From: Halorussus vallis
GTDB lineage: Archaea; Halobacteriota; Halobacteria; Halobacteriales; Haladaptataceae
Direction: 5' to 3'
Assembly: GCF_024138165.1 (NCBI RefSeq)
Contig: NZ_CP100000.1
Coordinates: 930,001-994,000, forward strand
DNA length: 64,000 bases
Shown here: in pieces, positions 1 to 64,000 of the stretch
How positions within the stretch are numbered: the stretch's first letter is position 1
How the letters are laid out: the number at the start of each line of letters is the position of its first letter
Notes under the pieces: generated by a model
The model's input: the letters and a program-made list of their open reading frames with translations, nothing else
What the model was told of the DNA's origin: nothing
Database searches by the model: none
Position numbers and translations under genes: made by a program

Positions 1-150
1 GAGTACGGTTGCTCCAAGCAGTGCGACGCTGGCGGTGAGAGTTTCCAATCGTCTCGGTGGACTATCTCGCGTTCGGAGATACCACAGCGTCGCGACGGTG
101 AGAGCCGTTCCCGAGAGAACGGAATCCAGCGTCGTGGAGGGTGGGAGCAT
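1..150 (-). CDS. Partial membrane protein, N-terminal 50 residues
   Basis: An open frame starts with ATG at 150 and runs off the left edge of the window without a stop. The 50 visible residues contain two hydrophobic stretches (about residues 12-24 and 37-50) separated by an Arg- and Pro-rich loop, which suggests a small membrane protein. No family is recognisable from so little sequence. Base composition is less GC-rich than in the core genes to the right, in line with the accessory character of the first 2.4 kb. The frame could be spurious; only sequence beyond the edge would settle it. Confidence 0.4.
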   Translation of the reverse strand, partial: MLPPSTTLDSVLSGTALTVATLWYLRTRDSPPRRLETLTASVALLGATVL

Positions 151-274
151 ACGTAAACGGAGCGCAAACGTCGTTGTCTACTTTCTGGGTTTTACAGCTA
201 CCAGATACACTCGCTGTGGGTACACTGTAATTACTCGGCTGTCGACAGGACGATTCAGAAGTTTTCCGGGAACG

Positions 275-598
275 TCAGTTCGGTTCTACGAGCGCAATCC
301 GCACCCAGTCACTTCCGACACTGATGATGACGACGTCCAACCCGTAGCCGTCGGCAATTCGCTGGATAGCATCAGGTGCGTACTCGGGGTCGGTCGGAAC
401 TGAGGAACCGAAGGGAAGCGCGTCGAGGAGTCTCCACGGGTAAGGAAGATTTTCTCGCTCTAGTCGACCTTCCCGCTCTATTTTGCCTGCGAGCCACGAC
501 CCGGACAGACCCGGTACGGTGGTTTCGCCGGAATCGAATTCGAAGTTCGAATAGCCCGCCTCATCGAGGTCGCGCTCGACCTGCTCCCAATCGACCAT
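275..598 (-). CDS. Hypothetical protein, 107 aa
   Basis: I do not recognise this protein. I start it at the ATG at 598 because the residues that an upstream ATG would add look like read-through of intergenic DNA and the acidic character typical of halophiles begins here. The chain is soluble and mixed alpha/beta in appearance, with a PGLSGSW motif near residue 29 and a hydrophobic strand-like C-terminus (VVIISVGSDWVRIALVE). No membrane segment or metal-binding cysteine set is visible. It lies just outside the outermost copy (652-684) of the chorismate mutase 3'-end repeat, so it may belong to the older flanking DNA or to a further decayed unit. Confidence 0.5.
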   Translation of the reverse strand: MVDWEQVERDLDEAGYSNFEFDSGETTVPGLSGSWLAGKIEREGRLERENLPYPWRLLDALPFGSSVPTDPEYAPDAIQRIADGYGLDVVIISVGSDWVRIALVEPN

Positions 599-651
599 CG
601 AAAGCCGATAGCATCGTATCAGTAAAAGTACTGTGTGGCCCGCGTCGATGG

Positions 652-729
652 CTACCGACACTCACGTTGTTCCACTTTGTTCAGGTCTGGGAATGATGCT
701 ATAGATTTTACATACTTTGCCGCTTTCTC
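652..729 (-). repeat. Displaced copy C of the chorismate mutase 3' end plus shared 45-bp flank
   Basis: Positions 652-684 match the last 33 bp of the chorismate mutase gene (2383-2415) with a few substitutions. On the minus strand they would read LNKVEQRECR and a stop, against LNKVEQRERR in the gene. The next 45 bp (685-729) are unrelated to the gene but match the 45 bp that follow copy B (1603-1646). I infer the end of a cassette-like unit that used the gene end as an attachment site. Confidence 0.75.
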
Positions 730-777
730 CCCAGCGTCCGAAGTGGCAGTGGGTAACGTAAGTATTTTCTCTGGAAC

Positions 778-1410
778 CTAAGCAGAAATTCTTCGTTCGA
801 GCGCCAGTTTAACCCCGAATCCGACGAGGACGCTTCCGCTGGCCACACGAAGGGCCTCTCTCACGAGTTCGCGTTCAGTAATCACTCGTCTTGCTCTCGC
901 GGAGAACACCGCGAGCATCGCTTGATAAATGAATCCGAGACTCGCAAACAACACGCCGAGGGCGAAAATTTGGAGGGCGACAGAACTTCCCGGCTGAACG
1001 AACTGGGGGAGGAAAGCGAGGAAGAATACCGCCACTTTCGGATTCAAGACGTTAATCAGCAGGGCGCTTCGAAATGATTCGCGCGGGGTGTAGCTGGTAC
1101 TATCCGGCGTAATTTCGAATTCTTCCGGCTTCCTGAACGTCTGAACGCCGAGATAAACGAGATACGCCGCACCGACGAATTTAACGACAGTGAACGCCAG
1201 CGCGGACGTTTGCATGATCGCCGAGAGTCCGAGTACGGCGGCGGTCGTGTGTACGATACTCCCCGTTGAAGACCCGAGCGCGGCCGTGACACCCGCAGTT
1301 CGCCCGTCGCTGATACTCCGCGTCAACGTGTAGATACTATCTGGGCCGGGTGAGACGATGAGAGCGATTGCGACCGGGATGAACGCAAGGACGACGCTTG
1401 GTTCTAACAC
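778..1410 (-). CDS. LysE/RhtB-family amino acid exporter
   Basis: The 210-residue protein has about six hydrophobic segments and the LysE/RhtB opening: a helix ending in SPGPDSIYTLTRSISDGRTAG, which carries the family SPGPD signature around residues 21-25, followed by GSSTGSIVHTTAAVLGLSA. Family members export amino acids or small metabolites across the cytoplasmic membrane using the proton or ion gradient; the substrate cannot be read from sequence. Length is normal for the family. It is the only gene between repeat copies C and B, and its DNA is visibly less GC-rich than the core genes, which fits horizontal acquisition as cargo. The ATG at 1410 is the natural start because the first helix begins at residue 6. 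Confidence 0.85.
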   Translation of the reverse strand: MLEPSVVLAFIPVAIALIVSPGPDSIYTLTRSISDGRTAGVTAALGSSTGSIVHTTAAVLGLSAIMQTSALAFTVVKFVGAAYLVYLGVQTFRKPEEFEITPDSTSYTPRESFRSALLINVLNPKVAVFFLAFLPQFVQPGSSVALQIFALGVLFASLGFIYQAMLAVFSARARRVITERELVREALRVASGSVLVGFGVKLALERRISA

Positions 1411-1569
1411 GTACTAGCGGTCGAGAGTAGACGCCTTAAAATCGAATCACCGTCTCGCCCGCCTTGAACAAAGTTCGAGACGATTACTGCGTTAGTTAGA
1501 CGTACTCTGACCGCCGTCGCGGTACTGTTCTGTCTATATTCAGGAATAGGTCGAACGAATTATTATATG

Positions 1570-1646
1570 CTACCGCCACTCGCGCTGCTCTACCTTGCTC
1601 AGGTCTGGGACTGACGTTACAGATTTTGTCCACTTTGCCGCTTCTC
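1570..1646 (-). repeat. Displaced copy B of the chorismate mutase 3' end plus shared 45-bp flank
   Basis: Positions 1570-1602 resemble the chorismate mutase gene end (minus-strand reading LSKVEQREWR and a stop). The adjoining 1603-1646 segment (GTCTGGGACTGACG... ending CCGCTTCTC) matches the flank of copy C. The shared flank outside the coding homology shows that these are repeated element ends and not merely fragments of a duplicated gene. Confidence 0.75.
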
Positions 1647-1690
1647 AAAAATACTAGCCGCTTTCACTCCTCGCTTCAAACGGTACCCTA

Positions 1691-2353
1691 GTGACGATTA
1701 TCTCACTCGAAGGTGCGAGCGCGGTCGGAAAGACGACGACCGCCGAAGTCCTCTGCGACGAGTTCGACGCCTATCGTGTACCCGAAGTAAACGCGCTTTT
1801 CGATACCTCCAAAGAAGACTCGACGACGTGGTACTTCGAGCGCCAGTGTGACCGCTGGGAGATTGCCATTGACCGCGAGAAGGAACACGAGTTCGTGGTC
1901 TTGGACGGAGACGTACTTCAACCGCTCTGGTACAACTGGATTGCTCACCACTTGTCGGACGAGCTCGCCACTGTCGAGGAATTTGCTCCTCTCGACTCGA
2001 TTTGTCACTTCTTCCGCGAGAAAGTGCAGGAACAGTCGATAGGGTTCCCAGACCGATATTTTCTGCTATTCACGGACGATAACACGCTGAAACAGCGAAA
2101 GGGCAACGACGAGAAGCGGACACGTCGGAACTTCGAGAGCCACCTCCAGTTCGCCACGCCCCAAAGACGCTATTTCGAGAAGCTCCAAACACTGTCCCCG
2201 AAGAAAGTTCGGTTCGTCCGCGCACAGAGTGTCAATACTAATCGTGATACGATTCGGGCCGAACTCCCGTCGTCAGACGACCGCACCGGTCGTTATTCAC
2301 TGGACGTTCTTGACGCGATATTCGACTGGGCTGAAGAAACGAGTCCGTCTTGA
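1691..2353 (+). CDS. P-loop nucleotide kinase-like protein
   Basis: The 220-residue protein starts at GTG 1691 and opens directly with a beta strand and Walker A loop (GASAVGKTTTAEVL, residues 8-21), as in small-molecule kinases such as thymidylate-kinase-like and chloramphenicol-phosphotransferase-like P-loop proteins. A strand ending LDGD near residue 73 is a plausible Walker B or catalytic carboxylate, and the K/R-rich stretch KQRKGNDEKRTRRNFESH around residues 133-150 looks like a phosphate-binding lid. The substrate is unknown; resistance phosphotransferase or nucleotide salvage are possible. The gene is the sole cargo between repeat copy B and the chorismate mutase gene, in DNA of lower GC, and appears transferred. 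Confidence 0.7.
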   Translation: MTIISLEGASAVGKTTTAEVLCDEFDAYRVPEVNALFDTSKEDSTTWYFERQCDRWEIAIDREKEHEFVVLDGDVLQPLWYNWIAHHLSDELATVEEFAPLDSICHFFREKVQEQSIGFPDRYFLLFTDDNTLKQRKGNDEKRTRRNFESHLQFATPQRRYFEKLQTLSPKKVRFVRAQSVNTNRDTIRAELPSSDDRTGRYSLDVLDAIFDWAEETSPS

Positions 2354-2382
2354 ATTAAGCTTAAAACTCGGCGTGGTACGTG

Positions 2383-2688
2383 CTACCGACGCTCACGTTG
2401 CTCTACCTTGTTCAGTTCGATGAGTAGCCTGAAGATGGCCTTCACCAGGTTGTCGTCCACGTCGAACTTCTTGGCGTTCTCGCCCGCCCGGTCCATCACG
2501 CGTTGCTCCTGACTCTCGTCGGTCGTGGGCATATCGCGCTCGTCCTTGACCCGCGCGACCGTCTCGGCCACGTAGGTCCGGCGGGCGATCAGTTCGACTA
2601 TCTCGCGGTCGATGCTCTCTATCTCCTCGCGGAGCTCCGCGAGGCTCATGTCGTCCGGGTGCCGTCGTTGCGTGTCGTCGTCAGCCAT
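2383..2688 (-). CDS. aroQ: Chorismate mutase (AroQ class)
   Basis: The 101-residue all-helical protein converts chorismate to prephenate, the branch point to phenylalanine and tyrosine. AroQ features are visible: LAELREEIESIDREIVELIARRTYVAETVARVK near the N-terminus with the conserved Arg and Lys positions, and the final helix IFRLLIELNKVEQRERR. I start at the ATG at 2688 (MADDD); an in-frame ATG at 2712 would lie deeper in the upstream gene. The start lies inside the 3' end of shikimate kinase (43-bp overlap), so the two are probably translationally coupled. The last 33 bp occur again in degenerate form at 1570-1602 and 652-684, making the gene end a candidate integration site. Confidence 0.92.
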   Translation of the reverse strand: MADDDTQRRHPDDMSLAELREEIESIDREIVELIARRTYVAETVARVKDERDMPTTDESQEQRVMDRAGENAKKFDVDDNLVKAIFRLLIELNKVEQRERR

Positions 2689-3509
2689 GTGGTTCCCTCT
2701 CGTTCGTTCCACCGCGTCTCGACCGCCGCGAGCGCGTCGGGGTCGCCGACCGCCACGAAACTCGGGCCGGTGCCCGACAGCGAGACGCCCCGGACGTCCG
2801 GGAGCGCCTCGACCATCAGGTCGGCCGGAAAGCCCAGCGCCGCGCAGAACGCGAAGCCGTTAACGGTCATCGCGTCCTGATACCGGGCGTCGAGCGCGAG
2901 GTCGGCGACCAGTTCGGCGACCGGCGCGATTCGCTCACAGCGCGAGACGTCGGCGTCGGCGCTGTAGGCGCGCTCGGGCGGCGTCCAGACCAGCACGTCC
3001 CACTCGACCGGTTCGCGGGCGAGGAGTTCGTCGGCGCGGTTGTCGGTGACCGTGACCCCGCCGAGCATGCTCGCGCTGGCGTCGTCGAACGCGCCGGTCA
3101 CCGTCACGCCCGTCTCTCGGGCGGCCCGGACGCCGACGCGGCAGGCGTCCTCGCGCGGGACGTTCCCGGCGAGTCCGAGCGCGTCGAGCGTCGCCATCAC
3201 GGTCGCGTTGGCGGCCGCGCTCGAACTCTTGAGTCCGGCCGCCATCGGCACCTCGCTCTCGGTTCTGACCCGGCCGCCGACCGCGTCCGCCTCGCGGTCG
3301 CCGAATTCGGCGACCGCGAGTTCGACGCAGCGCTCGACGAGGGCGGTGTCGGCGTCGGCGTCCTCGGCGACCTCGCCGGTCACCTCGCCCGAGTCGTCCA
3401 CCGTCACCTCGGCGGTGGTTTCGGCGTCGATGGCGAACGCCGAGCCTTTGCCGGTGGCTAGCGCGTTCAGGACCGTCCCCGCCGCCGGCGCCGTGGCCCG
3501 ACCGTCCAT
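2646..3509 (-). CDS. aroK: Shikimate kinase, archaeal GHMP type
   Basis: The 287-residue protein belongs to the GHMP kinase fold that replaces bacterial AroK in archaea and phosphorylates shikimate with ATP. The signature loop VPMAAGLKSSSAAANATVMA (about residues 88-107) is the GHMP ATP-binding motif, and SLSGTGPSFVAVGD near the C-terminus is motif 3. The start at 3509 (MDGRATAPAAGTVLNALATGKGSAF) places the usual N-terminal strand at residue 8; longer upstream reading lacks support. It precedes and overlaps chorismate mutase, giving a two-gene aromatic amino acid operon on the minus strand. Confidence 0.93.
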   Translation of the reverse strand: MDGRATAPAAGTVLNALATGKGSAFAIDAETTAEVTVDDSGEVTGEVAEDADADTALVERCVELAVAEFGDREADAVGGRVRTESEVPMAAGLKSSSAAANATVMATLDALGLAGNVPREDACRVGVRAARETGVTVTGAFDDASASMLGGVTVTDNRADELLAREPVEWDVLVWTPPERAYSADADVSRCERIAPVAELVADLALDARYQDAMTVNGFAFCAALGFPADLMVEALPDVRGVSLSGTGPSFVAVGDPDALAAVETRWNEREGTTWLTTTRNDGTRTT

Positions 3510-3627
3510 GCCGCCTACTCTCTCGCGGGCCGTATTGACGCTGGTGGTTGGCGCAAAAGCGGGTCGGCGGAGGTCGGCGCGTCTCGGAAGCGCACCCCTT
3601 TTCCCGGTTCCCGCCGAAATCTCTCCC

Positions 3628-4056
3628 ATGAGCGCGCGAAACGACGTGGCTCCCGACACCCTCGGCGTCGAACTGATCGAGGACGGCATCGTCGTGGAGT
3701 ACACCGACGGCCGGGAGACGTACTACCGCGGAGTTCCCCAGAAGGTCGAGGGGACCCTGCGGACGCGCCCGGGGACGCTGACCCAGGTGCTGGTCACCGA
3801 CCCCACCGAGACGGAAGGCGTGATGATGTACGTCAATGACCGCAACACCCACGACGAAATCCTCGAAGACACCGGCGTCGGCCGGGTGATGCTCGACCCC
3901 GGCGAGGAGGAGGAACTGTTCCCCGGCGTCACGGTCCGGATGGACGGCTACGCCGTCGAGGTCGACGCCGACCCCGAAGTCGCCCGCGGCCGGGTGTTCG
4001 TCTTCGAGGAGGACGAACTCGACGAGCAGTCCTACGAGATGGTCGACGAGGAGTGA
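3628..4056 (+). CDS. Haloarchaeal DUF5796-like protein
   Basis: This 142-residue acidic protein has the pattern VAPDTLGVELIEDGIVVEYTDGRETYYRGVP and VLVTDPTETEGVMMYVNDRNTHDEILEDTGVGRVML, which I recognise as a haloarchaeal conserved family of unknown function (DUF5796; name from memory). It appears to be a compact beta-rich cytoplasmic protein with no metal-binding cysteines or membrane segments. The start at 3628 fits because homology begins within ten residues. It is transcribed divergently from shikimate kinase and is followed at once by the next small gene, probably as one transcript. Confidence 0.8.
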   Translation: MSARNDVAPDTLGVELIEDGIVVEYTDGRETYYRGVPQKVEGTLRTRPGTLTQVLVTDPTETEGVMMYVNDRNTHDEILEDTGVGRVMLDPGEEEELFPGVTVRMDGYAVEVDADPEVARGRVFVFEEDELDEQSYEMVDEE

Positions 4057-4067
4057 GGAGACGCACC

Positions 4068-4316
4068 GTGCCACTCCGAAAGCGCTGGAAACCTCTGACG
4101 CGGAAGACCGTCGGGTCCGCCCCCGAGCGGTACGGCGTGTACGAACTCGGCGACGAGGACGGCGAGGTGCTGACCGTCGAGTGGGGCGTGCTCCGGGACG
4201 AACTCAAGGACGCGCTGGCGTACGGCCGGGGCGAGCAGGTCCGGTGGGAGGCCTGCCAGACGGAGGCGCAGGCGAAGGAACTCGCGGCCGAACACCGCGA
4301 GCGCGCCGACGCGTAA
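4068..4316 (+). CDS. Small haloarchaeal DUF7508-like protein
   Basis: The 82-residue protein reads MPLRKRWKPLTRKTVGSAPERYGVYELGDEDGEVLTVEWGVLRDELKDALAYG and so on, a compact domain that may sense or bind something but has no assigned role (family name from memory). I choose the GTG at 4068 because GGAG at 4057-4060 lies seven bases upstream; a GTG at 4053 overlapping the previous stop is an alternative. It sits 11 bp after the preceding gene and is likely co-transcribed with it. Confidence 0.75.
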   Translation: MPLRKRWKPLTRKTVGSAPERYGVYELGDEDGEVLTVEWGVLRDELKDALAYGRGEQVRWEACQTEAQAKELAAEHRERADA

Positions 4317-4391
4317 CCGCCGGTCGAGAGAGAACGAGAGACTACCGGCCGAGAGAGAACGGAGGACGCCGTTGGGGGAGCGGGTCGGTCG

Positions 4392-4526
4392 CTACTGGAT
4401 GTACGAGGGGTCCTCGTGGTCGCAGTTCTCCTCGTGCTTGCGGGCGTCCTCCTCGTTGTCGAACATCATCCCGCACCCCTCACACTGGTACCACGTCATG
4501 TCGTCGCGGTCGGTTTTGACGACCAT
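4392..4526 (-). CDS. Small zinc-finger protein, 44 aa
   Basis: A 44-residue gene runs from ATG 4526 to TAG at 4392-4394. It encodes MVVKTDRDDMTWYQCEGCG followed by MMFDNEEDARKHEENC and a short tail. C15-x2-C18 with H31 and C35 forms a C2HC zinc finger. Tiny single-finger proteins of this kind are common in haloarchaea; functions are mostly unknown, with nucleic-acid or protein binding likely. The upstream side toward cdc48 contains TATA-like sequence (4525-4530). Codon use is normal for the genome and the Cys/His spacing is coherent, so I regard it as real despite its size. Confidence 0.8.
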   Translation of the reverse strand: MVVKTDRDDMTWYQCEGCGMMFDNEEDARKHEENCDHEDPSYIQ

Positions 4527-4729
4527 ATTTCGTCGTACACTGTCCGCGACCAAAGGGTTTGCTCCGAATCGGGGACGACGTCGGTCGGATCCACACCGTC
4601 GGCCGATTTAAACCGGCCGACGGGAGGTTCGAGGAATCGGAAACCAAAGAATCGAGGGCGCCCACTGGGGGCCAACGAGTCGAAACTCGTAGGGGAATTG
4701 TAAAGTCCGTAGAGCGTAGACACGCGAGC

Positions 4730-6919
4730 ATGAGTGCGAAGGGAAGCGCGGCGGTGGAACTCACCGTGCAGGGCGCGGAGAAGCGCGACGCCGGCCGGGG
4801 AATCGCCCGTATCCCCGAGTCGGCCCGCTCCGCGCTCGGCGTCCTGAGCGGCGACACCGTGGTCATCGAAGGCGATCGCGACACCGTGGTGAAGGTGTGG
4901 CCCGCGGGAGGCGAGGTTCCCAGCGGCGTCGTCCAGATAGACGGCGAAACCCGGGCGAACGCCGGCGTCAGCATCGGCGACGGCGTGACCATCCGGAAGA
5001 TTTCGGTCGAGGACGCCGCGTCGGTCACGCTCGCGCCGACCGCCGACTTCGACGCCGACGACCGCGACACGCTGGAGGCCGCGCTGAAGCGAACCCTCCG
5101 TGACCGCCCGGTCAAGGAGGGCGAGCGCGTCCGCATCGAGCGCCTCGGCGACGCCGGCACCTTCCACGTCGCGAGCACCGACCCCGACGGCGTGGTGCGC
5201 GTGACCGGCGGCACCCGCGTCACGGTCGCCATCGACTCCGAGCGCGAGTCGAAGTCCATCACCATCTCGGTCGACGACGGAGCCGGCGGCGAGAAGACGA
5301 CCCAGACGCCGCCGAAACCGACCGGCGCGACCTACGAGGACATCGGCGGCCTGGAGGAGGAACTCCGGCGGGTCCGCGAGATGGTCGAACTCCCCCTCTC
5401 GAACCCGGCGCTGTTCCGGCGTCTGGGCATCGATCCGCCGAAGGGCGTGTTGCTCTACGGCCCGCCGGGCACCGGCAAGACGATGATCGCGAAGGCGGTC
5501 GCCAACGAGGTCGACGCCCACTTCATCACCGTCTCCGGCCCCGAGATAATGAGCAAGTACAAGGGCGAGAGCGAAGAGCGGGTCCGGGAGGTGTTCGAAC
5601 GCGCCCGCGAGAACGCCCCGACCATCATCTTCTTCGACGAAATCGACGCCATCGCGGGCGAACGCGACGAGGACAGCGACGTGGAGAACCGCGTCGTCGC
5701 CCAACTGCTCTCGCTGATGGACGGCCTCGAATCCCGCGGGGAGGTGGTCGTCATCGGCGCGACCAACCGGGTCGACGCCATCGACCCGGCGCTCCGGCGC
5801 GGCGGCCGGTTCGACCGCGAAATCGAGATCGGCGCGCCCGGCGAGGCCGGCCGACGTGAGATTCTGGACGTCCACACCCGCGGGATGCCGCTGGCCGACG
5901 ACGTCGACCTCGACAGACTCGCGGCCAGCACCCACGGTTTCGTCGGCGCCGACCTCCACGCGCTGGCGACCGAGGGAGCGATGGCCGCGCTCCGGCGCGC
6001 CCGCGACGCGGGCGCCGACGACGAGGAACTGATGAACGTCGAGGTCACCCGCGCCGACTTCGAGACCGCGATGGCCTCCGTCGACCCGTCGGCGATGCGG
6101 GAGTTCGTCGCCGAAGCGCCCGAAATCGATTACTCGGCGGTCGGGAACCTGGAGGAGGCGAAGCGGACGCTGACCGAGGCGGTCGAGTGGCCCCTGGCGT
6201 ACCGCAACCTCTTCGAGGCGACCCGGACCGAACCCCCGGCGGGCATCCTGCTCCACGGCCCGCCGGGCACGGGTAAGACCCTGCTGGCGCGGGCGCTCGC
6301 GGGCGAAAGCGAGGTGAACTTCATCCACGTCGACGGGCCGGAACTGCTCGACCGCTACGTCGGCGAATCCGAGAAAGCCGTCAGGGAACTGTTCGAGCGC
6401 GCCCGGCAGGCCTCGCCCGCCATCATCTTCTTCGACGAGATAGACGCCGTCGCGGCCGAGCGCGGGAGCGGCCAGGGCGGCGGTGCAGAGGTCAGCGAGC
6501 GGGTCGTCTCCCAGTTGCTGACCGAGATGGACGGCCTGGCCGACAACCCCAACATCGTCGTGCTGGCGGCGACCAACCGCCGCGAGGCGCTCGACCGGGC
6601 GCTGCTGCGGCCCGGGCGACTCGAAGAGCACGTCGAGGTGCCCGCGCCCGACGAGGAGGGCCGCCGGGCGATTCTGGCGGTCCACGCGGGCGACAAGCCG
6701 CTGGGCGAGGACGTCGACCTCGAAGAACTCGCCGCCGACCTGGAGGGCTACACCGGTGCCGACCTCGAAGCCGTGGTCCGGGACGCCTCGATGCGGGCGA
6801 TTCGGGAGGCCGCCGACGCCTGGGGCGTCGAGGAGGCCGACAGACACGCCGACGAGATAGAGATCCAGGGCAAGCACTTCGAGGCCGCCGTCGAGAAGGT
6901 GCGGCCGACGCTGGCCTGA
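4730..6919 (+). CDS. cdc48: CDC48/VAT-type AAA ATPase
   Basis: The 729-residue protein is a two-ring AAA unfoldase of the CDC48/VAT/p97 family that extracts and unfolds proteins for degradation. An N-terminal double-psi barrel plus Nc lobe covers about residues 1-170 ([27 protein letters not shown]). The D1 ATPase has Walker A GPPGTGKT at residue 244 and Walker [12 protein letters not shown] around 302. The D2 ATPase has Walker A at residue 510 and [11 protein letters not shown]. Arg fingers [13 protein letters not shown] and [12 protein letters not shown] are both present. I start at the ATG at 4730 because homology to the barrel begins shortly after it. The gene is monocistronic by spacing. 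Confidence 0.96.
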
Positions 6920-7046
6920 GCCCCGGATTTCCTCGCCGACGTCAGCCTAATTTCTTCGCCGTTCCGTCGCGTTCGATAGTCACGTCACTCGCGGGACCTG
7001 AACAAGGCTCAAAGGTGAGAGTCGCGTAACGCGCCCGGGAAGCATC

Positions 7047-8279
7047 ATGAACGTAGCCGACGCAGTCACGACCGAGTACGTGGACGTGAACCCGGGCACC
7101 AGGCTCGGAAAGATCAGGGGGCTGTTCGACGAAGACCGGAACCTGGAGGCGATACTCGTCCGGGGCGACGGCAAGTTCGACGGCCTCGTCACCCGCAAAC
7201 AGCTGATCGCCTCCCACCACCAGCCGAACGAGAAGGTCGAGTCGGTCAAGCGGTCGGCGCCGAAAATCGAGCGCACCGAGGACGTCCGCGAAACCGCCCG
7301 ACTGATGGTCGAGAACGAACTCAAACTCCTGCCCGTGTTCGAGGACGGTCGACTCGCGGGCGTCGTCACCGCGAGGGACCTCCTCTCGATGGTCCACGAG
7401 AACCTCGGGGCGCTCGACGTCTCGGACGTGTACACGCAGGACGTGGTGTCGGTCGCACCCGAGACGACCATCGGCGAGGTCATCCACACCGTCCGGACCC
7501 ACCGGTTCACCCGCGTCCCGGTCGTGGACGACGAGGAGGCGGTCGGGATGATCAGCGTCTTCGACCTCATCGACTTCACGACCCGCCAGGTCGAGCGCGA
7601 GCAGGGCGGCAACAGCGACGCCTCGGATTCGCACGGCGGCGGGGTTTCCAAGAGCCAGGGTCGCACCCACGGCGGGTGGGGCGAACGCTCGGGCTTCGAG
7701 GCCCGACTGCTGAACGTCCCCGCCAGGGACGTGATGAGTTCGCCCGCCGCGACCGTGACGCCCGACGCCGGCCTCGACGAGGCGTTCTCGCAGATGCTGG
7801 AGAAGGATTACTCCTCGCTCGTGGTGGTTCCCGAGGAGTTCACCGCGCCGGCCGGCATCGTGACCGAAACCGACCTGCTCCGGGCGCTGACCTGGACCGA
7901 AGAGGAGCAGATGGACGTCCAGATATTCGGGGTCAGCTACATGGACGACCTCTCCCGGGAGTCGGTCGCCGACCGAATCGAGGGGATAGACGGCAAGTAC
8001 GAGAAGATGGACGTGCTCGAAGCCAACGTGGTGTTCCACCGGCACAACGAGAAGCTACGCGGGACGCCGCTGCTGCAGTGTACGATTCGGCTGTTCACCG
8101 ACGAGGGCCGGTTCGCGGGCACCGGCGAGGGGTACGGCGCGTCGGCCTCGTTCGACGAGGCGGCCGACAAACTCGAGCGGAACGTGCTCGACGACAAAGA
8201 GCGCAAGATGCCGATGAACCAGGTCCAACACGAGCGCGAGCGCACCGCGGAGCTACTGCAGTGGTGGCGCGAAACCTGA
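7047..8279 (+). CDS. Four-CBS-domain protein with HPF/S30EA-like C-terminal domain
   Basis: Residues 1-125 and about 127-290 carry two CBS pairs (MNVADAVTTEYVDVNPGTRLGKIRGLF, LLPVFEDGRLAGVVTARDLLSM, DVSDVYTQDVVSVAPETTIGEVI, VPARDVMSSPAATVTPDAGLDEAF), which normally bind adenine nucleotides. A poorly conserved linker (SDSHGGGVSKSQG) separates two of the units. Residues about 300-400 (RIEGIDGKYEKMDVLEANVVFHR, CTIRLFTDEGRFAGTGEGYGASASFDEAADKLERNV) follow the beta-alpha pattern of ribosome hibernation factors (HPF/S30EA). This suggests a nucleotide-sensing ribosome-binding protein. The CBS assignment is firm; the tail assignment is by pattern only. Confidence 0.85.
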   Translation: MNVADAVTTEYVDVNPGTRLGKIRGLFDEDRNLEAILVRGDGKFDGLVTRKQLIASHHQPNEKVESVKRSAPKIERTEDVRETARLMVENELKLLPVFEDGRLAGVVTARDLLSMVHENLGALDVSDVYTQDVVSVAPETTIGEVIHTVRTHRFTRVPVVDDEEAVGMISVFDLIDFTTRQVEREQGGNSDASDSHGGGVSKSQGRTHGGWGERSGFEARLLNVPARDVMSSPAATVTPDAGLDEAFSQMLEKDYSSLVVVPEEFTAPAGIVTETDLLRALTWTEEEQMDVQIFGVSYMDDLSRESVADRIEGIDGKYEKMDVLEANVVFHRHNEKLRGTPLLQCTIRLFTDEGRFAGTGEGYGASASFDEAADKLERNVLDDKERKMPMNQVQHERERTAELLQWWRET

Positions 8280-8338
8280 AATCGGGGTCGCCACACTCGC
8301 GAGTCTCGCGCTGAAATCGCGATTCGTCCGGCGCTCGG

Positions 8339-8509
8339 TCAGGATTCGGACTCGGCTTCCTTCCGCGCCTGGAGTTCCTCCAGGCGGTCGTACACCTCCT
8401 CCATGAGCGACGCGAAGCGGTCGCTCCGCCGTTTGCCCTCGCTCAGCGTCCGGAGTTCGTGTGCCAGTTCGTCCTCGGTCATCTCCTCCGGCGGGTCGTT
8501 CTCTATCAT
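8339..8509 (-). CDS. Small acidic helical protein, 56 aa
   Basis: A 56-residue, highly charged and helical protein starts at ATG 8509 (MIENDPPEEMTEDELAHELRTLSEGKRR). Nothing in it gives a function; the heptad-like pattern LEELQARKEAE at the C-terminus suggests a coiled coil. I prefer this start over upstream in-frame ATGs because the preceding residues are Arg/Ser/Pro-rich, as translated non-coding DNA usually is here. It lies alone between the CBS protein and the MFS transporter. Confidence 0.65.
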   Translation of the reverse strand: MIENDPPEEMTEDELAHELRTLSEGKRRSDRFASLMEEVYDRLEELQARKEAESES

Positions 8510-8705
8510 CGGTCGTCGCTCGCGGCGCGAGCGTCGAGGGTCCGACTCGCAGCGACCTAACCCTGTGGGCCGGGCCTCCGACCGCGACGTCGGGCCCGTG
8601 ACTCGCACCGTTCCGTCGCGAGACGACGGGTGGAGTAATGGGAGCCGACGCGGTGAGTCGGTACCGAGGGGGCATCTCGCGGTGGGACGTCGCCTCACGT
8701 CCGGA

Positions 8706-10025
8706 CTACGCGGCGTTCGACTCCCGCCCCGCGACGACGTCCCGGACCCGCGCGAGCAGCGCCAGAATCGGCACCAACAGCAGTCCGCCGACGACGAACG
8801 GCGCCCAGTAGGCGACGGCGGTGTAGAGCGCGCCCGCCAGCGCCGGCCCGAACGTCCGGGCGAGACTGCCGGCGCTCTGGGTGAGGCCGAACGCGCCGCC
8901 CTGCTCGTCGCCGCTCGCGCTCCGGGAGACGAGCGCGTTCAACGAGACGTTCGTCAGGGCGTTGCCGGTCGCCAGCGGCGTCACGACGACGAACAGCGCG
9001 AGGACGGCCGACGGGACCGCGGGGCCGAACCCAACGACCGGGCCGACCGCGGGGACGAACCGGGCGAGTTCGGGGGCGAACGGGACGAGCGCGAGCGTCA
9101 CCACCTGGAGGGCCGTGCCGGCCAGCGCGAGGCGGAACTCGCCGAACCGGTCGGTCAGCGGCCCCACCAGACCGCCCTGAACCACCGCGATGACGACGCC
9201 GAAGTACGTCAGCAGGAAGGCGTTCTCGGTCGTGCCGTAGCCGTACCGGTCGTTGGTGAGGAAGATGAACTGGCTCTCCAGCGCCGAGAAGGCGAACGAG
9301 ACGAGGAAGAACGAGACGACGAGCGCGCCCAGCCCCCGGGTTGCCAGCGCGTCCAGAAGGACGCGGACGCGGGACTCACGGGCGGTCGACTCGGCCGACC
9401 CGGTCCGCGCTTCCGGCGGCCGGGACTCGGGGAGGACGACCGCCGCGACGACGAGGTTGGCGGCCGTGATGGCGGCGGCGGCGAAACTGGGGAGCGTAAA
9501 CTCCGAGACGGGGACGAACGCGGGCAGGACGTCCCGGGCGGCCGCGAGGACGGGTGCGCTGGCGGCAAACCCGCCGATGGCGGGGCCGAACACGAAGCCG
9601 ATGCCGAACGCCGCGCCGAGCAGGCCGAGTCCCTTCGCGCGCTCCTCGGGCGGCGTGACGTCCGCGACGTACGCCTGGGCGGTGGCGATGTTGCCGCCCA
9701 TCGCGCCCGCGAGCAGTCGGGCCGCGAACAGCACCGCGAGACTGCCCGCGAAGCCGAACAGCGTCCACGCGAGGACGCTCCCCGCCAGCGACAGCAGGAG
9801 GACCGGCCGGCGACCGTGCCGGTCGGAGAGCCGACCCAGGAGCGGCGCGAACAGGAACTGGGTCGCCGAGTAGGAGGCGATGAGCAGGCTCCCGACGAAC
9901 TCGCTCGCACCGAAGTGGAGCGCGTACAGCGGGATGACCGGGATGAGGATACCGAAGCCGAGCAGATCCAGGAAGACGACGCCGAACACGACCGCGAGCG
10001 CCCGACCGCGGTTCTCGACCGTCAT
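8706..10025 (-). CDS. MFS transporter, TetA-like drug or metabolite efflux family
   Basis: The 439-residue protein has 12 predicted membrane segments. The first helix is followed by the MFS motif in FLFAPLLGRLSDRHGRRPVLLLSL (loop 2-3, residues about 60-83), with the fifth-helix motif GLGLLGAAFGIGFVFGPAIGGF. This pattern resembles the DHA1/TetA group of proton-coupled exporters; the substrate is unknown. The start at 10025 (MTVENRGRALAVVFGVVFLDLLGFG) puts the first helix at the N-terminus; the long upstream open frame is not coding. A hairpin at 10067-10095 separates it from the amphi-Trp gene upstream. Confidence 0.9.
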   Translation of the reverse strand: MTVENRGRALAVVFGVVFLDLLGFGILIPVIPLYALHFGASEFVGSLLIASYSATQFLFAPLLGRLSDRHGRRPVLLLSLAGSVLAWTLFGFAGSLAVLFAARLLAGAMGGNIATAQAYVADVTPPEERAKGLGLLGAAFGIGFVFGPAIGGFAASAPVLAAARDVLPAFVPVSEFTLPSFAAAAITAANLVVAAVVLPESRPPEARTGSAESTARESRVRVLLDALATRGLGALVVSFFLVSFAFSALESQFIFLTNDRYGYGTTENAFLLTYFGVVIAVVQGGLVGPLTDRFGEFRLALAGTALQVVTLALVPFAPELARFVPAVGPVVGFGPAVPSAVLALFVVVTPLATGNALTNVSLNALVSRSASGDEQGGAFGLTQSAGSLARTFGPALAGALYTAVAYWAPFVVGGLLLVPILALLARVRDVVAGRESNAA

Positions 10026-10066
10026 TGGCGAGTCGTCGGACGGGCGCGAGAAAACGACTCCGGTTC

Positions 10067-10095
10067 GCGGGCCGCGATCGGCGCTCGCGGCCCGC
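10067..10095. terminator. Stem-loop between amphi-Trp and MFS genes
   Basis: An 11-bp perfect stem (GCGGGCCGCGA and its complement) with a 7-nt loop lies downstream of the amphi-Trp gene and upstream of the MFS start. Both genes read leftward, so it may end the first transcript or be processed. No strong T-tract follows. Confidence 0.45.
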
Positions 10096-10128
10096 CGCCG
10101 TTTCGACGAACGGTTCTCGGACCCGGCG

Positions 10129-10365
10129 TTACTCCTCGGGCTTCCACTCCAGTTCGATCTCGACCGACTCGCGGCTCCCCCGGAGGAACGACGACTGCTC
10201 GGCCACGTCGATCTCGTACGACACCTGCTCGCTGGGCGAGAGTCGCACCGTCTTGTTGCCGACCTGGACCGCCGCCTCGCCCGACCGAATCTCCTGGGCG
10301 AGCGTCTGCAGGCGGTCGGCAGCCTCCTCTCGACTGAGTCGCTCCTGATGGCTGGTCTTGGACAT
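10129..10365 (-). CDS. Amphi-Trp domain protein
   Basis: The 78-residue protein (MSKTSHQERLSREEAADRL...) ends in an amphipathic strand with a conserved Trp (SVEIELEWKPEE), matching the small amphi-Trp domain family seen in archaea and bacteria. A helix with LQTLAQEIRSGEAAVQVGNKTVRLSPSEQVSYEIDV precedes it. The function is unknown; the short beta sheet may mediate protein interactions. ATG 10365 is the only reasonable start. It may be in one leftward unit with the MFS gene, although a hairpin intervenes. Confidence 0.85.
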   Translation of the reverse strand: MSKTSHQERLSREEAADRLQTLAQEIRSGEAAVQVGNKTVRLSPSEQVSYEIDVAEQSSFLRGSRESVEIELEWKPEE

Positions 10366-10529
10366 GCCAACAGGGAGACGGCGGCCACCGGCATGGACGT
10401 TGTGGCGGGTTCGGTGGTGTTGTCGTGGCGGATTCGGTGAACCGGAACGCGGTGTATCGGAGCCGCCGCCGGGTCCCGAGAACCGTCACTCTCCGCGAAC
10501 GTGCGGCGGTCACCTGCCGGAGACGACCG

Positions 10530-10567
10530 CGGCGACCGTCGAACGCGGCCGCGTTCGACGGTCGCCG
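10530..10567. repeat. Perfect 38-bp palindrome, no spacer
   Basis: The 19-base left arm is CGGCGACCGTCGAACGCGG and the right arm is its exact reverse complement with no spacer. It lies in the divergent intergenic region between the amphi-Trp gene and the lipoprotein gene. It is one of at least five such spacer-free palindromes in the window. Confidence 0.9.
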
Positions 10568-10689
10568 AACCGGCACGGAGCCGACACGTTCGTCGGTCCG
10601 ACACGTCCGTACAGCCGCCGAGAATGGTACAATCGACGTTTGAGTTTACGGAAGAACCTTTGAAGTGGCTCCGGAAGACGGGAGTGAAC

Positions 10690-11694
10690 ATGAATCGACG
10701 CGACTTCCTCCATCGCGCAGGTGCGACCGCCGCCGTCGCGGCGCTGGCCGGCTGCGTGGGCGGTGCCGACCCGGGTTCGTCGCCCGGCGGCGAGACGACG
10801 GACGCCGGGACGACGACCGGTTCTGGAACGACGACGAACCCCGGAACCACGACCGACGGCGCCGAGACGACCGTCGGCGACGCCAAAGCGTTCCGGACGA
10901 TTACGCTCGGCGAGCGCGAGAACGTCGCGTTCCCGAAGCAGAACCGGCCCCGGACCCTCCGCGTCCGGAACGCCGCCGACTCCGCCCGGACGATTTCGGT
11001 GTCGGTCGCCCGCGCTGGCGAGCGTCTGCTCGACGAGCGAATCGAGTTCCCCGCCGACGGCCACCTCGCGGTGGTCCTGAACGAACCCGCCGACTACGCC
11101 GTCACGGTCGGCGTGCGGTCGGAGCGCCCCGCGACGTCGACCGCGAACGGGACGGCCACGTCGGGAGCGACGAGCGCCTCGGCGTCCAGCTCGGGCGCCA
11201 GCTTCCGGATTCCGCGGACGCTGTTCGACTGCAACCGGGGGACCGTCGACGTGGCAGTGACCCCCGACGGCGAGGTGAAGAAGACGGTCACGTCGACGAA
11301 GATGGCCTGCGGCGACTCCCCGAACGTCGCCGAGACGAGCATCGCGGTCGGCGAGGGCGAGTGCGGGACCGAGAACCGGGCGTCGGTCAGTTACGAGGGC
11401 GACCGCGTCCGGGTCGACGGCGTCGTCAGGGCGCCGACGCCCAACTCGAAGGTCGAACTCGCGGCCGCGAACTACGACGGACAGTCCGGCACCTTGACGG
11501 TGCGCGTCCGGGCGACGTCGGCCGACTCGGGCGAGGGCGCGAGCGTCCAGTGCGTCGGCGCGATTCCCTACGAGGCGACGGTGCGCTTTGAGCGCGCGCT
11601 TCCCGAGTCGGTGGTCGTCGTCCACGAGAGCAGCGGGCAGACCGTCGAGGTGACGACCTCAACGCGGGGCGGGAGCGAGACGACTACGAAGTGA
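10690..11694 (+). CDS. Tat-exported lipoprotein, function unknown
   Basis: The 334-residue protein begins MNRRDFLHRAGATAAVAALAGC: a twin-arginine signal (RRDFL) and a lipobox LAGC, so Cys22 should be lipidated after Tat export and anchor the protein outside the membrane. A Gly/Thr-rich linker of about 40 residues follows. The remainder is beta-rich with four cysteines (DCNRG, MACGD, GECGT, VQCVG) that could form two disulfides in the extracellular domain. No catalytic signature is visible. The ATG at 10690 is fixed by the signal peptide. It is divergent from the amphi-Trp gene. Confidence 0.85.
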   Translation: MNRRDFLHRAGATAAVAALAGCVGGADPGSSPGGETTDAGTTTGSGTTTNPGTTTDGAETTVGDAKAFRTITLGERENVAFPKQNRPRTLRVRNAADSARTISVSVARAGERLLDERIEFPADGHLAVVLNEPADYAVTVGVRSERPATSTANGTATSGATSASASSSGASFRIPRTLFDCNRGTVDVAVTPDGEVKKTVTSTKMACGDSPNVAETSIAVGEGECGTENRASVSYEGDRVRVDGVVRAPTPNSKVELAAANYDGQSGTLTVRVRATSADSGEGASVQCVGAIPYEATVRFERALPESVVVVHESSGQTVEVTTSTRGGSETTTK

Positions 11695-11706
11695 CAAGCG
11701 CCCGCG

Positions 11707-12504
11707 TCACATCGTCACGCGCTGGTAGCCGTTGCCCGCGCGGACAGCGTTGATGACGGCGCCGACGAGGACGACCACACCGGCGAAGTAGAGCCACGTC
11801 ACGAACAGCAAGAGGGCGCCGATGACCCCGTAGGCCTGGTACTTGCTCGCGTTCGCGGTGTAGAGCTGAAACAGCGCCTGGAGGACGAGCCAACCCACGG
11901 CCGCGAAGGCGGCCCCGGGCAGCGCCTCCCGGACGGTGACGTCGACCGGCGGGAGCACGTAGTACAGCGGCAGGAACGCCACGGTGAGCCCCACGAGTAG
12001 CGCAATGCGGCCGACCACGTTGACGTAGGGTACTGTCTGAGCGACCGCGGGCGACCGAACCGCGTAACCGAGCGCGACGACCAGTCCGGCCGCCAGCACC
12101 ACCAGCGCGACCGTCACCGCACCGTCGATTAACTGCTCTACCAGCGACGGCTCGCCGGCCGAGCCGTATATCTCCGAGAACGCCACGTCCAGCCCCCTGA
12201 ACAGTCTGAGCGCGCTCCAGATCAGCGCGGCGACGCCGACCACGCCCGCGCCGGTTCGGCCCGCCGAGTTCGTCAGCGCCCGCCGCAGCACCTGCTGGCC
12301 CGACGACGAGAGCGCCGACGTGAACTGGTTCACCACGATGTCGGCGAAGGCCTGGCCCAGGAGGATGCTCCCGACGACGATTATCAGAAGCGCCAGCGGG
12401 ATGAGCGAGACGAAGGCGTAGTAGGCGACGCTCGCCGCGAGGAAGGTGACGTTCCGGTCACGGACCACGTCGACGACCGACCGTGTTGTGCTTGCGACCC
12501 CCAT
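11707..12504 (-). CDS. YihY/BrkB-family membrane protein
   Basis: The 265-residue protein has six predicted membrane helices and the family opening (VTFLAASVAYYAFVSLIPLALLIIVVGSILLG). SALRLFRGLDVAFSEIYG and the C-terminal GALLLFVTWLYFAGVVVLVGAVINA are also typical of YihY/BrkB proteins. These are inner-membrane proteins once misannotated as RNase BN; the biochemical role remains unclear. The start at 12504 (MGVASTTRSVVDVV) fits the family length. The gene converges with the lipoprotein gene, with only 12 bp between their stops. Confidence 0.88.
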   Translation of the reverse strand: MGVASTTRSVVDVVRDRNVTFLAASVAYYAFVSLIPLALLIIVVGSILLGQAFADIVVNQFTSALSSSGQQVLRRALTNSAGRTGAGVVGVAALIWSALRLFRGLDVAFSEIYGSAGEPSLVEQLIDGAVTVALVVLAAGLVVALGYAVRSPAVAQTVPYVNVVGRIALLVGLTVAFLPLYYVLPPVDVTVREALPGAAFAAVGWLVLQALFQLYTANASKYQAYGVIGALLLFVTWLYFAGVVVLVGAVINAVRAGNGYQRVTM

Positions 12505-12569
12505 AGCGAACGTGACGATACCACGGCCGGCGGTAAAACGCGTTTGGCGGCGTCGCGAGCGCAGTCGAT

Positions 12570-12601
12570 CGGTTCCCGGTCGGCGTGCCGACCGGGAACC
12601 G
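12570..12601. repeat. Stem-loop with 15-bp arms and 2-nt loop
   Basis: The arms CGGTTCCCGGTCGGC and its exact complement are separated by GT. The hairpin lies between the leftward gene ending at 12647 and the YihY gene start. It could act as a terminator or processing site, or belong to the same palindrome class seen elsewhere in the window. Confidence 0.8.
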
Positions 12602-12607
12602 GCCGGC

Positions 12608-12652
12608 CTCGGGCGGTCACGTCTCGGGCGGTCACATCTCAGGCGGTCACAT
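12608..12652. repeat. Three tandem 15-bp repeats overlapping a stop codon
   Basis: The unit CTCGGGCGGTCACAT occurs three times in tandem (12608-12622, 12623-12637, 12638-12652) with one or two changes. The right-hand copy contains the stop codon of the leftward gene (12647-12649). Because the period is five codons, each copy supplies another in-frame TGA. Confidence 0.85.
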
Positions 12653-13306
12653 CTCGGTCGTCGTTTCGTCCGCCACGGTTTCGGTGTCGCCAGCGCCTGC
12701 GCCCGCACCCTCGACGCCGGTCGCCGTCGTGCCGGTTTCGACCGCGGTCGTCTCGGGCGCCTGCGCTCGGGCGAGCGTCACCCGATTGAGGCCGTCGCAG
12801 GGTTCGGCGGCGGTCACCGTGTACCAGCGACGAAGCCGAATCTCGTTCACCCCGCCGCCGACCGCGGTCGTCTCGGTCCCCGCCGGCGTCTCGCCGGGTT
12901 CCGTCGTCCGGGGCGTCTCGGTTTCGACCACCGCCGGGCGGGCCAGCAGGCCGCGGAACCCGATGAGGTTCCCGTCGCGGTAAGCCCGGACGAGGTACAG
13001 TTGGAACTCCTCGGGACCCCCGCCGTCGAGGCAGGCCGCCGGCACCGTCTCGGTCGCGGGGTTGCCTTCCGGGTCCCGCGGGGCGAGTCGAACGCGGAAC
13101 AGGTCGCCCTCCCGGAGGCTGTAGCTGAAGAACAGCGGTCCCTCGTCGGCCTGCGCCGTCGTCTGGCCCTCCGTCGCCGTCTCCTGTTCGGTCGTCGTCT
13201 CCTGGCCGCCCTCCGACCCCGCGCCGAGCGCGGTCCACCCGCCGAACGCGAGCGCGCCGGCGGCGGTTCCCCTGAGTATCGTGCGTCGAGTGTTCTCGTC
13301 GGACAT
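12647..13306 (-). CDS. Putative Tat-exported protein of unknown function
   Basis: The 219-residue protein starts at ATG 13306 with MSDENTRRTILRGTAAGALAFGGWTALGAG, a plausible twin-arginine signal lacking a lipobox Cys. A Thr/Glu/Gln-rich linker follows, then a domain with LFFSYSLREGDLFRVRLAPRDPEG and two cysteines (AACLDG, EPCDG). The C-terminus is again a Thr/Ala/Gly-rich low-complexity tail. Such Thr-rich stretches are typical glycosylation-prone linkers in haloarchaeal surface proteins. No enzyme family is apparent. The start is set by the signal; the upstream open frame is Arg-rich and unlikely to be coding. Confidence 0.78.
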   Translation of the reverse strand: MSDENTRRTILRGTAAGALAFGGWTALGAGSEGGQETTTEQETATEGQTTAQADEGPLFFSYSLREGDLFRVRLAPRDPEGNPATETVPAACLDGGGPEEFQLYLVRAYRDGNLIGFRGLLARPAVVETETPRTTEPGETPAGTETTAVGGGVNEIRLRRWYTVTAAEPCDGLNRVTLARAQAPETTAVETGTTATGVEGAGAGAGDTETVADETTTEM

Positions 13307-13489
13307 CCCCGTAGCCGACGCCGTCGCCGGGTTTATACCGCGCCAGTCGTTCACGCGGTCCGGCCGACGTTTCGACGCGGTGTCGCTCGTTGCCCGGTCG
13401 CAACGCTCGTTACGACGGTCGGTGTCCCGAGCGGCGTTGAAGAAACGAAACCCCGGGACGGCGAAACGCCGTCGCAGGTCCCATCTCAC

Positions 13490-13521
13490 CGGACGCGAGC
13501 GGGCGCGCCCGCTCGCGTCCG
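13490..13521. repeat. Perfect 32-bp palindrome, no spacer
   Basis: The left arm CGGACGCGAGCGGGCG is followed directly by its exact reverse complement. It lies between the helicase stop (13544) and the leftward exported-protein gene, so it sits 3' of the helicase. Like most of the others it is centred on CGCG. Confidence 0.9.
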
Positions 13522-13543
13522 ACGAGACGGCCGTCCACCGCTG

Positions 13544-16399
13544 TCAGTCCCAGAACGACTGGGTGCGGGCGTACTGGCGCTCCTGGGCCAGGATGTCCCG
13601 GTAGAAGTCGTCCTCGTCCTCCCGGAGTTTGGCGATGATGCGGGCGGCGTTCTGCGGGCCGACGCCGCGGGCCGCCAGCGCGACGACCGCCCGCTTGCCG
13701 TGGCTCTGGACGAGGTTGGCGGCCTTGTACGCCCGCTGGGTCATCCGCTCCTGCTCGTCGTCCTTCTCCTCGGCCCGGACCGCCTTCACCACCTCGTCGG
13801 CCCACGGGTTGAGCGCGGCGATGCGGGTCGACCCGCACTTCGGGCAGGTCGGCTCGTCAGGAATCTTCGACACCGTCTGCTTGCGCGTCCAGTCCCGACA
13901 GTGCAGGCAGAACTGGAGCATCTCGTCGCCCCGAATCCGCTCTTTGACGGTCTGGATGACGCTCGCGTCGGCGTTCTCCGGCGCGAGCAGTTCCCGGCCC
14001 GACGACCGGCCGCCCGACCCGACGGGGGTCCGGCCGCCGGTCGTGACGACCTCGATTTCGCCCGCGCGGACCCGCCGGAGGACTTCGGCGGCTTCCTCGA
14101 CCGCGAGTTTGTCGTGGAACACCTCCCGGACCGCCTCGTCGTACATCGGCGTGTCTTCGAGCGCGCTCATCAGGCGACCGATGGAGGCCCGGTCGGCGCT
14201 CGCGCCCTCCCAGCGTCTGAGCGCGCCGAACTTCGCGGCGACCTGCGAGAGTTTGAACTTCAGCGTGTCGGAGTGTTTCAGGCTGAGTTCGATGATGGCC
14301 GCGACGTGGTCGGGGTCGGTTTCCTCGAGTACGTCGGCGACGTCCATGCCCGTCACCTTCGCCGGCACGTCGAGTTCGATGCGGTAGGGGTCGACCTCCA
14401 GTCCCACGGACGACCCGGTGCGCTGGCCGACCAGCGACGAGAGCACCCGTCCGAGCGTCTCGTTGACCTTGTGGCCGAAGCAGGCGTTGACCACGACCGT
14501 CCGGGCGGCGTGTTCGACCACAATACGGTCGGCGGTCGGCATCGGCGACTCGGTTTCGGCGTGGCGGTCGAGTTGGGAGAGCGCCTCGCTCGCGGTGTGG
14601 ACGTCGGTCGGGTACCGACCGGCGAACTCCCGGGCGACGCCGTCACGCGGCGCGCCGCGCTCGAACTGCGGTCCCGCGACCGCCCGCATCTCGCCGACCT
14701 CCTGGGCCACCTCGAAGGGGACCGGAATCTCCTCGCCGACCCACGACGGAATCTCGCCGCCGGGGTCCTCAATGGGCGACACCCGCACTTTCTTCTCTTC
14801 GGTGTCGACCTCGCTGATGCGCCACATCTCCCCGCGCTGGATGAACACCTCGCCGGGTTGGGCGAAGTTGACGACGAACCGCTCGTCGAGCGTGCCGACC
14901 CGACTCCCGGAGGCGATGTCCTCGACGTCGAACTTCTCCTCGTCGGGGATCATCGAGAGGTTGGCGTAGAAGTACTGCCAGGTCTTGCCCGCCTTCGAGA
15001 GCGTGTCGGCCTCCTCGTCGACCCAGACGATGCGGTTACGCTTGAGTTCGCCCAGCACCTCCTTGAACTGGTTCTGGGTGAGGTCCCTGAAGGGGTAGGC
15101 CCGGGTCACGATGTCATAGGCCCGCATCGCCGAGAGGTCGCCGAAGTCCATCACGAGGCCCGCGACCTGGTTGGCGACAGTGTCGAGGCTCCCGTCGTGG
15201 ATCGCCGCGGGTTCGACCTCGCCCGCCTTCGCGCGGCGGGCGATGGCGAGCGCTTCGAGGGTGTCGTCGGGGTGCTTGGTGACGATGGTCCCGTGCGACA
15301 CCGCCTCCGAGCGGTGGCCCGACCGGCCGACCCGCTGGAGCAGGCGCGCGACCTCCCGGGGACTGGAGTACTGCACGACGTGGTCGATGCGGCCCACGTC
15401 GATGCCGAGTTCCATCGAGGAGGTACAGAGCAGGCCGTCGAGTTTCCCGGCCTTGAACCGATCCTCCACGTCGATGCGGGCCTCCTTCGACAGCGACCCG
15501 TGGTGGACGCCGACGTTGGCGTCGAGTTCCTTGAACCGCGAGCCGAGCGCTTCGGCGGTCTGGCGGGTGTTGACGAATATCAGCGTCGACTCGTGGGCCT
15601 CGACCAGTTCGAGGATGGTCCGGACGTGGCTGGCGATCGTCGCGTCGGTCATGAGTTCGCCCGCCAGTCGCTCGTCCTCGTCCGTTATCTCGGGTTCGCG
15701 GACCTCAAATTCGACCTTGCTTCCCACGTCGACCTCGATTATCTCGCAACCCCGGTCGCCGGTGAGGAACCGCCCGACCTCCACGGGGTCGCCGACGGTC
15801 GCCGACAGGCCGATGCGCTGGAAGTCGCCGGCGAGTTCCGCGAGGCGCTCCATCCCGATCGTCAGTTGGGCGCCCCGCTTGGCGCTGGCGAGTTCGTGGA
15901 CCTCGTCGACGACCACGTGGTGGACGTCCTCGAGCGCCTTCCTGAGCTTCGACCCCGTCAGCATCGCCTGGAGCGTCTCGGGCGTCGTCACCAGCACGTC
16001 CGGCGGGTCGTTGGCCTGCTTCTGGCGCTGGTAGTCGGTGGTGTCGCCGTGGCGGACGTCGACGTCGAGGTCGAGTTCCTCGCCCCACCACTCCAGGCGC
16101 TGGCGCATGTCGCGGTTGAGCGCCCGGAGCGGCGTGATGTAGAGCGCCGAGATGCCGAACCGCGGCCCGTTCTCGGCCTGGTTCGTCGCGACGGCGTCCA
16201 GCACCGGCAACATCGCCGTCTCGGTCTTGCCGGTGCCGGTGGGCGCGACCACGAGGCCGTGCTCGCCCGCGGCCAGCGGCGGAATCGCCCGGCGCTGTGG
16301 CTCGGTCGGCGTCGTGAACCCCCGCTCTGAGAGCGCCGTTCGGACCGCCTCGCCGAACTGCGCGAAGACCGCAGAACCCGCGGTCCGTCCCTCACTCAT
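13544..16399 (-). CDS. lhr: Lhr-type superfamily 2 DNA/RNA helicase
   Basis: The 951-residue protein is an ATP-dependent helicase of the archaeal Lhr group, linked to DNA repair and possibly RNA metabolism. It shows the Q-motif-like PTEPQRRAIPPL, Walker A APTGTGKTE (about residue 51), DEVHELA (motif II), SATVGDP (motif III), TRQTAEALGSRF and the C-terminal motif QRVGRSGHR (motif VI). The later part has the winged-helix and beta-barrel regions of Lhr proteins. Near the C-terminus two CxxC pairs (CLHCRDW, CPKCGS) form a zinc ribbon, followed by a helix-hairpin-like segment (ALAARGVGPQNAARIIAKL). Length is normal and the ATG at 16399 starts the protein naturally. Confidence 0.93.
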   Translation of the reverse strand: MSEGRTAGSAVFAQFGEAVRTALSERGFTTPTEPQRRAIPPLAAGEHGLVVAPTGTGKTETAMLPVLDAVATNQAENGPRFGISALYITPLRALNRDMRQRLEWWGEELDLDVDVRHGDTTDYQRQKQANDPPDVLVTTPETLQAMLTGSKLRKALEDVHHVVVDEVHELASAKRGAQLTIGMERLAELAGDFQRIGLSATVGDPVEVGRFLTGDRGCEIIEVDVGSKVEFEVREPEITDEDERLAGELMTDATIASHVRTILELVEAHESTLIFVNTRQTAEALGSRFKELDANVGVHHGSLSKEARIDVEDRFKAGKLDGLLCTSSMELGIDVGRIDHVVQYSSPREVARLLQRVGRSGHRSEAVSHGTIVTKHPDDTLEALAIARRAKAGEVEPAAIHDGSLDTVANQVAGLVMDFGDLSAMRAYDIVTRAYPFRDLTQNQFKEVLGELKRNRIVWVDEEADTLSKAGKTWQYFYANLSMIPDEEKFDVEDIASGSRVGTLDERFVVNFAQPGEVFIQRGEMWRISEVDTEEKKVRVSPIEDPGGEIPSWVGEEIPVPFEVAQEVGEMRAVAGPQFERGAPRDGVAREFAGRYPTDVHTASEALSQLDRHAETESPMPTADRIVVEHAARTVVVNACFGHKVNETLGRVLSSLVGQRTGSSVGLEVDPYRIELDVPAKVTGMDVADVLEETDPDHVAAIIELSLKHSDTLKFKLSQVAAKFGALRRWEGASADRASIGRLMSALEDTPMYDEAVREVFHDKLAVEEAAEVLRRVRAGEIEVVTTGGRTPVGSGGRSSGRELLAPENADASVIQTVKERIRGDEMLQFCLHCRDWTRKQTVSKIPDEPTCPKCGSTRIAALNPWADEVVKAVRAEEKDDEQERMTQRAYKAANLVQSHGKRAVVALAARGVGPQNAARIIAKLREDEDDFYRDILAQERQYARTQSFWD

Positions 16400-16493
16400 C
16401 GCCCGTTTCTAGCGGGTAGAGCGGTATAAGCACGTTGCCTCGGGGAAAATCATCGGAGTCGAGATTGTGAATTCGAACGTCGTAACTCGACCG

Positions 16494-17144
16494 TCAAGGT
16501 CCGAAGGCAGCGATATCGGCTCCCACGGTCGCCAGTGCGTCGGCGGGGTTCGGGTCGCTGTCGGCCAGATGCGTGTACCGGTGGTCCGGAATGCTCGACA
16601 GCGCCGCCGCGACGGCCTCGCTGTACGTCTCGACGCCCGGTTCCGTCGGGTCGTCGCCGCCCCAGACGTCTCGGATGACCGTCATCGAATCGATGCGCAC
16701 TTCTAGCCTGCGTGGCTCGTAGCGAGCCAACAGTTCGGAGAGTCCGAGTTGGAGGCCGACGTACTCGGCGGTGTTGTTCCCGGTCCGGGAGCCGACGGGT
16801 CGGCCGAGACGCGCGAGTTCGTCCTCCCCAGCGTCCAAGATGACGGCGCCAGCACCTGCGGGGCCGGGGTTGCCGCGCGAACTGCCGTCGACGTAGAGGA
16901 CGAACGCGTCGCCCGTCGACTCGGGAACGGGTGGCCGGGTGAGTTCCGACGCCAACAGGCTTTCGAGCGCACGACGCAACTCGTCCGAGGTGGTTTCAGG
17001 GGCGAAGAGGCCGCCGTAGCCCGGGATTTCGTCGTCGATGATGTCGATGGCGGCCGCCACCTCGTAGCCGACGCCCGCGAGTACCTCGTCGACGAGCGCC
17101 GCGAGCGGCGAGAGGTGTTCGGCCGGGAGGGGGTCGTCGGTCAC
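16494..17144 (-). CDS. rnhA: Ribonuclease HI with N-terminal extension
   Basis: Residues about 75-216 form an RNase HI domain: FVLYVDGSSRGNPGPAGAGAVI carries the first catalytic Asp, NTAEYVGLQLGLSELL the Glu, and VRIDSMTVIRDV the second Asp. The enzyme cleaves RNA in RNA-DNA hybrids. The N-terminal 70 residues (LSPLAALVDEVLAGVGYEVAAAIDIIDDEIPGYGGLFAPET) are a separate helical segment found in haloarchaeal relatives. I start at the GTG at 17144 because residues further upstream look non-coding. The final residues lack the usual long C-terminal helix, as in short archaeal versions. Confidence 0.88.
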   Translation of the reverse strand: MTDDPLPAEHLSPLAALVDEVLAGVGYEVAAAIDIIDDEIPGYGGLFAPETTSDELRRALESLLASELTRPPVPESTGDAFVLYVDGSSRGNPGPAGAGAVILDAGEDELARLGRPVGSRTGNNTAEYVGLQLGLSELLARYEPRRLEVRIDSMTVIRDVWGGDDPTEPGVETYSEAVAAALSSIPDHRYTHLADSDPNPADALATVGADIAAFGP

Positions 17145-17414
17145 GCCACGTCCCCCTTCGGGGTTCGGCTTTTGGCCCGCACACCCTCCTCCCCGGACGA
17201 TTTCGCTGGCTGGTCGCACCACTGCATAGAGTTCCTTGGTGGTCAAGCGGGATAATCTCTTCAGACGGCACCGGTGGTGGACAGGTTCGAATCGGTCGGC
17301 TCTGTGGAATTCTCGACGGTCGAGATAAACAGCCTGCCGAACAGAGAGGATGTGTTCATCAGTCCTCCCCCGGACGAGAACGGGCACAGTCGACGAGGGG
17401 AGAGAAATCGCGCT

Positions 17415-18434
17415 CTATCGAGGTTGTTCCCCGTCCTCCCGGAGGGTTTCGTTGAGGAAGCGCAACGTCTTCGCCCACGCATCTTTCGTCGCCTCCGGCT
17501 GGAAGCTCTCGCCACTGGGGTTGGCGAACGCGTGGTCGGCGCCCTCGTAGATGTAAATCTCTTTCTCGACGCCGAGGTCGGTCAAGGTTCGGTTGAACTC
17601 GCGGACGTTCTCGATGCCGACGACCTCGTCCTTGGCCCCGAAGATGCCCAGCACTGGAGCGTCTATGTCGCGGAGTTCAGACTCGTTGGTAGTCAGCGTC
17701 CCGTAGTAGATGACCGTCGCGTTCAAATCCGCTTCACTCAAACTGAGTTGGAGGCTTAGCCCGCCGCCGAAACACCAGCCCAAGCTTGCGACCTCCTCGG
17801 TCGTGTACGGGAGGGCACGGACGCCCGCCGTCGCGCGCTGCATCTTCGTCACCGCTTCGTCGGTGTTGTTCCGGACCTCGCTCGACAGTGCGGATGCGGT
17901 CGAGGAGTTCGTGGCCACCTGCCCCTCGTAGAGGTCGACGGCGAACACGACGTAGCCGTGGCCAGCGAGAATGTCGGCCATGTGTCGGATGTTCTCGTTG
18001 AGTCCCCACCATTCGTGAATCATGATCACGGACGGGTATTCCCCCTCGGCAGCAGGGCGGGCCAGGTAACCCGGCGTGCCGTTGATCGTCGTGTTCCTGG
18101 CCGTGATCGGCACCAGATTTTCGGCGCTGAAGATGTCAGCGTTCGACCCTGACGTGACGGGGTGGCACGTGCCGTTTTTCTCGATTGCACCCGGCTGACA
18201 GCCCATATGCGGAGTCTGCGTGTACGACGCCTCCGCCGTTCCGGTCTCGGACGGCGTTCGCGTACCGGTTTGCTCGTCGGTTTCGTTCTGTTCGACCGTA
18301 GTCGTCTCCTGTACTCCGACGGCGTTCGTCCCGACATCGGCCGACGTTCCTGCAAGCGACGTGGCCGTCCCACTAGCAATTACCAACACGACTACCGTGA
18401 ACAGGACCGCTATCGTTCCGTCGTATCGAGTCAT
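17415..18434 (-). CDS. Secreted dienelactone hydrolase-family protein
   Basis: The 339-residue protein has a signal peptide or N-terminal anchor (AVLFTVVVLVIASGTATSLAGTS), a Thr/Glu-rich linker to about residue 75, then an alpha/beta hydrolase of the dienelactone hydrolase family. The nucleophile is Cys221 in GWCFGGGLSLQ; the later acid and base are likely the Asp of FGAKDEVVG and the His of GADHAFANP. SVIMIHEWWGLNENIRHMADILAGHGY is the typical early strand-loop. The enzyme should act outside the cell on an ester or lactone; the substrate is unknown. MGCQPGAIEKNGTCHPV suggests a disulfide in the linker. Start ATG 18434 is preceded by GGAGGAG buried in a hairpin. Confidence 0.9.
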   Translation of the reverse strand: MTRYDGTIAVLFTVVVLVIASGTATSLAGTSADVGTNAVGVQETTTVEQNETDEQTGTRTPSETGTAEASYTQTPHMGCQPGAIEKNGTCHPVTSGSNADIFSAENLVPITARNTTINGTPGYLARPAAEGEYPSVIMIHEWWGLNENIRHMADILAGHGYVVFAVDLYEGQVATNSSTASALSSEVRNNTDEAVTKMQRATAGVRALPYTTEEVASLGWCFGGGLSLQLSLSEADLNATVIYYGTLTTNESELRDIDAPVLGIFGAKDEVVGIENVREFNRTLTDLGVEKEIYIYEGADHAFANPSGESFQPEATKDAWAKTLRFLNETLREDGEQPR

Positions 18435-18440
18435 CTGTTA

Positions 18441-18458
18441 GCTCCTCCGAAGAGGAGC
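18441..18458 (-). promoter_or_regulatory. Hairpin with UUCG loop covering the ribosome binding site
   Basis: On the minus strand GCTCCTC, TTCG, GAGGAGC forms a 7-bp stem closed by an unusually stable C(UUCG)G tetraloop. The 3' arm is the Shine-Dalgarno sequence (GGAGG) located about eight bases before the ATG of the hydrolase gene. Folding would mask the ribosome binding site. Confidence 0.6.
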
Positions 18459-18709
18459 CGAGAAATAGAATAAACAAGGACGTTCGTTCACGCGTGTAAG
18501 GGGAAGTATCTCGCTTCACGGCCGGATTTTGCGAGAGTAATCCGGTGACCTTCTTTTCTAAGTCTCGGTTCCGAGCAACACGGTTTCCGGCCCGACGTTC
18601 CGGAAACGCTCGACTTCGGGCAGGGGAACTGAGAGATGTGCGCCGTGTATCTCGCAGCGAGCGAGTAATGCGTTCCTCGATCAGAATCCGAACCGCTTCG
18701 AGGTGTGGC

Positions 18710-18910
18710 TCAAGTGGAATATTCTCGAACTACGGATACGCCCAACAGGAGGAGAATCGCCAGCGCACCCGTTCCGGAGAGTATCCGAATTACGTTATCC
18801 AGATAGATTCCCGAGGTGGTCGTCGAGAACAGATAGACGTGAACCGCAAGAAGAAGAGAAACGAGCATGAGCCAACGTCGTATCGATTCCAGCGCCGTGT
18901 CGGAGTGCAT
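18710..18910 (-). CDS. Small two-helix membrane protein
   Basis: The 66-residue protein (MHSDTALESIRRWLMLVSLLLAVHVYLF..., then DNVIRILSGTGALAILLLLGVSVVREYST) has two hydrophobic helices and a short polar link. It resembles the many orphan small membrane proteins of haloarchaea; I assign no function. The surrounding DNA (about 18,460-19,090) is less GC-rich than the average of the window. The roughly 250 bp on its left, up to the hydrolase hairpin, and the 205 bp on its right show nothing else that I can support. Confidence 0.6.
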   Translation of the reverse strand: MHSDTALESIRRWLMLVSLLLAVHVYLFSTTTSGIYLDNVIRILSGTGALAILLLLGVSVVREYST

Positions 18911-19115
18911 TAAGAAGGAGAAGGAAGTTCAGTTTATAAAACATCCGCGATTACCCAACTCGTACCGACCCATTCGCGCTTCGTGTTCGGCGTACTCACC
19001 GAAACCGACCACCACTCGAGATTTCGATACGGCCGCGGAGTTCGAATCAGTGTGTTCGAACCGGAGGAACGACGGTGACAGGTAGGTTTTTGTCGGCGGG
19101 TGGCACATCCGAAAT

Positions 19116-19367
19116 ATGGACGCCGTGTCGAAGGTACTGCTGTACGCGCTGGTCGGCGTGACCGTGTTCTTCGGCGGACTGCTCCTGTTCGCCAGCGGGC
19201 CGGTAGGCTGGTTGGTAGCCGGACTCGTCGTCGTCGCGTGGATAGTGCGAAGTTCCGGCGAAAGGGAGGACGAGGCGGTACCCCGGAAGACGAACTGCCC
19301 GGAGTGCGGCGTGCCCAACGAGGACGAGCGAAACCGGTGTGAGTACTGCGACGCCGCGCTGCCCTGA
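19116..19367 (+). CDS. Membrane-anchored zinc ribbon protein
   Basis: The 83-residue protein has two close hydrophobic segments (LLYALVGVTVFFGGLLLFASG and VGWLVAGLVVVAWIV) followed by a cytoplasmic zinc ribbon, CPECGVPNEDERNRCEYCDAALP, with two CxxC pairs. This architecture is common among haloarchaeal small proteins of unknown function, possibly adaptors at the membrane. The start at ATG 19116 is preceded by an AT-rich TATA-like stretch (19081-19090). Open frames on the opposite strand are shadows. Confidence 0.85.
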   Translation: MDAVSKVLLYALVGVTVFFGGLLLFASGPVGWLVAGLVVVAWIVRSSGEREDEAVPRKTNCPECGVPNEDERNRCEYCDAALP

Positions 19368-19429
19368 CCCCCGACGCCGACGCCGCGGGACCAACGCTTT
19401 TGCCCGCGGCCGTCGCACGGGAAACAACC

Positions 19430-19903
19430 GTGGCGACGAAGGTTCGCTTCCGCGAAGTTCAGCAGTACCGCCAGCCCTGGCTGTGGGCGCTCCTTTCCGT
19501 GCGGCCGCTCCTCGCGCTCGTCGGCCTGGCGCGGGGAACCCGCTCGAAGAGCGAAGTCGCCCGCGAGGTCGCGGCCACCGTCGGCGTCGGACTGCTGGTC
19601 TGGACCGCCCGACTGACGACCGAAGTGCGCGACGACGGGGTGTACGTCCGGTTCGAACCGTTCCACCGCGAGTTCAAGCGAATCCCCTTCGACGACATCG
19701 TCTCGTTCGAGGGCGCGGGGTACAGCCCGCTCCGGTTCGGCGGATGGGGCTACCGGTGGACGCCCAGTTCGACCGTCTACACCGTGAGCGGCCGGAGCGG
19801 CGTCAGCTTCGAGCGCGCGAGCGGCAAGTCGCTGTACGTCGGGTCGAACCGCCCGGACGAACTCATCGGGGCGGTCCAGGAGGCGACCGACCGCGAACTG
19901 TGA
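19430..19903 (+). CDS. Membrane-anchored hypothetical protein
   Basis: The 157-residue protein starts at GTG 19430 (VATKVRFREVQQYRQPWLWALLS). It has two predicted membrane helices (PWLWALLSVRPLLALVGLA and VAATVGVGLLVWTARL) and a C-terminal beta domain (TEVRDDGVYVRFEPFHREFKRIPFDDIVSFEG, YTVSGRSGVSFERASGKSLYVGSNRPDELIGAVQ). That C-terminal layout resembles PH-like domains of bacterial and archaeal membrane proteins that read ligand or lipid surfaces. An in-frame TTG at 19400 is a less likely start. The function is unknown. Confidence 0.75.
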   Translation: MATKVRFREVQQYRQPWLWALLSVRPLLALVGLARGTRSKSEVAREVAATVGVGLLVWTARLTTEVRDDGVYVRFEPFHREFKRIPFDDIVSFEGAGYSPLRFGGWGYRWTPSSTVYTVSGRSGVSFERASGKSLYVGSNRPDELIGAVQEATDREL

Positions 19904-19989
19904 GCCGGACGGCCCGGCGAGCCGCCGTTCAGTTTCACTTTCGCTCCGGCTGGCTCACTTACTACGTCCGTCGGACGGTACTCCCCAAT

Positions 19990-20334
19990 ATGAGTTCGAC
20001 CCGCGCGACCACCGCCACCCGGACCGACATCTTCGACGAAGTCTGCGAGGCCATCGCCCGCCGGCGCGGCGGTGCGGACGTCTACCTGAAGGCGTCCCAC
20101 GTGCTCCGGCGCGACGTCGGGGGCTGTGCGCTCGTCGGCATCGAAGCCGGGGCCGAACGCGCCGTCTACCACTGGACGGTCGGCCAGGAGTTCGCGTCGG
20201 CCGCCGCGTTCGACGAGTCCGGCGTCGACGGGACGAACGCGGAGGTGCTCGTCCGCGGTCGGGACGCCGTTCCCGCGCTGGCGGACGTCGAGTACGAGTG
20301 GGTACATCCCGAGTATCGAGAACTAATCGACTGA
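19990..20334 (+). CDS. Haloarchaeal hypothetical protein, 114 aa
   Basis: A soluble 114-residue protein starts at ATG 19990 (MSSTRATTATRTDIFDEVCEAIARRRGGADVYLKASHVLRRD). It is alpha/beta with a hydrophobic core segment (GCALVGIEAGAERAVYHWTVGQEF) and ends DVEYEWVHPEYRELID. I see no known catalytic or metal-binding motif. It lies 86 bp after the preceding membrane protein and converges with the phosphoesterase gene. Confidence 0.7.
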   Translation: MSSTRATTATRTDIFDEVCEAIARRRGGADVYLKASHVLRRDVGGCALVGIEAGAERAVYHWTVGQEFASAAAFDESGVDGTNAEVLVRGRDAVPALADVEYEWVHPEYRELID

Positions 20335-20353
20335 GTCGTTCGGCGGTCCGCGG

Positions 20354-21100
20354 TCAGACATCGGCGTACCGTCCCAGCCGCGTCCCGTCCAGCAAGTAGG
20401 CTTCGCCGTCGGGGAGCGCCGCGGGCAGGAATGGCGCCAGGAACTCTTGGCCCGCGACGTTGACCCACGTTCCCCCGGCGAGGTCGTTGTACGCCGGGAA
20501 CACCACCAGTTCCGCGCCGGTCGCGACCGGCGCGTCGAAGCGCTCCTCGAAGGGTTCGACCGAAAGCGACCCGCGGAGCCAGACGCGCTCGACGCGGCTC
20601 CCGCCGACCTCGTCCTCCAGTCGCACCGCGGGGTGTTCGTGGCCGACGCAGACGACGTCGGCTTCGAGCACCTCGCGGGCGGGCCACGTGTGGCCGTGCG
20701 CGAAGCCCACGTCGCCGAGGCGGACTCCGCGGCCGTCGGTCACCTCGCAGTCGACCCACGACTCGATGGCGCCGTCGTGGTTGCCCTTCACGAGCGTGAC
20801 GCCGACGCCCCGGTCTTCGAGCGCCTCGACCAGCACCTCGATCTCGCCGCGCTCGGCGCCGCCCGGCCCGCCGATGGCGTGCATCAGGTCGCCCAGGAAG
20901 ACGACGCGGTCGGGGTCCGTGCGCTCGACGAGCGCGAGTAGTCGCTCGCGACGTTCGGGCGCCTGGCTCGCGACGTCCATCCCGTCGGCCCGAAGGGCCT
21001 GTTCGATGCCCGCGTGGAAGTCGGCGACCACGAGCGCGCGCTCGGAATCGAGGTCGACGACGGCGGCGGGATGGCCGACCACCGGCTCGACCGCCGCCAT
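20354..21100 (-). CDS. rpe: RPA-operon calcineurin-like phosphoesterase
   Basis: The 248-residue metallophosphoesterase shows the two-metal signature: VVADFHAGIEQAL (DxH), VVFLGDLMH (GDxxH), LVKGNHDG (GNHD), and later HGHTWP and GHEHPAV. It belongs to the COG1407 family. In haloarchaea such a gene (rpe) is co-transcribed with rpa1 and rpap1, as here. The ATG at 21100 overlaps the TGA of the preceding gene by one base (TGATG), so translation is likely coupled. The substrate is unknown; a role in DNA repair with RPA is inferred from the operon. Confidence 0.9.
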   Translation of the reverse strand: MAAVEPVVGHPAAVVDLDSERALVVADFHAGIEQALRADGMDVASQAPERRERLLALVERTDPDRVVFLGDLMHAIGGPGGAERGEIEVLVEALEDRGVGVTLVKGNHDGAIESWVDCEVTDGRGVRLGDVGFAHGHTWPAREVLEADVVCVGHEHPAVRLEDEVGGSRVERVWLRGSLSVEPFEERFDAPVATGAELVVFPAYNDLAGGTWVNVAGQEFLAPFLPAALPDGEAYLLDGTRLGRYADV

Positions 21101-23076
21101 CAGATGGGCTTGAGGGTTTCCTCGCCCGACTCGTAACAACGCCCGGCCATCAATGCGGCTTCGAGCGCGTCCTCGACGTCGGCCGGCGTCACGTCGTAGT
21201 TCTGCACGACCGCCGCCATCAGGGGTTCGCGGCCCACGCCGTCGCCGTCGTTGAGTTCCCGCATCGTCTCCATCACGGTGTCTTCGAGGTTATCGGGCTC
21301 CTGTTTGCCGCCCTCGTCGGCAGACTCGGATTCGGGTTCGGGTTCCGATTCGGCCGCCGGTTCCTCGGCGGTGTCGGGTTCGGTCGCCTCGGCCTCCGCC
21401 CCCGCTTCGTGGGCGGCCTCCTCGGCGCCCTCGGCGGGTTCGGCGGCACCGCCGGTTTCCTCGTCGGGGACCGCGTTGGGCGTCTCGGGGGCCTCCGAGG
21501 CGTCCTCGCCCGGCCCCTCGGGCGCCTTCGAGGAGGCGGTCGTCGCGTCGGTGGCCTCCTCGTGGGTCGGTTCGCCGGGTCCGGGTTCGTCGAGTTCGGA
21601 CTGGCCGGGTTCGCCGACGTCGGCGCCCGAGGAGAACTCCAGGCCGTGTTCTTCCTCTATCTGCTGGCGCTCCTCCTCGTCGAACTCGTACATCTCGTCG
21701 CCCGCGCCGGCCGTCCCGAGGTCTTCGTCGGCCTCGGCGTCCTGTTCGGGTTCGAACGACTCGTCGGTCGTCGTCTCCTGTTCGGACTCGACGGCCGGCG
21801 GTTCGTCGTCGCCGATCTCCTCCTGAAGTTCGGCGGCCTCCTCGGCGTCCTCGACCTCAGGTGGCTCGTCCTCCTCGTCGGACGCGTCGACCGTACTGGT
21901 CGGTGCCGCGCCGAGGTCGTCGCCGGCCGCGGATTCGGATTCGGGTTCGGACTCAGGTTCGGTCGCCCCGGCCGACTCGGCCTCGACGGTCTCGGTCGGT
22001 TCCGGTTCGGAACTCCCCTCCGAGACCGCCTCGCTCTCGCCGACTTCCGTCCGGGATTCGGCGGGCGGCGTCTCGGCCTCGGGGCTCATCTCGTCCTCGC
22101 CGGCCGACTCGGACGCCGCGGCCGCGGCGTCCGAGTCGGCGGTGCCTGCGGCGCCAGTGGCGTCGGTGGCCTCGGCGGTGTCGGCGGTGTCGGCGGCGTC
22201 GGCAGTTTCCGCGTCGGCGGCCGACTCCGTCGCCGCGGTGTCGGTCGGCGACGCCGAGGCGTCGCCGCCCGCGCCCGCTTCGGCTTCGGTTTCGATGGCC
22301 GCGAGTTCCTCAGCGCCGGTTTCGGCGTCGCCGAACGAGTAGTCGAGTGCCGCGCTCACCGCGTCGCCGCCCTCGTCGGGCGCGATGTCGAGCGGCCCCA
22401 CCTCGTCGGCGTCTATCTCGCCGGCGACCACGCGCGCGGCGTCTATCGAGAGGTCCCAGACCTCCGCGAGGTACTCCTTGGTCGTGCCGTAGTGGTCGAC
22501 GGCCAGCGGGATGCCGGCGGCGAGGCCGGCGTCGACGCCGCCGGCTTCGAGCGCCGCGCGGAGTTCGTCGCCGCGCTTGCCCGAGTCGAGCGCGTCGGCG
22601 AACGTCGACACCCGGTCGAGGGTGTGCTGGGCGGTCTGGACCACCCAGCGGTCGCGGGTTTCGGCGTCGACGCGGTTGATGGACTCGGGGCGAATCGAGG
22701 TGAACACGCGGTCCGAATCCTCCGGCTGGAACGTCCGAGCCTTGCCGGTCACCGCGACGAACGCCGGCGGATTCGCGCTCTCCAGGAACGCCATTTCGTC
22801 GGGCTGATACTGGCCGGCGTAGACGACGAACGCGCCCGTCGGGTCGACGATGCGGCCACGGAGCACGTCGTCGCTGACCTGCTCGATCTGGGTCAGCACG
22901 CCGACGACGAACAGGCGGTTGACCCGCGCGCCGGTCGGCGTGACGACGTAGTTCGGCGCGCGCTCCTCGTCTGACTCCGAGTAGTCGAGGCTCGCGTCGT
23001 CGTACTCGGCGGCGAAGATTCGCCACGCGACCTCGCGGCGGCCCGCGCCGCCCTGGTCGTCGCCGTTCGAACTCAT
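21100..23076 (-). CDS. rpap1: RPA-associated protein (Rpap1-like) with a long acidic linker
   Basis: The 658-residue protein has an N-terminal OB-fold region (about 10-110: RREVAWRIFAAEYDDASLDY, LRGRIVDPTGAFVVYAGQYQPDE), matching the COG3390 proteins encoded beside haloarchaeal RPA. Residues about 225-585 are a very acidic, Glu/Ala/Thr/Asp-rich disordered linker. A C-terminal winged-helix-like domain (about 592-658: DNLEDTVMETMRELNDGDGVGREPLMAAVVQNYDV) follows. The OB and winged-helix layout parallels eukaryotic RPA32. The ATG overlaps the rpa stop by 4 bp, so the two products are probably made in step and act together on single-stranded DNA. Confidence 0.9.
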   Translation of the reverse strand: MSSNGDDQGGAGRREVAWRIFAAEYDDASLDYSESDEERAPNYVVTPTGARVNRLFVVGVLTQIEQVSDDVLRGRIVDPTGAFVVYAGQYQPDEMAFLESANPPAFVAVTGKARTFQPEDSDRVFTSIRPESINRVDAETRDRWVVQTAQHTLDRVSTFADALDSGKRGDELRAALEAGGVDAGLAAGIPLAVDHYGTTKEYLAEVWDLSIDAARVVAGEIDADEVGPLDIAPDEGGDAVSAALDYSFGDAETGAEELAAIETEAEAGAGGDASASPTDTAATESAADAETADAADTADTAEATDATGAAGTADSDAAAAASESAGEDEMSPEAETPPAESRTEVGESEAVSEGSSEPEPTETVEAESAGATEPESEPESESAAGDDLGAAPTSTVDASDEEDEPPEVEDAEEAAELQEEIGDDEPPAVESEQETTTDESFEPEQDAEADEDLGTAGAGDEMYEFDEEERQQIEEEHGLEFSSGADVGEPGQSELDEPGPGEPTHEEATDATTASSKAPEGPGEDASEAPETPNAVPDEETGGAAEPAEGAEEAAHEAGAEAEATEPDTAEEPAAESEPEPESESADEGGKQEPDNLEDTVMETMRELNDGDGVGREPLMAAVVQNYDVTPADVEDALEAALMAGRCYESGEETLKPI

Positions 23077-24341
23077 GCGCCCACCTCCGAGAGGAGGGAC
23101 TTAGCACGGTCGCCGGGCGAGTCGTCGGTCTCCTCGAACTCGGTCACCTCGACGTTCGCGCCGTACTCGTCGACCGAGAGGTTTCCGCGCACGCGGAACT
23201 CCCGACCCACGATGGTGTCCCGAATCGTGTCGGCGACGACCTCCTTGTCCATCGCGTCGCGGGCCTGCGCTTTGGCGTCCTCAACGTCGCCGCCGTACAC
23301 CTCCTCGGTGAGTTCGTCGTCCAGCACCGCGGTCACGGTGCCGGTGCCGTCGTCGAGGATGGCCTTCACGCGCAGGTCGTCGACGCCGTCGACGTCGCCG
23401 TGGCTCCGACACTGACCGTTCTGGGTCACCCGGCCGCACTCGGGACAGCGCTCGATGAGGCCCGAACCGTCCCGGACCGCGACGACGCTCCCGACGAGTT
23501 CGACGTCGTACGCGCCGCCGGTGCCGACCGCCTCGCTGACGGTCATCCGGGTCGCGGTGTCGTTCACGTCGAGGTCGCGGTCGAGCGCCGAAACCGTCGA
23601 GAACTCCGAGAGGTTCACCGAGGGAACGCCGCGGAACTCCCGGACGTACACGTCCTCGATGCGGAGCTTCGCGCCCTCCGAGATGCCCTCGCGGGCCTCC
23701 CAGTCGGTGAACGGCAGACGTGCCGTTTCGTCGGCGATGACGCCGCTCCAGATGTCGGTTTCGCCGTCGCGGCCGTCGATGGTCTTGCGTTCGAGGTCGA
23801 CCACCTCGACCTCGACGTTGACGCCGCGGTCGCCGGGTTCGAGGTCGGCGAGGCCGGCGTCGCCGCCCACCTCGTAGGGAACCTCGATGTCGTCCTCGAA
23901 CGCGACGTTGGTGCTCTCGCCGAGGTTGAGTTCGGGCCTGCCCTCCCACTCGCGGACGCCGGCGTTGCCCGCGGTGATGGTGTCGCCGGGCGAGAGGCCG
24001 AAGTCGGTCCACGCGGTGTAGGAGATGGTGTCGGTGTCGTCGGCGAGTTCGCCCTCGAAGATGACCTGCTCGTCGCCCTGGTAGCGAATCGAGCGCTTGC
24101 CGACCGTCAGCACCTTCGCGGTGACGGTGACGTTGCCGCTGTCGGTGGTCACGTCGGCGATGTCGGCCCGGGACGGTTCGCTCGACCCGCTGCCGCCGCC
24201 GTACTTCCGCCGGAGGCTCTGTTTGGCCTCCTCGACCGGAACGCTGTACTCGACGAGGTTCTTCAGATCCGCCTTGACCTCCTCCTTGTCGACGCCGAGG
24301 TCGGAGGCGAGGTCCTCGGCATGGTCGTCCAGACTCATCAC
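23073..24341 (-). CDS. rpa1: Single-stranded DNA-binding replication protein A, large subunit
   Basis: The 422-residue protein holds several OB folds: VTVTAKVLTVGKRSIRYQGDEQVIFEGELADDTDTISYTAW; VNVEVEVVDLERKTIDGRDGETDIWSGVIADETARLPFTDW; and a third with YDVELVGSVVAVRDGSGLIERCPECG. A zinc finger CPECGRVTQNGQCRSH (about residues 300-315) interrupts the last fold, as in archaeal RPA41-type proteins. It protects single-stranded DNA in replication and repair. Two ATGs are adjacent (24341 and 24338); either may be used. It is the first gene of the rpa1-rpap1-rpe operon. Confidence 0.95.
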   Translation of the reverse strand: MMSLDDHAEDLASDLGVDKEEVKADLKNLVEYSVPVEEAKQSLRRKYGGGSGSSEPSRADIADVTTDSGNVTVTAKVLTVGKRSIRYQGDEQVIFEGELADDTDTISYTAWTDFGLSPGDTITAGNAGVREWEGRPELNLGESTNVAFEDDIEVPYEVGGDAGLADLEPGDRGVNVEVEVVDLERKTIDGRDGETDIWSGVIADETARLPFTDWEAREGISEGAKLRIEDVYVREFRGVPSVNLSEFSTVSALDRDLDVNDTATRMTVSEAVGTGGAYDVELVGSVVAVRDGSGLIERCPECGRVTQNGQCRSHGDVDGVDDLRVKAILDDGTGTVTAVLDDELTEEVYGGDVEDAKAQARDAMDKEVVADTIRDTIVGREFRVRGNLSVDEYGANVEVTEFEETDDSPGDRAKSLLSEVGA

Positions 24342-24375
24342 CCTGACTTTACCCGGGGCGGATTAAAAGTGTTCG

Positions 24376-25701
24376 TTAGCGGGAGAACCGGAACGGCCAG
24401 CGGAGCGTCACCGCCGGGAGGAGCGCCCAGACCTCGAAGGCGGCCCACGCGAGCGCCGACAGCGCCATGACGCCGACCACGGCCGCGTCCCGCAGACCCA
24501 TCCAGACCGGCAGCATGTACGACAGGCCGTTCAACAGCTTCAGCGGTTTGACCCCGGCCACGACCGTCGTCGTCTCGGACGCGCCGTCGCCCCCGCGGGA
24601 TTCGAGTCCGGCCTGCTTCGCCGACGGCCCGCCCGCACTTTCGTCGCCGGTCCCCAGTCGTTCGACCTCGTAGGGCGAGTAGAAGTCGACGCTCCACACC
24701 ACGTCGCCCTGCCGGTCGACCTCCAGCACCCGGTTGGCGTTGGTGTCGGCGACGAGCGTGTTGCCGTTGGGCAGGCGGTCGGCGTCGCGGGGCCACCGCA
24801 TCTCGTCGTCGGCCCACGTCCAGGTCCGCTCCCACGAACCGTTTACGCGCTGGTACTCCACGAGACGGTGGTTCAGCGAGTCGGCGACCACCACCGCGGG
24901 ACCGCCCTCAGACTTTGGAATGTAGTCGGGGTTGTGCTGTTCGTAGAGCACCGAGTAGTCGTCGTCGGCCCCGAGCGTCCAGTTCGACTGCATGCCGGTC
25001 GACCGGTTCAGGAACACCACCTGGTCCTGGTTTCGCAGGCTGACCATGTAGCGGCCGTCCGGCAGTCGTTCGACGTCGTTGAGGTGGGCCCAGTCGGCGG
25101 GGTACGGCCCGCCGCCGGAGATGGGGAACTCGGTCTGGGCCTCCCACTCCCACTCGGTCAGGCCGGTCGTGGTGTTGACGACGTACACCTCGTCCTTCCG
25201 GATGTCGCCGACGAGCAGTCGGTCCTCGCCGACCCGGTCGACGTCGTGCCAGTTCGCGCCGCGGTCGGCCGGGATGACCCGTTCGTAGACGCGCAAGAGT
25301 TCGCCGGTCGTGAGGTTGACCCGCTCGACGACCGAGAGGGTGCACTTCCCGTCGCAGGAACTACCCTCGTACGCCCGCTCGGCGACGTACTCGACGGTCG
25401 TCCTCGTCCCCTTCACGGGGTCAACGTCGAAGTAGCCGTGGAAGGTGTCGTTGTGGTAGCGGACCGTCCCGTTGGGGTTGAACGCGACCAGCGAGGCCGA
25501 TTCGCCGTGCATGCCGTGGCCCGCGACGACGGTGATGCCCTCGCGCGGCGGGACGATCTCCGCGCGCTCGCCGGGGGCGAGCGTTGCCTGTCGCTCGTAC
25601 TTCGAGACTGCGGCGCTGGCCGGCGAGGAGACGTAGCTGTAGGCGAGCGACGCGCTACAGACCAGCAGGAGGACGGCGAACACGGCGCGGTATCGGCGCA
25701 T
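24376..25701 (-). CDS. Membrane-anchored arylsulfotransferase-family protein
   Basis: The 441-residue protein has an N-terminal signal anchor (VFAVLLLVCSASLAYSYVSS), an extracellular beta-propeller-like domain and two C-terminal hydrophobic helices (SYMLPVWMGLRDAAVVGVMALSALAWAAFEVWALLP). The arylsulfotransferase pattern is clear: NWHDVDRVGEDRLLVGDI, WAHLNDVERLPDGRYMVSLRNQDQVVFLNRSTG, EQHNPDYIP, VVVADSLNHRLVEYQR and RLPNGNTLVADTNANRVLEVD. His residues in these repeats would form the active site. Sulfate transfer is a family property; whether this member transfers sulfate or is a structural propeller is undecided. CDGKC near residue 117 may be a disulfide. Confidence 0.85.
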   Translation of the reverse strand: MRRYRAVFAVLLLVCSASLAYSYVSSPASAAVSKYERQATLAPGERAEIVPPREGITVVAGHGMHGESASLVAFNPNGTVRYHNDTFHGYFDVDPVKGTRTTVEYVAERAYEGSSCDGKCTLSVVERVNLTTGELLRVYERVIPADRGANWHDVDRVGEDRLLVGDIRKDEVYVVNTTTGLTEWEWEAQTEFPISGGGPYPADWAHLNDVERLPDGRYMVSLRNQDQVVFLNRSTGMQSNWTLGADDDYSVLYEQHNPDYIPKSEGGPAVVVADSLNHRLVEYQRVNGSWERTWTWADDEMRWPRDADRLPNGNTLVADTNANRVLEVDRQGDVVWSVDFYSPYEVERLGTGDESAGGPSAKQAGLESRGGDGASETTTVVAGVKPLKLLNGLSYMLPVWMGLRDAAVVGVMALSALAWAAFEVWALLPAVTLRWPFRFSR

Positions 25702-25774
25702 CGACGGAGGCTACGGCGACGACGACAAAAAGTTGACCGAAAGGGGTTTTCGCCGCCGGCGTCTATCCGGCGAC

Positions 25775-26437
25775 ATGCGCGTGGTCGTCAACGCCGCGAT
25801 GAGCGCCGACGGGAAACTCTCGACCCGGCGTCGCGAGCAGGTCGCCATCAGCGGTCCGGCCGACTTCGACCGGATGGACGCCCTCCGAGCGGAGAGCGAC
25901 GCCGTGATGGTCGGCGTCGGGACGGTGCTGGCCGACGACCCGCACCTCACGCTGGACGACCCCGAGCGCCAGTCGGCCCGCCGCGAGCGGGACGAGTCGG
26001 CCCACCCTGCTCGGGTCGTCGCCGATTCGCGGGCGCGAACCCCGACCGACGCCCGGATTCTGGACGACCTGGCGACCACCTACGTCCTCGTCTCGGAGGT
26101 CGCTTCCGCGGAGCGAACTGCGGCGCTGGAGTCGGCGGGCGCGCGGGTCGTCACCGCCGGCGACGACCGCGTCGACCTGGCCGCGGCGCTTCCGGCCCTA
26201 GAGCGCGAGGGCGTCGAGCGACTGATGGTCGAGGGCGGCGGCGAACTCATCTTCTCGCTGTTCGACGCGGGCTTGGTCGACGAACTTCGGGTGTACGTCG
26301 GGTCGACAGTCGTCGGCGGCCGCGACGCGCCGACCCTGGCCGACGGCGAGGGGTTCGTCGACGAGTTCACCGAGTTGACTCTCGAAGCCGTCGAGCGCAT
26401 CGACGACGGGGTGCTGTTGCGCTACGCGGTGGAGTAA
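25775..26437 (+). CDS. arfC: 2,5-diamino-6-ribosylamino-pyrimidinone 5'-phosphate reductase
   Basis: The 220-residue protein belongs to the RibD C-terminal reductase family in its archaeal stand-alone form, which reduces the ribosyl side chain to ribityl early in riboflavin and F420 synthesis using NADPH. Motifs: VVVNAAMSADGKLSTRRREQVAISGPADFDRMDALRAESDAVMVGVGTVLADDP at the N-terminus, ARVVADSRARTPTDARIL, and the Gly-rich VERLMVEGGGELIFSLFDAGLVDEL nucleotide site. The ATG at 25775 (MRVVVNAAMS) is the family start; extra upstream codons are not coding. It is divergent from the arylsulfotransferase gene. Confidence 0.92.
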   Translation: MRVVVNAAMSADGKLSTRRREQVAISGPADFDRMDALRAESDAVMVGVGTVLADDPHLTLDDPERQSARRERDESAHPARVVADSRARTPTDARILDDLATTYVLVSEVASAERTAALESAGARVVTAGDDRVDLAAALPALEREGVERLMVEGGGELIFSLFDAGLVDELRVYVGSTVVGGRDAPTLADGEGFVDEFTELTLEAVERIDDGVLLRYAVE

Positions 26438-26541
26438 CCGCACGTACCTTGGGCGCGTATCCTGGCTCAGCCCTCTCGGAAGTACTCGAATTCTCGCCAG
26501 TCGCGGTGGGCGCTGTGGGACATCGAAAGAAGCGGTCGCTC

Positions 26542-26835
26542 TCAGTGGGAGTGGCCGGTCATCTCGCCGAAGGTGACGCCGAAGCGCTCCTCGAAGAGAT
26601 CCATTGCCGTCTCCTCGTACGCCTCGACCTCGGGGTCGGTGTCGCCGTGGCCGTGGTGGACGACGGCGTGGGCCTGCTGGGCCAGCGAGAGCATCGCCAT
26701 GTCGCCCAGCACGTCGGCGCGGGTTTCGTCCTCCTCGCGGAGCATGTCAAGCAGGCCCGCCGGCACCGTGATGTCGTCCTCGTCGCCTTCCGGTCCTTCG
26801 ATGCTGTAGGTCACCGTCTCGACTTCGTTAGCCAT
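26542..26835 (-). CDS. Small haloarchaeal DUF7545-like protein
   Basis: This 97-residue acidic protein has a short beta segment (VETVTYSIEGPEGDEDDITVPAGLLDML) followed by helices with SLAQQAHAVVHHGHGDTDPEVEAYEETAMDLFEERFG and a His-containing tail GHSH. I recognise it as a conserved haloarchaeal family without known function (family name from memory). The cluster of His residues could bind metal, but the spacing is not a known site. It faces the riboflavin gene tail to tail. Confidence 0.75.
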   Translation of the reverse strand: MANEVETVTYSIEGPEGDEDDITVPAGLLDMLREEDETRADVLGDMAMLSLAQQAHAVVHHGHGDTDPEVEAYEETAMDLFEERFGVTFGEMTGHSH

Positions 26836-27003
26836 ACCGCGTAGTTTCCGCGGCTAACGTAAAGAGGTGCGGGTGATGGTTTCGCGAGGATGCTGTTTGG
26901 GAACCGCGAGAACTCGGTGACGATGACCGCCTCGAAATCCCGCGCCGCTCAACGTCGCAGAAAGTACTTGTACATCAGAAATCACGTTTGTGAACGTAGT
27001 AAG

Positions 27004-27333
27004 GTGTCCCACGATTTCCAGAAAGCCGCCCTCGCCGCCCTAACGATTGGAATCGTCGCCTCGGTCGGTTGCCTCACCGTGCTAGGCTCGTCCACGGCGC
27101 ACGACGAACGGGCCGCTCACCTCACCGCGACCGAGGTTCCGGCCGAGCGCGTCCAGAATGTCTCGGCCGAGCGACGAGCGACGTTCGAGTCACTTCCAGA
27201 GAAGAAGCGCACCGAATTCCGCGCGGCAGTGAACGGTAAGTCGGTAGAGCCAGTTGCCTGGAACAGGGGTAGGGATATCGAACTCGTGGAATACGACGGC
27301 CGCTGGTACGAGGTCGAAGTCCACCTCGTCTAG
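27004..27333 (+). CDS. Small membrane-anchored haloarchaeal protein
   Basis: The 109-residue protein starts at GTG 27004 (VSHDFQKAALAALTIGIVASVGCLTVLGSSTAHDERAAHLTATEVP), with one hydrophobic helix near the N-terminus. The external part reads VQNVSAERRATFESLPEKKRTEFRAAVNGKS and ends in a beta segment IELVEYDGRWYEVEVHLV. I recognise it as a haloarchaeal family with one anchor and a small soluble domain; the function is unknown. Its stop lies within the stop of the convergent thioredoxin reductase gene (shared CTAG), a 4-bp tail-to-tail overlap. The upstream ATG at 26890 would add a basic stretch unlike the rest. Confidence 0.75.
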   Translation: MSHDFQKAALAALTIGIVASVGCLTVLGSSTAHDERAAHLTATEVPAERVQNVSAERRATFESLPEKKRTEFRAAVNGKSVEPVAWNRGRDIELVEYDGRWYEVEVHLV

Positions 27334-28649
27334 TCGTCGCTGGGAGCCGCTTCGGTCGCCACGTCCTGCGCCTCTTCGGTTTCGATGGTTTCGAGGTAGT
27401 CGTCGGCGTCGAGCGCGGCCTTACAGCCCATTCCCGCGGCGGTGACGGCCTGCTGGTAGTGGAAGTCGACCACGTCGCCCGCCCCGAAGAGCCCGGGGAC
27501 GCCGGTCTTAGTCTGGCCGCCGCCCTTGCCACCCTTGGTCTTGATGTAGCCCGCGTCGTCCATCTCGACGCCCGTGCCTTCGAGGTAGCCGGTGTTGGGC
27601 GTGTGGCCGATGGCGACGAACAGCGCGCCGACGTCCATCTCGAATGCCTCGGTTTCGGGGTCGTCGAGTTTGTCGCCTGGGTAGCCCTCGGGGTTGCGCA
27701 CGAGCGAGACGGTTTCGACGCCTCCCTCGGGCGAACCCTGGATTTCGGTCACCTCGGTGTTCCGGAGAATCTCTATCTCGCCGTCGTCGACCTTCTCCTG
27801 AACGCGGTCGATCCAGTAGTCCTCGGCGCGGAACTCCTCGCGACGGTGGACCAGGTAGACCTTCTCGGCGAACTTCGTGAGGAAGTTGGCCTCCTCGAAC
27901 GCGGCGTCGCCCCCGCCCACGACGATCATCTCCTCGCCGCGGAAGAACGCGCCGTCGCAGGTCGCGCAGGTCGAGACGCCGTAGCCCATCATCTCGTCCT
28001 CGCCGGGGATGCCGAGCGTGCGGGCGCTCGCGCCCGAGGCGGCGATGAGCGCGTCGGCGGTGTAGACGTCGCCGTTGGCCATCTCGACCTGGAACGGCCG
28101 GCCGGAGGCGTCGACGTCCTCGATGACGCCGTTCTTGACCTCCGCGCCGAAGCGCTTGGCCTGCTCTTTCATGTTGTTGATGAGGTCGGGGCCGCTGATG
28201 CCCTCCGGGAAGCCGGGGTAGTTCTCGACGTCCGTGGTGAGGGTGAGCTGACCACCCGGCTCGTCGCCCTCCAGCACCAGCGGGTCGTTGTTCGACCGTG
28301 CGGCGTAGATGGCGGCGGTGAGTCCCGCGATGCCGCTGCCGGCGACGATGAGCTTCTTGTGCTCGGGGCCGCCGTCGGCCGCGACGATGCCCAGTTTCTC
28401 GTCGAGGTCGCCGGCCTCGTCCATCGCCTTCGTCTGGTCGTAGCCGCCGATGAGTTCGTCGTCGACGAACACCTCGGGCGCGGTCTTGCGACCGTCGGCG
28501 CGCTCGACCATCTCCTCGAACAGTTCCTCGTCGCCGGTCACGTTGTACGTCTCGTACTCGATCCCCTTCTCGTCGAAGAGGTCCTTCGCCCTGTCGCAGT
28601 AGGGGCAGTTCTCCTTCGTGTAGATTTCCACGCGAGGGTGTTCGCTCAT
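27330..28649 (-). CDS. Glutaredoxin-thioredoxin reductase fusion
   Basis: Residues 1-90 form a glutaredoxin-like domain with the active site CPYC (Cys15/Cys18). Residues about 97-425 form a thioredoxin reductase-type flavoprotein: FAD-binding GSGIAGLTAAIYAAR, redox pair CATC (Cys228/Cys231), NADPH-binding GGGDAAFEEANFL and the closing FAD motif GVPGLFGAGDV. Electrons could pass from NADPH through FAD and CATC to the attached CPYC domain, so the protein may be a self-contained disulfide reductase. Haloarchaea use gamma-glutamylcysteine in place of glutathione, so the physiological partner is open. The ATG at 28649 is supported by the complete N-terminal domain. The C-terminal tail is acidic. 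Confidence 0.92.
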   Translation of the reverse strand: MSEHPRVEIYTKENCPYCDRAKDLFDEKGIEYETYNVTGDEELFEEMVERADGRKTAPEVFVDDELIGGYDQTKAMDEAGDLDEKLGIVAADGGPEHKKLIVAGSGIAGLTAAIYAARSNNDPLVLEGDEPGGQLTLTTDVENYPGFPEGISGPDLINNMKEQAKRFGAEVKNGVIEDVDASGRPFQVEMANGDVYTADALIAASGASARTLGIPGEDEMMGYGVSTCATCDGAFFRGEEMIVVGGGDAAFEEANFLTKFAEKVYLVHRREEFRAEDYWIDRVQEKVDDGEIEILRNTEVTEIQGSPEGGVETVSLVRNPEGYPGDKLDDPETEAFEMDVGALFVAIGHTPNTGYLEGTGVEMDDAGYIKTKGGKGGGQTKTGVPGLFGAGDVVDFHYQQAVTAAGMGCKAALDADDYLETIETEEAQDVATEAAPSDD

Positions 28650-28847
28650 GGTGCAATATTGTGAGCCGATGGGTATTTAGCTTGTGTTGTACCGGCGTCT
28701 TTCCGCTACCCGGGACGGGCGAGTCACCCCCGCCAATTGCTCGAAACGCGGCGCTTCGAACCGATTTGGGGCGTCGACCGCGATCGGTGCCGGCGACCGA
28801 CGACGCCTCTCCGAAGCCTTACGTCGGCGCCGCGACTCCCTCCGAAC

Positions 28848-29132
28848 ATGCCCGCCGACCTCGAAGAGAAGACCGACCGATACGAGGGCCTGCTTGCGGA
28901 AGCGCTGGACGCCGCCGACGTGGCGCCCCCCGCGGACACCCCGATGGGCGAGGCCGCCGCCGAGTGTCTGGAGATGGCCGAGTCGTACCTGAGCGACGGC
29001 CGCCACTTCCGGGCCGAGGGCGACCTCGTGAACGCGCTGGCCTCCTTCTCCTACGGACACGCGTGGCTCGACGCCGGCGCGCGCGTCGGCCTGTTCGACG
29101 TGCCCCGCGAGGGGCACCTGTTTACCGTCTGA
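28848..29132 (+). CDS. DUF357-family protein
   Basis: The 94-residue helical protein (MPADLEEKTDRYEGLLAEALDAADVAP..., ESYLSDGRHFRAEGDLVNALASFSYGHAWLDAGARVGLF) matches the archaeal DUF357 family, whose YxxDxxxFxxxGDxxxALAxxSYxxGWLDAG pattern is clear. It forms a small helical bundle; the function is unknown. The ATG at 28848 is right for the family. It is divergent from the glutaredoxin-TrxR gene, about 200 bp apart, and followed by a strong stem-loop at 29179-29214. Confidence 0.9.
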   Translation: MPADLEEKTDRYEGLLAEALDAADVAPPADTPMGEAAAECLEMAESYLSDGRHFRAEGDLVNALASFSYGHAWLDAGARVGLFDVPREGHLFTV

Positions 29133-29178
29133 CGGCGCTCTTCGGCCGAAGCCGGGTCGCGGAAAAGCGGTGGACGGT

Positions 29179-29214
29179 CGCCCGAGTCGCCGGCGACTGC
29201 CGGCGACTCGGGCG
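29179..29214. terminator. Stem-loop with 16-bp arms downstream of DUF357 gene
   Basis: The left arm CGCCCGAGTCGCCGGC and its exact complement are separated by GACT. It lies between two convergent genes (DUF357 protein and the disordered protein), the right place for a two-way terminator, but only weak T-runs flank it. Confidence 0.6.
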
Positions 29215-29272
29215 TGTCGCTTAGTTTCGGTTTCGAGGCGATTGGGGCGCGTCGTTCGGTTTCGAGTTCGGA

Positions 29273-30190
29273 CTACCGCGTGCGCTCGTCCTCGCGGCGT
29301 TCGCTGCCGTGGCCGCGTCGACTGCCGTACCGGCGGTCGCTCGACTCGACGCCGCGCTCGCCGCCGGAGCGGTGTTCGTGGTGGCTCCCCGTGTCGCCGC
29401 CGAACTCTGAGTAACTCGGGTTGTCGTGGCGGTCGACGTCGCCGCGCTGGCCGCCTATGCGGCCAGCGAGGTCGTCGCCGCGGTCGCTGCCCCGCTGGCT
29501 CCCGGTTCGGGGGTTGCCCTCGCTGTGGCCGCTCTGGCCGCGCTGCTGGCGGCGGTCGCCGTGCTGGCGGTCGGCGTGGCGGCCGCCGTGTTCGCGGCCG
29601 CCCGCGCCCGACTCGCCGGTGTGGCCACCCCGGCGGCTTCCGTACCGGGTGTGGCCGTCGTCGCCGTCGTTCCGGCCGTGCTGTCGGTTCTGTCCGTGGT
29701 GCTCGTCTCGGCCGTGACGCTGGCGCTGGTCGCCGCTGGTGAAGTGCTGGTCGCCCTGGTCGCGCTGCTGGTACTGGTCCCGGGCGTGTTCGCGCTGCTC
29801 ACGCTGCTGGTTGCCGTAGTGTCGGTTCTGCTGCTGGTCGCGCTGGTCGCCGGTTTGTGGGCCCCGGAACGATTCGTGACTGCTCGGGTCGCGGTCGCCT
29901 CGCTCCTCTCGCTGGCGGGCCCGTCGCTCCCGGTCCTGGTCGGCGGCGTTTCCGTATCGGTTCGTGTGGCGCTCGTCAGCCGGGTGGCGCTGGCCGTGCC
30001 TGTCGCCGCGGTCGCCCTGCTGGCTTCGGTTTCCTCGCTGGTCGTCGCGGCTTTGTCGCTGCTGGTCTCGGTCCTCGCCTCGGTCGAGTTCGGTCCAAGC
30101 CTGATGGCGGCTCTCTCGGCTCTCGTGCAGTTCGTCTTCGTCCGCTCGTTCGCGCCGATTGTGGTCTCCGTGTCGTTGTGGATTCGCCAT
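29273..30190 (-). CDS. Large disordered, His/Arg/Gln/Gly/Asp-rich protein
   Basis: The 305-residue protein is almost wholly low-complexity and hydrophilic, rich in R, Q, D, H, G, S and E with almost no large hydrophobic residues. Local repeats include YGSRRGGH and YGSRRGHG, QRHG-type motifs and GQRHPADERH. I choose the minus strand because the start at 30190 follows a GGGGG-rich leader (GGGGGTTTCACG, ATG) nearly identical to that of the other disordered gene at 37217, and because the opposite-strand frame gives an implausible Val/Ala/Leu string. No function is known; condensate formation, nucleic-acid binding or hydration protection are possibilities. Confidence 0.65.
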   Translation of the reverse strand: MANPQRHGDHNRRERADEDELHESRESRHQAWTELDRGEDRDQQRQSRDDQRGNRSQQGDRGDRHGQRHPADERHTNRYGNAADQDRERRARQREERGDRDPSSHESFRGPQTGDQRDQQQNRHYGNQQREQREHARDQYQQRDQGDQHFTSGDQRQRHGRDEHHGQNRQHGRNDGDDGHTRYGSRRGGHTGESGAGGREHGGRHADRQHGDRRQQRGQSGHSEGNPRTGSQRGSDRGDDLAGRIGGQRGDVDRHDNPSYSEFGGDTGSHHEHRSGGERGVESSDRRYGSRRGHGSERREDERTR

Positions 30191-30244
30191 CGTGAAACCC
30201 CCGCACGAAACTAACGGCAGGGATTTCTTAGGCGTGCTGGCTGT

Positions 30245-31450
30245 TCACGAAAGCACGCCGAAGCCGAACATCGGACCGAAGGCGAGGTGGAGCGCGACGC
30301 CGACGAGCAGCGCCGGAATCGTGGTGTAAATCGACGCGACCACCGCCGCCGTCTTGTCGACCGCCAGTAGGGGGAACAGGGCGTCGCCGTCCTGGCTGAT
30401 GGCGTTGGCCGTCAGCGCCGAGAACGGAATCGCACCCTCGGCGTAGACGCCGGCCAAGACGATCTGGGGGCCACAGCCCGGAATCAGGCCGATGAGCGCA
30501 CCCGCGACGGGCGCGAGCAGACCCGCGGCCGCGGCGACCGACCCGATGTCGACGCCCGTGAACAGGACGCCGTACTCGTAGAGGAGGTAGGCCGCCAGCA
30601 CCCAGACGGTGACGAAACTGGTCTCCATCGCGGCGTGGACCAGCGTGTCGTAGGCGTCGGCGAACGACTCGCGGGCGCGGCCCACGTGGCCGTCGCCGAG
30701 GTAGCGCCGTCCCACGAAGTAGAGGTAGAACGACAGGGTCGTCCCCGCGATGCCGACGACGGTGAACAGCCCGGCGTAGCTCGCGCCGAGTTCGAGCGCG
30801 ACGTCGGGAGCGCCCGCGAGCAGGTAGAGCACTCCGAGCACGAGCGCCGCGGCGGCGGCGACCCACCAGAGCGCGTGGGCGGCGTGGGAGATCGGCGTCA
30901 GCAGGGACGATTCACGTGTCGGGCCGGCCGTTTCGCAGCAGGCGTCGCCCTCGTAGTCGTGCGGGCCCGTGGCGACCGCCCCGGCGGTCACCGCGCCGCC
31001 GTCGGTGGCGGTGCCGTCGATGCGGCTGACGGCCGCGTCGACGCGACCGATGCCGAGGCCGAAGCGGTCGATGGCGTAGCCGAAGACGACCGCGGTGATG
31101 AACGCGATGGCGTAGGCGTAGAGCCCCGCCTCCGGGGCGAGCGCCAGGATGACGAACGCCGAGTCGCCGGCCGTGGCGACGAGGGTCGCCACCACGGTGC
31201 CGAAGCTGACCGTGCCCCGGACGTACAGCGGCATCATCACGATGGCACCGCCGCAGCCGGGGGTCAGTCCCATTGCCGCGCCGACCAGCGGTTGGGCGCG
31301 CTCGTTCTCGCGCAGTCGCTCGACGAGTGCACCGCCCGTCCGGTACTGGACGTAACTGAACGCCAGGACCGTCACGGCGACGAATGCGCTCACCTGGACG
31401 TAGCCGTCGCGGACCGACGTGAGCAGGACTTCGAGGAGGTCGGCGGGCAC
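30245..31450 (-). CDS. Putative 10-TM heavy-metal exporter (ArsP_2-like)
   Basis: The 401-residue membrane protein has two repeated halves. Each half has a PGCG signature: GLTPGCGGAIVMMPLYVRGTVSFGTVVATLVATAGDSAFVILAL and GLIPGCGPQIVLAGVYAEGAIPFSALTANAISQDGDALFPLLAV. This is the pattern of the putative 10-TM heavy-metal exporter or manganese transporter family (ArsP_2). A hydrophilic loop with GPHDYEGDACCETAG (adjacent cysteines) lies between the halves and may touch metal. The upstream region contains a DtxR/MntR-like palindrome at 31515-31530. The metal is not certain; manganese or an oxyanion are options. Confidence 0.85.
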   Translation of the reverse strand: MPADLLEVLLTSVRDGYVQVSAFVAVTVLAFSYVQYRTGGALVERLRENERAQPLVGAAMGLTPGCGGAIVMMPLYVRGTVSFGTVVATLVATAGDSAFVILALAPEAGLYAYAIAFITAVVFGYAIDRFGLGIGRVDAAVSRIDGTATDGGAVTAGAVATGPHDYEGDACCETAGPTRESSLLTPISHAAHALWWVAAAAALVLGVLYLLAGAPDVALELGASYAGLFTVVGIAGTTLSFYLYFVGRRYLGDGHVGRARESFADAYDTLVHAAMETSFVTVWVLAAYLLYEYGVLFTGVDIGSVAAAAGLLAPVAGALIGLIPGCGPQIVLAGVYAEGAIPFSALTANAISQDGDALFPLLAVDKTAAVVASIYTTIPALLVGVALHLAFGPMFGFGVLS

Positions 31451-31514
31451 GCTACTCGACCTCCGCTATCGAATTCGCGGTGCAGGAGGGGACGAGTTCC
31501 CCTCCGAGGAGATT

Positions 31515-31530
31515 TTTAGACATATCTAAA
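31515..31530. promoter_or_regulatory. Palindromic operator upstream of metal exporter
   Basis: TTTAGACATATCTAAA is a 16-bp inverted repeat (6-bp arms TTTAGA/TCTAAA around CATA) about 65 bp upstream of the exporter ATG in AT-rich promoter DNA. It resembles metal-dependent repressor sites of the DtxR/MntR/SirR family. Confidence 0.55.
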
Positions 31531-31635
31531 TCTGAATTTTCTTCCTTAGAATAAATAGTTTTCGGCGGCCGCGCCGCGCCGAACGGACGGCTCCGCGACA
31601 AGTTTTTTCTACCAGTCGCGCGCATGATTCGGTGT

Positions 31636-31815
31636 ATGAACGAAACGTACGTGCGGCTGTTGTGTCCGGAGTGCGGCAAGGACTGGGAAGCGGGTCCCGA
31701 CGAACTCCCGGCCCACGACGAGATGTTCCACTGTCCCAACTGCCACGCCTCGCGGCGGACCGCCGAGTTCACGCGGACCGAACGCGACCTGGAGACGCTA
31801 AAACAGTTCGAGTGA
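31636..31815 (+). CDS. Small zinc-ribbon protein, 59 aa
   Basis: The 59-residue protein (MNETYVRLLCPECGKDWEAGPDELPAHDEMFHCPNCHASRR) has two CxxC pairs forming one zinc ribbon, with a helical C-terminal tail. Haloarchaea contain many such proteins of unknown function. I choose the ATG at 31636 over the one at 31624 because the homology-like sequence starts there. Its stop codon abuts the stop of aIF-2 beta on the other strand. Confidence 0.8.
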   Translation: MNETYVRLLCPECGKDWEAGPDELPAHDEMFHCPNCHASRRTAEFTRTERDLETLKQFE

Positions 31816-32223
31816 TCAGTCGCTGGTCGCAGAGCGTGCGCCGCACGCTTCGCACCGGAGCAACAACGCACCCTGTTCTCGTTCGAGTTGCGTGTCCGGA
31901 AGTCCGCACTCCGGGCACAGGACGAACCGGTCGACGTACTCGTCGATGGCGTCGGCGATTCGGTCCGCGCCGAACGAACCGGTCAGTCGCGCGCGCCCGC
32001 TCTCGTCGATGTGCGCGCTGGTACCGAGTTCGTTCTGCAGGAATTTGAGGACGTGTTCGCCGTCGCGGTCGAGTCGGTCGAGCGTCGTCCGGAAGTTTTC
32101 GTAGACGGTGACGTTGCCCTCCTGGCGAACGTCCGGGTCGGGTACGTCGAAGCGTTCGGTGCTCCCCTCGATGTCGGGACTCCGTTCGAGCGCCCGGTCG
32201 AGTTGGTCGTCGTAACCCTCCAT
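31816..32223 (-). CDS. aif2b: Translation initiation factor aIF-2 subunit beta
   Basis: The 135-residue protein matches archaeal aIF-2 beta: a central alpha/beta domain (ENFRTTLDRLDRDGEHVLKFLQNELGTSAHIDESGRARLTGSF) and a C-terminal zinc finger with CPECGLP and CEACGA. With aIF-2 alpha and gamma it brings initiator Met-tRNA to the small ribosomal subunit. The ATG at 32223 gives the usual length for the haloarchaeal form with a short acidic N-terminus. It is divergent from the UPF0058 gene, with a 25-bp palindrome between them. Confidence 0.94.
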   Translation of the reverse strand: MEGYDDQLDRALERSPDIEGSTERFDVPDPDVRQEGNVTVYENFRTTLDRLDRDGEHVLKFLQNELGTSAHIDESGRARLTGSFGADRIADAIDEYVDRFVLCPECGLPDTQLEREQGALLLRCEACGARSATSD

Positions 32224-32286
32224 GGATAGCCCAAGGGACTCCGCCCGATAAAAACCTTTCAGCCTTTCGGGAGTTCCGCCCGAAAC

Positions 32287-32311
32287 CGTTCGTAAGCCGG
32301 GCTTACGAACG
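32287..32311. promoter_or_regulatory. 25-bp palindrome between aIF-2 beta and UPF0058 genes
   Basis: Twelve-base arms CGTTCGTAAGCC and its complement are separated by one G. The site overlaps a TATA-like GATTTAAA (32311-32318) and lies upstream of both divergent genes, 63 bp from the aIF-2 beta start. Arm length and position suggest an operator or an upstream RNA hairpin. Confidence 0.6.
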
Positions 32312-32482
32312 ATTTAAACGGAATCTGCCGTATCGAACGGAACGGAATGCAACCGTTTCACAACGGTGTATTACCGGGAATTTCGGGAGTAAACTGTTCC
32401 AGAAGGGAGAGGAAATCCCGTCCCCGTGTTAACGGGCCTCAAGATAATACTATAACCCTGCAACTGTTAGCCTCGTTTGCTC

Positions 32483-32722
32483 ATGAAGAAGCAGGAACTC
32501 ATTCACCTTCACGGCCTGCTCGCGGAGGTCGGGAACTACTACGAAGCCGAGTGTAACAGCGCCGTCAACCTCGACGAGTACGAGTCCCTTGGGGTACGAC
32601 CAACGTCGATTCACAAATCGAAAACGGATCACAAGGCGGCTGTTTTTGCGATGGCGAAGGCGATTACATCTGAGATGAACGAAGTCGAGAGCAACGAAAC
32701 CGTTGCTCCCAAAGCCGACTGA
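32483..32722 (+). CDS. UPF0058-family protein
   Basis: The 79-residue protein (MKKQELIHLHGLLAEVGNYYEAECNSAVNLDEYESLGVRPTSIHKSKTDHKAAVFAMAKAITSEM) matches the archaeal UPF0058 family; the KKQELIHLHGLL and LGVRPTSIHKSKTDHKxAVFxLA patterns are typical. The fold is helical, with conserved His residues that could bind metal. The biological role is unknown. The ATG at 32483 is the family start (an ATG at 32477 is possible). It lies in DNA of slightly lower GC. Confidence 0.9.
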   Translation: MKKQELIHLHGLLAEVGNYYEAECNSAVNLDEYESLGVRPTSIHKSKTDHKAAVFAMAKAITSEMNEVESNETVAPKAD

Positions 32723-33367
32723 ACCGCGCCAGCAGAAGTCGATTCCTCTCTGGTAACGAACCCTAACTCCGAGCGACGGCGCCGCGTCCCGCATCTCGCG
32801 GTTCTCCGACGCCGCGCCCGCTCGCGAAACCCGTCTTCGACCCTCTCTAACTGCTTTCGATTCCTCCGTTCGAGTTCGTAATCCTCCGTGGAAGCGACCG
32901 TCCGACGCCGGATGAATGACGGCGGTTCGCGAACGAATAGAACGCGAAAATTACGGCCGAACAATTCCAATTACCACGACCGAACGGTCGCCGGGCCGAC
33001 CCTCGGACCGAACTCGGCTTTCTGCGGCGACCACCCCGCCGCGTCTCGCGCCGGGGCGGTCGCCGACGAGTAGTTAGAGTCGAACGCAAAGCGCGCGGAG
33101 CGCGGTGGCAAAGCACTGTTCTCCGCGAATCGGAGAGCACGTCCGGTTGAACTCGCGCGAACAACCACGAAAGAGGCCGAGCGCGGACTGCGCCGGCGCT
33201 ACGCGGCTAGCGATTGGCGAAGAACGGAAGAGAAATCGGTCGTGAACTGGCAGAGAACTCGGTGGGCGTGCGACGACCGGCCGGACCGTCGCGGCCGGAG
33301 AGGTCCGGTCGGTCCCCGGTGGACCCCGGCGCGTCGCTGACTGCGGTGGAGACTCGGCGGAGCGAAC
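32723..33367. other. 645-bp region without a recognised gene
   Basis: No convincing coding frame exists here: translated frames are short and Arg/Ser/Thr-rich. The stretch holds one strong stem-loop (33026-33064) and an otherwise unstructured, moderately GC-rich sequence. I checked for tRNA, RNase P and SRP-type conserved motifs by eye and found none. An unrecognised small RNA remains possible. Confidence 0.6.
33026..33064. repeat. Stem-loop with 13-bp arms (one mismatch)
   Basis: GGCGACCACCCCG pairs with CGGGGCGGTCGCC with one A-C mismatch and a 13-nt loop, inside the gene-free region. It could terminate a transcript or form part of an unknown RNA. Confidence 0.6.
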
Positions 33368-33811
33368 TCACTCGATGAGGTCTTCGAACTCCGGGAGGAC
33401 GTCGTCGTCCTCCCCGCTGTCGTCGTCCTCGTCGGTTTCGCTTTCGGTCGTGGATTCGTCGTCCTCGTCGTCGTCCTCGATGACCTCGACTTCGAGGACG
33501 GTCAGCGGGATATTCTCGAGACGCTGGCCGATCTCCTTGCGCGCGATGCGCGAGGCGTGTTCCTCGCGCTCGACGTTGAACACCGTCATCTCGAGTTCGA
33601 GGGCGACGAGGCTCTCGTCGGCCGCGATGAACGCAGGGTCGAGTTCCTCCCCGCAGTGGGGACAGGACCGCTCGCCCATGTTTATCTCGACGTAGTTGAG
33701 GTCCGGATTGAGCAACTCGCCCGTCTTAGAGATGGCAATCCGCACCGCCTCGTCCGACGTCTCCACGTCGTAGACCGGGACTGCGGCTTCCACGACAACT
33801 CTGCAGTTCAT
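33368..33811 (-). CDS. UPF0212 (DUF555) family protein
   Basis: The 147-residue protein (MNCRVVVEAAVPVYDVETSDEAVRIAISKTGELLNPDLNYVEINMGERSCPHCGEELDPAFIAADESLVALELEMTVFNVEREEHASRIARKEIGQRLE) clearly belongs to the archaeal UPF0212 family, with one CPHCG pair. A disordered, highly acidic tail of about 40 residues (DDDEDDESTTESETDEDDD) is added at the C-terminus. The function is unknown. The ATG at 33811 is the family start. It is divergent from the glycosylase gene. Confidence 0.92.
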   Translation of the reverse strand: MNCRVVVEAAVPVYDVETSDEAVRIAISKTGELLNPDLNYVEINMGERSCPHCGEELDPAFIAADESLVALELEMTVFNVEREEHASRIARKEIGQRLENIPLTVLEVEVIEDDDEDDESTTESETDEDDDSGEDDDVLPEFEDLIE

Positions 33812-33897
33812 GGTCGCATAGCAGTTGCACGGCCAACAGTATGAAGGTTGGCCCGAAAACGAAACATTTCCACGGCTGTATCGCCTCGAATCCGACG

Positions 33898-34782
33898 ATG
33901 GATTCGGGTTCGATTCCGGTTGCGGAACTCGACGGGGGGCTGGACCTACAGGCAACGCTTGAGAGCGGACAGACGTTCCTCTGGCGGCGCCCCGACGAGC
34001 GGATGTACGCGGACGCCGACCCCTCCGGCGGGTCGGCGTGGTACCACACGGTGGCCGACGGCGAGGTGGTGCGGGTCCGCCAACGCGACGGCCTGCTGGA
34101 GTGGGAGGCGACGACCGACGCCGAATCACTGCTGGTCGACCGCCTGCGCCTGGACGACGACCTCCCGGAAATCTTCGATCGAATCCCCGACGATCGACTG
34201 CTGGCGGAAGCCCGCGAGCGTTACCCCGGACTCCGCATCGTCAACGACCCCTTCTTCCCGTGTCTGGTTTCGTTCATCTGCTCGGCCCAGATGCGGGTCG
34301 AGCGCATCCACGAGATGCAGACAGCGCTCGCCCGGGAGTTCGGCGAAACCGTCGCGTTCGACGGTCGAACGTACCACCGGTTCCCGACGCCCGAGCGACT
34401 CGCGGCCACCACCGAGGCCGAACTCCGCGAGTTAGGATTGGGCTACCGCGCGCCCTACGTGCAACGCTCGGCGGAACTGCTGGCCACCGGCGAGGTCGAC
34501 GAGTCGGACGTCCGCGACCTCCCCTACCAGGAGGCCCGCGAGGCGGTTCAGGCGTTCGTCGGCGTCGGCGACAAGGTGGCGGACTGCGTGCTGATGTTCT
34601 CGCTGGGCTACCTGGAGGCGGTGCCACTCGACACCTGGATTCGGACCGCCATCGAGGAGTACTACCCCCACTGCGAGAAGGGGTCGTACGCCGAAACCTC
34701 CGACGCGATTCGCGCGGAGTTCGGCGGCGAGTACGCGGGCTACGCCCAGACGTACGTCTTCCACTACCTCCGGAACCGATAG
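33898..34782 (+). CDS. ogg: 8-oxoguanine DNA glycosylase/AP lyase
   Basis: The 294-residue protein is an HhH-GPD DNA glycosylase of the OGG1 type, removing 8-oxoguanine from DNA. The N-terminal region (DLQATLESGQTFLWRRPDE) matches the OGG1 N-domain. The catalytic helix-hairpin-helix is GVGDKVADCVLMFSLGYLEAVPLDTW, with Lys226 as the likely nucleophile and Asp245 as the catalytic acid. FICSAQMRVERIHEMQTALAREFG is the typical preceding helix. I use the ATG at 33898 (MDSGSIPVAELDGGLD); the ATG at 33841 would add a 19-residue basic leader. The last two codons and the stop are duplicated in tandem just downstream (34771-34827). Confidence 0.93.
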   Translation: MDSGSIPVAELDGGLDLQATLESGQTFLWRRPDERMYADADPSGGSAWYHTVADGEVVRVRQRDGLLEWEATTDAESLLVDRLRLDDDLPEIFDRIPDDRLLAEARERYPGLRIVNDPFFPCLVSFICSAQMRVERIHEMQTALAREFGETVAFDGRTYHRFPTPERLAATTEAELRELGLGYRAPYVQRSAELLATGEVDESDVRDLPYQEAREAVQAFVGVGDKVADCVLMFSLGYLEAVPLDTWIRTAIEEYYPHCEKGSYAETSDAIRAEFGGEYAGYAQTYVFHYLRNR

Positions 34783-34827
34783 CCGTCCCGTCGAACCTTC
34801 GGAACCGATAACCGTCCCGGTCGACCG
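34771..34827. repeat. 29-bp tandem duplication at the end of the glycosylase gene
   Basis: The segment starting CGGAACCGATAGCCGTCCCG at 34771 is repeated with few changes from 34800. The first copy encodes Arg-Asn-Arg and the stop; the second is non-coding. It is a simple local duplication. Confidence 0.75.
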
Positions 34828-34884
34828 GACCCTGTTCCGACCGAACCCCTTTGGAAGGGGACGACGAACCCCGAAGGTGGAACC

Positions 34885-35193
34885 ATGTCCGACGAAAGCG
34901 AACGCGCGACCGACGCCGACGACCGGACGAGAGCCCACGTCTTCGTCTCCGGGAAGGTCCAGGGCGTCTACTACCGGGCGAACACCCGCGATACGGCCCG
35001 GGAGAAGGGCGTCAACGGCTGGGTGCAGAACCTCTCGGACGGCCGGGTCGAAGCCGTCTTCGAAGGTCCCGAGGATGCGGTATCCGAGATGGTCGAGTGG
35101 TGCCACTCCGGCAGTCCCGCCGCCGACGTCGAGGACGTCGAGGTCGAGTACGGCGACCCCGAGGGCGAGGACGGCTTCCGGATTCGGCGGTAG
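34885..35193 (+). CDS. acyP: Acylphosphatase
   Basis: The 102-residue protein hydrolyses acyl phosphates. The signature VSGKVQGVYYRANTRDTAREKGVNGWVQNLSDGRVEAVFEGPEDAVSEMVEWCHSGSP includes the catalytic Arg of VYYRANT and the Asn of GWVQNLSDG. An acidic 16-residue N-terminal extension (MSDESERATDADDRTR) is typical of haloarchaeal proteins. The ATG at 34885 is preceded by GGTGG at a suitable distance. It is likely the first gene before the small gene at 35285. Confidence 0.93.
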   Translation: MSDESERATDADDRTRAHVFVSGKVQGVYYRANTRDTAREKGVNGWVQNLSDGRVEAVFEGPEDAVSEMVEWCHSGSPAADVEDVEVEYGDPEGEDGFRIRR

Positions 35194-35284
35194 GCCGGCC
35201 GATTCGGGGCCGGGGGACGACCCGGACGTCGGCCCCGGGCCAGCACGACTTTCCGCGTCAGTCACGAACTACCCCCGGTTAGCC

Positions 35285-35719
35285 ATGCGCGAGAACACCC
35301 CAGAGCTCGGCGTCGAACTGCGAGGCACCGACACCGAACCCCTCCCGCAGGGGACCGGCGGCGAGGGAACGGACCCGGGCGAACAGACCGTCCTCCTGGT
35401 CGCCGTTCCGGTAGTGAACCCGCAGTCGAACACCCGCGACTCGGCGGTCGACGACGGCGACCTGGTCGGCCGGATTCCGGTGGCGAACGCCGACACGCCC
35501 TGCGCCGACGAACTGCTCGACGCGGCCGCCGTCACCGTGCTCGAAGAGCGCGTGACGGCGTACTACCCCCGCGGGGACGAGGTCACCGCGCTCGTGTGGG
35601 AGGCGTCGACCGACGAGTGGCGGTGCCAGGAGTGGGAGTCCGACGGCGACTTCGAGGTTCAGGCGGGCCGCCGCGACGACGACGAGGCGGTCCTGTGGGA
35701 GCGCGGCGAACCGGCCTAA
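35285..35719 (+). CDS. Haloarchaeal hypothetical protein, 144 aa
   Basis: An acidic soluble protein starts at ATG 35285 (MRENTPELGVELRGTDTEPLPQG). The middle has TVLLVAVPVVNPQSNTRDSAVDDGDLVGRIPVANADTPCADELLDAAAVTVLEERVTAYYPRG and the end has VTALVWEASTDEWRCQEWESDGDFEVQAGRRDDD. It reads as a compact domain of unknown function with no known catalytic motif. It follows the acylphosphatase gene on the same strand after about 90 bp. Confidence 0.7.
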   Translation: MRENTPELGVELRGTDTEPLPQGTGGEGTDPGEQTVLLVAVPVVNPQSNTRDSAVDDGDLVGRIPVANADTPCADELLDAAAVTVLEERVTAYYPRGDEVTALVWEASTDEWRCQEWESDGDFEVQAGRRDDDEAVLWERGEPA

Positions 35720-35852
35720 TTCGTCTGCGGGACTCGCAGACTCTTTTTCCGACCCGACGCCGCGTTACCGCGAGAAGGATGCCTGTCCGTTCGATGACGA
35801 CGTGCGGTTCCGAAAAGAAGCGCGGAGTCCGTCGACTCGGAGTTTCTCGCCC

Positions 35853-37217
35853 TCAGTACTGGTTGTCGTGACGGCTTCCCTCGCTGTGGATGTTCTCCTC
35901 TCGGCCCTCGAACTGTCCGGGGCGGTCGCTCGGGTACATCGCGTTGTCGTCGATTTCGCCGCCCTGGGACCGTCGCGTCCCGACGTCCGGGGCGCGACGC
36001 TGTTCCTGCTGGGACATGCCGAAGTCCGGTTGCTGGGTGCCGACGTCGCGGCTCCGTGACTCGGCGTTCTGCCGGGACTGCTGGCCGCGGCCGCGGGACT
36101 GACGCTCGCCGTACTCGGGGCTCCCCCGGCCAGTTTGGCTCGTCTGGCCGGTCTGGAATCCCGACGGGCCGGCGCGTTCGACGCCGCCAGAGCGACCCTG
36201 CTCGCGTCGCTCGGACTGCCGGAACGAGTCCTGCGGCGTCGGCTCGGACTGGAACCGGCCCGCCGACTGCTCGTAGTCGGTCCGACCCTCGGTCGTCTGC
36301 CGGGACTGCTCCAACCGCCGGGAGTACGAGCGGTCCTCGGTCGGCTGCTGGTGTGGCTGTTTCGACGGGGTGGGCTGCCCGGCCTGCTGGTACTGCTGAG
36401 ACTGGCCGGGCCGGACCTCGCCCGAGTGGGACCCTTCGAGGCGCGACTGCTCGGTCCGGGACTGTTCGGGACTGAACTGCGACCCCGCAGAACCCCCGCG
36501 AGAGCGCCCGGAGGTGTAACGGGACCCCGAACTCCGCCGGGACTGGTCCTGCTGGCGCTGCTGGCCGGACTGGCCCTGCTGGCCGTACTGGTTCGGCTGG
36601 CGCGAGGACGCCCGTTGCTCGGAAACGTGTTGCTGCTGGGGCGACGGCTGGGTCTGCCGGCCCTGTTGCTGGGACTCCTGCTGGCCGGACTGACCCTGTT
36701 GACCGTACTGATTCTGCCGGCCGTACTCCTCCTGCGGACCGTACTGGCCCTGAGAGCCGGTACCCTGCTGGGCGAACTGCTGGCGGTTCACGTCTGGCTG
36801 GCGGCGATGACCTTGGTCGTGACGGGATTCGCCGCCGTAGGCGTAGTTCTCCGCGCTCCCCTGGGGAACCTGCTGGCTCTGCTGGCCCTGCGGGCGTCCC
36901 TGCTGGGTCCCGGCGTCTCGCGGCTGTCGACCCTGCTGCTGTCGGTCGACCGCCTGCTGGCCCTGCGGTCGTCGGGCGTGGCTCTGTTCGTGGCGGGACT
37001 CCCCGCCGTATTCGAGGTTGTGTCGGCTCCCCTGCGGCGGTTGCTGGCCGCCTCCCGTCTGACCGCCGCCACCCTGCGGGCCGGCGGGAATCAACACTTC
37101 CTCGCCCTGCAGGCGCTCTTTGACTTCCTCCTCGACGTTCCGACCGCGTCGGTCGTCTCCGCGTCGGTTCTCTCGTCCGGGCTCTCGTCGGCCTGCTCGG
37201 TAACGGTCGTCGCTCAT
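35853..37217 (-). CDS. Very large disordered Gln/Arg/Ser/Gly-rich protein
   Basis: The 454-residue protein starts at ATG 37217 (MSDDRYRAGRREPGRENRRGDDRRGRNVEEEVKERLQ). After about 40 residues it becomes almost pure low complexity, dominated by Q, S, R, G and Y. It resembles prion-like or RNA-binding-type disordered regions. Recurrent blocks are YGGESRHEQSH and YGGESRHDQGH, QNQYGQQGQSGQQ twice, and a tail SEGSRHDNQY that echoes the first block. Only the N-terminal ERLQGEEVLIPAG segment looks ordered. The leader GGGGGATTCACCA before the ATG closely matches that of the gene at 30190. The function is unknown. Confidence 0.75.
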   Translation of the reverse strand: MSDDRYRAGRREPGRENRRGDDRRGRNVEEEVKERLQGEEVLIPAGPQGGGGQTGGGQQPPQGSRHNLEYGGESRHEQSHARRPQGQQAVDRQQQGRQPRDAGTQQGRPQGQQSQQVPQGSAENYAYGGESRHDQGHRRQPDVNRQQFAQQGTGSQGQYGPQEEYGRQNQYGQQGQSGQQESQQQGRQTQPSPQQQHVSEQRASSRQPNQYGQQGQSGQQRQQDQSRRSSGSRYTSGRSRGGSAGSQFSPEQSRTEQSRLEGSHSGEVRPGQSQQYQQAGQPTPSKQPHQQPTEDRSYSRRLEQSRQTTEGRTDYEQSAGRFQSEPTPQDSFRQSERREQGRSGGVERAGPSGFQTGQTSQTGRGSPEYGERQSRGRGQQSRQNAESRSRDVGTQQPDFGMSQQEQRRAPDVGTRRSQGGEIDDNAMYPSDRPGQFEGREENIHSEGSRHDNQY

Positions 37218-37395
37218 TGGTGAATCCCCCGCCGGGTACCAGGCCGCGGGCATCCTTATCCGTGCTGGCCAGTCGAATTCGGCGGGCGAATCGCCGTCGA
37301 GTTTCGAGGTAACGTCGCCGTCGGAGGCGATGTCACACCGACGCCGTCGGGGCCCGACGGCAGGCTTTAACGCGCTCCCGCTCGAACGCCCCGAC

Positions 37396-38838
37396 ATGAT
37401 AACCGCAGAGCGGATGGCGCAGGTCGACCGGAACGCCGCCGCGCTCGGCGTCCCCCAGAAGCAGTTGATGGAGTCGAGCGGCAACGCCGTCGCCCGGGAG
37501 GTCCGGGCGGTCGCCGACCCCGGCGCGCGAGTCGCCATCGTCGCCGGGCGGGGCAACAACGGCGGCGACGGCTTCGTCGCCGCCCGGTTCCTCGAAGACT
37601 ACGACGTCTCCGTCCACCTGCTGGGCCGCCCGGAGTCAATCGCGACCGACATCGCCCGCGAGAACTGGGACGCGCTCGGCGAGGCGGACTACGACCGCGA
37701 GGCGGTCGGCGACTCCCGGAGCTTCGACCTCCCCGACTGCGACGTGGTGGTCGACGCGATGCTCGGCACCGGAGTGACCGGCGCGCTCCGCGAACCCGAG
37801 GCCACCGCGGCCCAGGCGATGAACCAGTCGACGGCGACGGTGGTCGCCGTCGACGTCCCCTCGGGCGTGAACGCCGACACCGGCGAGGCAGAGGGCGTCG
37901 CGGTCGACGCCGACCGCGTGGTCACCTTCCACGATAACAAACCCGGACTCTCGGACCTCGACGCCGAGGTCACCGTGGCGGACATCGGCATCCCCGCGGC
38001 CGCCGAGCGCCGACTCGGACCGGGCGACCTCCGGCCGGTCCGGCAAGCCCACGAGGCCGAGGACTCCCGGGCTTACGTCGTCGGCGGCGGCCCCTTCACG
38101 GGCGCGCCCGCGCTGGCGGCCCAGGCGGCCCTGAGAGCCGGCGCGAACCTCTCGTTCGTCGCCGCACCCGAGACGGTCGCGGGCCGGATTCAGGGCTACG
38201 CCGAGGACCTCATCGTCCAGTCGTACGACGGCGACCGACTCACCCCCGACCGGGTCGACGACCTGGTCGACACCGCCGAGAGCTACGACGACGTGGTGGT
38301 GCTCGGGCCGGGCCTCGGCAACGCCGACGAGACGCTGGCGGCCGCCGAGCGGTTCCTCGAATCGTTCTCGGGTCGGGCGGTCGTCGACGCCGACGCGCTC
38401 GCGGTCATCCCCGACCTCGACACCGACGCCACGCTGGTCTGCACGCCCAACGTCAAGGAACTCGGCAAGATGGGCGGTCCCGAGATCGAGCGCGGCGAGG
38501 ACCTCGCCGCGCACGCAGACGAGATAGAGTCGTTCGCGGCCGACCTCGGCCACGTCGTCGTCGCGAAGGCGAAGGCCGACGTGGTCTCGGACGGCGAGGA
38601 AACCCGCGTCTGCCACGCGGGGACGCCCGGGATGGCGGTCGGCGGCACCGGCGACCTGCTGGCGGGCACGACGGCGGGCCTGCTGGCGAGCCACGACCCC
38701 TTCGAGTCGGCGTGCATGGCCACCTACGCCAACGGTCGGGCGGCCGAACTGCTGGACGACGAGCGCCACGACGGCCTGCTCGCCTCGGACATGTTGGACG
38801 CGCTGCCGCGGGCGCTGTGGGGTGATTCCGATGAGTGA
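37396..38838 (+). CDS. nnr: Bifunctional NAD(P)HX epimerase/dehydratase
   Basis: The 480-residue protein repairs hydrated NADH/NADPH. The N-terminal epimerase half (about 1-215) has VAIVAGRGNNGGDGFVAARFL and VVDAMLGTGVTGALREP, VAVDVPSGVNADTGEA. The C-terminal dehydratase half (about 225-480) is ribokinase-like, with GPFTGAPALAAQAALRAGANLSFV, LGPGLGNADETL and AGTPGMAVGGTGDLLAGTTAGLLA for ATP/ADP. Both halves are complete. The ATG at 37396 (MITAERMAQVDRNAAALG) is the family start. Its last codons overlap moaC by 8 bp, so the two are co-transcribed. Confidence 0.95.
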   Translation: MITAERMAQVDRNAAALGVPQKQLMESSGNAVAREVRAVADPGARVAIVAGRGNNGGDGFVAARFLEDYDVSVHLLGRPESIATDIARENWDALGEADYDREAVGDSRSFDLPDCDVVVDAMLGTGVTGALREPEATAAQAMNQSTATVVAVDVPSGVNADTGEAEGVAVDADRVVTFHDNKPGLSDLDAEVTVADIGIPAAAERRLGPGDLRPVRQAHEAEDSRAYVVGGGPFTGAPALAAQAALRAGANLSFVAAPETVAGRIQGYAEDLIVQSYDGDRLTPDRVDDLVDTAESYDDVVVLGPGLGNADETLAAAERFLESFSGRAVVDADALAVIPDLDTDATLVCTPNVKELGKMGGPEIERGEDLAAHADEIESFAADLGHVVVAKAKADVVSDGEETRVCHAGTPGMAVGGTGDLLAGTTAGLLASHDPFESACMATYANGRAAELLDDERHDGLLASDMLDALPRALWGDSDE

Positions 38839-39373
38839 AGGCGGCGAGGACGGCGAGGCGGGCGAGGGAGACGAGTCGGCGGAACTCACCCACACCGACG
38901 AGGCGGGCGAGGTTCAGATGGTCGACGTGGGCGAGAAGCCCGACACCCGCCGGCGAGCGGTCGCGGCGGGCGAGATCAACCTCCAACCGGAAACCGTCGA
39001 GGCGATTCGGGACGACGCCCTCGGGAAGGGCGACGTGCTCGCGACCGCCCGGGTCGGCGCGGTCCAGGCGGTCAAGCACACCTGGGAGACCATCCCGATG
39101 TGCCACCAGATTCCCATCACCAACGTCGAAACCAGCTTTGACCTCTACGACGAGCGCGTCACCCTGGAGGTCGCGGTCGAAACCACCGGGAAGACGGGGT
39201 GCGAGATGGAGGCCCTGGAGGGCGTGACCACGGGCCTGAACGTGGTGTGGGACATGGTGAAGGCGGCCGAGAAGAACGACGACGGCCAGTACCCCGACAC
39301 GTCCATCGACCGGGTTCGCGTGGTCGAGAAGACGAAGACCGTGGTGCGAGCGGAAACCGAGACGCCGCGATAG
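38831..39373 (+). CDS. moaC: Cyclic pyranopterin monophosphate synthase MoaC
   Basis: The 180-residue protein converts the GTP-derived MoaA product into cyclic pyranopterin monophosphate, an early molybdenum cofactor step. The core (about 26-175) contains VQMVDVGEKPDTRRRAVAAGEINL, KHTWETIPMCHQIPI and KTGCEMEALEGVTTGLNVVWDMVKAAEK, the MoaC signatures with catalytic Lys and Asp residues. An acidic 25-residue N-terminal extension precedes it. The ATG at 38831 overlaps the Nnr stop, suggesting coupled translation. Confidence 0.95.
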   Translation: MSEGGEDGEAGEGDESAELTHTDEAGEVQMVDVGEKPDTRRRAVAAGEINLQPETVEAIRDDALGKGDVLATARVGAVQAVKHTWETIPMCHQIPITNVETSFDLYDERVTLEVAVETTGKTGCEMEALEGVTTGLNVVWDMVKAAEKNDDGQYPDTSIDRVRVVEKTKTVVRAETETPR

Positions 39374-39434
39374 CGCGACGGCAGTTCCGCTCGGCGGCGA
39401 ACGCTTATGCTCGCCGCGCGAGTGCGGGTCGGTG

Positions 39435-39836
39435 ATGCCGGTCGAAATCGGACGAACGACCGTTCTGGTCGACGACTACGACGCGGCGATAGCGTTCTAC
39501 ACGGAGGTGCTCGGCTTAGAAGTGCTCGCCGACACCGAACTCGAAAACGGGTTCCGGGCCGTCCACGTCGGCGACCCCGCACAGGCGCCCGTCGGCCTCT
39601 GGCTGATGGAACCGCCGAGCGACCGCGAGCGCGACCGAATCGGCGACCAGACCGGCGACGCGCCCGCGCTGGTGTTCTACACCGACGATATTCGCGAAGA
39701 GTACGAAACCCTGCGAGCGCGCGGCGTCGAGTTCCGCGACGAACCCGAGTCAGGCGAGACGGGCACGAGCGCCCACTTCGAGGACTATGCGGGCAACCAC
39801 TGCCTGCTCGTGGAGTTGCACGACGCCGACGACTGA
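39435..39836 (+). CDS. VOC-superfamily (glyoxalase-like) protein
   Basis: The 133-residue protein (MPVEIGRTTVLVDDYDAAIAFYTEVLGLEVLADTELENGFRAVHVGDPAQAPVGLWLMEP) has the beta-alpha-beta-beta-beta repeat of the vicinal-oxygen-chelate fold, repeated with ALVFYTDDIREEYETLRARGVEF and HFEDYAGNHCLLVEL. Members include glyoxalase I, dioxygenases and resistance proteins; the substrate is unknown. GTG 39432 and ATG 39435 are adjacent possible starts; I use the ATG. It converges with hflX. Confidence 0.9.
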   Translation: MPVEIGRTTVLVDDYDAAIAFYTEVLGLEVLADTELENGFRAVHVGDPAQAPVGLWLMEPPSDRERDRIGDQTGDAPALVFYTDDIREEYETLRARGVEFRDEPESGETGTSAHFEDYAGNHCLLVELHDADD

Positions 39837-39878
39837 GCGGCCCTGAAACTCACGTGGAGAAAAACGAGAACTATCTTC

Positions 39879-41174
39879 TCACGCCGACGGCGCGCTGGCG
39901 AGTTCGCCCGCCTTCGCCCGCGACTGCTGGACGATGGAGGGCCGGGCCTCGAAGTCGACCAGCACCTCGTCGTCGGCGTAGGTCACGTCCTCGACGCGGG
40001 CGTGGTCGTGAATCCACGACACCACGCTCATCGTGTCCTCGGTCATCGGCATGACGAGTCGCTCGCGCTCCCAGTCGGGGAGTTCGGCGTCGATTCTGGC
40101 CCGGAGTCCGTCGAGGTTGAGTTGCTGTTCACCGCTGACCGCGATAGGGTTCGGCGCGAGCGCGGACAGCGCCTCGGTCTTCTCGCGGAGTTCCTCGTCG
40201 GTCACGGCGTCTATCTTGTTCAACACCGTCACGATGGGCGCCTCGTTGCGCTCGTAGAGGGTGTCGTGGCTCGTGACGAGTTTCTCGCGAATCTCGTCGA
40301 TGGGTTCGCTCACGTCCACGACGAGGAGGACGAGGTCGGCGTAGTACACCGCGTCGAGGGTCGACTGGAACGACTCAACCAGCCAGTGGGGCAGGTCGGA
40401 GATGAACCCGACCGTGTCGGTCAACAGCACGTCGCGGCGCTCCATGTCCATCTTCCGGGTCGTCGTTCCCAGCGTGGTGAACAGGCGGTCCTGGGCCTCG
40501 GCGGTCGTGTCGAGGTCCGGGTGGAGGTCGTCGTTCTGGCCGAGTTCGAGGTCGGCCGCCAGGCTCTGCATCAGCGTCGACTTCCCGGCGTTGGTGTAGC
40601 CCGCCATCGCCACCAGGTCGAAGCCCGACTCCCGGCGTCGGTCCCGGCGGTCGGCCTCGGTCCGAGCGATGCGGTCGAGTTCGCCCTTGATGTTGCTGAT
40701 CTGGTCCTTGATGTCCTGCTCGCGGCTCTCGTCGTACTCGCCCAGTCCCATGAACCCCGGCCGCTCGTCGCGCTTGGCGAGGCTCGTCTTGGCCTCCGCC
40801 CGCGGGAGTTCGTAGCGCAGTTCCGCGAGTTCGACCTGGAGTTGGGCCTTCCGAGTCTGCGCCCGCTGGCCGAATATCTCGAGGATGAGCCGGAATCGGT
40901 CGACGACGCGGGTATCCTCGGGGAACTTCTGGCCGAGGTTGTACGTCTGGTACGGCCCGAGTTGGTTGTCGAAGATGACGATGCCGGCGCCCGTCTCGGC
41001 GACAGCGGCGGCTATCTCGTCGGCCTTGCCCTCCCCGACCTGGTGCGCGGCGTCCTCCTCGCGCGTCTGGGTGAACACGTCGGCGACCTCGTAACCCGCA
41101 GCGCGGGCGAGGTCGCAGATCTCTTCGGTGTCGGGCGTTCCGGAGTCGACTCGCTTGACGATTATCGCTTTCAT
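39879..41174 (-). CDS. hflX: Ribosome-associated GTPase HflX
   Basis: The 431-residue protein contains the HflX N-terminal domain (ADEIAAAVAETGAGIVIFDNQLGPYQTYNLGQKF... with the conserved KAQLQVELAELRYELPR) and a G domain with GYTNAGKSTLMQSL (P loop), DTVGFISDLPHWLVESFQSTLD (G3) and NKID (G4). HflX rescues or splits ribosomes under stress in bacteria; the archaeal role is less clear. The ATG at 41174 overlaps the stop of the upstream gene (ATGA), so the pair is an operon. Confidence 0.95.
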   Translation of the reverse strand: MKAIIVKRVDSGTPDTEEICDLARAAGYEVADVFTQTREEDAAHQVGEGKADEIAAAVAETGAGIVIFDNQLGPYQTYNLGQKFPEDTRVVDRFRLILEIFGQRAQTRKAQLQVELAELRYELPRAEAKTSLAKRDERPGFMGLGEYDESREQDIKDQISNIKGELDRIARTEADRRDRRRESGFDLVAMAGYTNAGKSTLMQSLAADLELGQNDDLHPDLDTTAEAQDRLFTTLGTTTRKMDMERRDVLLTDTVGFISDLPHWLVESFQSTLDAVYYADLVLLVVDVSEPIDEIREKLVTSHDTLYERNEAPIVTVLNKIDAVTDEELREKTEALSALAPNPIAVSGEQQLNLDGLRARIDAELPDWERERLVMPMTEDTMSVVSWIHDHARVEDVTYADDEVLVDFEARPSIVQQSRAKAGELASAPSA

Positions 41175-41527
41175 AGGAGCAGTTTTCGGGCGGCGTACGC
41201 GGCGTGGTGTGCGACCTGCACTGTCTCGCGCTCGGCTATGCTCTCGACGTACTTGAACGTCGGGACGAGGAACTGTTCGACCCTGAGTTCGGGTTCTTCG
41301 TAGAACTCGCCGCGCTCGGCGACGACGGGACCCGACGGCGGTTCGGGGAGTTCCTCGACGGCCTCGGCGACGACGCCGGCGACATCCTCGAAGGTCGGCT
41401 CGCTTCGGCTGATGGAAAAGCCCATCCCCCTCACGCTCCGGAGGTGGGCGGTGCCGACGGCGGCGTGGACCGCAGAGGCGACCATGAGGTACTCGCCGTT
41501 CTCCTCGTGGCGACCGCTGATGTCCAC
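41171..41527 (-). CDS. DUF2209-family protein
   Basis: The 118-residue protein starts with GTG at 41527 (VDISGRHEENGEYLMVASAVHAAVGTAHLRSVRGMGFSISRSEPTFEDVAGVVAEAVEELPEPPSGPVVAERG). I recognise it as the archaeal DUF2209 family, which resembles RNase H-like folds but lacks an assigned activity. The chain ends VQVAHHAAYAARKLLL. In-frame codons upstream reach a stop without another good start. It precedes hflX with a 4-bp overlap. A 15-codon ORF (41538-41585) ending just before the GTG might act as a leader peptide, but I cannot show that. Confidence 0.85.
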   Translation of the reverse strand: MDISGRHEENGEYLMVASAVHAAVGTAHLRSVRGMGFSISRSEPTFEDVAGVVAEAVEELPEPPSGPVVAERGEFYEEPELRVEQFLVPTFKYVESIAERETVQVAHHAAYAARKLLL

Positions 41528-41761
41528 GCCGACGACCTCAGCCTCGCCGGCCCTTCACCTCGATTCTGCCGGCCGCGTTGCCCATAGCCGCGGGTACGGT
41601 ACCCTCCCATTTCAATCGCACGCGAACCGTCCGCCATCCGACAGGAAACGCGCGTTTCGGTCGACACGAGCCACGAGTCGAATCGAATCGTTGCGCGATT
41701 CGGTTTAACCCCCGGTCGAGCTACCACAAAAGTCTTAACGCTCTGATGTGGCAATTGGCTC

Positions 41762-42082
41762 ATGGAAGCGGGATTAAACCCTCAACAACTCGGCCTGGAG
41801 TTCGGTTCGGGCGCGGTCGTCGGCGGCGTCGTCGGTTTCGCCGCCAAGAAGGTCGCGAAACTCATCGCCGTCATCGTCGGCATCGAACTGGCGCTGTTCA
41901 AATTCCTCGAATCGCGAGGCATACTCACCGTCGACTGGGACAAACTCACCGCCGGAATGCTGAAGGCGGGCGAAACCGCCCAGACCGGCGCGCCGCCGTC
42001 GTGGGTGATGACCATCCTCTCGACGCTCTCTATCGGCGCCGGCTTCACCGGCGGCTTTCTGCTCGGCTTCCGGAAAGGATAG
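41762..42082 (+). CDS. FUN14-family membrane protein
   Basis: The 106-residue protein has two or three hydrophobic segments with glycine zippers: LEFGSGAVVGGVVGFAAKKVAKLIAVIVGIELALFKFLESRG and the C-terminal SWVMTILSTLSIGAGFTGGFLLGFRKG. This matches the FUN14 family, mitochondrial outer membrane proteins in eukaryotes and widespread in archaea. The role in archaea is unknown. The start ATG 41762 (MEAGLNPQQLGLEFG) is correct for the family. A hairpin and T-run (42105-42134) after the gene probably end its transcript. Confidence 0.9.
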   Translation: MEAGLNPQQLGLEFGSGAVVGGVVGFAAKKVAKLIAVIVGIELALFKFLESRGILTVDWDKLTAGMLKAGETAQTGAPPSWVMTILSTLSIGAGFTGGFLLGFRKG

Positions 42083-42172
42083 TCCCCGTTCTCGCGGTCA
42101 CGGCCGGCCGTCGGCGACGGTCCCCACTTTTTTGAGAATTTTCACGACGGAGAGCGTGGCGGCGGTCGAGGG

Positions 42173-42820
42173 TTACCCCGACATGTCGCCGCGCCGGTAG
42201 CGGTCCACCAGGCGGTACGCGGTGACAGACCCCGACTCGTCGAGGTCGATCTCGTACCGGCCGAGGATGTCCTGGGTGTCCGGCACCGCGCTCCGCTCGA
42301 CCACCTCGACGACGGCGAACCAGCCGTCGCTCCCCTGCTCCACCTCGATGATGCCGTCGAACGGTTCGTCGATGAGCGTCTGCGCGACCTCCTCGGCGGT
42401 TTCACGGGCGCTCAAGATGTCGAGGTCGGCCGACTCCGAAACCGCCGCGCCGCCGTCGGCCGACACGTCTCCGTCGTCTTCGCCGGCACCGTTCGCGTCT
42501 GCACTCTCGTCTCCTTCGTCGTCCGTCTCGCGCCCGTCCGTCTCGTCGTCCATCTCGTCCTCGTCCGCCTCGACTTCGGATTCGTCGTCGCCGTCACCGT
42601 CGTTCTCGTCGGCGGCATCGCTCTCGTCGCCGAAACCCGCGAGGATTTCGGACGCCGCCGCCTCGCCGATGCCGTCGGCGGCGGTCAGGGCCTCGACGTC
42701 GGCGTCCCGCAGGTCGTCGACCGACTCGAATCCGGCCTCGCGGAGCGCGTCGGCTCGTTCGGGGCCGACGCCCCCGACGTCCTGTAGGTCGTCGCGCTCG
42801 CCGGATTCACTCTTCGCCAC
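42173..42820 (-). CDS. gvpO: Gas vesicle protein GvpO with N-terminal helix-hairpin-helix domain
   Basis: The C-terminal 85 residues (SARETAEEVAQTLIDEPFDGIIEVEQGSDGWFAVVEVVERSAVPDTQDILGRYEIDLDESGSVTAYRLVDRYRRGDM) are typical GvpO, required for gas vesicle formation in haloarchaea. Unusually, residues about 10-65 form a tandem helix-hairpin-helix segment (LQDVGGVGPERADALREAGFESVDDLRDADVEALTAADGIGEAAASEILAGFG), usually a DNA-binding or interaction module. A long Asp/Glu-rich linker joins the two. Length is 215 residues against about 110-140 in known GvpO. The start is GTG 42820 with GGAGGG six bases upstream. It is the last gene of the leftward gvpA-N-O unit. Confidence 0.9.
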   Translation of the reverse strand: MAKSESGERDDLQDVGGVGPERADALREAGFESVDDLRDADVEALTAADGIGEAAASEILAGFGDESDAADENDGDGDDESEVEADEDEMDDETDGRETDDEGDESADANGAGEDDGDVSADGGAAVSESADLDILSARETAEEVAQTLIDEPFDGIIEVEQGSDGWFAVVEVVERSAVPDTQDILGRYEIDLDESGSVTAYRLVDRYRRGDMSG

Positions 42821-42861
42821 GTTCGACCCTCCGGTTCGCCGTCATGCTGTCGCGTTCGCTG

Positions 42862-43833
42862 TCATACCAGTTCATCGATTCGTTGGTGCAGATCCGACGC
42901 GTCGCCGGTGGTGACGTGCGAAGAGAGCACGTCCCGGCAGACGCCCGCGAGCGGTTCGTCGTCGGGGAACGCCGCCACGCCGTCGGCGACGGCGATGGCG
43001 GCGCGGGTGCTGACCGGGACGTCCAACTCCTCGCCGAGCACCCGGACCGCCGAGACGACGTCCTCGACGCGTTCGCGGTCCAAGTCCGAGCGAGCGGCGA
43101 CGATTTCGACCTCGGTTTCGCGACCGTACCGGTCGAGGTGGACCGTGACCAGTCGGTCGAGCAGCGCGTCCTGGGGTTCGTGGACCCCGGCGTACTCCGC
43201 GGAGTTCGAGGTCAGGATCACCCGGAAGTCGGGGTGGACCTCGACCTGACGGTCCTCGCCGCGCTTGCCGGGGAGTTCGAGGACGCCCTCTTCGAGTACC
43301 GACAGCAGGACGTTGTTCGCCGCGGGTTTCGAGCGCGCGAACTCGTTGTAGACGAGCGTCGCGCCCTCTCGGACCGCGACCGTCAGCGGGTTGTCGACCC
43401 ACCGGTCGCGGACGACCTCCTTCTTCTTCACCACGTCGTGGACGAAGGCGTCGCGCTCGGTGTACTGCTCCTTGCCGGCGTACTCGCCGACGAGGTCGGC
43501 GGTGTCGAGTTCGGCGTCGCCGTTCACCCAGACCGTCGGCGCGTCGCGGCCGCGGGCGACCGCGAGCGCGAGCGCGGTCTTGCCGACCCCGGACGGGCCG
43601 ACGACGTGGACCGGTCGGTCGGCGTCCAGCCACCGCTCGACGCGCCGGCGGTACGCCGCGACCTCGTCGGTTTCGACGAACTCGCGGTCGGTCGAGTCGG
43701 CCGACTCGACCGACCGCGACCCTTCGCGCTCGTCGTCGCCGAGCGACTTCGACGTCTTCCGGGTCCGTTTGGACTCGCGGTCCGACCGAATCTTCGGTCC
43801 CCGGACCTTCCGCTCGCGGCCGGAGTCGCTCAT
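42862..43833 (-). CDS. gvpN: Gas vesicle protein GvpN (AAA ATPase)
   Basis: The 323-residue protein is an MoxR-like AAA ATPase that helps gas vesicles grow. Walker A is GPSGVGKTALALAVA (about residue 80). LVYNEFARSKPAANNVLLSVLEEGVLELPG contains the Walker B region, and ILTSNSAEYAGVHEPQDALLDRLVTVHLD the sensor 1 and Arg finger. The N-terminal 50 residues are basic and disordered. The start codon at 43833 is directly adjacent to the gvpA stop, so gvpC, which usually lies between gvpA and gvpN in haloarchaea, is absent here. Confidence 0.96.
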   Translation of the reverse strand: MSDSGRERKVRGPKIRSDRESKRTRKTSKSLGDDEREGSRSVESADSTDREFVETDEVAAYRRRVERWLDADRPVHVVGPSGVGKTALALAVARGRDAPTVWVNGDAELDTADLVGEYAGKEQYTERDAFVHDVVKKKEVVRDRWVDNPLTVAVREGATLVYNEFARSKPAANNVLLSVLEEGVLELPGKRGEDRQVEVHPDFRVILTSNSAEYAGVHEPQDALLDRLVTVHLDRYGRETEVEIVAARSDLDRERVEDVVSAVRVLGEELDVPVSTRAAIAVADGVAAFPDDEPLAGVCRDVLSSHVTTGDASDLHQRIDELV

Positions 43834-44097
43834 CTACGCCGTCTGGGCCTCCGTTTCGACCTCCAGTTCCTCGAGGTCGTCCATGTCCCCGGAGGCGCTC
43901 GCTTGCTCTATCTTTGCTATCTCCTCGGCGTAGTGGAGGAAGGTGTCCACCGAGGCGGCGACGACCCGCGCCTCGACGGTGAGCAGTTCGATGCCGACGA
44001 CCGACACTCTCGCCCAGACGTCGACGACGACGCCCTTGTCGAGGATGCGGTCGAGAACCTCCGCGAGGCTCGACGCGTTGGGTTGTGCTCGTGACAT
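43834..44097 (-). CDS. gvpA: Gas vesicle structural protein GvpA
   Basis: The 87-residue protein forms the ribs of the gas vesicle wall. The core [57 protein letters not shown] is nearly invariant in the family. The C-terminal tail ([22 protein letters not shown]) is extended and acidic, as in other haloarchaeal GvpA. The ATG at 44097 is preceded by GAGGAG about 12 bases upstream and a TATA-like TTATTATG at 44137-44144 on the minus strand. It is the first gene of the A-N-O unit. Confidence 0.97.
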
Positions 44098-44270
44098 TAG
44101 GTACCAACCACGCTCCTCGAAATACCATTCGAGCACATAATAATGGTTCGGCCGTTCGAACGATAAAGGGCCTGATATTGGGGAAATTGCACATCTCGCG
44201 CGGTTGCAGTTATCCGGCACCCACTGGCCCCAGTTTATATGGCCGCTCGCAACGAATTCGGAGCAAACCG
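44098..44270. promoter_or_regulatory. Divergent gvpA/gvpF promoter region
   Basis: On the minus strand TTATTATG (44137-44144) is the likely gvpA TATA box; just upstream lie the 10-bp palindrome CGTTCGAACG (44153-44162) and GAACCA (44145-44150), partly like the paired half sites of GvpE activator elements. On the plus strand TTTATAT (44233-44239) is the likely gvpF TATA box, leaving a leader of only about 10 nt. Confidence 0.6.
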
Positions 44271-44921
44271 GTGGAGAGTGTGTCAGGAAATAAACTTTAC
44301 GTTTATGGAGTGTTCGAGGACGACGGCGACGAGGAGTTCGAACTCTCGGTCGACGGCGTCGGCGGTGCCGACCGCGTACGGGCCGTCTCGTTCCGCAACC
44401 TCTCGGCGCTGGTGTCGGACATCGACACCACCGACCCGGAGGAGTCCGACGAGAACGCGCAGGCCCACGACGACGTGTTGCGCGCGGCGCTCGAACACGA
44501 CCGCGAACCCACGGTCGTCCCGATGCAGTTCGGGATGGCCTTCGAGAGCGCACGCACGCTGAAGAACGTCCTCCGCGGGACCCGCCACTCGTTCACCAAG
44601 GCGCTCCGGGACGTCGAGGGGACCGTCGAACTCGGCGTGAAGGTCGTCAGCGAGGAGGACGCCGACCCCGACCCCGAGGCGGTCCGGGCGGCCGCCGACG
44701 ACCACCTCGGCGCCGTCGCGGTCAACGACGCCGAGAACGACCGCTTCAGCGACCGCCTGCTGGTCAACCACGCCTACCTCGTGGAACGCGACCGGCGCGA
44801 CGACTTCGACGAGGCGGTCGACGCCCTCCAGTCGGACCTCGAGGACGAAGCGATGGTCCAGTACACCGGCCCGTGGGCGCCGTACAACTTCGTGGACATC
44901 CACGTGGGGGCGAACCGCTGA
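44271..44921 (+). CDS. gvpF: Gas vesicle protein GvpF
   Basis: GvpF is a minor wall and assembly protein that binds other Gvp proteins. The sequence ([95 protein letters not shown]) and the ending [19 protein letters not shown] are typical. I start at GTG 44271, with GGAG seven bases upstream; GTG 44280 is equally consistent with homologues ([10 protein letters not shown]). The TGA overlaps gvpG's ATG. It is the first gene of the rightward unit. Confidence 0.95.
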
Positions 44922-45175
44922 TGTTCGTGGTCGACGACCTGCTCGTCCGACCGTTCGTCGGCCTGCTCGACGTGTTGCACACGATGGCGCTCGACGAGAT
45001 GTACGACGTCGAGTCGATCCGCGACGACGTCAAGGAGAACCGCCTGCTGTACGAACTCGGCGAGATACCCCGCGAGGAGTACGAGCGCCGAGACGAGGAA
45101 CTTCGCGAGGAACTCGAGTTCGCCGAGCGCGTCCGTACGGAACTGGCCAGCGGGAAGATAGAGGTGAAACGCTGA
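44921..45175 (+). CDS. gvpG: Gas vesicle protein GvpG
   Basis: The 84-residue protein ([72 protein letters not shown]) is the GvpG assembly factor, mostly coiled-coil helix after a hydrophobic N-terminus. Its ATG overlaps the gvpF stop and its stop overlaps the gvpH start, so the F-G-H genes are translationally coupled. Confidence 0.95.
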   Translation: MFVVDDLLVRPFVGLLDVLHTMALDEMYDVESIRDDVKENRLLYELGEIPREEYERRDEELREELEFAERVRTELASGKIEVKR

Positions 45176-45813
45176 TGGGCGAGCGACCCGACGACGGCGA
45201 CGACTCGGACGACCGACCCGAGGACCGCCGAGGCGACGGCGAGACGCCCGACCGCGACGAGGAGGCGACCGACAGGCGGCGACCGGCCGACGAGCACGGC
45301 CGAAACTCGGCGAAGCCGAGTTTCGGCCTGCGAGACGGGTTCGGCCTCCTGACCGACCTCCTGCGGGGACTCGACGCGAGCGACCGACGCCGCGAGTCCG
45401 GGCGGTTCGGCGGCGACCGGGCGAACGTCGACTACGACGTGAGCGTCGGCCTCGGCACCGGACCTGACAAGCGCGACGGCGACCGCGACCGCCGCGCGCG
45501 GCGGTCGCGGTCGCCCGCCGAGCGTCGCGTCGGCGAACGCTCGCGCACGTCCCGTCCCCGGAGCGGCGACTTCGGCGACTACCTGGTGACGAGTCGTCTC
45601 GAGGAAGACGGCCTGGTCGTGACCGCCGACCTGCCCGACGTGTCGGCCGAGGAACTGACCGTCGGGTTCGCCCGGGACCGCGAGGAACTCGTGGTGGGCG
45701 TCGGCGACGGCGTCGTCGAGCGCGTCGCGCTCCCGTGGCCCGCGAGCGCGACCAAGACGACGTTCAGGAACGGCGTGCTGGAGATACGGCTCCGGGAGGA
45801 CGCCGACGCATGA
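45175..45813 (+). CDS. gvpH: Gas vesicle protein GvpH (Hsp20-like) with palindromic linker insertions
   Basis: The C-terminal 85 residues (DFGDYLVTSRLEEDGLVVTADLPDVSAEELTVGFARDREELVVGVGDGVVERVALPWPASATKTTFRNGVLEIRLREDAD) have the alpha-crystallin-type sheet of GvpH, proposed to keep GvpA soluble. The first 120 residues are a very charged Asp/Arg-rich linker. Two DNA palindromes lie in it in frame: 45298-45328 (encoding GRNSAKPSFGL) and 45478-45515 (encoding an Arg-rich DGDRDRRARRSRSP block). At 212 residues it is longer than the roughly 180 of Halobacterium GvpH; these insertions explain most of the extra length. Confidence 0.93.
   Translation: MGERPDDGDDSDDRPEDRRGDGETPDRDEEATDRRRPADEHGRNSAKPSFGLRDGFGLLTDLLRGLDASDRRRESGRFGGDRANVDYDVSVGLGTGPDKRDGDRDRRARRSRSPAERRVGERSRTSRPRSGDFGDYLVTSRLEEDGLVVTADLPDVSAEELTVGFARDREELVVGVGDGVVERVALPWPASATKTTFRNGVLEIRLREDADA
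45298..45328. repeat. Stem-loop with 14-bp arms inside gvpH
   Basis: The arms GGCCGAAACTCGGC and its exact complement surround a GAA loop. The unit is read in frame within the gvpH linker. Confidence 0.85.
45478..45515. repeat. Perfect 38-bp palindrome inside gvpH
   Basis: The left arm GGCGACCGCGACCGCCGCG is followed directly by its exact reverse complement, with no spacer. It is read in frame and yields an Asp/Arg-rich segment in the disordered linker of GvpH. Confidence 0.92.
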
Positions 45814-46688
45814 CCGAGGAGACGGACGGCCTCTCCGGACGGTTGGACGACCTCGCCTCGCGCGCCGAGGACGCGCTCGACGGGTTGGGCGAGTACGTCG
45901 AGGAACCCGACGCCGACCTGGCCGACGTCCGCGAGCGCGTGGGCGACGAGGACCGGTCGGTCGCGGAGGCCGGCGAACACCTCCGGGACCTCTGGGACGT
46001 CGCCGACGAAGTCGAGGACCTGCTCCAGACGGTCGACCTGTCGGACCTCCCCGAAGCGATAGACGTCTCGGAGCTCCCCTCCGCCGTCGAGGCCGGCGAG
46101 GTGCCGGACGCCGTCGCGAACGGCGACCCCGGCGACGCGGTCCGGTTCCGGAAGCTCCTGAAGGTCGTCAATCTCACCGAACTCTGGGACGCCACCGACG
46201 TGCGGGCGTTCTGGAAGCAGAAGCGCGAACTCGAAGCAGAGCTGTCGGAGTCGTTCGACGGCGAGGATACTGGTGAGAGCGGAAACACCGAGGTCGCCGG
46301 AGACGATGACGACGGGTGGCTCGACGCCGACCGCGACTGGTCGATTCCCGAAACGGACGGCCCCGGCGACTTCGACCCCGAGTCGATGGAGAACGCCGTC
46401 CAGTCGAAGATGATGGACGGCGTCGAGGAGTTCCGCGAGAGCCTGCTGGCGGCCCACGAGAAGCTGAAGGCGCTCCGCGAGGAGAACCGCGACCGGATGG
46501 CCGCACAGGACCGCTCGACCCACTCGCGCAACCCTACCGCACACTCGACGGTGCCCGGCGGCGACCGGCCGGCGGTCGGCAGTACGGCGCGGCACTCGAC
46601 GGTTCCCCGGGAAACCCGCTACTCGACCGCCCCGAACAAAAAGCGGGTGTACGGCGACCGCTTCGACAACGAAACCGACGATAGCTGA
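45810..46688 (+). CDS. gvpI: GvpI-like protein with a long N-terminal extension
   Basis: Position (between gvpH and gvpJ) and the C-terminal part identify GvpI. EKLKALREENRDRMAAQDRSTHSRN and ARHSTVPRETRYSTAPNKKRVYGDRF form the basic region typical of the family. Residues 1-230 are an acidic extension with leucine repeats (DLSDLPEAIDVSELPSAVEAGEVPDAVANGDPGDAVRFRKLLKVVNLTELWDATDVRAFWKQKRELEAE) that I do not recognise. Total length is 292 residues against about 144 in Halobacterium. The ATG at 45810 overlaps the gvpH stop. The extension may be a fused haloarchaeal domain; its role is unknown. Confidence 0.8.
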   Translation: MTEETDGLSGRLDDLASRAEDALDGLGEYVEEPDADLADVRERVGDEDRSVAEAGEHLRDLWDVADEVEDLLQTVDLSDLPEAIDVSELPSAVEAGEVPDAVANGDPGDAVRFRKLLKVVNLTELWDATDVRAFWKQKRELEAELSESFDGEDTGESGNTEVAGDDDDGWLDADRDWSIPETDGPGDFDPESMENAVQSKMMDGVEEFRESLLAAHEKLKALREENRDRMAAQDRSTHSRNPTAHSTVPGGDRPAVGSTARHSTVPRETRYSTAPNKKRVYGDRFDNETDDS

Positions 46689-46693
46689 CAGCC

Positions 46694-47026
46694 ATGGACG
46701 AAACCAGACCCACCAGACGACAGAGCGACCTCGCGGACGTGGTAGAGCTCCTGCTCGACAAGGGCGTGGTCATCAACGCCGACATCGCCGTGACGGTCGG
46801 CGAAACCGAGCTCCTGGGGGTGAAACTCCGGGCCGCCGTCGCGTCGTTCGAGACGGCCGCCCAGTACGGCATGGAGTTCCCCGACGGGACCGACGTCGAC
46901 CGCGTCGAGCACGCCGCGGGGGTCGAACCGCTCGAGGACGGCCCGGGCGAGCAGGTCGAACTCGACGAACTCGAAGTCGAGAGTCCGGCAGCCGACGACC
47001 CGGAGGACGAACGTGACGACGATTGA
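46694..47026 (+). CDS. gvpJ: Gas vesicle protein GvpJ
   Basis: The 110-residue protein is a GvpA paralogue: [53 protein letters not shown], with an acidic C-terminal tail. GvpJ is thought to contribute to the conical ends and to nucleation. The ATG at 46694 follows gvpI by five bases and its stop overlaps gvpK. Confidence 0.96.
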
Positions 47027-47372
47027 CCTGGACGACGACGGCGAGGGCGTCCGCTCGGGGCTGACCGCGCTGGTCGTGACCGTCGTCGACCTGCTGGTCG
47101 ACGCGCTCGAACGCGAGGCAATCCGGCGGATGGAGGGCGAGAACCTGACCGACGAGGAGGTCGAGCGACTCGGTCGCCAACTCGCGCAGTTGGAGGACGA
47201 ACTCGAGGACCTGAAGGAGCGGGAGGGCATCGACGCGGAGGTCGAGGACCTCCGGGGACAACTCGACGGCTTCGTCAGGGACGCCATCCAGGAGATAGAC
47301 GCGGAGCCCCGGTCCGGCGGGCGAGCGCCCGAGACGAGTACCGCGACCCAAACGGAGGCCGGGCGACGATGA
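47013..47372 (+). CDS. gvpK: Gas vesicle protein GvpK
   Basis: The 119-residue protein ([74 protein letters not shown]) matches GvpK, with its hydrophobic first helix and coiled-coil second half. The start is GTG 47013, inside the end of gvpJ (14-bp overlap). Its stop overlaps the gvpL start, so the products are probably made together. It is needed for vesicle formation in haloarchaea. Confidence 0.95.
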
Positions 47373-48175
47373 GCGTCGAGGACGCCGACGGCGACCGACC
47401 CGCGGATTTCGAAACCGGGCGCTACCTCTACTGCGTCGTCGCCGTCGGGGACGGCGACGACGCAGACGGTGAGTCCGCCGCGTCGGGCGACGCCCTCGCC
47501 TTCGACGCCGACGGCGTCGAAGGCGAGTCTGTCTACGCGATTCGGGCGGACGGGCTGGCCGCGCTCGTTCACGAAACCGACTCGCTGTACGACGCCGACG
47601 ACATAACCCGCGTGCGCGAGTGGCTGCTGGACCACCAGTCGGTCGTCGACGAGGCGGGCGAGGCGTTCGGCACGCCGCTTCCCTTCCGCTTCGACACGGT
47701 CGTCACGGGCGACGACGAGGCGGTCCGCGAGTGGCTCCGAGACGCGAGCGACGACCTGCACGCCCACCTCGCCGACCTCGCGGGCCACTGGGAGTACCGC
47801 GTCGAGGTCGCCCGGACCGACGACCCCGAGTTCGAGGACGACCGTCTCGACGAACTGGCGGCCGAGATCGAGGCGGCCGACGAGGGCCGAGCCTTCCTGC
47901 TCGAAAAGCAGCGCGACCGCCGCCGGACCGAACTCCGGCGGGCGGCCGACGACGACGTCGCGGCCGACGCCCGCGAGCGCCTCCGACCGCTGGCCTGGGA
48001 GTTCGAGGAGAACGACGCCGCCGACGAGCACGTCGCGGCGTCGTTCTCGCTGCTAGCCCACGAGGACGACGAGGGAGCCATCGGCGAGCAACTGGACGCG
48101 GTGGCGGCCCGCGACGGCATCGAGGTCCGGTTCACCGGGCCGTGGCCGCCCTACTCGTTCGCGCCCGAGCTATGA
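47369..48175 (+). CDS. gvpL: Gas vesicle protein GvpL
   Basis: The 268-residue protein belongs to the GvpF/L family ([69 protein letters not shown]) and ends [14 protein letters not shown]. GvpL contacts most other accessory Gvp proteins during assembly. A variable acidic insertion ([27 protein letters not shown]) follows the first strand. The ATG at 47369 overlaps the gvpK stop (ATGA). Confidence 0.95.
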
Positions 48176-48191
48176 CCGGAGGAGACGCACG

Positions 48192-48530
48192 ATGAAACCC
48201 ACGAAGGACGACCACGCCGTCGTGGACCTCCTCGACGTGCTGCTCGAAGAGGGCGCGGTGTTGCAGGCGGACGTGCTGATAACCGTCGCCGACGTGCCGC
48301 TCGTCGGAGTGAACCTCCGGGCGGCGATAGCCGGGATGGCGACGATGCGCGAGTACGGCTTCTTCGAGGACTGGGACGGGACCGTGCGTGCGCGAGGCGG
48401 CGACGGGAAGACCGTCGAGTCGGGCGAGCGCCCCGAAACGAGCGAGAAGGTCGACCGGGCCGGCCTGGACCGCTCGGGCGAGCGCGCGAGTCGGGAGCGT
48501 CGCCGCGGACCGACGACCGACGAGCAGTAG
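48192..48530 (+). CDS. gvpM: Gas vesicle protein GvpM
   Basis: The 112-residue protein is another GvpA paralogue: DHAVVDLLDVLLEEGAVLQADVLITVADVPLVGVNLRAAIAGMATMREYGFFEDWDG, followed by a charged Arg/Glu-rich tail. GvpM helps initiate vesicles together with GvpJ. The ATG at 48192 has GGAGGAG six bases upstream, the clearest ribosome site in the cluster. It is the last gene of the rightward unit and is followed by a bidirectional hairpin. Confidence 0.95.
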   Translation: MKPTKDDHAVVDLLDVLLEEGAVLQADVLITVADVPLVGVNLRAAIAGMATMREYGFFEDWDGTVRARGGDGKTVESGERPETSEKVDRAGLDRSGERASRERRRGPTTDEQ

Positions 48531-48543
48531 CGCCGAGGGGTTT

Positions 48544-48565
48544 CGCCGACCGGCACCGGTCGGCG
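48544..48565. terminator. Bidirectional terminator hairpin after gvpM
   Basis: The 10-bp arms CGCCGACCGG and its complement surround CA between the convergent gvpM and membrane-protein genes. A TTT run precedes it on the plus strand, which would serve the minus-strand gene. Confidence 0.6.
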
Positions 48566-48579
48566 CGACCGGCCCGCGG

Positions 48580-49623
48580 TTACCGCTCGAACTGCTCCTC
48601 CGGCGGAACGAACGACCCGACCGAGACGGTGTATCGCGACACGGTGGCGACCCGGAGGATGTACGACACCAGCAGCGCCAGCGGGACGACGATGATCCCG
48701 AGCGCGAGGCTGACCGCGGGACGCAACACCGCGGGACTCACCACCGCGCCGGAACTCGACTTGTAGAACAGCGTCGCGACGAACGTGGTCGCCAGCGCCG
48801 CCACCCCCGAGTACGCGATGAGTCGCGAGAGGCGGGCGAGGTCCTGCTGGATGGCGACGGTCTTGAGGAACTGCCGGAAGATGGAGACACCCTTGAGCAG
48901 TTCGAGCGCGGCCTCCAGTTCGACCGCCCCGCCCTCGTCGGAGAGCCGATCGGCGTACTCCTCCTGCAACCGGGGAATCTTCGTCAGCCCGTACGCGTAC
49001 TCCGGCCCGAGGATGGACGCCATCACGTCCATCGTGTTCGACTCGCCCTCTCGCGCGCCGCTCTCGATGGCGTCGGCCACCGAGTCGGCGTAGGCGATCA
49101 ACTCCTCGGGGAGGTCGGCGAGTTCGTCGGGTGCGTCGGCGTCCAACCGGTTGGCGAGGCGCTCGCCGTGGTCCCGGAGCGCCTCCACCACCGCGAGCAG
49201 GAACGCCTTCGGGTCGTTCTGGGAGAGCGGCCGGTCGGCCGCGGTCGAGAGCCGCCCCCGGAAATCCTCGGTGCCGGCGAGTCGGTCGGATAGCTGGTCC
49301 GGCGAGCCGAACACGCGCGACAGCAGGAGCTGGTTGATCGACAGCGAGACGGTGACGAGCGTGAGCAGTCCGGAGATGACGCCGCTGGATAGTAGCGTCC
49401 GGACGTTGCTGCTCGGCCCGAGGGTGACGACGCCGGCGAGCGCGAGGCCGTAGATCAGGACCGCGACGCCGGCCGCGATGACGCCCGCGACGACGAAGCG
49501 GTTGCCTTCCAGCAACACCCAGTCGGCGATGCGCCCGCGAACGCCGGCCTCGTCGGGCTTCATCGACCGGGAGTCGTCGCGCCGGTCCGACCCGCTTGGC
49601 TTCGACTGAGACCCCGCTTCCAT
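48580..49623 (-). CDS. Haloarchaeal multi-pass membrane protein
   Basis: The 347-residue protein has two membrane helices near the N-terminus (NRFVVAGVIAAGVAVLIYGLALAGVV, LLSSGVISGLLTLVTVSLSINQLLL), a long cytoplasmic helical domain (about 105-265) and two more helices near the C-terminus. A 35-residue polar tail (MEAGSQSKPSGSDRRDDSRSMKPDEAG) comes first. I recognise it as a conserved haloarchaeal family but know no function. It converges on gvpM. Confidence 0.8.
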   Translation of the reverse strand: MEAGSQSKPSGSDRRDDSRSMKPDEAGVRGRIADWVLLEGNRFVVAGVIAAGVAVLIYGLALAGVVTLGPSSNVRTLLSSGVISGLLTLVTVSLSINQLLLSRVFGSPDQLSDRLAGTEDFRGRLSTAADRPLSQNDPKAFLLAVVEALRDHGERLANRLDADAPDELADLPEELIAYADSVADAIESGAREGESNTMDVMASILGPEYAYGLTKIPRLQEEYADRLSDEGGAVELEAALELLKGVSIFRQFLKTVAIQQDLARLSRLIAYSGVAALATTFVATLFYKSSSGAVVSPAVLRPAVSLALGIIVVPLALLVSYILRVATVSRYTVSVGSFVPPEEQFER

Positions 49624-49722
49624 ACGGTGGCCTACACTGACGATTCGAAAAGGCGTTCTGGGCGAATCGACCGTCGGCCCGTTCGCCGGGAGTGTCGAAA
49701 TACTGTGAGTTCGGCGCGGGAC

Positions 49723-50448
49723 TCAGCGCGTCTGGAGGTCGTCTTCGTCCTTGATGATCTGCGTCTCGGCCTCGCCGCTGGTGTGTTCGTTCACGAGGTC
49801 GTAGAACTCGTTCTGCATCCCGGCGGGGAAGGTGAGCACGCCGACCCACGACCCGTCGTTCTGCCACTCCTCGCGTTCGAGGTCGCCGAACTGCCGGATG
49901 CGCGCCTGGGCGCTCCCGGCGTAGTCGGCGGGTACCTGGACCGCGATGGTCACCTCGTCGAACCGGATGGGGATGACCGGCCGCAGCGCTTCGAGCGCCT
50001 CGTCGACCTGTTGCTCGACCGGTTCCATCGGGTCGACGCGGAAGTCGGTCTCCTCCAGGGCCGACTCGATGCGGTCGGGCGGGTGGGGCGCGTTGTCCAT
50101 CTGGGGGTTGACCGCGTTGCGCGTGATGCGGTTGACCAACTGCTTGTGCTTCTGTTCCTGCATCTCGCGGCGCTGTTCGGCCGTGATCTGGATCTCACCG
50201 CGTTCGATGACCTCCGGGATGATCTCCAGCGGATCGGTGGTTCCGAACACCTCCTCCAAGTCCGTCTCGGCCGGTCGGTCGCCCCGACTCGCGTTCTCGA
50301 ACACGTCCTCGGCCGCGATGACGTCGGTCAGGTCGCCCTCGAACTCCCCGCGCTTGATGGCGAGCGCCGCGTCCGGGTCGACCAGCACTTCGAATCGCTC
50401 GCCGTGGGACTCCAGACGAGCGGTCACCGCCTCTTCGAGTGGTATCAT
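49723..50448 (-). CDS. sdo1: Ribosome assembly factor SBDS
   Basis: The 241-residue protein is the archaeal Shwachman-Bodian-Diamond homologue that matures the large ribosomal subunit by helping release aIF6. The N-terminal FYSH domain (IPLEEAVTARLESHGERFEVLVDPDAALAIKRGE... DLTDVIAAEDVFENASRG) carries the tRNA- and rRNA-facing surface. The central helical domain (ITAEQRREMQEQKHKQLVNRITRNAVNPQ) and C-terminal ferredoxin-like domain (IPIRFDEVTIAVQVPADYAGSAQARIRQFG) follow. The ATG at 50448 (MIPLEEAVT) is the family start; upstream codons come from the repeat-rich intergenic region. Confidence 0.95.
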   Translation of the reverse strand: MIPLEEAVTARLESHGERFEVLVDPDAALAIKRGEFEGDLTDVIAAEDVFENASRGDRPAETDLEEVFGTTDPLEIIPEVIERGEIQITAEQRREMQEQKHKQLVNRITRNAVNPQMDNAPHPPDRIESALEETDFRVDPMEPVEQQVDEALEALRPVIPIRFDEVTIAVQVPADYAGSAQARIRQFGDLEREEWQNDGSWVGVLTFPAGMQNEFYDLVNEHTSGEAETQIIKDEDDLQTR

Positions 50449-50992
50449 ACGGTACGCTAATCCCCGCCAGTTAAAAGAAGTTATCCACCCACCTTTTGCT
50501 GCGCTCAGCGATGCGGCGAAGCCGCATCGCTTCGCTGGCAAAATCTGGACCAAAACCGCGGTGTCTCCGAAAATCGGAGATTTTCGGGATGACGAGAGAG
50601 CTTCGCTCTCTCGAACCACTCCTTCCACCCGGCCTCCGGCCGGGCGTCGGTCCGCGCCGCGTCCGCTCGCTCACTCCGTTCGCTCACGGCGGGAGACGGT
50701 GTACTACCGCACGAGGTCGATGGAGCTACGCGAGTGTGAGTTCGGGTTCGCGCATACTCTACTTCGGTCTGGCGCGCGCTGGCGGTTGCGACGGCGGTCC
50801 GCAGGGCGCGAAGCGCCCGCACGAGTGCAAGGGCGGAAATCGCACCAGCAGTATTAGATGCGACTGCGCCGAGACGCACCGCGTCTCGGCGCAGTCGCGT
50901 GTCCTTTTTTGGTCCAGATTTTTTCGAGGAGAGGTGGCTGACGCGCCGCAGGCGCGTCAGCGACCCGACGAAGAAAAAAGGTGGAGGAGGAG
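50449..50992. repeat. Hairpin-rich intergenic unit with inverted 16-bp ends
   Basis: This 544-bp gene-free stretch holds seven perfect stem-loops with 3-nt loops: 50507-50531, 50567-50587, 50593-50613, 50628-50644, 50804-50818, 50860-50898 (18-bp arms) and 50937-50961. AAAATCTGGACCAAAA at 50540-50555 recurs inverted at 50907-50922. Outside each copy lie another hairpin and then CCACCTTTT in mirror orientation (left from about 50489, right near 50976-50984). I interpret it as a mobile or structured non-coding element upstream of SBDS; it contains no coding frame. Confidence 0.8.
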
Positions 50993-51442
50993 TTACTCCT
51001 CTTTCGGCGCGAACTGGACCATCGTCAGGTCCCGGTCGAGCATGCAGTGGTCGTGGGGCGGGTCGCCCAGAATCTCGGTGATCCGGTAGTCCTCGTCGAA
51101 CTCCGCGCCGGTGGGTTCGCAGAGGCCGTGGCTCGGGCACTCGGTGTGGGGACACGGGCCGTCGAGTTTCGCCTTGCTCCCGGCGTAGGCGTTCTTCGCG
51201 GGGACGTTCGCCTTCGCCCCGACCGGTTCGACCTCGACTGCCGTGACTCCGTCGTCGTGGACGTTACAGTCGAGGGTCTGGGCGCCCTCGCGCACGTCCG
51301 AGACTTGGTAGCGCACACCCTCCGAGAGATTGAGACACTGGTCGCGATACGGACAGCCGTCACAGGCCGAGGCGGCCCCGCGGTAGACGAACTCCTCTCC
51401 CGTTTCGGCGAGGCGGGTTCCGACGAGCGTGATGGTGGACAT
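50993..51442 (-). CDS. UPF0179-family cysteine-rich protein
   Basis: The 149-residue protein (MSTITLVGTRLAETGEEFVYRGAASACDGCPYRDQCLNLSEGVRYQVSDVREGAQTLDCNVHDDGVTAVEVEP) matches the archaeal UPF0179 family. Conserved cysteines CDGCPYRDQC and CPHTECPSHGLC probably bind an iron-sulfur cluster or zinc; the activity is unknown. The ATG at 51442 is the family start. It may be co-transcribed with the DUF5820 gene upstream, 25 bp away. Confidence 0.93.
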   Translation of the reverse strand: MSTITLVGTRLAETGEEFVYRGAASACDGCPYRDQCLNLSEGVRYQVSDVREGAQTLDCNVHDDGVTAVEVEPVGAKANVPAKNAYAGSKAKLDGPCPHTECPSHGLCEPTGAEFDEDYRITEILGDPPHDHCMLDRDLTMVQFAPKEE

Positions 51443-51467
51443 GCGGGGTTCTATGGAAGCCGGTCGG

Positions 51468-51938
51468 TTAAGCGTCTCGCCCCGCCTGGTCGTCGTCGAC
51501 GCTCCCGTCGCCGCGGTCGGTTTCGTCGACGTCGCTTCCCGCATCGCCCGCGCCGCGGCCGGTCAGTTCGTCCAGTCTGTCGAGGTACGCGTCCCGAGGC
51601 ACCTGGTAGGCCCCGCGGTAGTCCAGTTCACCGCGCGCGAACGACGCGGCCAGTTCGCGGGCCGCCTCCACCGCCGCCTCCCGGGAGTCGTAGGTCCGCG
51701 GGCCGGTGAGTTGGACCTCGGGTTCGAGGAAGAACTCCACGCGCCAGACGTCCGGCGTGCCGATCTCGGCCTCGCCCACCGGTCGGTTCGGCGCGCCCGC
51801 GGCGACGTACAGCGTCGGCAGGCACGCCGCGGGGTAACGGTCGGCGTCGAACACGTCGGGGCGGTAGGCGAGGATTCGTCGCCCGCCCGGTTCGTCGTTC
51901 CAGACGGTCCACCCCTCCGGTAGTTCCTCGTCGGTCAT
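51468..51938 (-). CDS. Haloarchaeal DUF5820-like protein
   Basis: The 156-residue protein (MTDEELPEGWTVWNDEPGGRRILAYRPDVFDADRYPAACLPTLYVAAGAPNRPVGEAEIGTPDVWRVEFFLEPEVQL) belongs to a conserved haloarchaeal family, DUF5820 from memory. It looks like a small alpha/beta protein with YRGAYQVPRDAYLDRLDELTGRGAG before an acidic tail. No function is known. It precedes UPF0179 on the minus strand. Confidence 0.85.
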   Translation of the reverse strand: MTDEELPEGWTVWNDEPGGRRILAYRPDVFDADRYPAACLPTLYVAAGAPNRPVGEAEIGTPDVWRVEFFLEPEVQLTGPRTYDSREAAVEAARELAASFARGELDYRGAYQVPRDAYLDRLDELTGRGAGDAGSDVDETDRGDGSVDDDQAGRDA

Positions 51939-52620
51939 ACCCGCCGATTGGGGCGTTCGCGGGAAGGGTTTGCCGGTCGAGGGTCGCCGGGTCGACCGCG
52001 TCCGGACCGGTCGCGACCGGTCCGGACGCGGCCAGAATCCGCCGGCGGCGGTACGAACCTGCTGTGCGGTCGGGCGGCGACGGTCGATTCGGGCCGACGG
52101 CCACCGCCTATTTAAATGGCTCGTGCATTGAACTGTGCTACCGAAACGCGCGCACCGGCGACGTCCATCACTCGTCGCAGTAACCGGGGTTCAATAGAAT
52201 AATATCATACTATAAGTCGTGCGAATCGGGCCAACAGTTATATATCGACTCATCCCATGTATTAAATAGTATCGGTGGTAGCGGCCCACGCGGTACGAGG
52301 TAACGTACACCATTCACCCGTTTGCCCTCGGTTGGTCCCGTCGTTCGTCGCCGTGACGTCGCCGCGAGCGGGGTGTGGGATGGCACGCACATGATAAGCC
52401 AGAAACGGAGCGCCCTGCCGGTGGGCAGGGCCGAACAGCGGTCCCGAAGTGGGGAGTGGCAGCGTCTGTACGACGCGGACGACGAGCGGCAGGTCCCCGC
52501 GTCGACCGCCGGAGCGTCGTGTGCTTCCGTCCACCGAATACTCCGACCCTCGGATTCGATCCGACGGGTCTGCCATCCGCGTTCTCTCCCGCCTGCCCCA
52601 ACGAAACAACACGTGATACA
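51939..52620. promoter_or_regulatory. Long gene-free leader upstream of prkA1
   Basis: This 682-bp stretch contains a perfect palindrome (51996-52031). It is followed by a strongly AT-rich zone (52193-52275) with several TATA-like boxes, such as TTATATAT near 52239 and AATAATATC at 52199-52207, then about 340 bp of GC-richer DNA to the ATG. No coding frame is convincing. A long 5' leader for the prkA operon is likely and could carry regulation. Confidence 0.6.
51996..52031. repeat. Perfect 36-bp palindrome, no spacer
   Basis: The left arm CCGCGTCCGGACCGGTCG is followed directly by its exact reverse complement. It lies upstream of the DUF5820 gene and is centred on CGCG like most of the spacer-free palindromes. 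Confidence 0.92.
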
Positions 52621-54684
52621 ATGAGCGAAACACTGGAAGAACTCAGCCAACGGTATCAGGAATCGATGCCAGAAGACCTCCGCGAAACCAAGTCCTTCGA
52701 CTGGTACCTGGAGGAGGTGTACGCCGACCCGAAGGTCGCGCGCAACGCCCACCAGCGCGTCGCGGACATGTTCGACTACTACGGCACCGAGTACGACGAG
52801 GAGGCCGGCATGGTCGAGTACCGCCTCGCCTCGGAGGACCCCCTCCACGACGGCGAGAACACCTTCTACGGCCGCGAGATCCACCGGGCGATGCACGAAT
52901 TCGTCAACAAGGTCAAGTCCGGCGCGCGCGGCCTCGGCCCCGAGAAGCGCATCAAACTCCTGCTGGGTCCGGTCGGCTCCGGTAAGTCCGACTTCGACCG
53001 GCAGGTTCGCAAGTACTTCGAGGACTACACCCTCCGGGAGGAGGGCCGGATGTACACCTTCCGGTGGACGAACCTCTGCGACGTCATCCACGACCAGGAC
53101 CCCGCCGACGACACGGTCCGGTCGCCGATGAACCAGGACCCGCTCGTGCTCCTCCCGCTCGAACAGCGACAGCGGGTCATCGACGACCTGAACGAGGTGC
53201 TCGACGCGCCCTACACCATCCGGAACGAGCAGGCGCTCGACCCCGCCTCGGAGTTCTACATGGACGAACTGCTGGCGTACTACGACGACGACCTCCAGCA
53301 GGTGCTGGAGAACCACGTCGAGGTCATCCGGCTCACCGCCGACGAGAACAAGCGCCAGTGCGTCGAGACGTTCGAGCCCAAGGACAAGAAGAACCAGGAC
53401 GAAACCGAGTTGACGGGCGACGTCAACTACAGTAAAATCGCCATCTACGGCGAGTCCGACCCGCGTGCGTTCGACTACTCGGGGGCGTTCTGTAACGCCA
53501 ACCGCGGCATCTTCTCGGGCGAGGAGCTGTTGAAGCTCCAGCGGGAGTTCCTCTACGACTTCCTGCACGCCACCCAGGAACAGACCATCAAGCCGAAGAA
53601 CAACCCCCGCATCGACATCGACCAGGTCATCGTCGGCCGGACGAACATGCCCGAGTACCGCGACAAGAAGGGCGACGAGAAGATGGAGGCGTTCAACGAC
53701 CGCACCAAGCGCATCGACTTCCCGTACGTCCTCGAGTACGAGGAGGAAGCCGACATCTACCGGAAGATGATGGGCAACGCCGACGTGCCCGACATCCACA
53801 TCGAACCCCACACCCTGGAGATGGCCGGCCTGTTCGGCGTGCTGACCCGCATCGAGGAACCGGACACCGAGACGGTCGACCTGATGCAGAAGGTCAAAGC
53901 CTACAACGGCGAAACCGAGGACGTCGACGACATCGACACCAAGAAGCTCCGCGAGGAGGGCGAGGAGAAGGCCGAGATCGGCGAGGGCATGGAGGGCGTC
54001 TCCGCCCGGTTCATCGGCGACGAGATCGCCGAGGCCATCATGAACTCCACCCACCGCGAGCGCGGGTTCCTCAGCCCGCTGTCGGTGTTCAACCACTTCG
54101 AGGAGAACCTCGAGAACCACGGCTCGATTCCCGAGGAGAACTTCGAGACGTACTACCGCTACCTCGAGATGGTCCGCGAGGAGTACAAGGACCGCGCCAT
54201 CGAGGACGTCCGCCACGCGCTGGCCTACGACATCGAGGAGATCCAGCGCCAGGGCGAGAAGTACATGGACCACGTCATGGCGTACATCGACGACGACACC
54301 GTCGAGGACGAACTCACCGGCCGCGAACAGGAACCCGACGAGAGCTTCCTCCGGGCGGTCGAGGAGAAACTCGACATCCCGCGCGACCGGAAGAACGACT
54401 TCCGCCAGGAAGTGAGCAACTGGGTCTCCCGTCGCGCCCGCGAGGGGTCGCCGTTCGACCCGCAGGACAACGAGCGCCTGCGCCGCGCCCTCGAGCGCAA
54501 GCTCTGGGAGGACAAGAAGCACAACATCAACTTCTCGGCGCTGGTGTCGGCCAACGAGATGGACGACGACGAGCAGAACGCCTGGATAGACGCGCTGATG
54601 GACCAGGGCTACTCGCGCGATGGCGCCAAGGAGGTGCTCGAGTTCGCCGGAGCCGAGGTCGCTCGCGCGGAGATGGAGGACTGA
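52621..54684 (+). CDS. prkA1: PrkA-family serine/threonine kinase or AAA protein, copy 1
   Basis: The 687-residue protein is a PrkA/YeaG homologue. The N-terminal AAA half has Walker A GPVGSGKS at residues 116-123 and continues FDRQVRKYFEDYTLREEGRMYTFRW. SGAFCNANRGIFSGEELLKLQREFLYDFLHATQEQTIK is the conserved AAA sensor region. The C-terminal PrkA domain (about 440-680) contains DHVMAYIDDDTVEDELTGREQEPDESFLRAVEEKLDIP. In bacteria PrkA/YeaG with YeaH and SpoVR acts in starvation and sporulation. The ATG at 52621 is chosen because homology starts there; the frame is open upstream but is probably leader. It heads a four-gene operon. Confidence 0.93.
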   Translation: MSETLEELSQRYQESMPEDLRETKSFDWYLEEVYADPKVARNAHQRVADMFDYYGTEYDEEAGMVEYRLASEDPLHDGENTFYGREIHRAMHEFVNKVKSGARGLGPEKRIKLLLGPVGSGKSDFDRQVRKYFEDYTLREEGRMYTFRWTNLCDVIHDQDPADDTVRSPMNQDPLVLLPLEQRQRVIDDLNEVLDAPYTIRNEQALDPASEFYMDELLAYYDDDLQQVLENHVEVIRLTADENKRQCVETFEPKDKKNQDETELTGDVNYSKIAIYGESDPRAFDYSGAFCNANRGIFSGEELLKLQREFLYDFLHATQEQTIKPKNNPRIDIDQVIVGRTNMPEYRDKKGDEKMEAFNDRTKRIDFPYVLEYEEEADIYRKMMGNADVPDIHIEPHTLEMAGLFGVLTRIEEPDTETVDLMQKVKAYNGETEDVDDIDTKKLREEGEEKAEIGEGMEGVSARFIGDEIAEAIMNSTHRERGFLSPLSVFNHFEENLENHGSIPEENFETYYRYLEMVREEYKDRAIEDVRHALAYDIEEIQRQGEKYMDHVMAYIDDDTVEDELTGREQEPDESFLRAVEEKLDIPRDRKNDFRQEVSNWVSRRAREGSPFDPQDNERLRRALERKLWEDKKHNINFSALVSANEMDDDEQNAWIDALMDQGYSRDGAKEVLEFAGAEVARAEMED

Positions 54685-54686
54685 CC

Positions 54687-56981
54687 GTGTCGAGCGGCCG
54701 CGACTTCATCGAACGGGCCGACCGGGAACTCCGGGAGACGTACGAGGAGCCGATGAGCCTCGGGGAGTACGTCGAGGCTGCGTTCGAGAACCCGACCGTC
54801 GCCTCCCACGCCAGCAAGTACCTGCTTTCGGCCATCGAGTCGATGGGCACCCGCACCGTGGTCGAGGAGGGCGAAGAGAAGGAGCGCTACCGCTTCTTCG
54901 ACGACCCCGCCAACGACGGTGAACACGCCATCCTCGGCAACACCGAGGTGCTCAACGCGTTCGTCGACGACCTGCGCTCTATCGCCGCCGAGCGCGGCAA
55001 GGGCGAGAAGATAATCTGGTTCGACGGGCCGACCGCGACCGGCAAGTCCGAACTCAAGCGGTGTCTGGTGAACGGACTCCGCGAGTTCTCGAAGACCGAG
55101 GAAGGACGCCGGTACACCGTCGAGTGGAACATCGCCACCGCGACCGACGCCCGGGGACTCTCCTACGGCGAGGACCCCGCGGCCGCCGACGAGGAGAACT
55201 GGTTCCCGAGTCCCGTCCAGGCCAACCCGCTGACGGTGTTCCCGCCGGCGGTCCGCGAGGACCTGCTGGCCGAACTCAACGAGGGAACCGACGACCACAT
55301 CGACCTCCGGGTCGAGGGGAAACTCGACCCGTTCAGCCGCGAGGCCTACGACTACCTCGAAGAGCAGTACCGGCGCAACGGCGAGGACGACCTGTTCAGC
55401 GCCATCACCGACCCGACGCACCTGCGCGTGAAGAACTACGTCGTGGACATCGGGAAGGGTATCGGCGTCCTCCACTCGGAGGACGCCGGCCCGCCCAAGG
55501 AGCGACTCGTCGGGTCGTGGATGCGCGGGATGCTCCAGGAACTCGACTCGCGCGGGCGGAAGAACCCCCAGGCGTTCAGCTACGACGGTGTGCTCTCGCA
55601 GGGCAACGGCCTGCTGACCATCGTCGAGGACGCCGCCCAGCACGCCGACCTGCTCCAGAAACTGCTGAACGTCCCCGACGAGCAGACGGTGAAACTCGAC
55701 AAGGGAATCGGGATGGACATCGACACCCAGTTGGTCATCATCTCGAACCCCGACCTCGAAGCCCAACTCAACCAGCACTCGGAGGCCGGCGGCCAGGACC
55801 CGCTGAAGGCGCTCAAGCGGCGACTCGACCGCAGACACTTCAAGTACCTCACCAACCTGAGCCTCGAAGCGGAACTCATCCGCCGGGAGCTGACCAACGA
55901 AACCGACGTCTGGAAGGCCGACAGCTACGACGAACTGGAGGCGCTCATCCGCGAACCGCTGACGGTGCGGGTGCGCAACGACGAGGACGGCGACGGGGTC
56001 GCCGAGCGCGAGGTCGCGCCGCACGCCGTCGAGGCCGCGGCGCTCTACAGCGTCGTCTCGCGACTCGACGGCGACGACGTGCCCGCGGGCCTCGACCTCG
56101 TGGACAAGGCGATGCTGTTCGACCGGGGCTACCTGCTCGACGGCGACGACCGCCTCGACAAGGAGGACTTCGAGTTCTCCGACGACGGCGACGACGGCGA
56201 CCAGGGCATCCCGGTCACCTACACCCGCGACACCATCGCGGACCTGCTGAACGAGGAGAGCGAGCGCGCCCACCCCGAACACGACGTCGAGTCGGTCATC
56301 ATGCCCCGGGACATCCTCAACGCGATGGCGGGCGGGCTCTCGGGCGCGCCCGTCTTCTCGACGGCCGAGCGCACCGAGTACGAGAACCGGCTGGTGCCGG
56401 TGAAGAACTACGTCTTCCAGCGCCAGGAGGAGGACGTCCTCGACGCGATGATGCGCGACAAGCGCGTCGACGAGGAAACCGTCGAGGAGTACATCGAGCA
56501 CGTCTACGCGTGGGCGACCGACGAGGAGGTCCAGAACGAGCGGGGCGAGCGCATCGAACCGGACGCGCTCAAAATGAAGGTGTTCGAAACCGAGCACCTC
56601 GGGCGGTTCTCGCCCGAGAGCTACGGTGACGCCCACGAACCCGCGCCGGCGGTCGAGGAGTTCCGGCACAACAAGGTCATCACCGCGCTGAACCGCCACG
56701 CCTGGGAGAACCGCACCGACGACTTCGAGGTCAGCGATATCGACCCCAAGGAGATTCCCATCATCAAGACGGTACTCGCGAGTTACGACTGGGACGACGT
56801 GCGCCGGGTGTACGAGGACTTCGACCCCAACCAGTGGTCGGACCCGCCGAGCAACACCGAGACGGACGCCGTCAAGGAGGAGACGATAGCGAATATGGTC
56901 GAGATGTTCGGCTACACCGAGGCGTCGGCCGAACTGACCAGCCAACACGTCATGAGCCAGGTGAGCTACAAATGGGACTGA
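54687..56981 (+). CDS. prkA2: PrkA-family protein, divergent copy 2
   Basis: The 764-residue protein is a divergent paralogue of the upstream gene. It keeps Walker A GPTATGKS (residues 114-121) and the AAA core SYDGVLSQGNGLLTIVEDAAQHADLLQKLLNVPDEQ. The middle has ALKRRLDRRHFKYLTNLSLEAELIRREL, and the end has EFRHNKVITALNRHAWENRTDDFEVSDIDPKEIPIIKTVLASYDWDDVRRVYEDFDPNQW, with a PrkA-type C-terminal domain. It starts with GTG 54687, two bases after the prkA1 stop. The last codons (KWD, stop) coincide with a 10-bp direct repeat that reappears at the next gene's start. Confidence 0.9.
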   Translation: MSSGRDFIERADRELRETYEEPMSLGEYVEAAFENPTVASHASKYLLSAIESMGTRTVVEEGEEKERYRFFDDPANDGEHAILGNTEVLNAFVDDLRSIAAERGKGEKIIWFDGPTATGKSELKRCLVNGLREFSKTEEGRRYTVEWNIATATDARGLSYGEDPAAADEENWFPSPVQANPLTVFPPAVREDLLAELNEGTDDHIDLRVEGKLDPFSREAYDYLEEQYRRNGEDDLFSAITDPTHLRVKNYVVDIGKGIGVLHSEDAGPPKERLVGSWMRGMLQELDSRGRKNPQAFSYDGVLSQGNGLLTIVEDAAQHADLLQKLLNVPDEQTVKLDKGIGMDIDTQLVIISNPDLEAQLNQHSEAGGQDPLKALKRRLDRRHFKYLTNLSLEAELIRRELTNETDVWKADSYDELEALIREPLTVRVRNDEDGDGVAEREVAPHAVEAAALYSVVSRLDGDDVPAGLDLVDKAMLFDRGYLLDGDDRLDKEDFEFSDDGDDGDQGIPVTYTRDTIADLLNEESERAHPEHDVESVIMPRDILNAMAGGLSGAPVFSTAERTEYENRLVPVKNYVFQRQEEDVLDAMMRDKRVDEETVEEYIEHVYAWATDEEVQNERGERIEPDALKMKVFETEHLGRFSPESYGDAHEPAPAVEEFRHNKVITALNRHAWENRTDDFEVSDIDPKEIPIIKTVLASYDWDDVRRVYEDFDPNQWSDPPSNTETDAVKEETIANMVEMFGYTEASAELTSQHVMSQVSYKWD

Positions 56982-57067
56982 ACGGAACGATGCCCGGAGA
57001 ACGGCCGCGCGGACCGCCCGCGGGCGGTCCGCGCGGCGTCGAGCGAGGTGAACCGAGATGGGACTGA
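56972..57067. repeat. Palindromic insertion with 10-bp direct repeats between prkA2 and yhbH
   Basis: ATGGGACTGA occurs at 56972-56981, where it contains the prkA2 stop, and again at 57058-57067, where it is the start of yhbH. Between them are 76 bp with a perfect 34-bp palindrome at 57004-57037 (left arm GCCGCGCGGACCGCCCG). Removing one repeat and the insert would restore a 10-bp gene overlap. Confidence 0.85.
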
Positions 57068-58368
57068 GAGAGGACCTCGAACGCTACCGCGAGGTGGGCG
57101 AGGCCAAGCGGCAGGACCTCGCCGACTTCATCCAGTACGGCGACCTGGGCCAGAGCCTGCCGAACGAGATCAACATCCCGATCAAGATCGTCGACCTGCC
57201 GGAGTTCGCCTACGACCGCCTCGACAAGGGTGGCATCGGCCAGGGCGAACCCGACGTGGGCGACCCCGTGGGCCAGCCACAGCCTCAGCCGGGCGACGAC
57301 GGCGACGAGAGCGACGAACCTGGCGAGGAGGGCGGCGAGCACGACTACTACGAGATGGACCCCGAGGAGTTCGCCCAGGAACTCGACGACGAACTCGGCC
57401 TCGACCTCGAACCCAAAGGCAAGGAGGTCATCGAGGAGAAGGAGGGCGACTTCACCGACATGACCCGGTCGGGCCCCAACAGCACGCTCGACTTCGAGCG
57501 GATGTTCAAGGAAGGGTTGAAGCGTAAGCTGGCGATGGACTTCGACCCCGACTTCGTGAAGGAGGCGCTGAAGATCGACGGCTGGGGGCCCGACAGGGCG
57601 TTCGCGTGGGCCCGCGAGAACAACATCAACGTCTCGAAGCACTGGCTCGACGAGCAGTACGACGCGATTCCCGCCGGCGAGCGCACAAAGTGGTCGAGCC
57701 TCGAGGAGATGAAGGAGAACACCCGCCACCGGAGCGCCGCCCAGAAGATAAAGGAGGAGGGCATCCGCCACGTCCCCTTCCGGCGGGAGGACGAGCGCTA
57801 CCGCTACCCCGAGATCATCGAGGAGCGCGAGAAGAACGTCGTGGTCGTCAACATCCGCGACGTCTCCGGGTCGATGCGCGAGAAGAAGCGCGAACTGGTC
57901 GAGCGGACGTTCACGCCGCTCGACTGGTACCTGACGGGCAAGTACGACCACGCCGAGTTCGTCTACATCGCCCACGACGCCGAGGCTTGGGAGGTCGAGC
58001 GCGAGGAGTTCTTCGGCATCCGGTCGGGCGGCGGGACCAAGATCTCCTCGGCGTACGAACTCGCCAAGGCGGTCCTCGAAGAGCGCTACCCGTGGACCGA
58101 CTGGAACCGCTACGTGTTCGCCGCGGGCGACAGCGAGAACTCCCGCAACGACACGAGTGAGAACGTCGTCCCGCTGATGGAGGAGATTCCCGCGAACCTC
58201 CACGCCTACGTGGAGACTCAGCCCGACGGGAAGGCCATCAACGCGACCCACGCCGAGGAGGTCGAAGAGCACTTCGGCGACTCGAACGAGGTGGCGGTCA
58301 GCTACGTCAACGGTCCCGAGGACGTGACAGACGCCATCTACGAGATACTCAGCACGGAGGCCGAATAG
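57058..58368 (+). CDS. yhbH: DUF444 (YeaH/YhbH) von Willebrand A protein
   Basis: The 436-residue protein matches the UPF0229/DUF444 family. The central region has [62 protein letters not shown]. The vWA-like domain has the metal-site motif DVSGS (Asp268) in [24 protein letters not shown], and later [22 protein letters not shown]. In bacteria its partner is the PrkA/YeaG kinase and the pair acts with SpoVR/YcgB. The start ATG 57058 ([31 protein letters not shown]) sits in the right-hand direct repeat. It follows prkA2 and precedes spoVR by one base. Confidence 0.93.
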
Positions 58369-58369
58369 C

Positions 58370-60364
58370 ATGGACCACCGACCACACACCCGCAAAGCCG
58401 CCGAACAGCTCCACGAACCGGTCGAAGAGGCCAACCTGCTGGCCGAGAAGCTCGGCCTCGAACCCTACGACGTCAACTACTGGGTCGTCGACTACGACGA
58501 GATGAACGAGCTCATCGCCTACAACGGGTTCCAGGAGCGTTACCCCCACTGGCGGTGGGGGATGCAGTACGACCGCCAGCAGAAGCAGGGCCAGTACACC
58601 GGCGGGAAGGCGTTCGAGATCGTCATCAACGACGACCCCTCCCACGCGTTCCTCCAGGAGTCCAACAGTGTGGCCGACCAGAAGGCGGTCATCACCCACG
58701 TCGAGGCTCACGCCGACTTCTTCGCGAAGAACGAGTGGTACGGGATGTTCGCCGACGAACTCGACGCCGCCGCGATGCTCGAACGCCACGCCGGCCGCAT
58801 CACCGACTACATGGCCGACCCGGAGGTCGACCGCGAGGCGGTCGAGCAGTGGATAGACAGCGTGCTCTGTCTGGAAGACAACATCGACCAGCACGAGCCG
58901 TTCAAGCGCCAGTACGAGCGCGACGTCGGCGACGACGACGAACCAGACCCCGAACTCGCCGAGAAACTGGAGGAGATGGACCTGAGCGACGAGGTGAAGC
59001 GCCAGGTGTTCGACGAGGAGTGGCTCGACGCCCAGGAGGAGGCCGCGACCGACCTCGAGGAGCCCGAGATGGACGTGCTGGCGTTCCTGCGCGACCACGG
59101 CAAGGCCTTCGACGACGAGTCGGGCAAGGCCGTCGAGATGGCCGAGTGGCAGAAGGAGGTCCTGGAGATGCTCCGGGCCGAGTCGTACTACTTCGCGGCC
59201 CAGAAGGTCACGAAGGTGATGAACGAGGGCTGGGCGGCCTACTGGGAGTCGATGATGATGGGCGAGGAGTCGTTCGCGGGCGACGACGAGTTCGTCCAGT
59301 ACGCCGACCACCAGGCCCGGGTGCTCAACTCGCCCGGACTCAACCCCTACCAGCTCGGCAAGGAGCTGTGGGAGTACCTCGAGAACACCGAGAACCGCCG
59401 GGAGGTCGTCCGGAAACTGCTTCGGGTCGAGGGCGTCTCGTGGCGCAACTTCCACGACACCGTCGACTTTGACCGGGTCCAGGAGCTACTGGCGCCCGAC
59501 CCGGCGCTCGACAGCGTCCGGCCCGACACCCTGGACCGGCTCGAAGCGTTCGCCGAGCGCGAACCCGAAAAGGTCGACGCGGAGGCACTCCGGCGGGCCA
59601 AAGAGGGCGAGGTCGACGTCGAGAAGTACCCCTGGAAGGTGCTGACCTACGAGGGGCTGGCCGAGCGCCACTTCTCGCTGTGTAAACCCCAGAACCGCGG
59701 GTTCCTGCGCTCGATCACGCAGACCGACCTCGAACAGTACGCCCGGTACATCATGGACGACACGCGGTACGCCTCCGTCGAGGAGGCGCTGGCCGACGTC
59801 GACTACACCGCCGGCTGGGAGAAGATGCGCGAGGTCCGGGAGAGTCACAACGACGTGACGTTCCTCGACAGCTTCCTCACACAGGAGTTCGTCACCGACA
59901 ATCAGTACTTCACCTACGAGTTCAGCCAGACCACCGGCGACTACCGAGTCTCCAGCACGGACTACGAGGACGTGAAGAAGAAGCTGATGCTGCAGTTCAC
60001 CAACTTCGGCAAGCCCACCATCGCGGTGTACGACGGCAACTACAACAACCGCAACGAACTGCTTCTGGGCCACCACTACAACGGCGTCATGCTCGACATC
60101 CAGCAGGCCAAGCGCACCCTCGAGCGGGTGTTCGACCTCTGGGGTCGCCCGGTGAACCTGAAGACCATCGTGAAGGAGGTCGACGACCGCGACGCCGAGA
60201 TCGCCCGGCGGCGCGACAAGGAACCTGAACCGGAAGAGCAGGGCAAACTGCTCCGCTACGACGGCGAGGAGTTCACCATGGAGGACCTGGAGTGGTCGGA
60301 GGTCGAGGACATCGCGGCGACCGAGGTGGACTACGACACCAAACCCGACGACTGGCTGGCCTGA
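58370..60364 (+). CDS. spoVR: SpoVR-family protein
   Basis: The 664-residue protein belongs to the SpoVR/YcgB family. Recognisable parts are EANLLAEKLGLEPYDVNYWVVDYDEMNELIAYNGFQERYPHWRWGMQYDRQQKQGQYTGGKAFEIVINDDPSHAFLQESN, then LVEVLQK-type segments such as YFAAQKVTKVMNEGWAAYWESMMM and YADHQARVLNSPGLNPYQLGKELWEYLE. Its biochemical activity is unknown. The ATG at 58370 lies one base after the yhbH stop, confirming the prkA1-prkA2-yhbH-spoVR operon. Confidence 0.94.
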   Translation: MDHRPHTRKAAEQLHEPVEEANLLAEKLGLEPYDVNYWVVDYDEMNELIAYNGFQERYPHWRWGMQYDRQQKQGQYTGGKAFEIVINDDPSHAFLQESNSVADQKAVITHVEAHADFFAKNEWYGMFADELDAAAMLERHAGRITDYMADPEVDREAVEQWIDSVLCLEDNIDQHEPFKRQYERDVGDDDEPDPELAEKLEEMDLSDEVKRQVFDEEWLDAQEEAATDLEEPEMDVLAFLRDHGKAFDDESGKAVEMAEWQKEVLEMLRAESYYFAAQKVTKVMNEGWAAYWESMMMGEESFAGDDEFVQYADHQARVLNSPGLNPYQLGKELWEYLENTENRREVVRKLLRVEGVSWRNFHDTVDFDRVQELLAPDPALDSVRPDTLDRLEAFAEREPEKVDAEALRRAKEGEVDVEKYPWKVLTYEGLAERHFSLCKPQNRGFLRSITQTDLEQYARYIMDDTRYASVEEALADVDYTAGWEKMREVRESHNDVTFLDSFLTQEFVTDNQYFTYEFSQTTGDYRVSSTDYEDVKKKLMLQFTNFGKPTIAVYDGNYNNRNELLLGHHYNGVMLDIQQAKRTLERVFDLWGRPVNLKTIVKEVDDRDAEIARRRDKEPEPEEQGKLLRYDGEEFTMEDLEWSEVEDIAATEVDYDTKPDDWLA

Positions 60365-60879
60365 TTTCTTCGGAATTTTCGGTTTTCTTGGCGGTCGCGC
60401 GGAAACGTTTCTGTGTGGCGTCGGGCGTTACGGCAGGACGAAAAGCGGAGAAGCTAGCTGCTGCCGTCGTGAACGGGTACTGCACCGCAGCCACCCGCCT
60501 CCCCAGCCGACTGCGGTCTTCGGCCTGACGGCCTCCGGTCCTCATCCTTCGCACGGAGACGGCGCGAGACGGAGCTCGCGCCAGCGCGCGCCGTGACCCA
60601 AGGTGAGTATCGCCGTTCACACGTTCGGCGTGGCGCGTGCGGTCGCGGCCCTGTGCCGCGACCAACCCGCGCGAGGGATGAGCGAACGAACGCCAGTGAG
60701 TGAGCGAATCGGCTGGGGAGGCGTGTGGTTTGCGGTGGCGGCGCGGTTCTCATTTGTGTCGGAGGTAGCTAGCGCCTCCGTTCCGTCGAGAAGTCGTAAA
60801 ATCGCACGACAGACTCTAACCGTATTCCACGACACTGGAATCCCTTTCACTTACACGAACTCGCAACGCACGCTATCCC
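60365..60879. other. 515-bp gene-free region
   Basis: This region after spoVR holds small inverted repeats (for example GGCGCGAG paired with CTCGCGCC around 60561-60582) and a CGCTCACTCACTGGCGTTCG-type stretch on the minus strand. The latter resembles the CGCTCGCTCACTCCGTTCGC segment of the 50,449-50,992 unit in the other orientation. No coding frame is convincing. The right end is AT-richer (60779-60850) and probably holds the yjbQ promoter. Confidence 0.5.
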
Positions 60880-61275
60880 ATGTTGGAAGTCGAAACGACC
60901 GACCGAACTCAGGTCGTCGACGTGACGGAGCGGGTCGCCGACGAACTCGAAAACAGTTCAGCGAACATCTCCGAAGGGCTCTGTACCGTCTTCGTCCGAC
61001 ACACCACCGCCGGAGTCGTCGTCCAAGAGGCCGAGTCGGGCCTCCTCGAAGACATCGAGGCCCACGTCGAGGGACTCGCACCGAGCGACGGCGACTACCG
61101 CCACGACCGCATCGACGACAACGCCGACGCCCACCTCCGGGCGACCGTGCTCGGCGAGTCGGTGAGCGTTCCCGTCCGGAACGGCGACCTCGCGCTCGGA
61201 ACGTGGCAGCGCGTGCTGTTCGTCGAGTGCGACGGCCCGCGGACCCGGAACGTCGACGTGGTCGTGACCGAGTGA
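60880..61275 (+). CDS. yjbQ: YjbQ/UPF0047-family protein
   Basis: The 131-residue protein (MLEVETTDRTQVVDVTERVADELENSSANISEGLCTVFVRHTTAGVVVQEAESGLLEDIEAHVEGLAPSDGDYRHDRIDDNADAHLRATVLGESVSVPVRNGDLALGTWQRVLFVECDGPR) has the YjbQ signature HTTAGVxxxE, DNADAHLRATVLG and GTWQRVxxVExDGPR. The conserved His and Glu residues suggest metal binding; some family members have weak thiamine-phosphate synthase activity. The ATG at 60880 is the family start. Confidence 0.95.
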   Translation: MLEVETTDRTQVVDVTERVADELENSSANISEGLCTVFVRHTTAGVVVQEAESGLLEDIEAHVEGLAPSDGDYRHDRIDDNADAHLRATVLGESVSVPVRNGDLALGTWQRVLFVECDGPRTRNVDVVVTE

Positions 61276-61318
61276 GTGCGGCCGAGCAGGGATGACAGAG
61301 CGACCGCAGTCGAATCGC

Positions 61319-62821
61319 TTACTCGCTCTCCTCGACGCGGACCGTCGCCGGACCGTCGAGCGTAAAGCCGGTGATGTCGCCGGAGTACCGGAAGGCGTCC
61401 TTGCCCCCGAAGACCCGGCCGGTGATCTTGCCGTCGCCAACCCGGTCGTAGGCGTTGACCGACCCGAGCGCCACGTTCTTCGCCGCCCGGCCGCTCACCG
61501 CGAACTCGTAGGTGCTCGCCTTCCGGGGTGAGCCGCTGCCGTCGATGACCAGCGTGTTGGGGAGGACGACGTCCGAGACGGCGACTTCGCTCCCACCGTA
61601 ACGAAGCGTCCACTTGCTCTCGTCGAGGTCCATCGCGGTGATGGCACCGTCGACGAGGAACGAGTCGCCGTAGCCGTTGCCCGCTACGCCCGAGACGGTG
61701 ACGGTGCCGTCGCCGTTCTTCGCGAACTTGTCGCCGGACTCGGCCGACACGTCGCCCGCCGACGTGCGCCGCTCGACGCTCCCGTCGACCGTGAACTCGT
61801 AGCGCTGGCCCGACGCGTTCGCCGAAGCGACCAGTTCGAGGACGGTCCCCTGCGAGTCGCTTCCGGTCGAGGAGTCGTCCGAACCGGACTCGGTCTCCGT
61901 CTGGGTTTCGGACTCGGCGCCGGAGTCGGAACCGCCGCTTCCGCCGCTCACTTGGCTCCACGTCGGACCGGTGGCGCTGGAGGTGCCGTTCTCCGCTTCC
62001 TGGGCGGTCATCGGCACGCCCTTCGGCGGGTCGATCTTGGGGTTCGACCCCGAGTTGTGGATCTTGATGTTGCCGTCGTGGGCTTCGACGTCGCCTTTCA
62101 CCTGGGAGTTGTAGACGTTGACCGTCGGGATGTCCGAGCCGTAGTCGCCGTGCGCGCTCGTCGAACCCCGCGTCATGAGCGCGAGCGCGCTGCTGCCGTT
62201 CTGCGTGTTCGAGCCGTCCATCGCTATCTGGCAGTGACGCATCGTGATCTCGCCGTTGCCGGCGTAGTAGGAGTAGTAGCCCGCGCTGACGTACCCGTGC
62301 GAGGGGAAGTTGTTCCCCGTGTTGTGGATGTGGGTGTTCCGGACCTCGGTTCCGCCGTTGACCCGGAGGTTCCCCCGGGTGTTGTCGTGGAGGTAGCAGT
62401 CCTCGACGGTGACGGTCCCGCCGGACCCGTGGGGTTCGGCGTTCTCGGCGTAGATGGCGTTGTCGGCGTGACCCTCGATGTGGACGTTCTTGATGGTGAG
62501 GTGACCGACGTGGCGGTTCGGGTCGACCCAGATGGCGGGCTTGTCGCTGCTCGCGGTCGACTTGATGTAGACGTGCTCGATGACGCCCTGGCCGTTCGGG
62601 TCCGTGACGGCGCACCCGATGCCGAGTTGGTTCGAGCCGGTTTCGATGTAGCGGTTCTCGACCTGCCAGTTGGCGCTGACGGGGGCGGCTCGGGCGTTCG
62701 CGGTGACGCCAGCGCCGAGCGCCGTGACCGACGCCGCGGCCGCACCGGCGAGTCGGAGGTAGCCGCGTCGGTCGAGGGTGGACGGTTCGTCGATGTCGCG
62801 TGCCGATTCGTCGCGTGCCAT
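61319..62821 (-). CDS. Tat-exported right-handed beta-helix protein
   Basis: The 500-residue protein starts at ATG 62821 with a twin-arginine signal (DRRGYLRLAGAAAASVTALGAGVTANARA). The first part (about 50-285) is a right-handed beta helix of repeated strands (IEHVYIKSTASSDKPAIWVDP, HLTIKNVHIEGHADNAIYAEN, TVTVEDCYLHDNTRGNLRVNG, TEVRNTHIHNTGNNF). This is the parallel beta-helix pattern of pectin-lyase-like polysaccharide-active or surface proteins. A Ser/Gly/Glu/Thr-rich linker (about 295-350) leads to a C-terminal beta domain (VLELVASANASGQRYEFTVDGSVE), of a type common at the ends of haloarchaeal surface proteins. Catalytic residues are not evident, so carbohydrate binding or cell-surface structure is equally likely. 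Confidence 0.85.
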   Translation of the reverse strand: MARDESARDIDEPSTLDRRGYLRLAGAAAASVTALGAGVTANARAAPVSANWQVENRYIETGSNQLGIGCAVTDPNGQGVIEHVYIKSTASSDKPAIWVDPNRHVGHLTIKNVHIEGHADNAIYAENAEPHGSGGTVTVEDCYLHDNTRGNLRVNGGTEVRNTHIHNTGNNFPSHGYVSAGYYSYYAGNGEITMRHCQIAMDGSNTQNGSSALALMTRGSTSAHGDYGSDIPTVNVYNSQVKGDVEAHDGNIKIHNSGSNPKIDPPKGVPMTAQEAENGTSSATGPTWSQVSGGSGGSDSGAESETQTETESGSDDSSTGSDSQGTVLELVASANASGQRYEFTVDGSVERRTSAGDVSAESGDKFAKNGDGTVTVSGVAGNGYGDSFLVDGAITAMDLDESKWTLRYGGSEVAVSDVVLPNTLVIDGSGSPRKASTYEFAVSGRAAKNVALGSVNAYDRVGDGKITGRVFGGKDAFRYSGDITGFTLDGPATVRVEESE

Positions 62822-63058
62822 GCCGGTTTCAATGCTATAGAGATAGCTTAAATAGACTCTGATTCTGACCGTCGGATTACTGCGGTTATACATTATCACA
62901 AGTCCAACGTTGAGAAACGGTAGCTTAGCCGGGCGTACTTCCGACGGTTCGTCGGAATCGCTTCGTCGTGCTCGCACCCTCGGCGGCGGGGACGCTCCGT
63001 CGAGCGATTTCCGTACCGCTCCGGTCGTTTTACATACACGTGCCACGAGGGTGTAGCC

Positions 63059-63316
63059 ATGACGGGCGACGGTCCGACCGGACGGGATACGCTCCGCGAC
63101 GCGTTCCGGGTCTGGGACGTGAACCGAGCGAATCAGGAGGCCGTCCTGGTGAGTTCGGACGACCAGCACTACGCGGTTCCGCTTCCGGACGAGCACGCCG
63201 ACCTTCTCGAAGCGTTGGCGGAGTCCGGCGGGACGCTCGACGCGACGCTCGTCCCGTCCGACGGGCCGACGTCGTGGGCGGTCGACGCCGTCGACGGCGT
63301 CGACCGCACCGGATAG
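63059..63316 (+). CDS. Haloarchaeal hypothetical protein, 85 aa
   Basis: The 85-residue protein (MTGDGPTGRDTLRDAFRVWDVNRANQEAVLVSSDDQHYAVPLPDEHADLLEALAESGGTLDATLVPSDG) starts at ATG 63059. It is a small acidic alpha/beta domain of unknown function. No metal-binding or membrane features are visible. The region upstream to the beta-helix gene (62,822-63,058) is AT-richer, with TATA-like boxes serving the divergent genes. Confidence 0.65.
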   Translation: MTGDGPTGRDTLRDAFRVWDVNRANQEAVLVSSDDQHYAVPLPDEHADLLEALAESGGTLDATLVPSDGPTSWAVDAVDGVDRTG

Positions 63317-63525
63317 TCCGTCGGACTGTCGGACCCCGGTTCGCGTGGACGCCGATTCGCCATCGCCGGTCGGCGAGCGACTTCGCGGTGTAACCCCGCT
63401 CCGGCAGTGCGAATCCGAATCGGAAGTTGCGAATCTTGAATAATTTGAAGTATCCTTCTACCTCTCGAAGGGAGGATTGTAGTAAGCACAACTATTATTC
63501 GCCCGCCGTCCGATGGTGTACGTGA

Positions 63526-63897
63526 ATGTCTAGCAATGGTTCGTCGGACGGCACGACGGTTCCGAAGTACGTCTCTCCCGACGGCGTTTTCGCCGACCTG
63601 TTCGACGCGCTCTCCCACCACCGGCGTCGGTTCGTCCTCCACGTCCTCCGAGACGGGAACGAACCGATGTCCCTGGAAACCCTGGGAGCGTACACCGCCG
63701 CGTGGGAACGCGACCAGTCGCCCGAGAACGTCGCCGACGAGCACGTCGAACGCGTCTCGGCGAGTCTCTACCACGCTCATCTGCCGAAACTCCGGGAGAA
63801 GAACCTCGTCGAGTTCGACCGGGCGGAGCGCGTGGTGTCGCTGGCCGACGGGGAAGCGACCGAGCAGTATCGGAACTTGACCGCGGCGCTGGCCTGA
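63526..63897 (+). CDS. DUF7344-type winged-helix regulator
   Basis: The 123-residue protein (MSSNGSSDGTTVPKYVSPDGVFADLFDALSHHRRRFVLHVLRDGNEPMSLETLGAYTAAWERDQSPENVADEHVERVSASLYHAHLPKLREKNLVEFDRAERVVSLADG) has the haloarchaeal DUF7344 winged-helix pattern: LSHHRRRFVLHVL, a helix with SLETL, then LYHAHLPKLREKNLVEFD as the recognition and wing part. It probably binds DNA as a transcription regulator. The ATG at 63526 is the likely start. AT-rich DNA lies immediately upstream (63427-63500). Confidence 0.85.
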   Translation: MSSNGSSDGTTVPKYVSPDGVFADLFDALSHHRRRFVLHVLRDGNEPMSLETLGAYTAAWERDQSPENVADEHVERVSASLYHAHLPKLREKNLVEFDRAERVVSLADGEATEQYRNLTAALA

Positions 63898-63927
63898 GTA
63901 TCCGTCGAGGGAGTTTCTGATGGAGCG

Positions 63928-63958
63928 ACGAACCCACCGTCCCCGGCGGTGGGTTCGT
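63928..63958. terminator. Stem-loop after the DUF7344 gene
   Basis: The 12-bp perfect arms ACGAACCCACCG and its complement enclose a 7-nt loop 31 bp after the stop. It may end the regulator transcript. A similar CCCACCG/CGGTGGG stem also occurs at ends of some IS200/IS605-type elements, but no such gene is visible here. Confidence 0.5.
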
Positions 63959-64000
63959 GAACGTCGACGGTCACCGACGGGGGTCCAACCGAACGTTTGA

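Follow-up and report, generated by a model that had tools for sequence, protein, structure and literature searches.

Rickettsia palindromic elements are families of related copies, and the palindromes we describe here in the archaeal genus Halorussus resemble them in lying in frame within protein-coding genes, but have no common sequence. Hairpins formed by template switching are described in PMC8794818, and quasipalindrome correction, following the Ripley model, in PMC8794818 and PMC8604942. In Saccharomyces cerevisiae, template switching was found in 39 protein-coding genes across the strains studied, and inversion of the loop is a hallmark of the process in yeast (PMC8604942). The Halorussus palindromes share with quasipalindrome correction the passage from imperfect to perfect inverted repeats with one arm as the template, the short spacers, spacer inversion, recurrence and effects on coding sequence. 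They differ from the 39 yeast genes in number, since extrapolation gives a single Halorussus vallis genome ~700 perfect palindromes whose arms reach at least 15 bp, and in the sharp differences that exist within the genus.

The nearest published case is that of the mitochondrial genes of Nematomorpha, which carry coding palindromes of up to 284 bp whose arms encode conserved residues, and for which the authors consider template switching (PMC6649704). Both cases have many perfect, translated inverted repeats that are rapidly gained and lost, midpoints common to several species and a bias against one codon phase. Unlike those of Nematomorpha, the Halorussus palindromes are 28-46 bp long, belong to an archaeal chromosome and sit mostly in linkers and termini, and sister species of low density allow inherited arms to be distinguished from derived ones. 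A survey of prokaryotes found a palindrome excess that is weaker in archaea (PMC4060949), and the work of Ladoukakis and Eyre-Walker, as far as that survey relates it, showed a small excess of 6-9 bp repeats in coding sequence. The short inverted repeats of prokaryotes are likewise in excess genome-wide, in coding and non-coding sequence, and some blame template switching for them (PMC4060949), but the arms in Halorussus measure 14-23 bp, for which the control expectation is close to zero. Within the literature covered, which leaves out most subscription journals, we found no haloarchaeal or Halorussus case; the process itself is already known, and what appears to be new is how extensive it is in Halorussus and how its pattern differs from species to species.

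The window analysed here is a 64,000-nt stretch of the H. vallis chromosome (NZ_CP100000.1, positions 930,001-994,000; coordinates below count from its first base, and palindromes are given without a strand). It contains gvpH at 45175-45813 on the plus strand, encoding 212 aa (Pfam PF05455, E 7e-19). The sequence-only reading had placed two palindromes in frame inside this gene, and both are present as described, at the same coordinates, in a frame that stays open from 45175 to 45813 without a stop. Palindrome 1 (45298-45328) reads GGCCGAAACTCGGC-GAA-GCCGAGTTTCGGCC, with arms of 14 bp and the 3-nt loop GAA, and palindrome 2 (45478-45515), GDRDRRARRSRSP, is a perfect 38 nt with arms of 19 bp and no loop. 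Because codon shuffling of gvpH gave an arm of at least 14 only once in 3000 shuffles (that arm was 15) and an arm of 16 in none of 3000, finding two of them in a single gene far exceeds chance expectation. They are also specific to this lineage and lie in a variable linker: perfect hairpins whose arms reach 11 or more are absent from all 25 gvpH-like relatives, and the gvpH of the sister species, at 52% identity, lacks most of the left arm of palindrome 1. In the alignment with that sister, SFGLRDGF of H. vallis stands opposite AFGLRDGF; the right arm is formed by the conserved Phe-Gly-Leu codons and the left arm (HGRNSA) is extra. We read the left arm as a probable derived copy, in reverse complement, of the right one. 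Palindrome 2 falls within the Arg-rich part of the linker, where neither arm is assignable as inherited. The two units had also been put forward as the source of the additional length of GvpH, which they account for in part and not as a whole.

Besides the gvpH pair, the window has 16 perfect hairpins, no two alike in sequence, whose arms measure 12-19 bp; a scan for arms of at least 11 bp counts 24 perfect hairpins. One perfect palindrome (43682-43719; arms 19, loop 0) is in frame in the variable N-terminus of a probable gvpN (ORF 42862-43833, minus strand), and two hairpins are in frame in a probable gvpL (ORF 47369-48175), at 47431-47465 (arms 16, loop 3) and 47495-47527 (arms 16, loop 1). 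Another perfect palindrome with arms of 19 and no loop occupies 22103-22140, where a minus-strand ORF of 659 aa has a low-complexity stretch of Ala, Asp and Glu, and a third, at 10530-10567, is either upstream of a transporter-like ORF, whose start is uncertain, or in an N-terminal extension of it. At 3291-3320 a perfect palindrome (arms 15, loop 0) lies in a minus-strand ORF that resembles, by eye, shikimate kinase, and a hairpin at 12570-12601 (arms 15, loop 2) is at or upstream of an ORF start. The window scan further gave perfect, loopless palindromes at 13490-13521 (arms 16), 51996-52031 (arms 18), 57004-57037 (arms 17) and 63278-63307 (arms 15), and hairpins at 29179-29214 (arms 16, loop 4) and 50860-50898 (arms 18, loop 3).

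That similar palindromes might occur in frame in other genes of this genome, a possibility raised together with the original claim, is borne out, as many other H. vallis genes carry them. Across 400 kb of the chromosome, a search for arms of at least 12 and loops of at most 12 yields 99 hairpins, compared with 3 in an order-2 and 0 in an order-5 Markov control. With loops of 0-4 and arms of at least 12, 81 hairpins are perfect, each with its own sequence, and the 55 that have arms of at least 15 would correspond to the ~700 in the whole 5.05 Mb genome. At an arm of 16 and a loop of at most 4, 50 perfect hairpins compare with 0 in codon-shuffled controls; this count and the gvpH shuffles rule out chance arising from codon usage. 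The innermost 3-7 bp of the stem are ~76-93% GC (about 90%), against 66% for the genome, loop lengths are almost exclusively 0-4, and arms drop steeply past 20, an anatomy that would fit a short GC-rich stem nucleating the hairpin, which is then lengthened by 10-15 nt. Palindromes with arms of at least 14 in predicted genes are distributed 16/16/3 over the codon phases, and the least populated phase yields mirrored codons that are unusual under the codon usage of this genome.

From these comparisons of sequence, the gvpH palindromes are probably scars of template-switch mutations, that is, of fold-back copying or quasipalindrome correction. During replication or repair, a growing strand that meets a short GC-rich inverted repeat would fold back on itself or jump to the other strand, copy ~10-15 more bases in the reverse-complement sense and then return to its own template. 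The inherited arm would stay, and its mirror image would either take the place of the adjoining sequence or be added to it, to give a perfect palindrome of ~28-46 bp whose loop is 0-4. Coding constraint would then act as a filter, so that survivors would be those whose phase and length keep a usable frame, mostly in linkers and termini. Such events would presumably take place at replication forks and involve intrastrand hairpin priming. What is found in Halorussus has the marks of template switching: perfect or near-perfect inverted repeats with short spacers, far above chance; an inherited arm beside a reverse-complement arm, clear in single cases and in a statistical asymmetry, with gvpH palindrome 2 falling outside this assignment; and recurrence at one site, in the menD of four species, together with one spacer inversion.

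The single cases come from alignments with related species. Replacement is seen in species G010 (L274:11681-11710), where the left arm GCGGCGTTTCGGGCC is the same as in its sister G008, while at the right arm, the reverse complement of the left, G008 differs, and in H. amylolyticus (L068:17572), where the right arm takes the place of the relatives' GGCGATTTCCGAAGT with length unchanged. Insertion is seen in menD of H. amylolyticus (L068:11072), which has 9 nt more than H. ruber, and in G008 (B230849), where the right arm is conserved, the left arm is new and the net gain is 15 nt. A388825 is a further case in which one arm is inherited and the other is its reverse complement, and near-palindromes have been corrected without change of length at A372673 and A381207. 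The menD site (L018:10847-10877, L068:11072-11108, L241:9800 and L245:9825) is a perfect palindrome in G000 (H. vallis), G006, G010 and G011 (H. amylolyticus), and in each of them the right arm mirrors the left-arm variant of its own species; none of the 13 further species sampled has a perfect version, that of G017 being imperfect. Judged by this recurrence, the menD site is a putative mutation hotspot. The menD of another species, G014 (L223), has one in-frame TGA and a split search match, which may reflect a sequencing error or a pseudogene. Finally, G010 and G008 have a palindrome in common (L292:12026-12063 and L311:240-271) whose arms covary and whose 2-nt loop is inverted, TT/AA. This loop inversion, the only one seen, directly records template switching that happened repeatedly, or possibly marks a structured RNA. 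Replacement, insertion, correction, recurrence and loop inversion are all predicted by template switching.

The asymmetry between arms also holds statistically. For 51 palindromes with orthologous flanks, a set whose rows are partly non-independent since the same gene was sampled in several species, the better and worse arms have identities of 0.72 and 0.50 to relatives, compared with 0.87 and 0.76 for random windows of the same loci (p = 5e-7 for the gap). Both arms are thus less conserved than random windows. For the better arm this is expected, since survivors sit in linkers that vary and some palindromes have both arms in sequence that relatives lack, but it departs from a simple picture of one arm left unchanged and so speaks against template switching. 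Also against it, neither arm of a 46-bp palindrome in a METTL5-like gene aligns to relatives, and the intermediate is therefore missing there. Two otherwise conserved proteins, the METTL5-like methyltransferase (L020:7221-7898) and a ThiD-like protein (L011:11011-12522), have inserts of ~20-30 residues that contain or flank palindromes and that relatives lack. Some protein insertions in Halorussus may originate in template switching.

Symmetry could instead come from an extruded cruciform or a processed hairpin whose arms undergo conversion or are repaired against each other, as in fold-back break repair, and not from a polymerase changing template. The end products look alike, and the two are hard to separate by sequence alone. 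For an arm of 16, H. vallis has 50 perfect hairpins, 27 with one mismatch and 26 with two, the imperfect ones being in excess as well, and a series of 0, 1 and 2 mismatches is present in the high-density species. Such a series is consistent with ongoing birth and decay or with some re-homogenisation, and the surplus of perfect over one-mismatch copies also fits active homogenisation. Conversion requires, however, an inverted repeat that already exists, whereas a wholly new mirror arm requires synthesis on the wrong template, and we consider this origin unlikely.

Palindromes of this kind are very unevenly distributed. With arms of at least 15 and loops of at most 4, none occurs in 75 homologous loci of haloarchaea outside Halorussus (1.57 Mb). 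Within the genus, to which the named best matches of the men operon belong, density ranges from 0 to ~26 per 100 kb: 26 in G006, 21 in H. amylolyticus, 14 in H. vallis, 7.5 in G002 and 5 to 0 in the others, with zero in H. aquaticus (G004), G008, G009, G012, G013, G014, G016 and G017 in samples of 14-82 kb. Larger samples, of 400 kb each, corrected the first figures to 9 in G010 (2.3 per 100 kb) and 2 in G008 (0.5 per 100 kb). High- and zero-density species are interleaved on a 19-gene tree, in which H. vallis is placed beside G017, with zero, and H. amylolyticus beside G009, also with zero, at a support of only 0.68. The 60 kb of G017 would hold ~8 palindromes at the density of H. vallis, and none was counted.

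This distribution also bears on whether selection keeps the hairpins or cruciforms for a function in the structure of DNA, the folding of mRNA or regulation, their symmetry being preserved by compensatory changes. The covarying arms at menD and at L292/L311, and the presence of two sites in common in non-sister species, are what such selection would produce. Positions are mostly not conserved across species, however, several palindromes occupy poorly conserved linkers of unrelated genes, decayed copies exist, and the zero-density species manage without palindromes. Per base, palindromes are moreover commoner outside predicted genes (26 in 27% of the sequence) than in coding sequence (39 in 73%), which argues against a coding-related function; the 73% is the coverage of our own gene prediction, so that the non-coding counts include missed genes. 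Maintenance by selection is, on balance, very improbable.

The sequence-only reading had likened the gvpH palindromes to a unit that spreads as in Rickettsia. Mobile in-frame elements of that type would explain why the palindromes are in frame, lineage-specific, located in disordered linkers and present in many genes, and why alignable sites are net longer than relatives in 51% of cases compared with 18% of random windows. Length is gained at some sites, however, and is unchanged in several other cases. Palindromes 1 and 2 are each single-copy, a genome search that allowed up to 3 mismatches finding no second match, and where alignment is possible the new arm is copied in reverse complement from the adjacent inherited arm, which serves as its template. 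Among 80 arms, 3 of 3160 pairs have a 12-mer in common, against 0.2 expected for random segments, a slight surplus that fits the high GC of the arms rather than common descent, and no dispersed family of related copies was found. Since the palindromes form no sequence family, an element of the Rickettsia type is refuted as a family of sequences, and mobile elements in any such sense are extremely unlikely. Fold-back chimeras are a known artefact of amplification, but an origin in sequencing, amplification or assembly is scarcely credible given that reading frames stay open, the phase bias tracks codon usage, assemblies under separate names (H. amylolyticus, H. ruber) contain palindromes and shared sites show species-specific covariation.

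If template switching made the palindromes, the differences between species call for an account of their own. Some Halorussus lineages would have a hereditary state in which the rate of template switching is much higher, a reading drawn from palindrome density alone. We tentatively suggest, at a little short of an even chance, that this mutator state has gone on and off several times in the genus, leaving hundreds of mirror-image, multi-base mutations per genome and acting as a main source of new linker sequence in proteins. A past burst followed by slow decay may be an alternative. In 18 genomes of the genus, no gene correlates with density among those encoding PolY, MutS, B-family polymerase, reverse transcriptase and a Rad50 motif. 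A PolY-family polymerase is present in 17 of the 18, missing only from a genome that is 62% complete, and MutS copy number is alike in all of them, so neither is a candidate cause. B-family polymerase matches number seven in H. vallis, several on small contigs (C4, C5), and one to four in relatives; copy number is highest in H. vallis and not in the other high-density species, and it too was rejected as the cause. No reverse transcriptase was found in any of the 18 genomes, and the Rad50 zinc-hook model, which gives no match in the haloarchaeal control genome, is uninformative for Halorussus.

Isolated, rare events are the form in which template switching usually comes to notice; in these culturable archaea it appears to be dominant and genome-wide, with related species of near-zero density as natural controls. 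The finding also cautions against labelling a palindrome that lies in frame in one of these genomes as a mobile element or a regulatory hairpin. The genus lets one ask which polymerase, nuclease or single-strand-binding factor governs fold-back copying, by what route several codons can change at once, and in what way such changes build disordered linkers.
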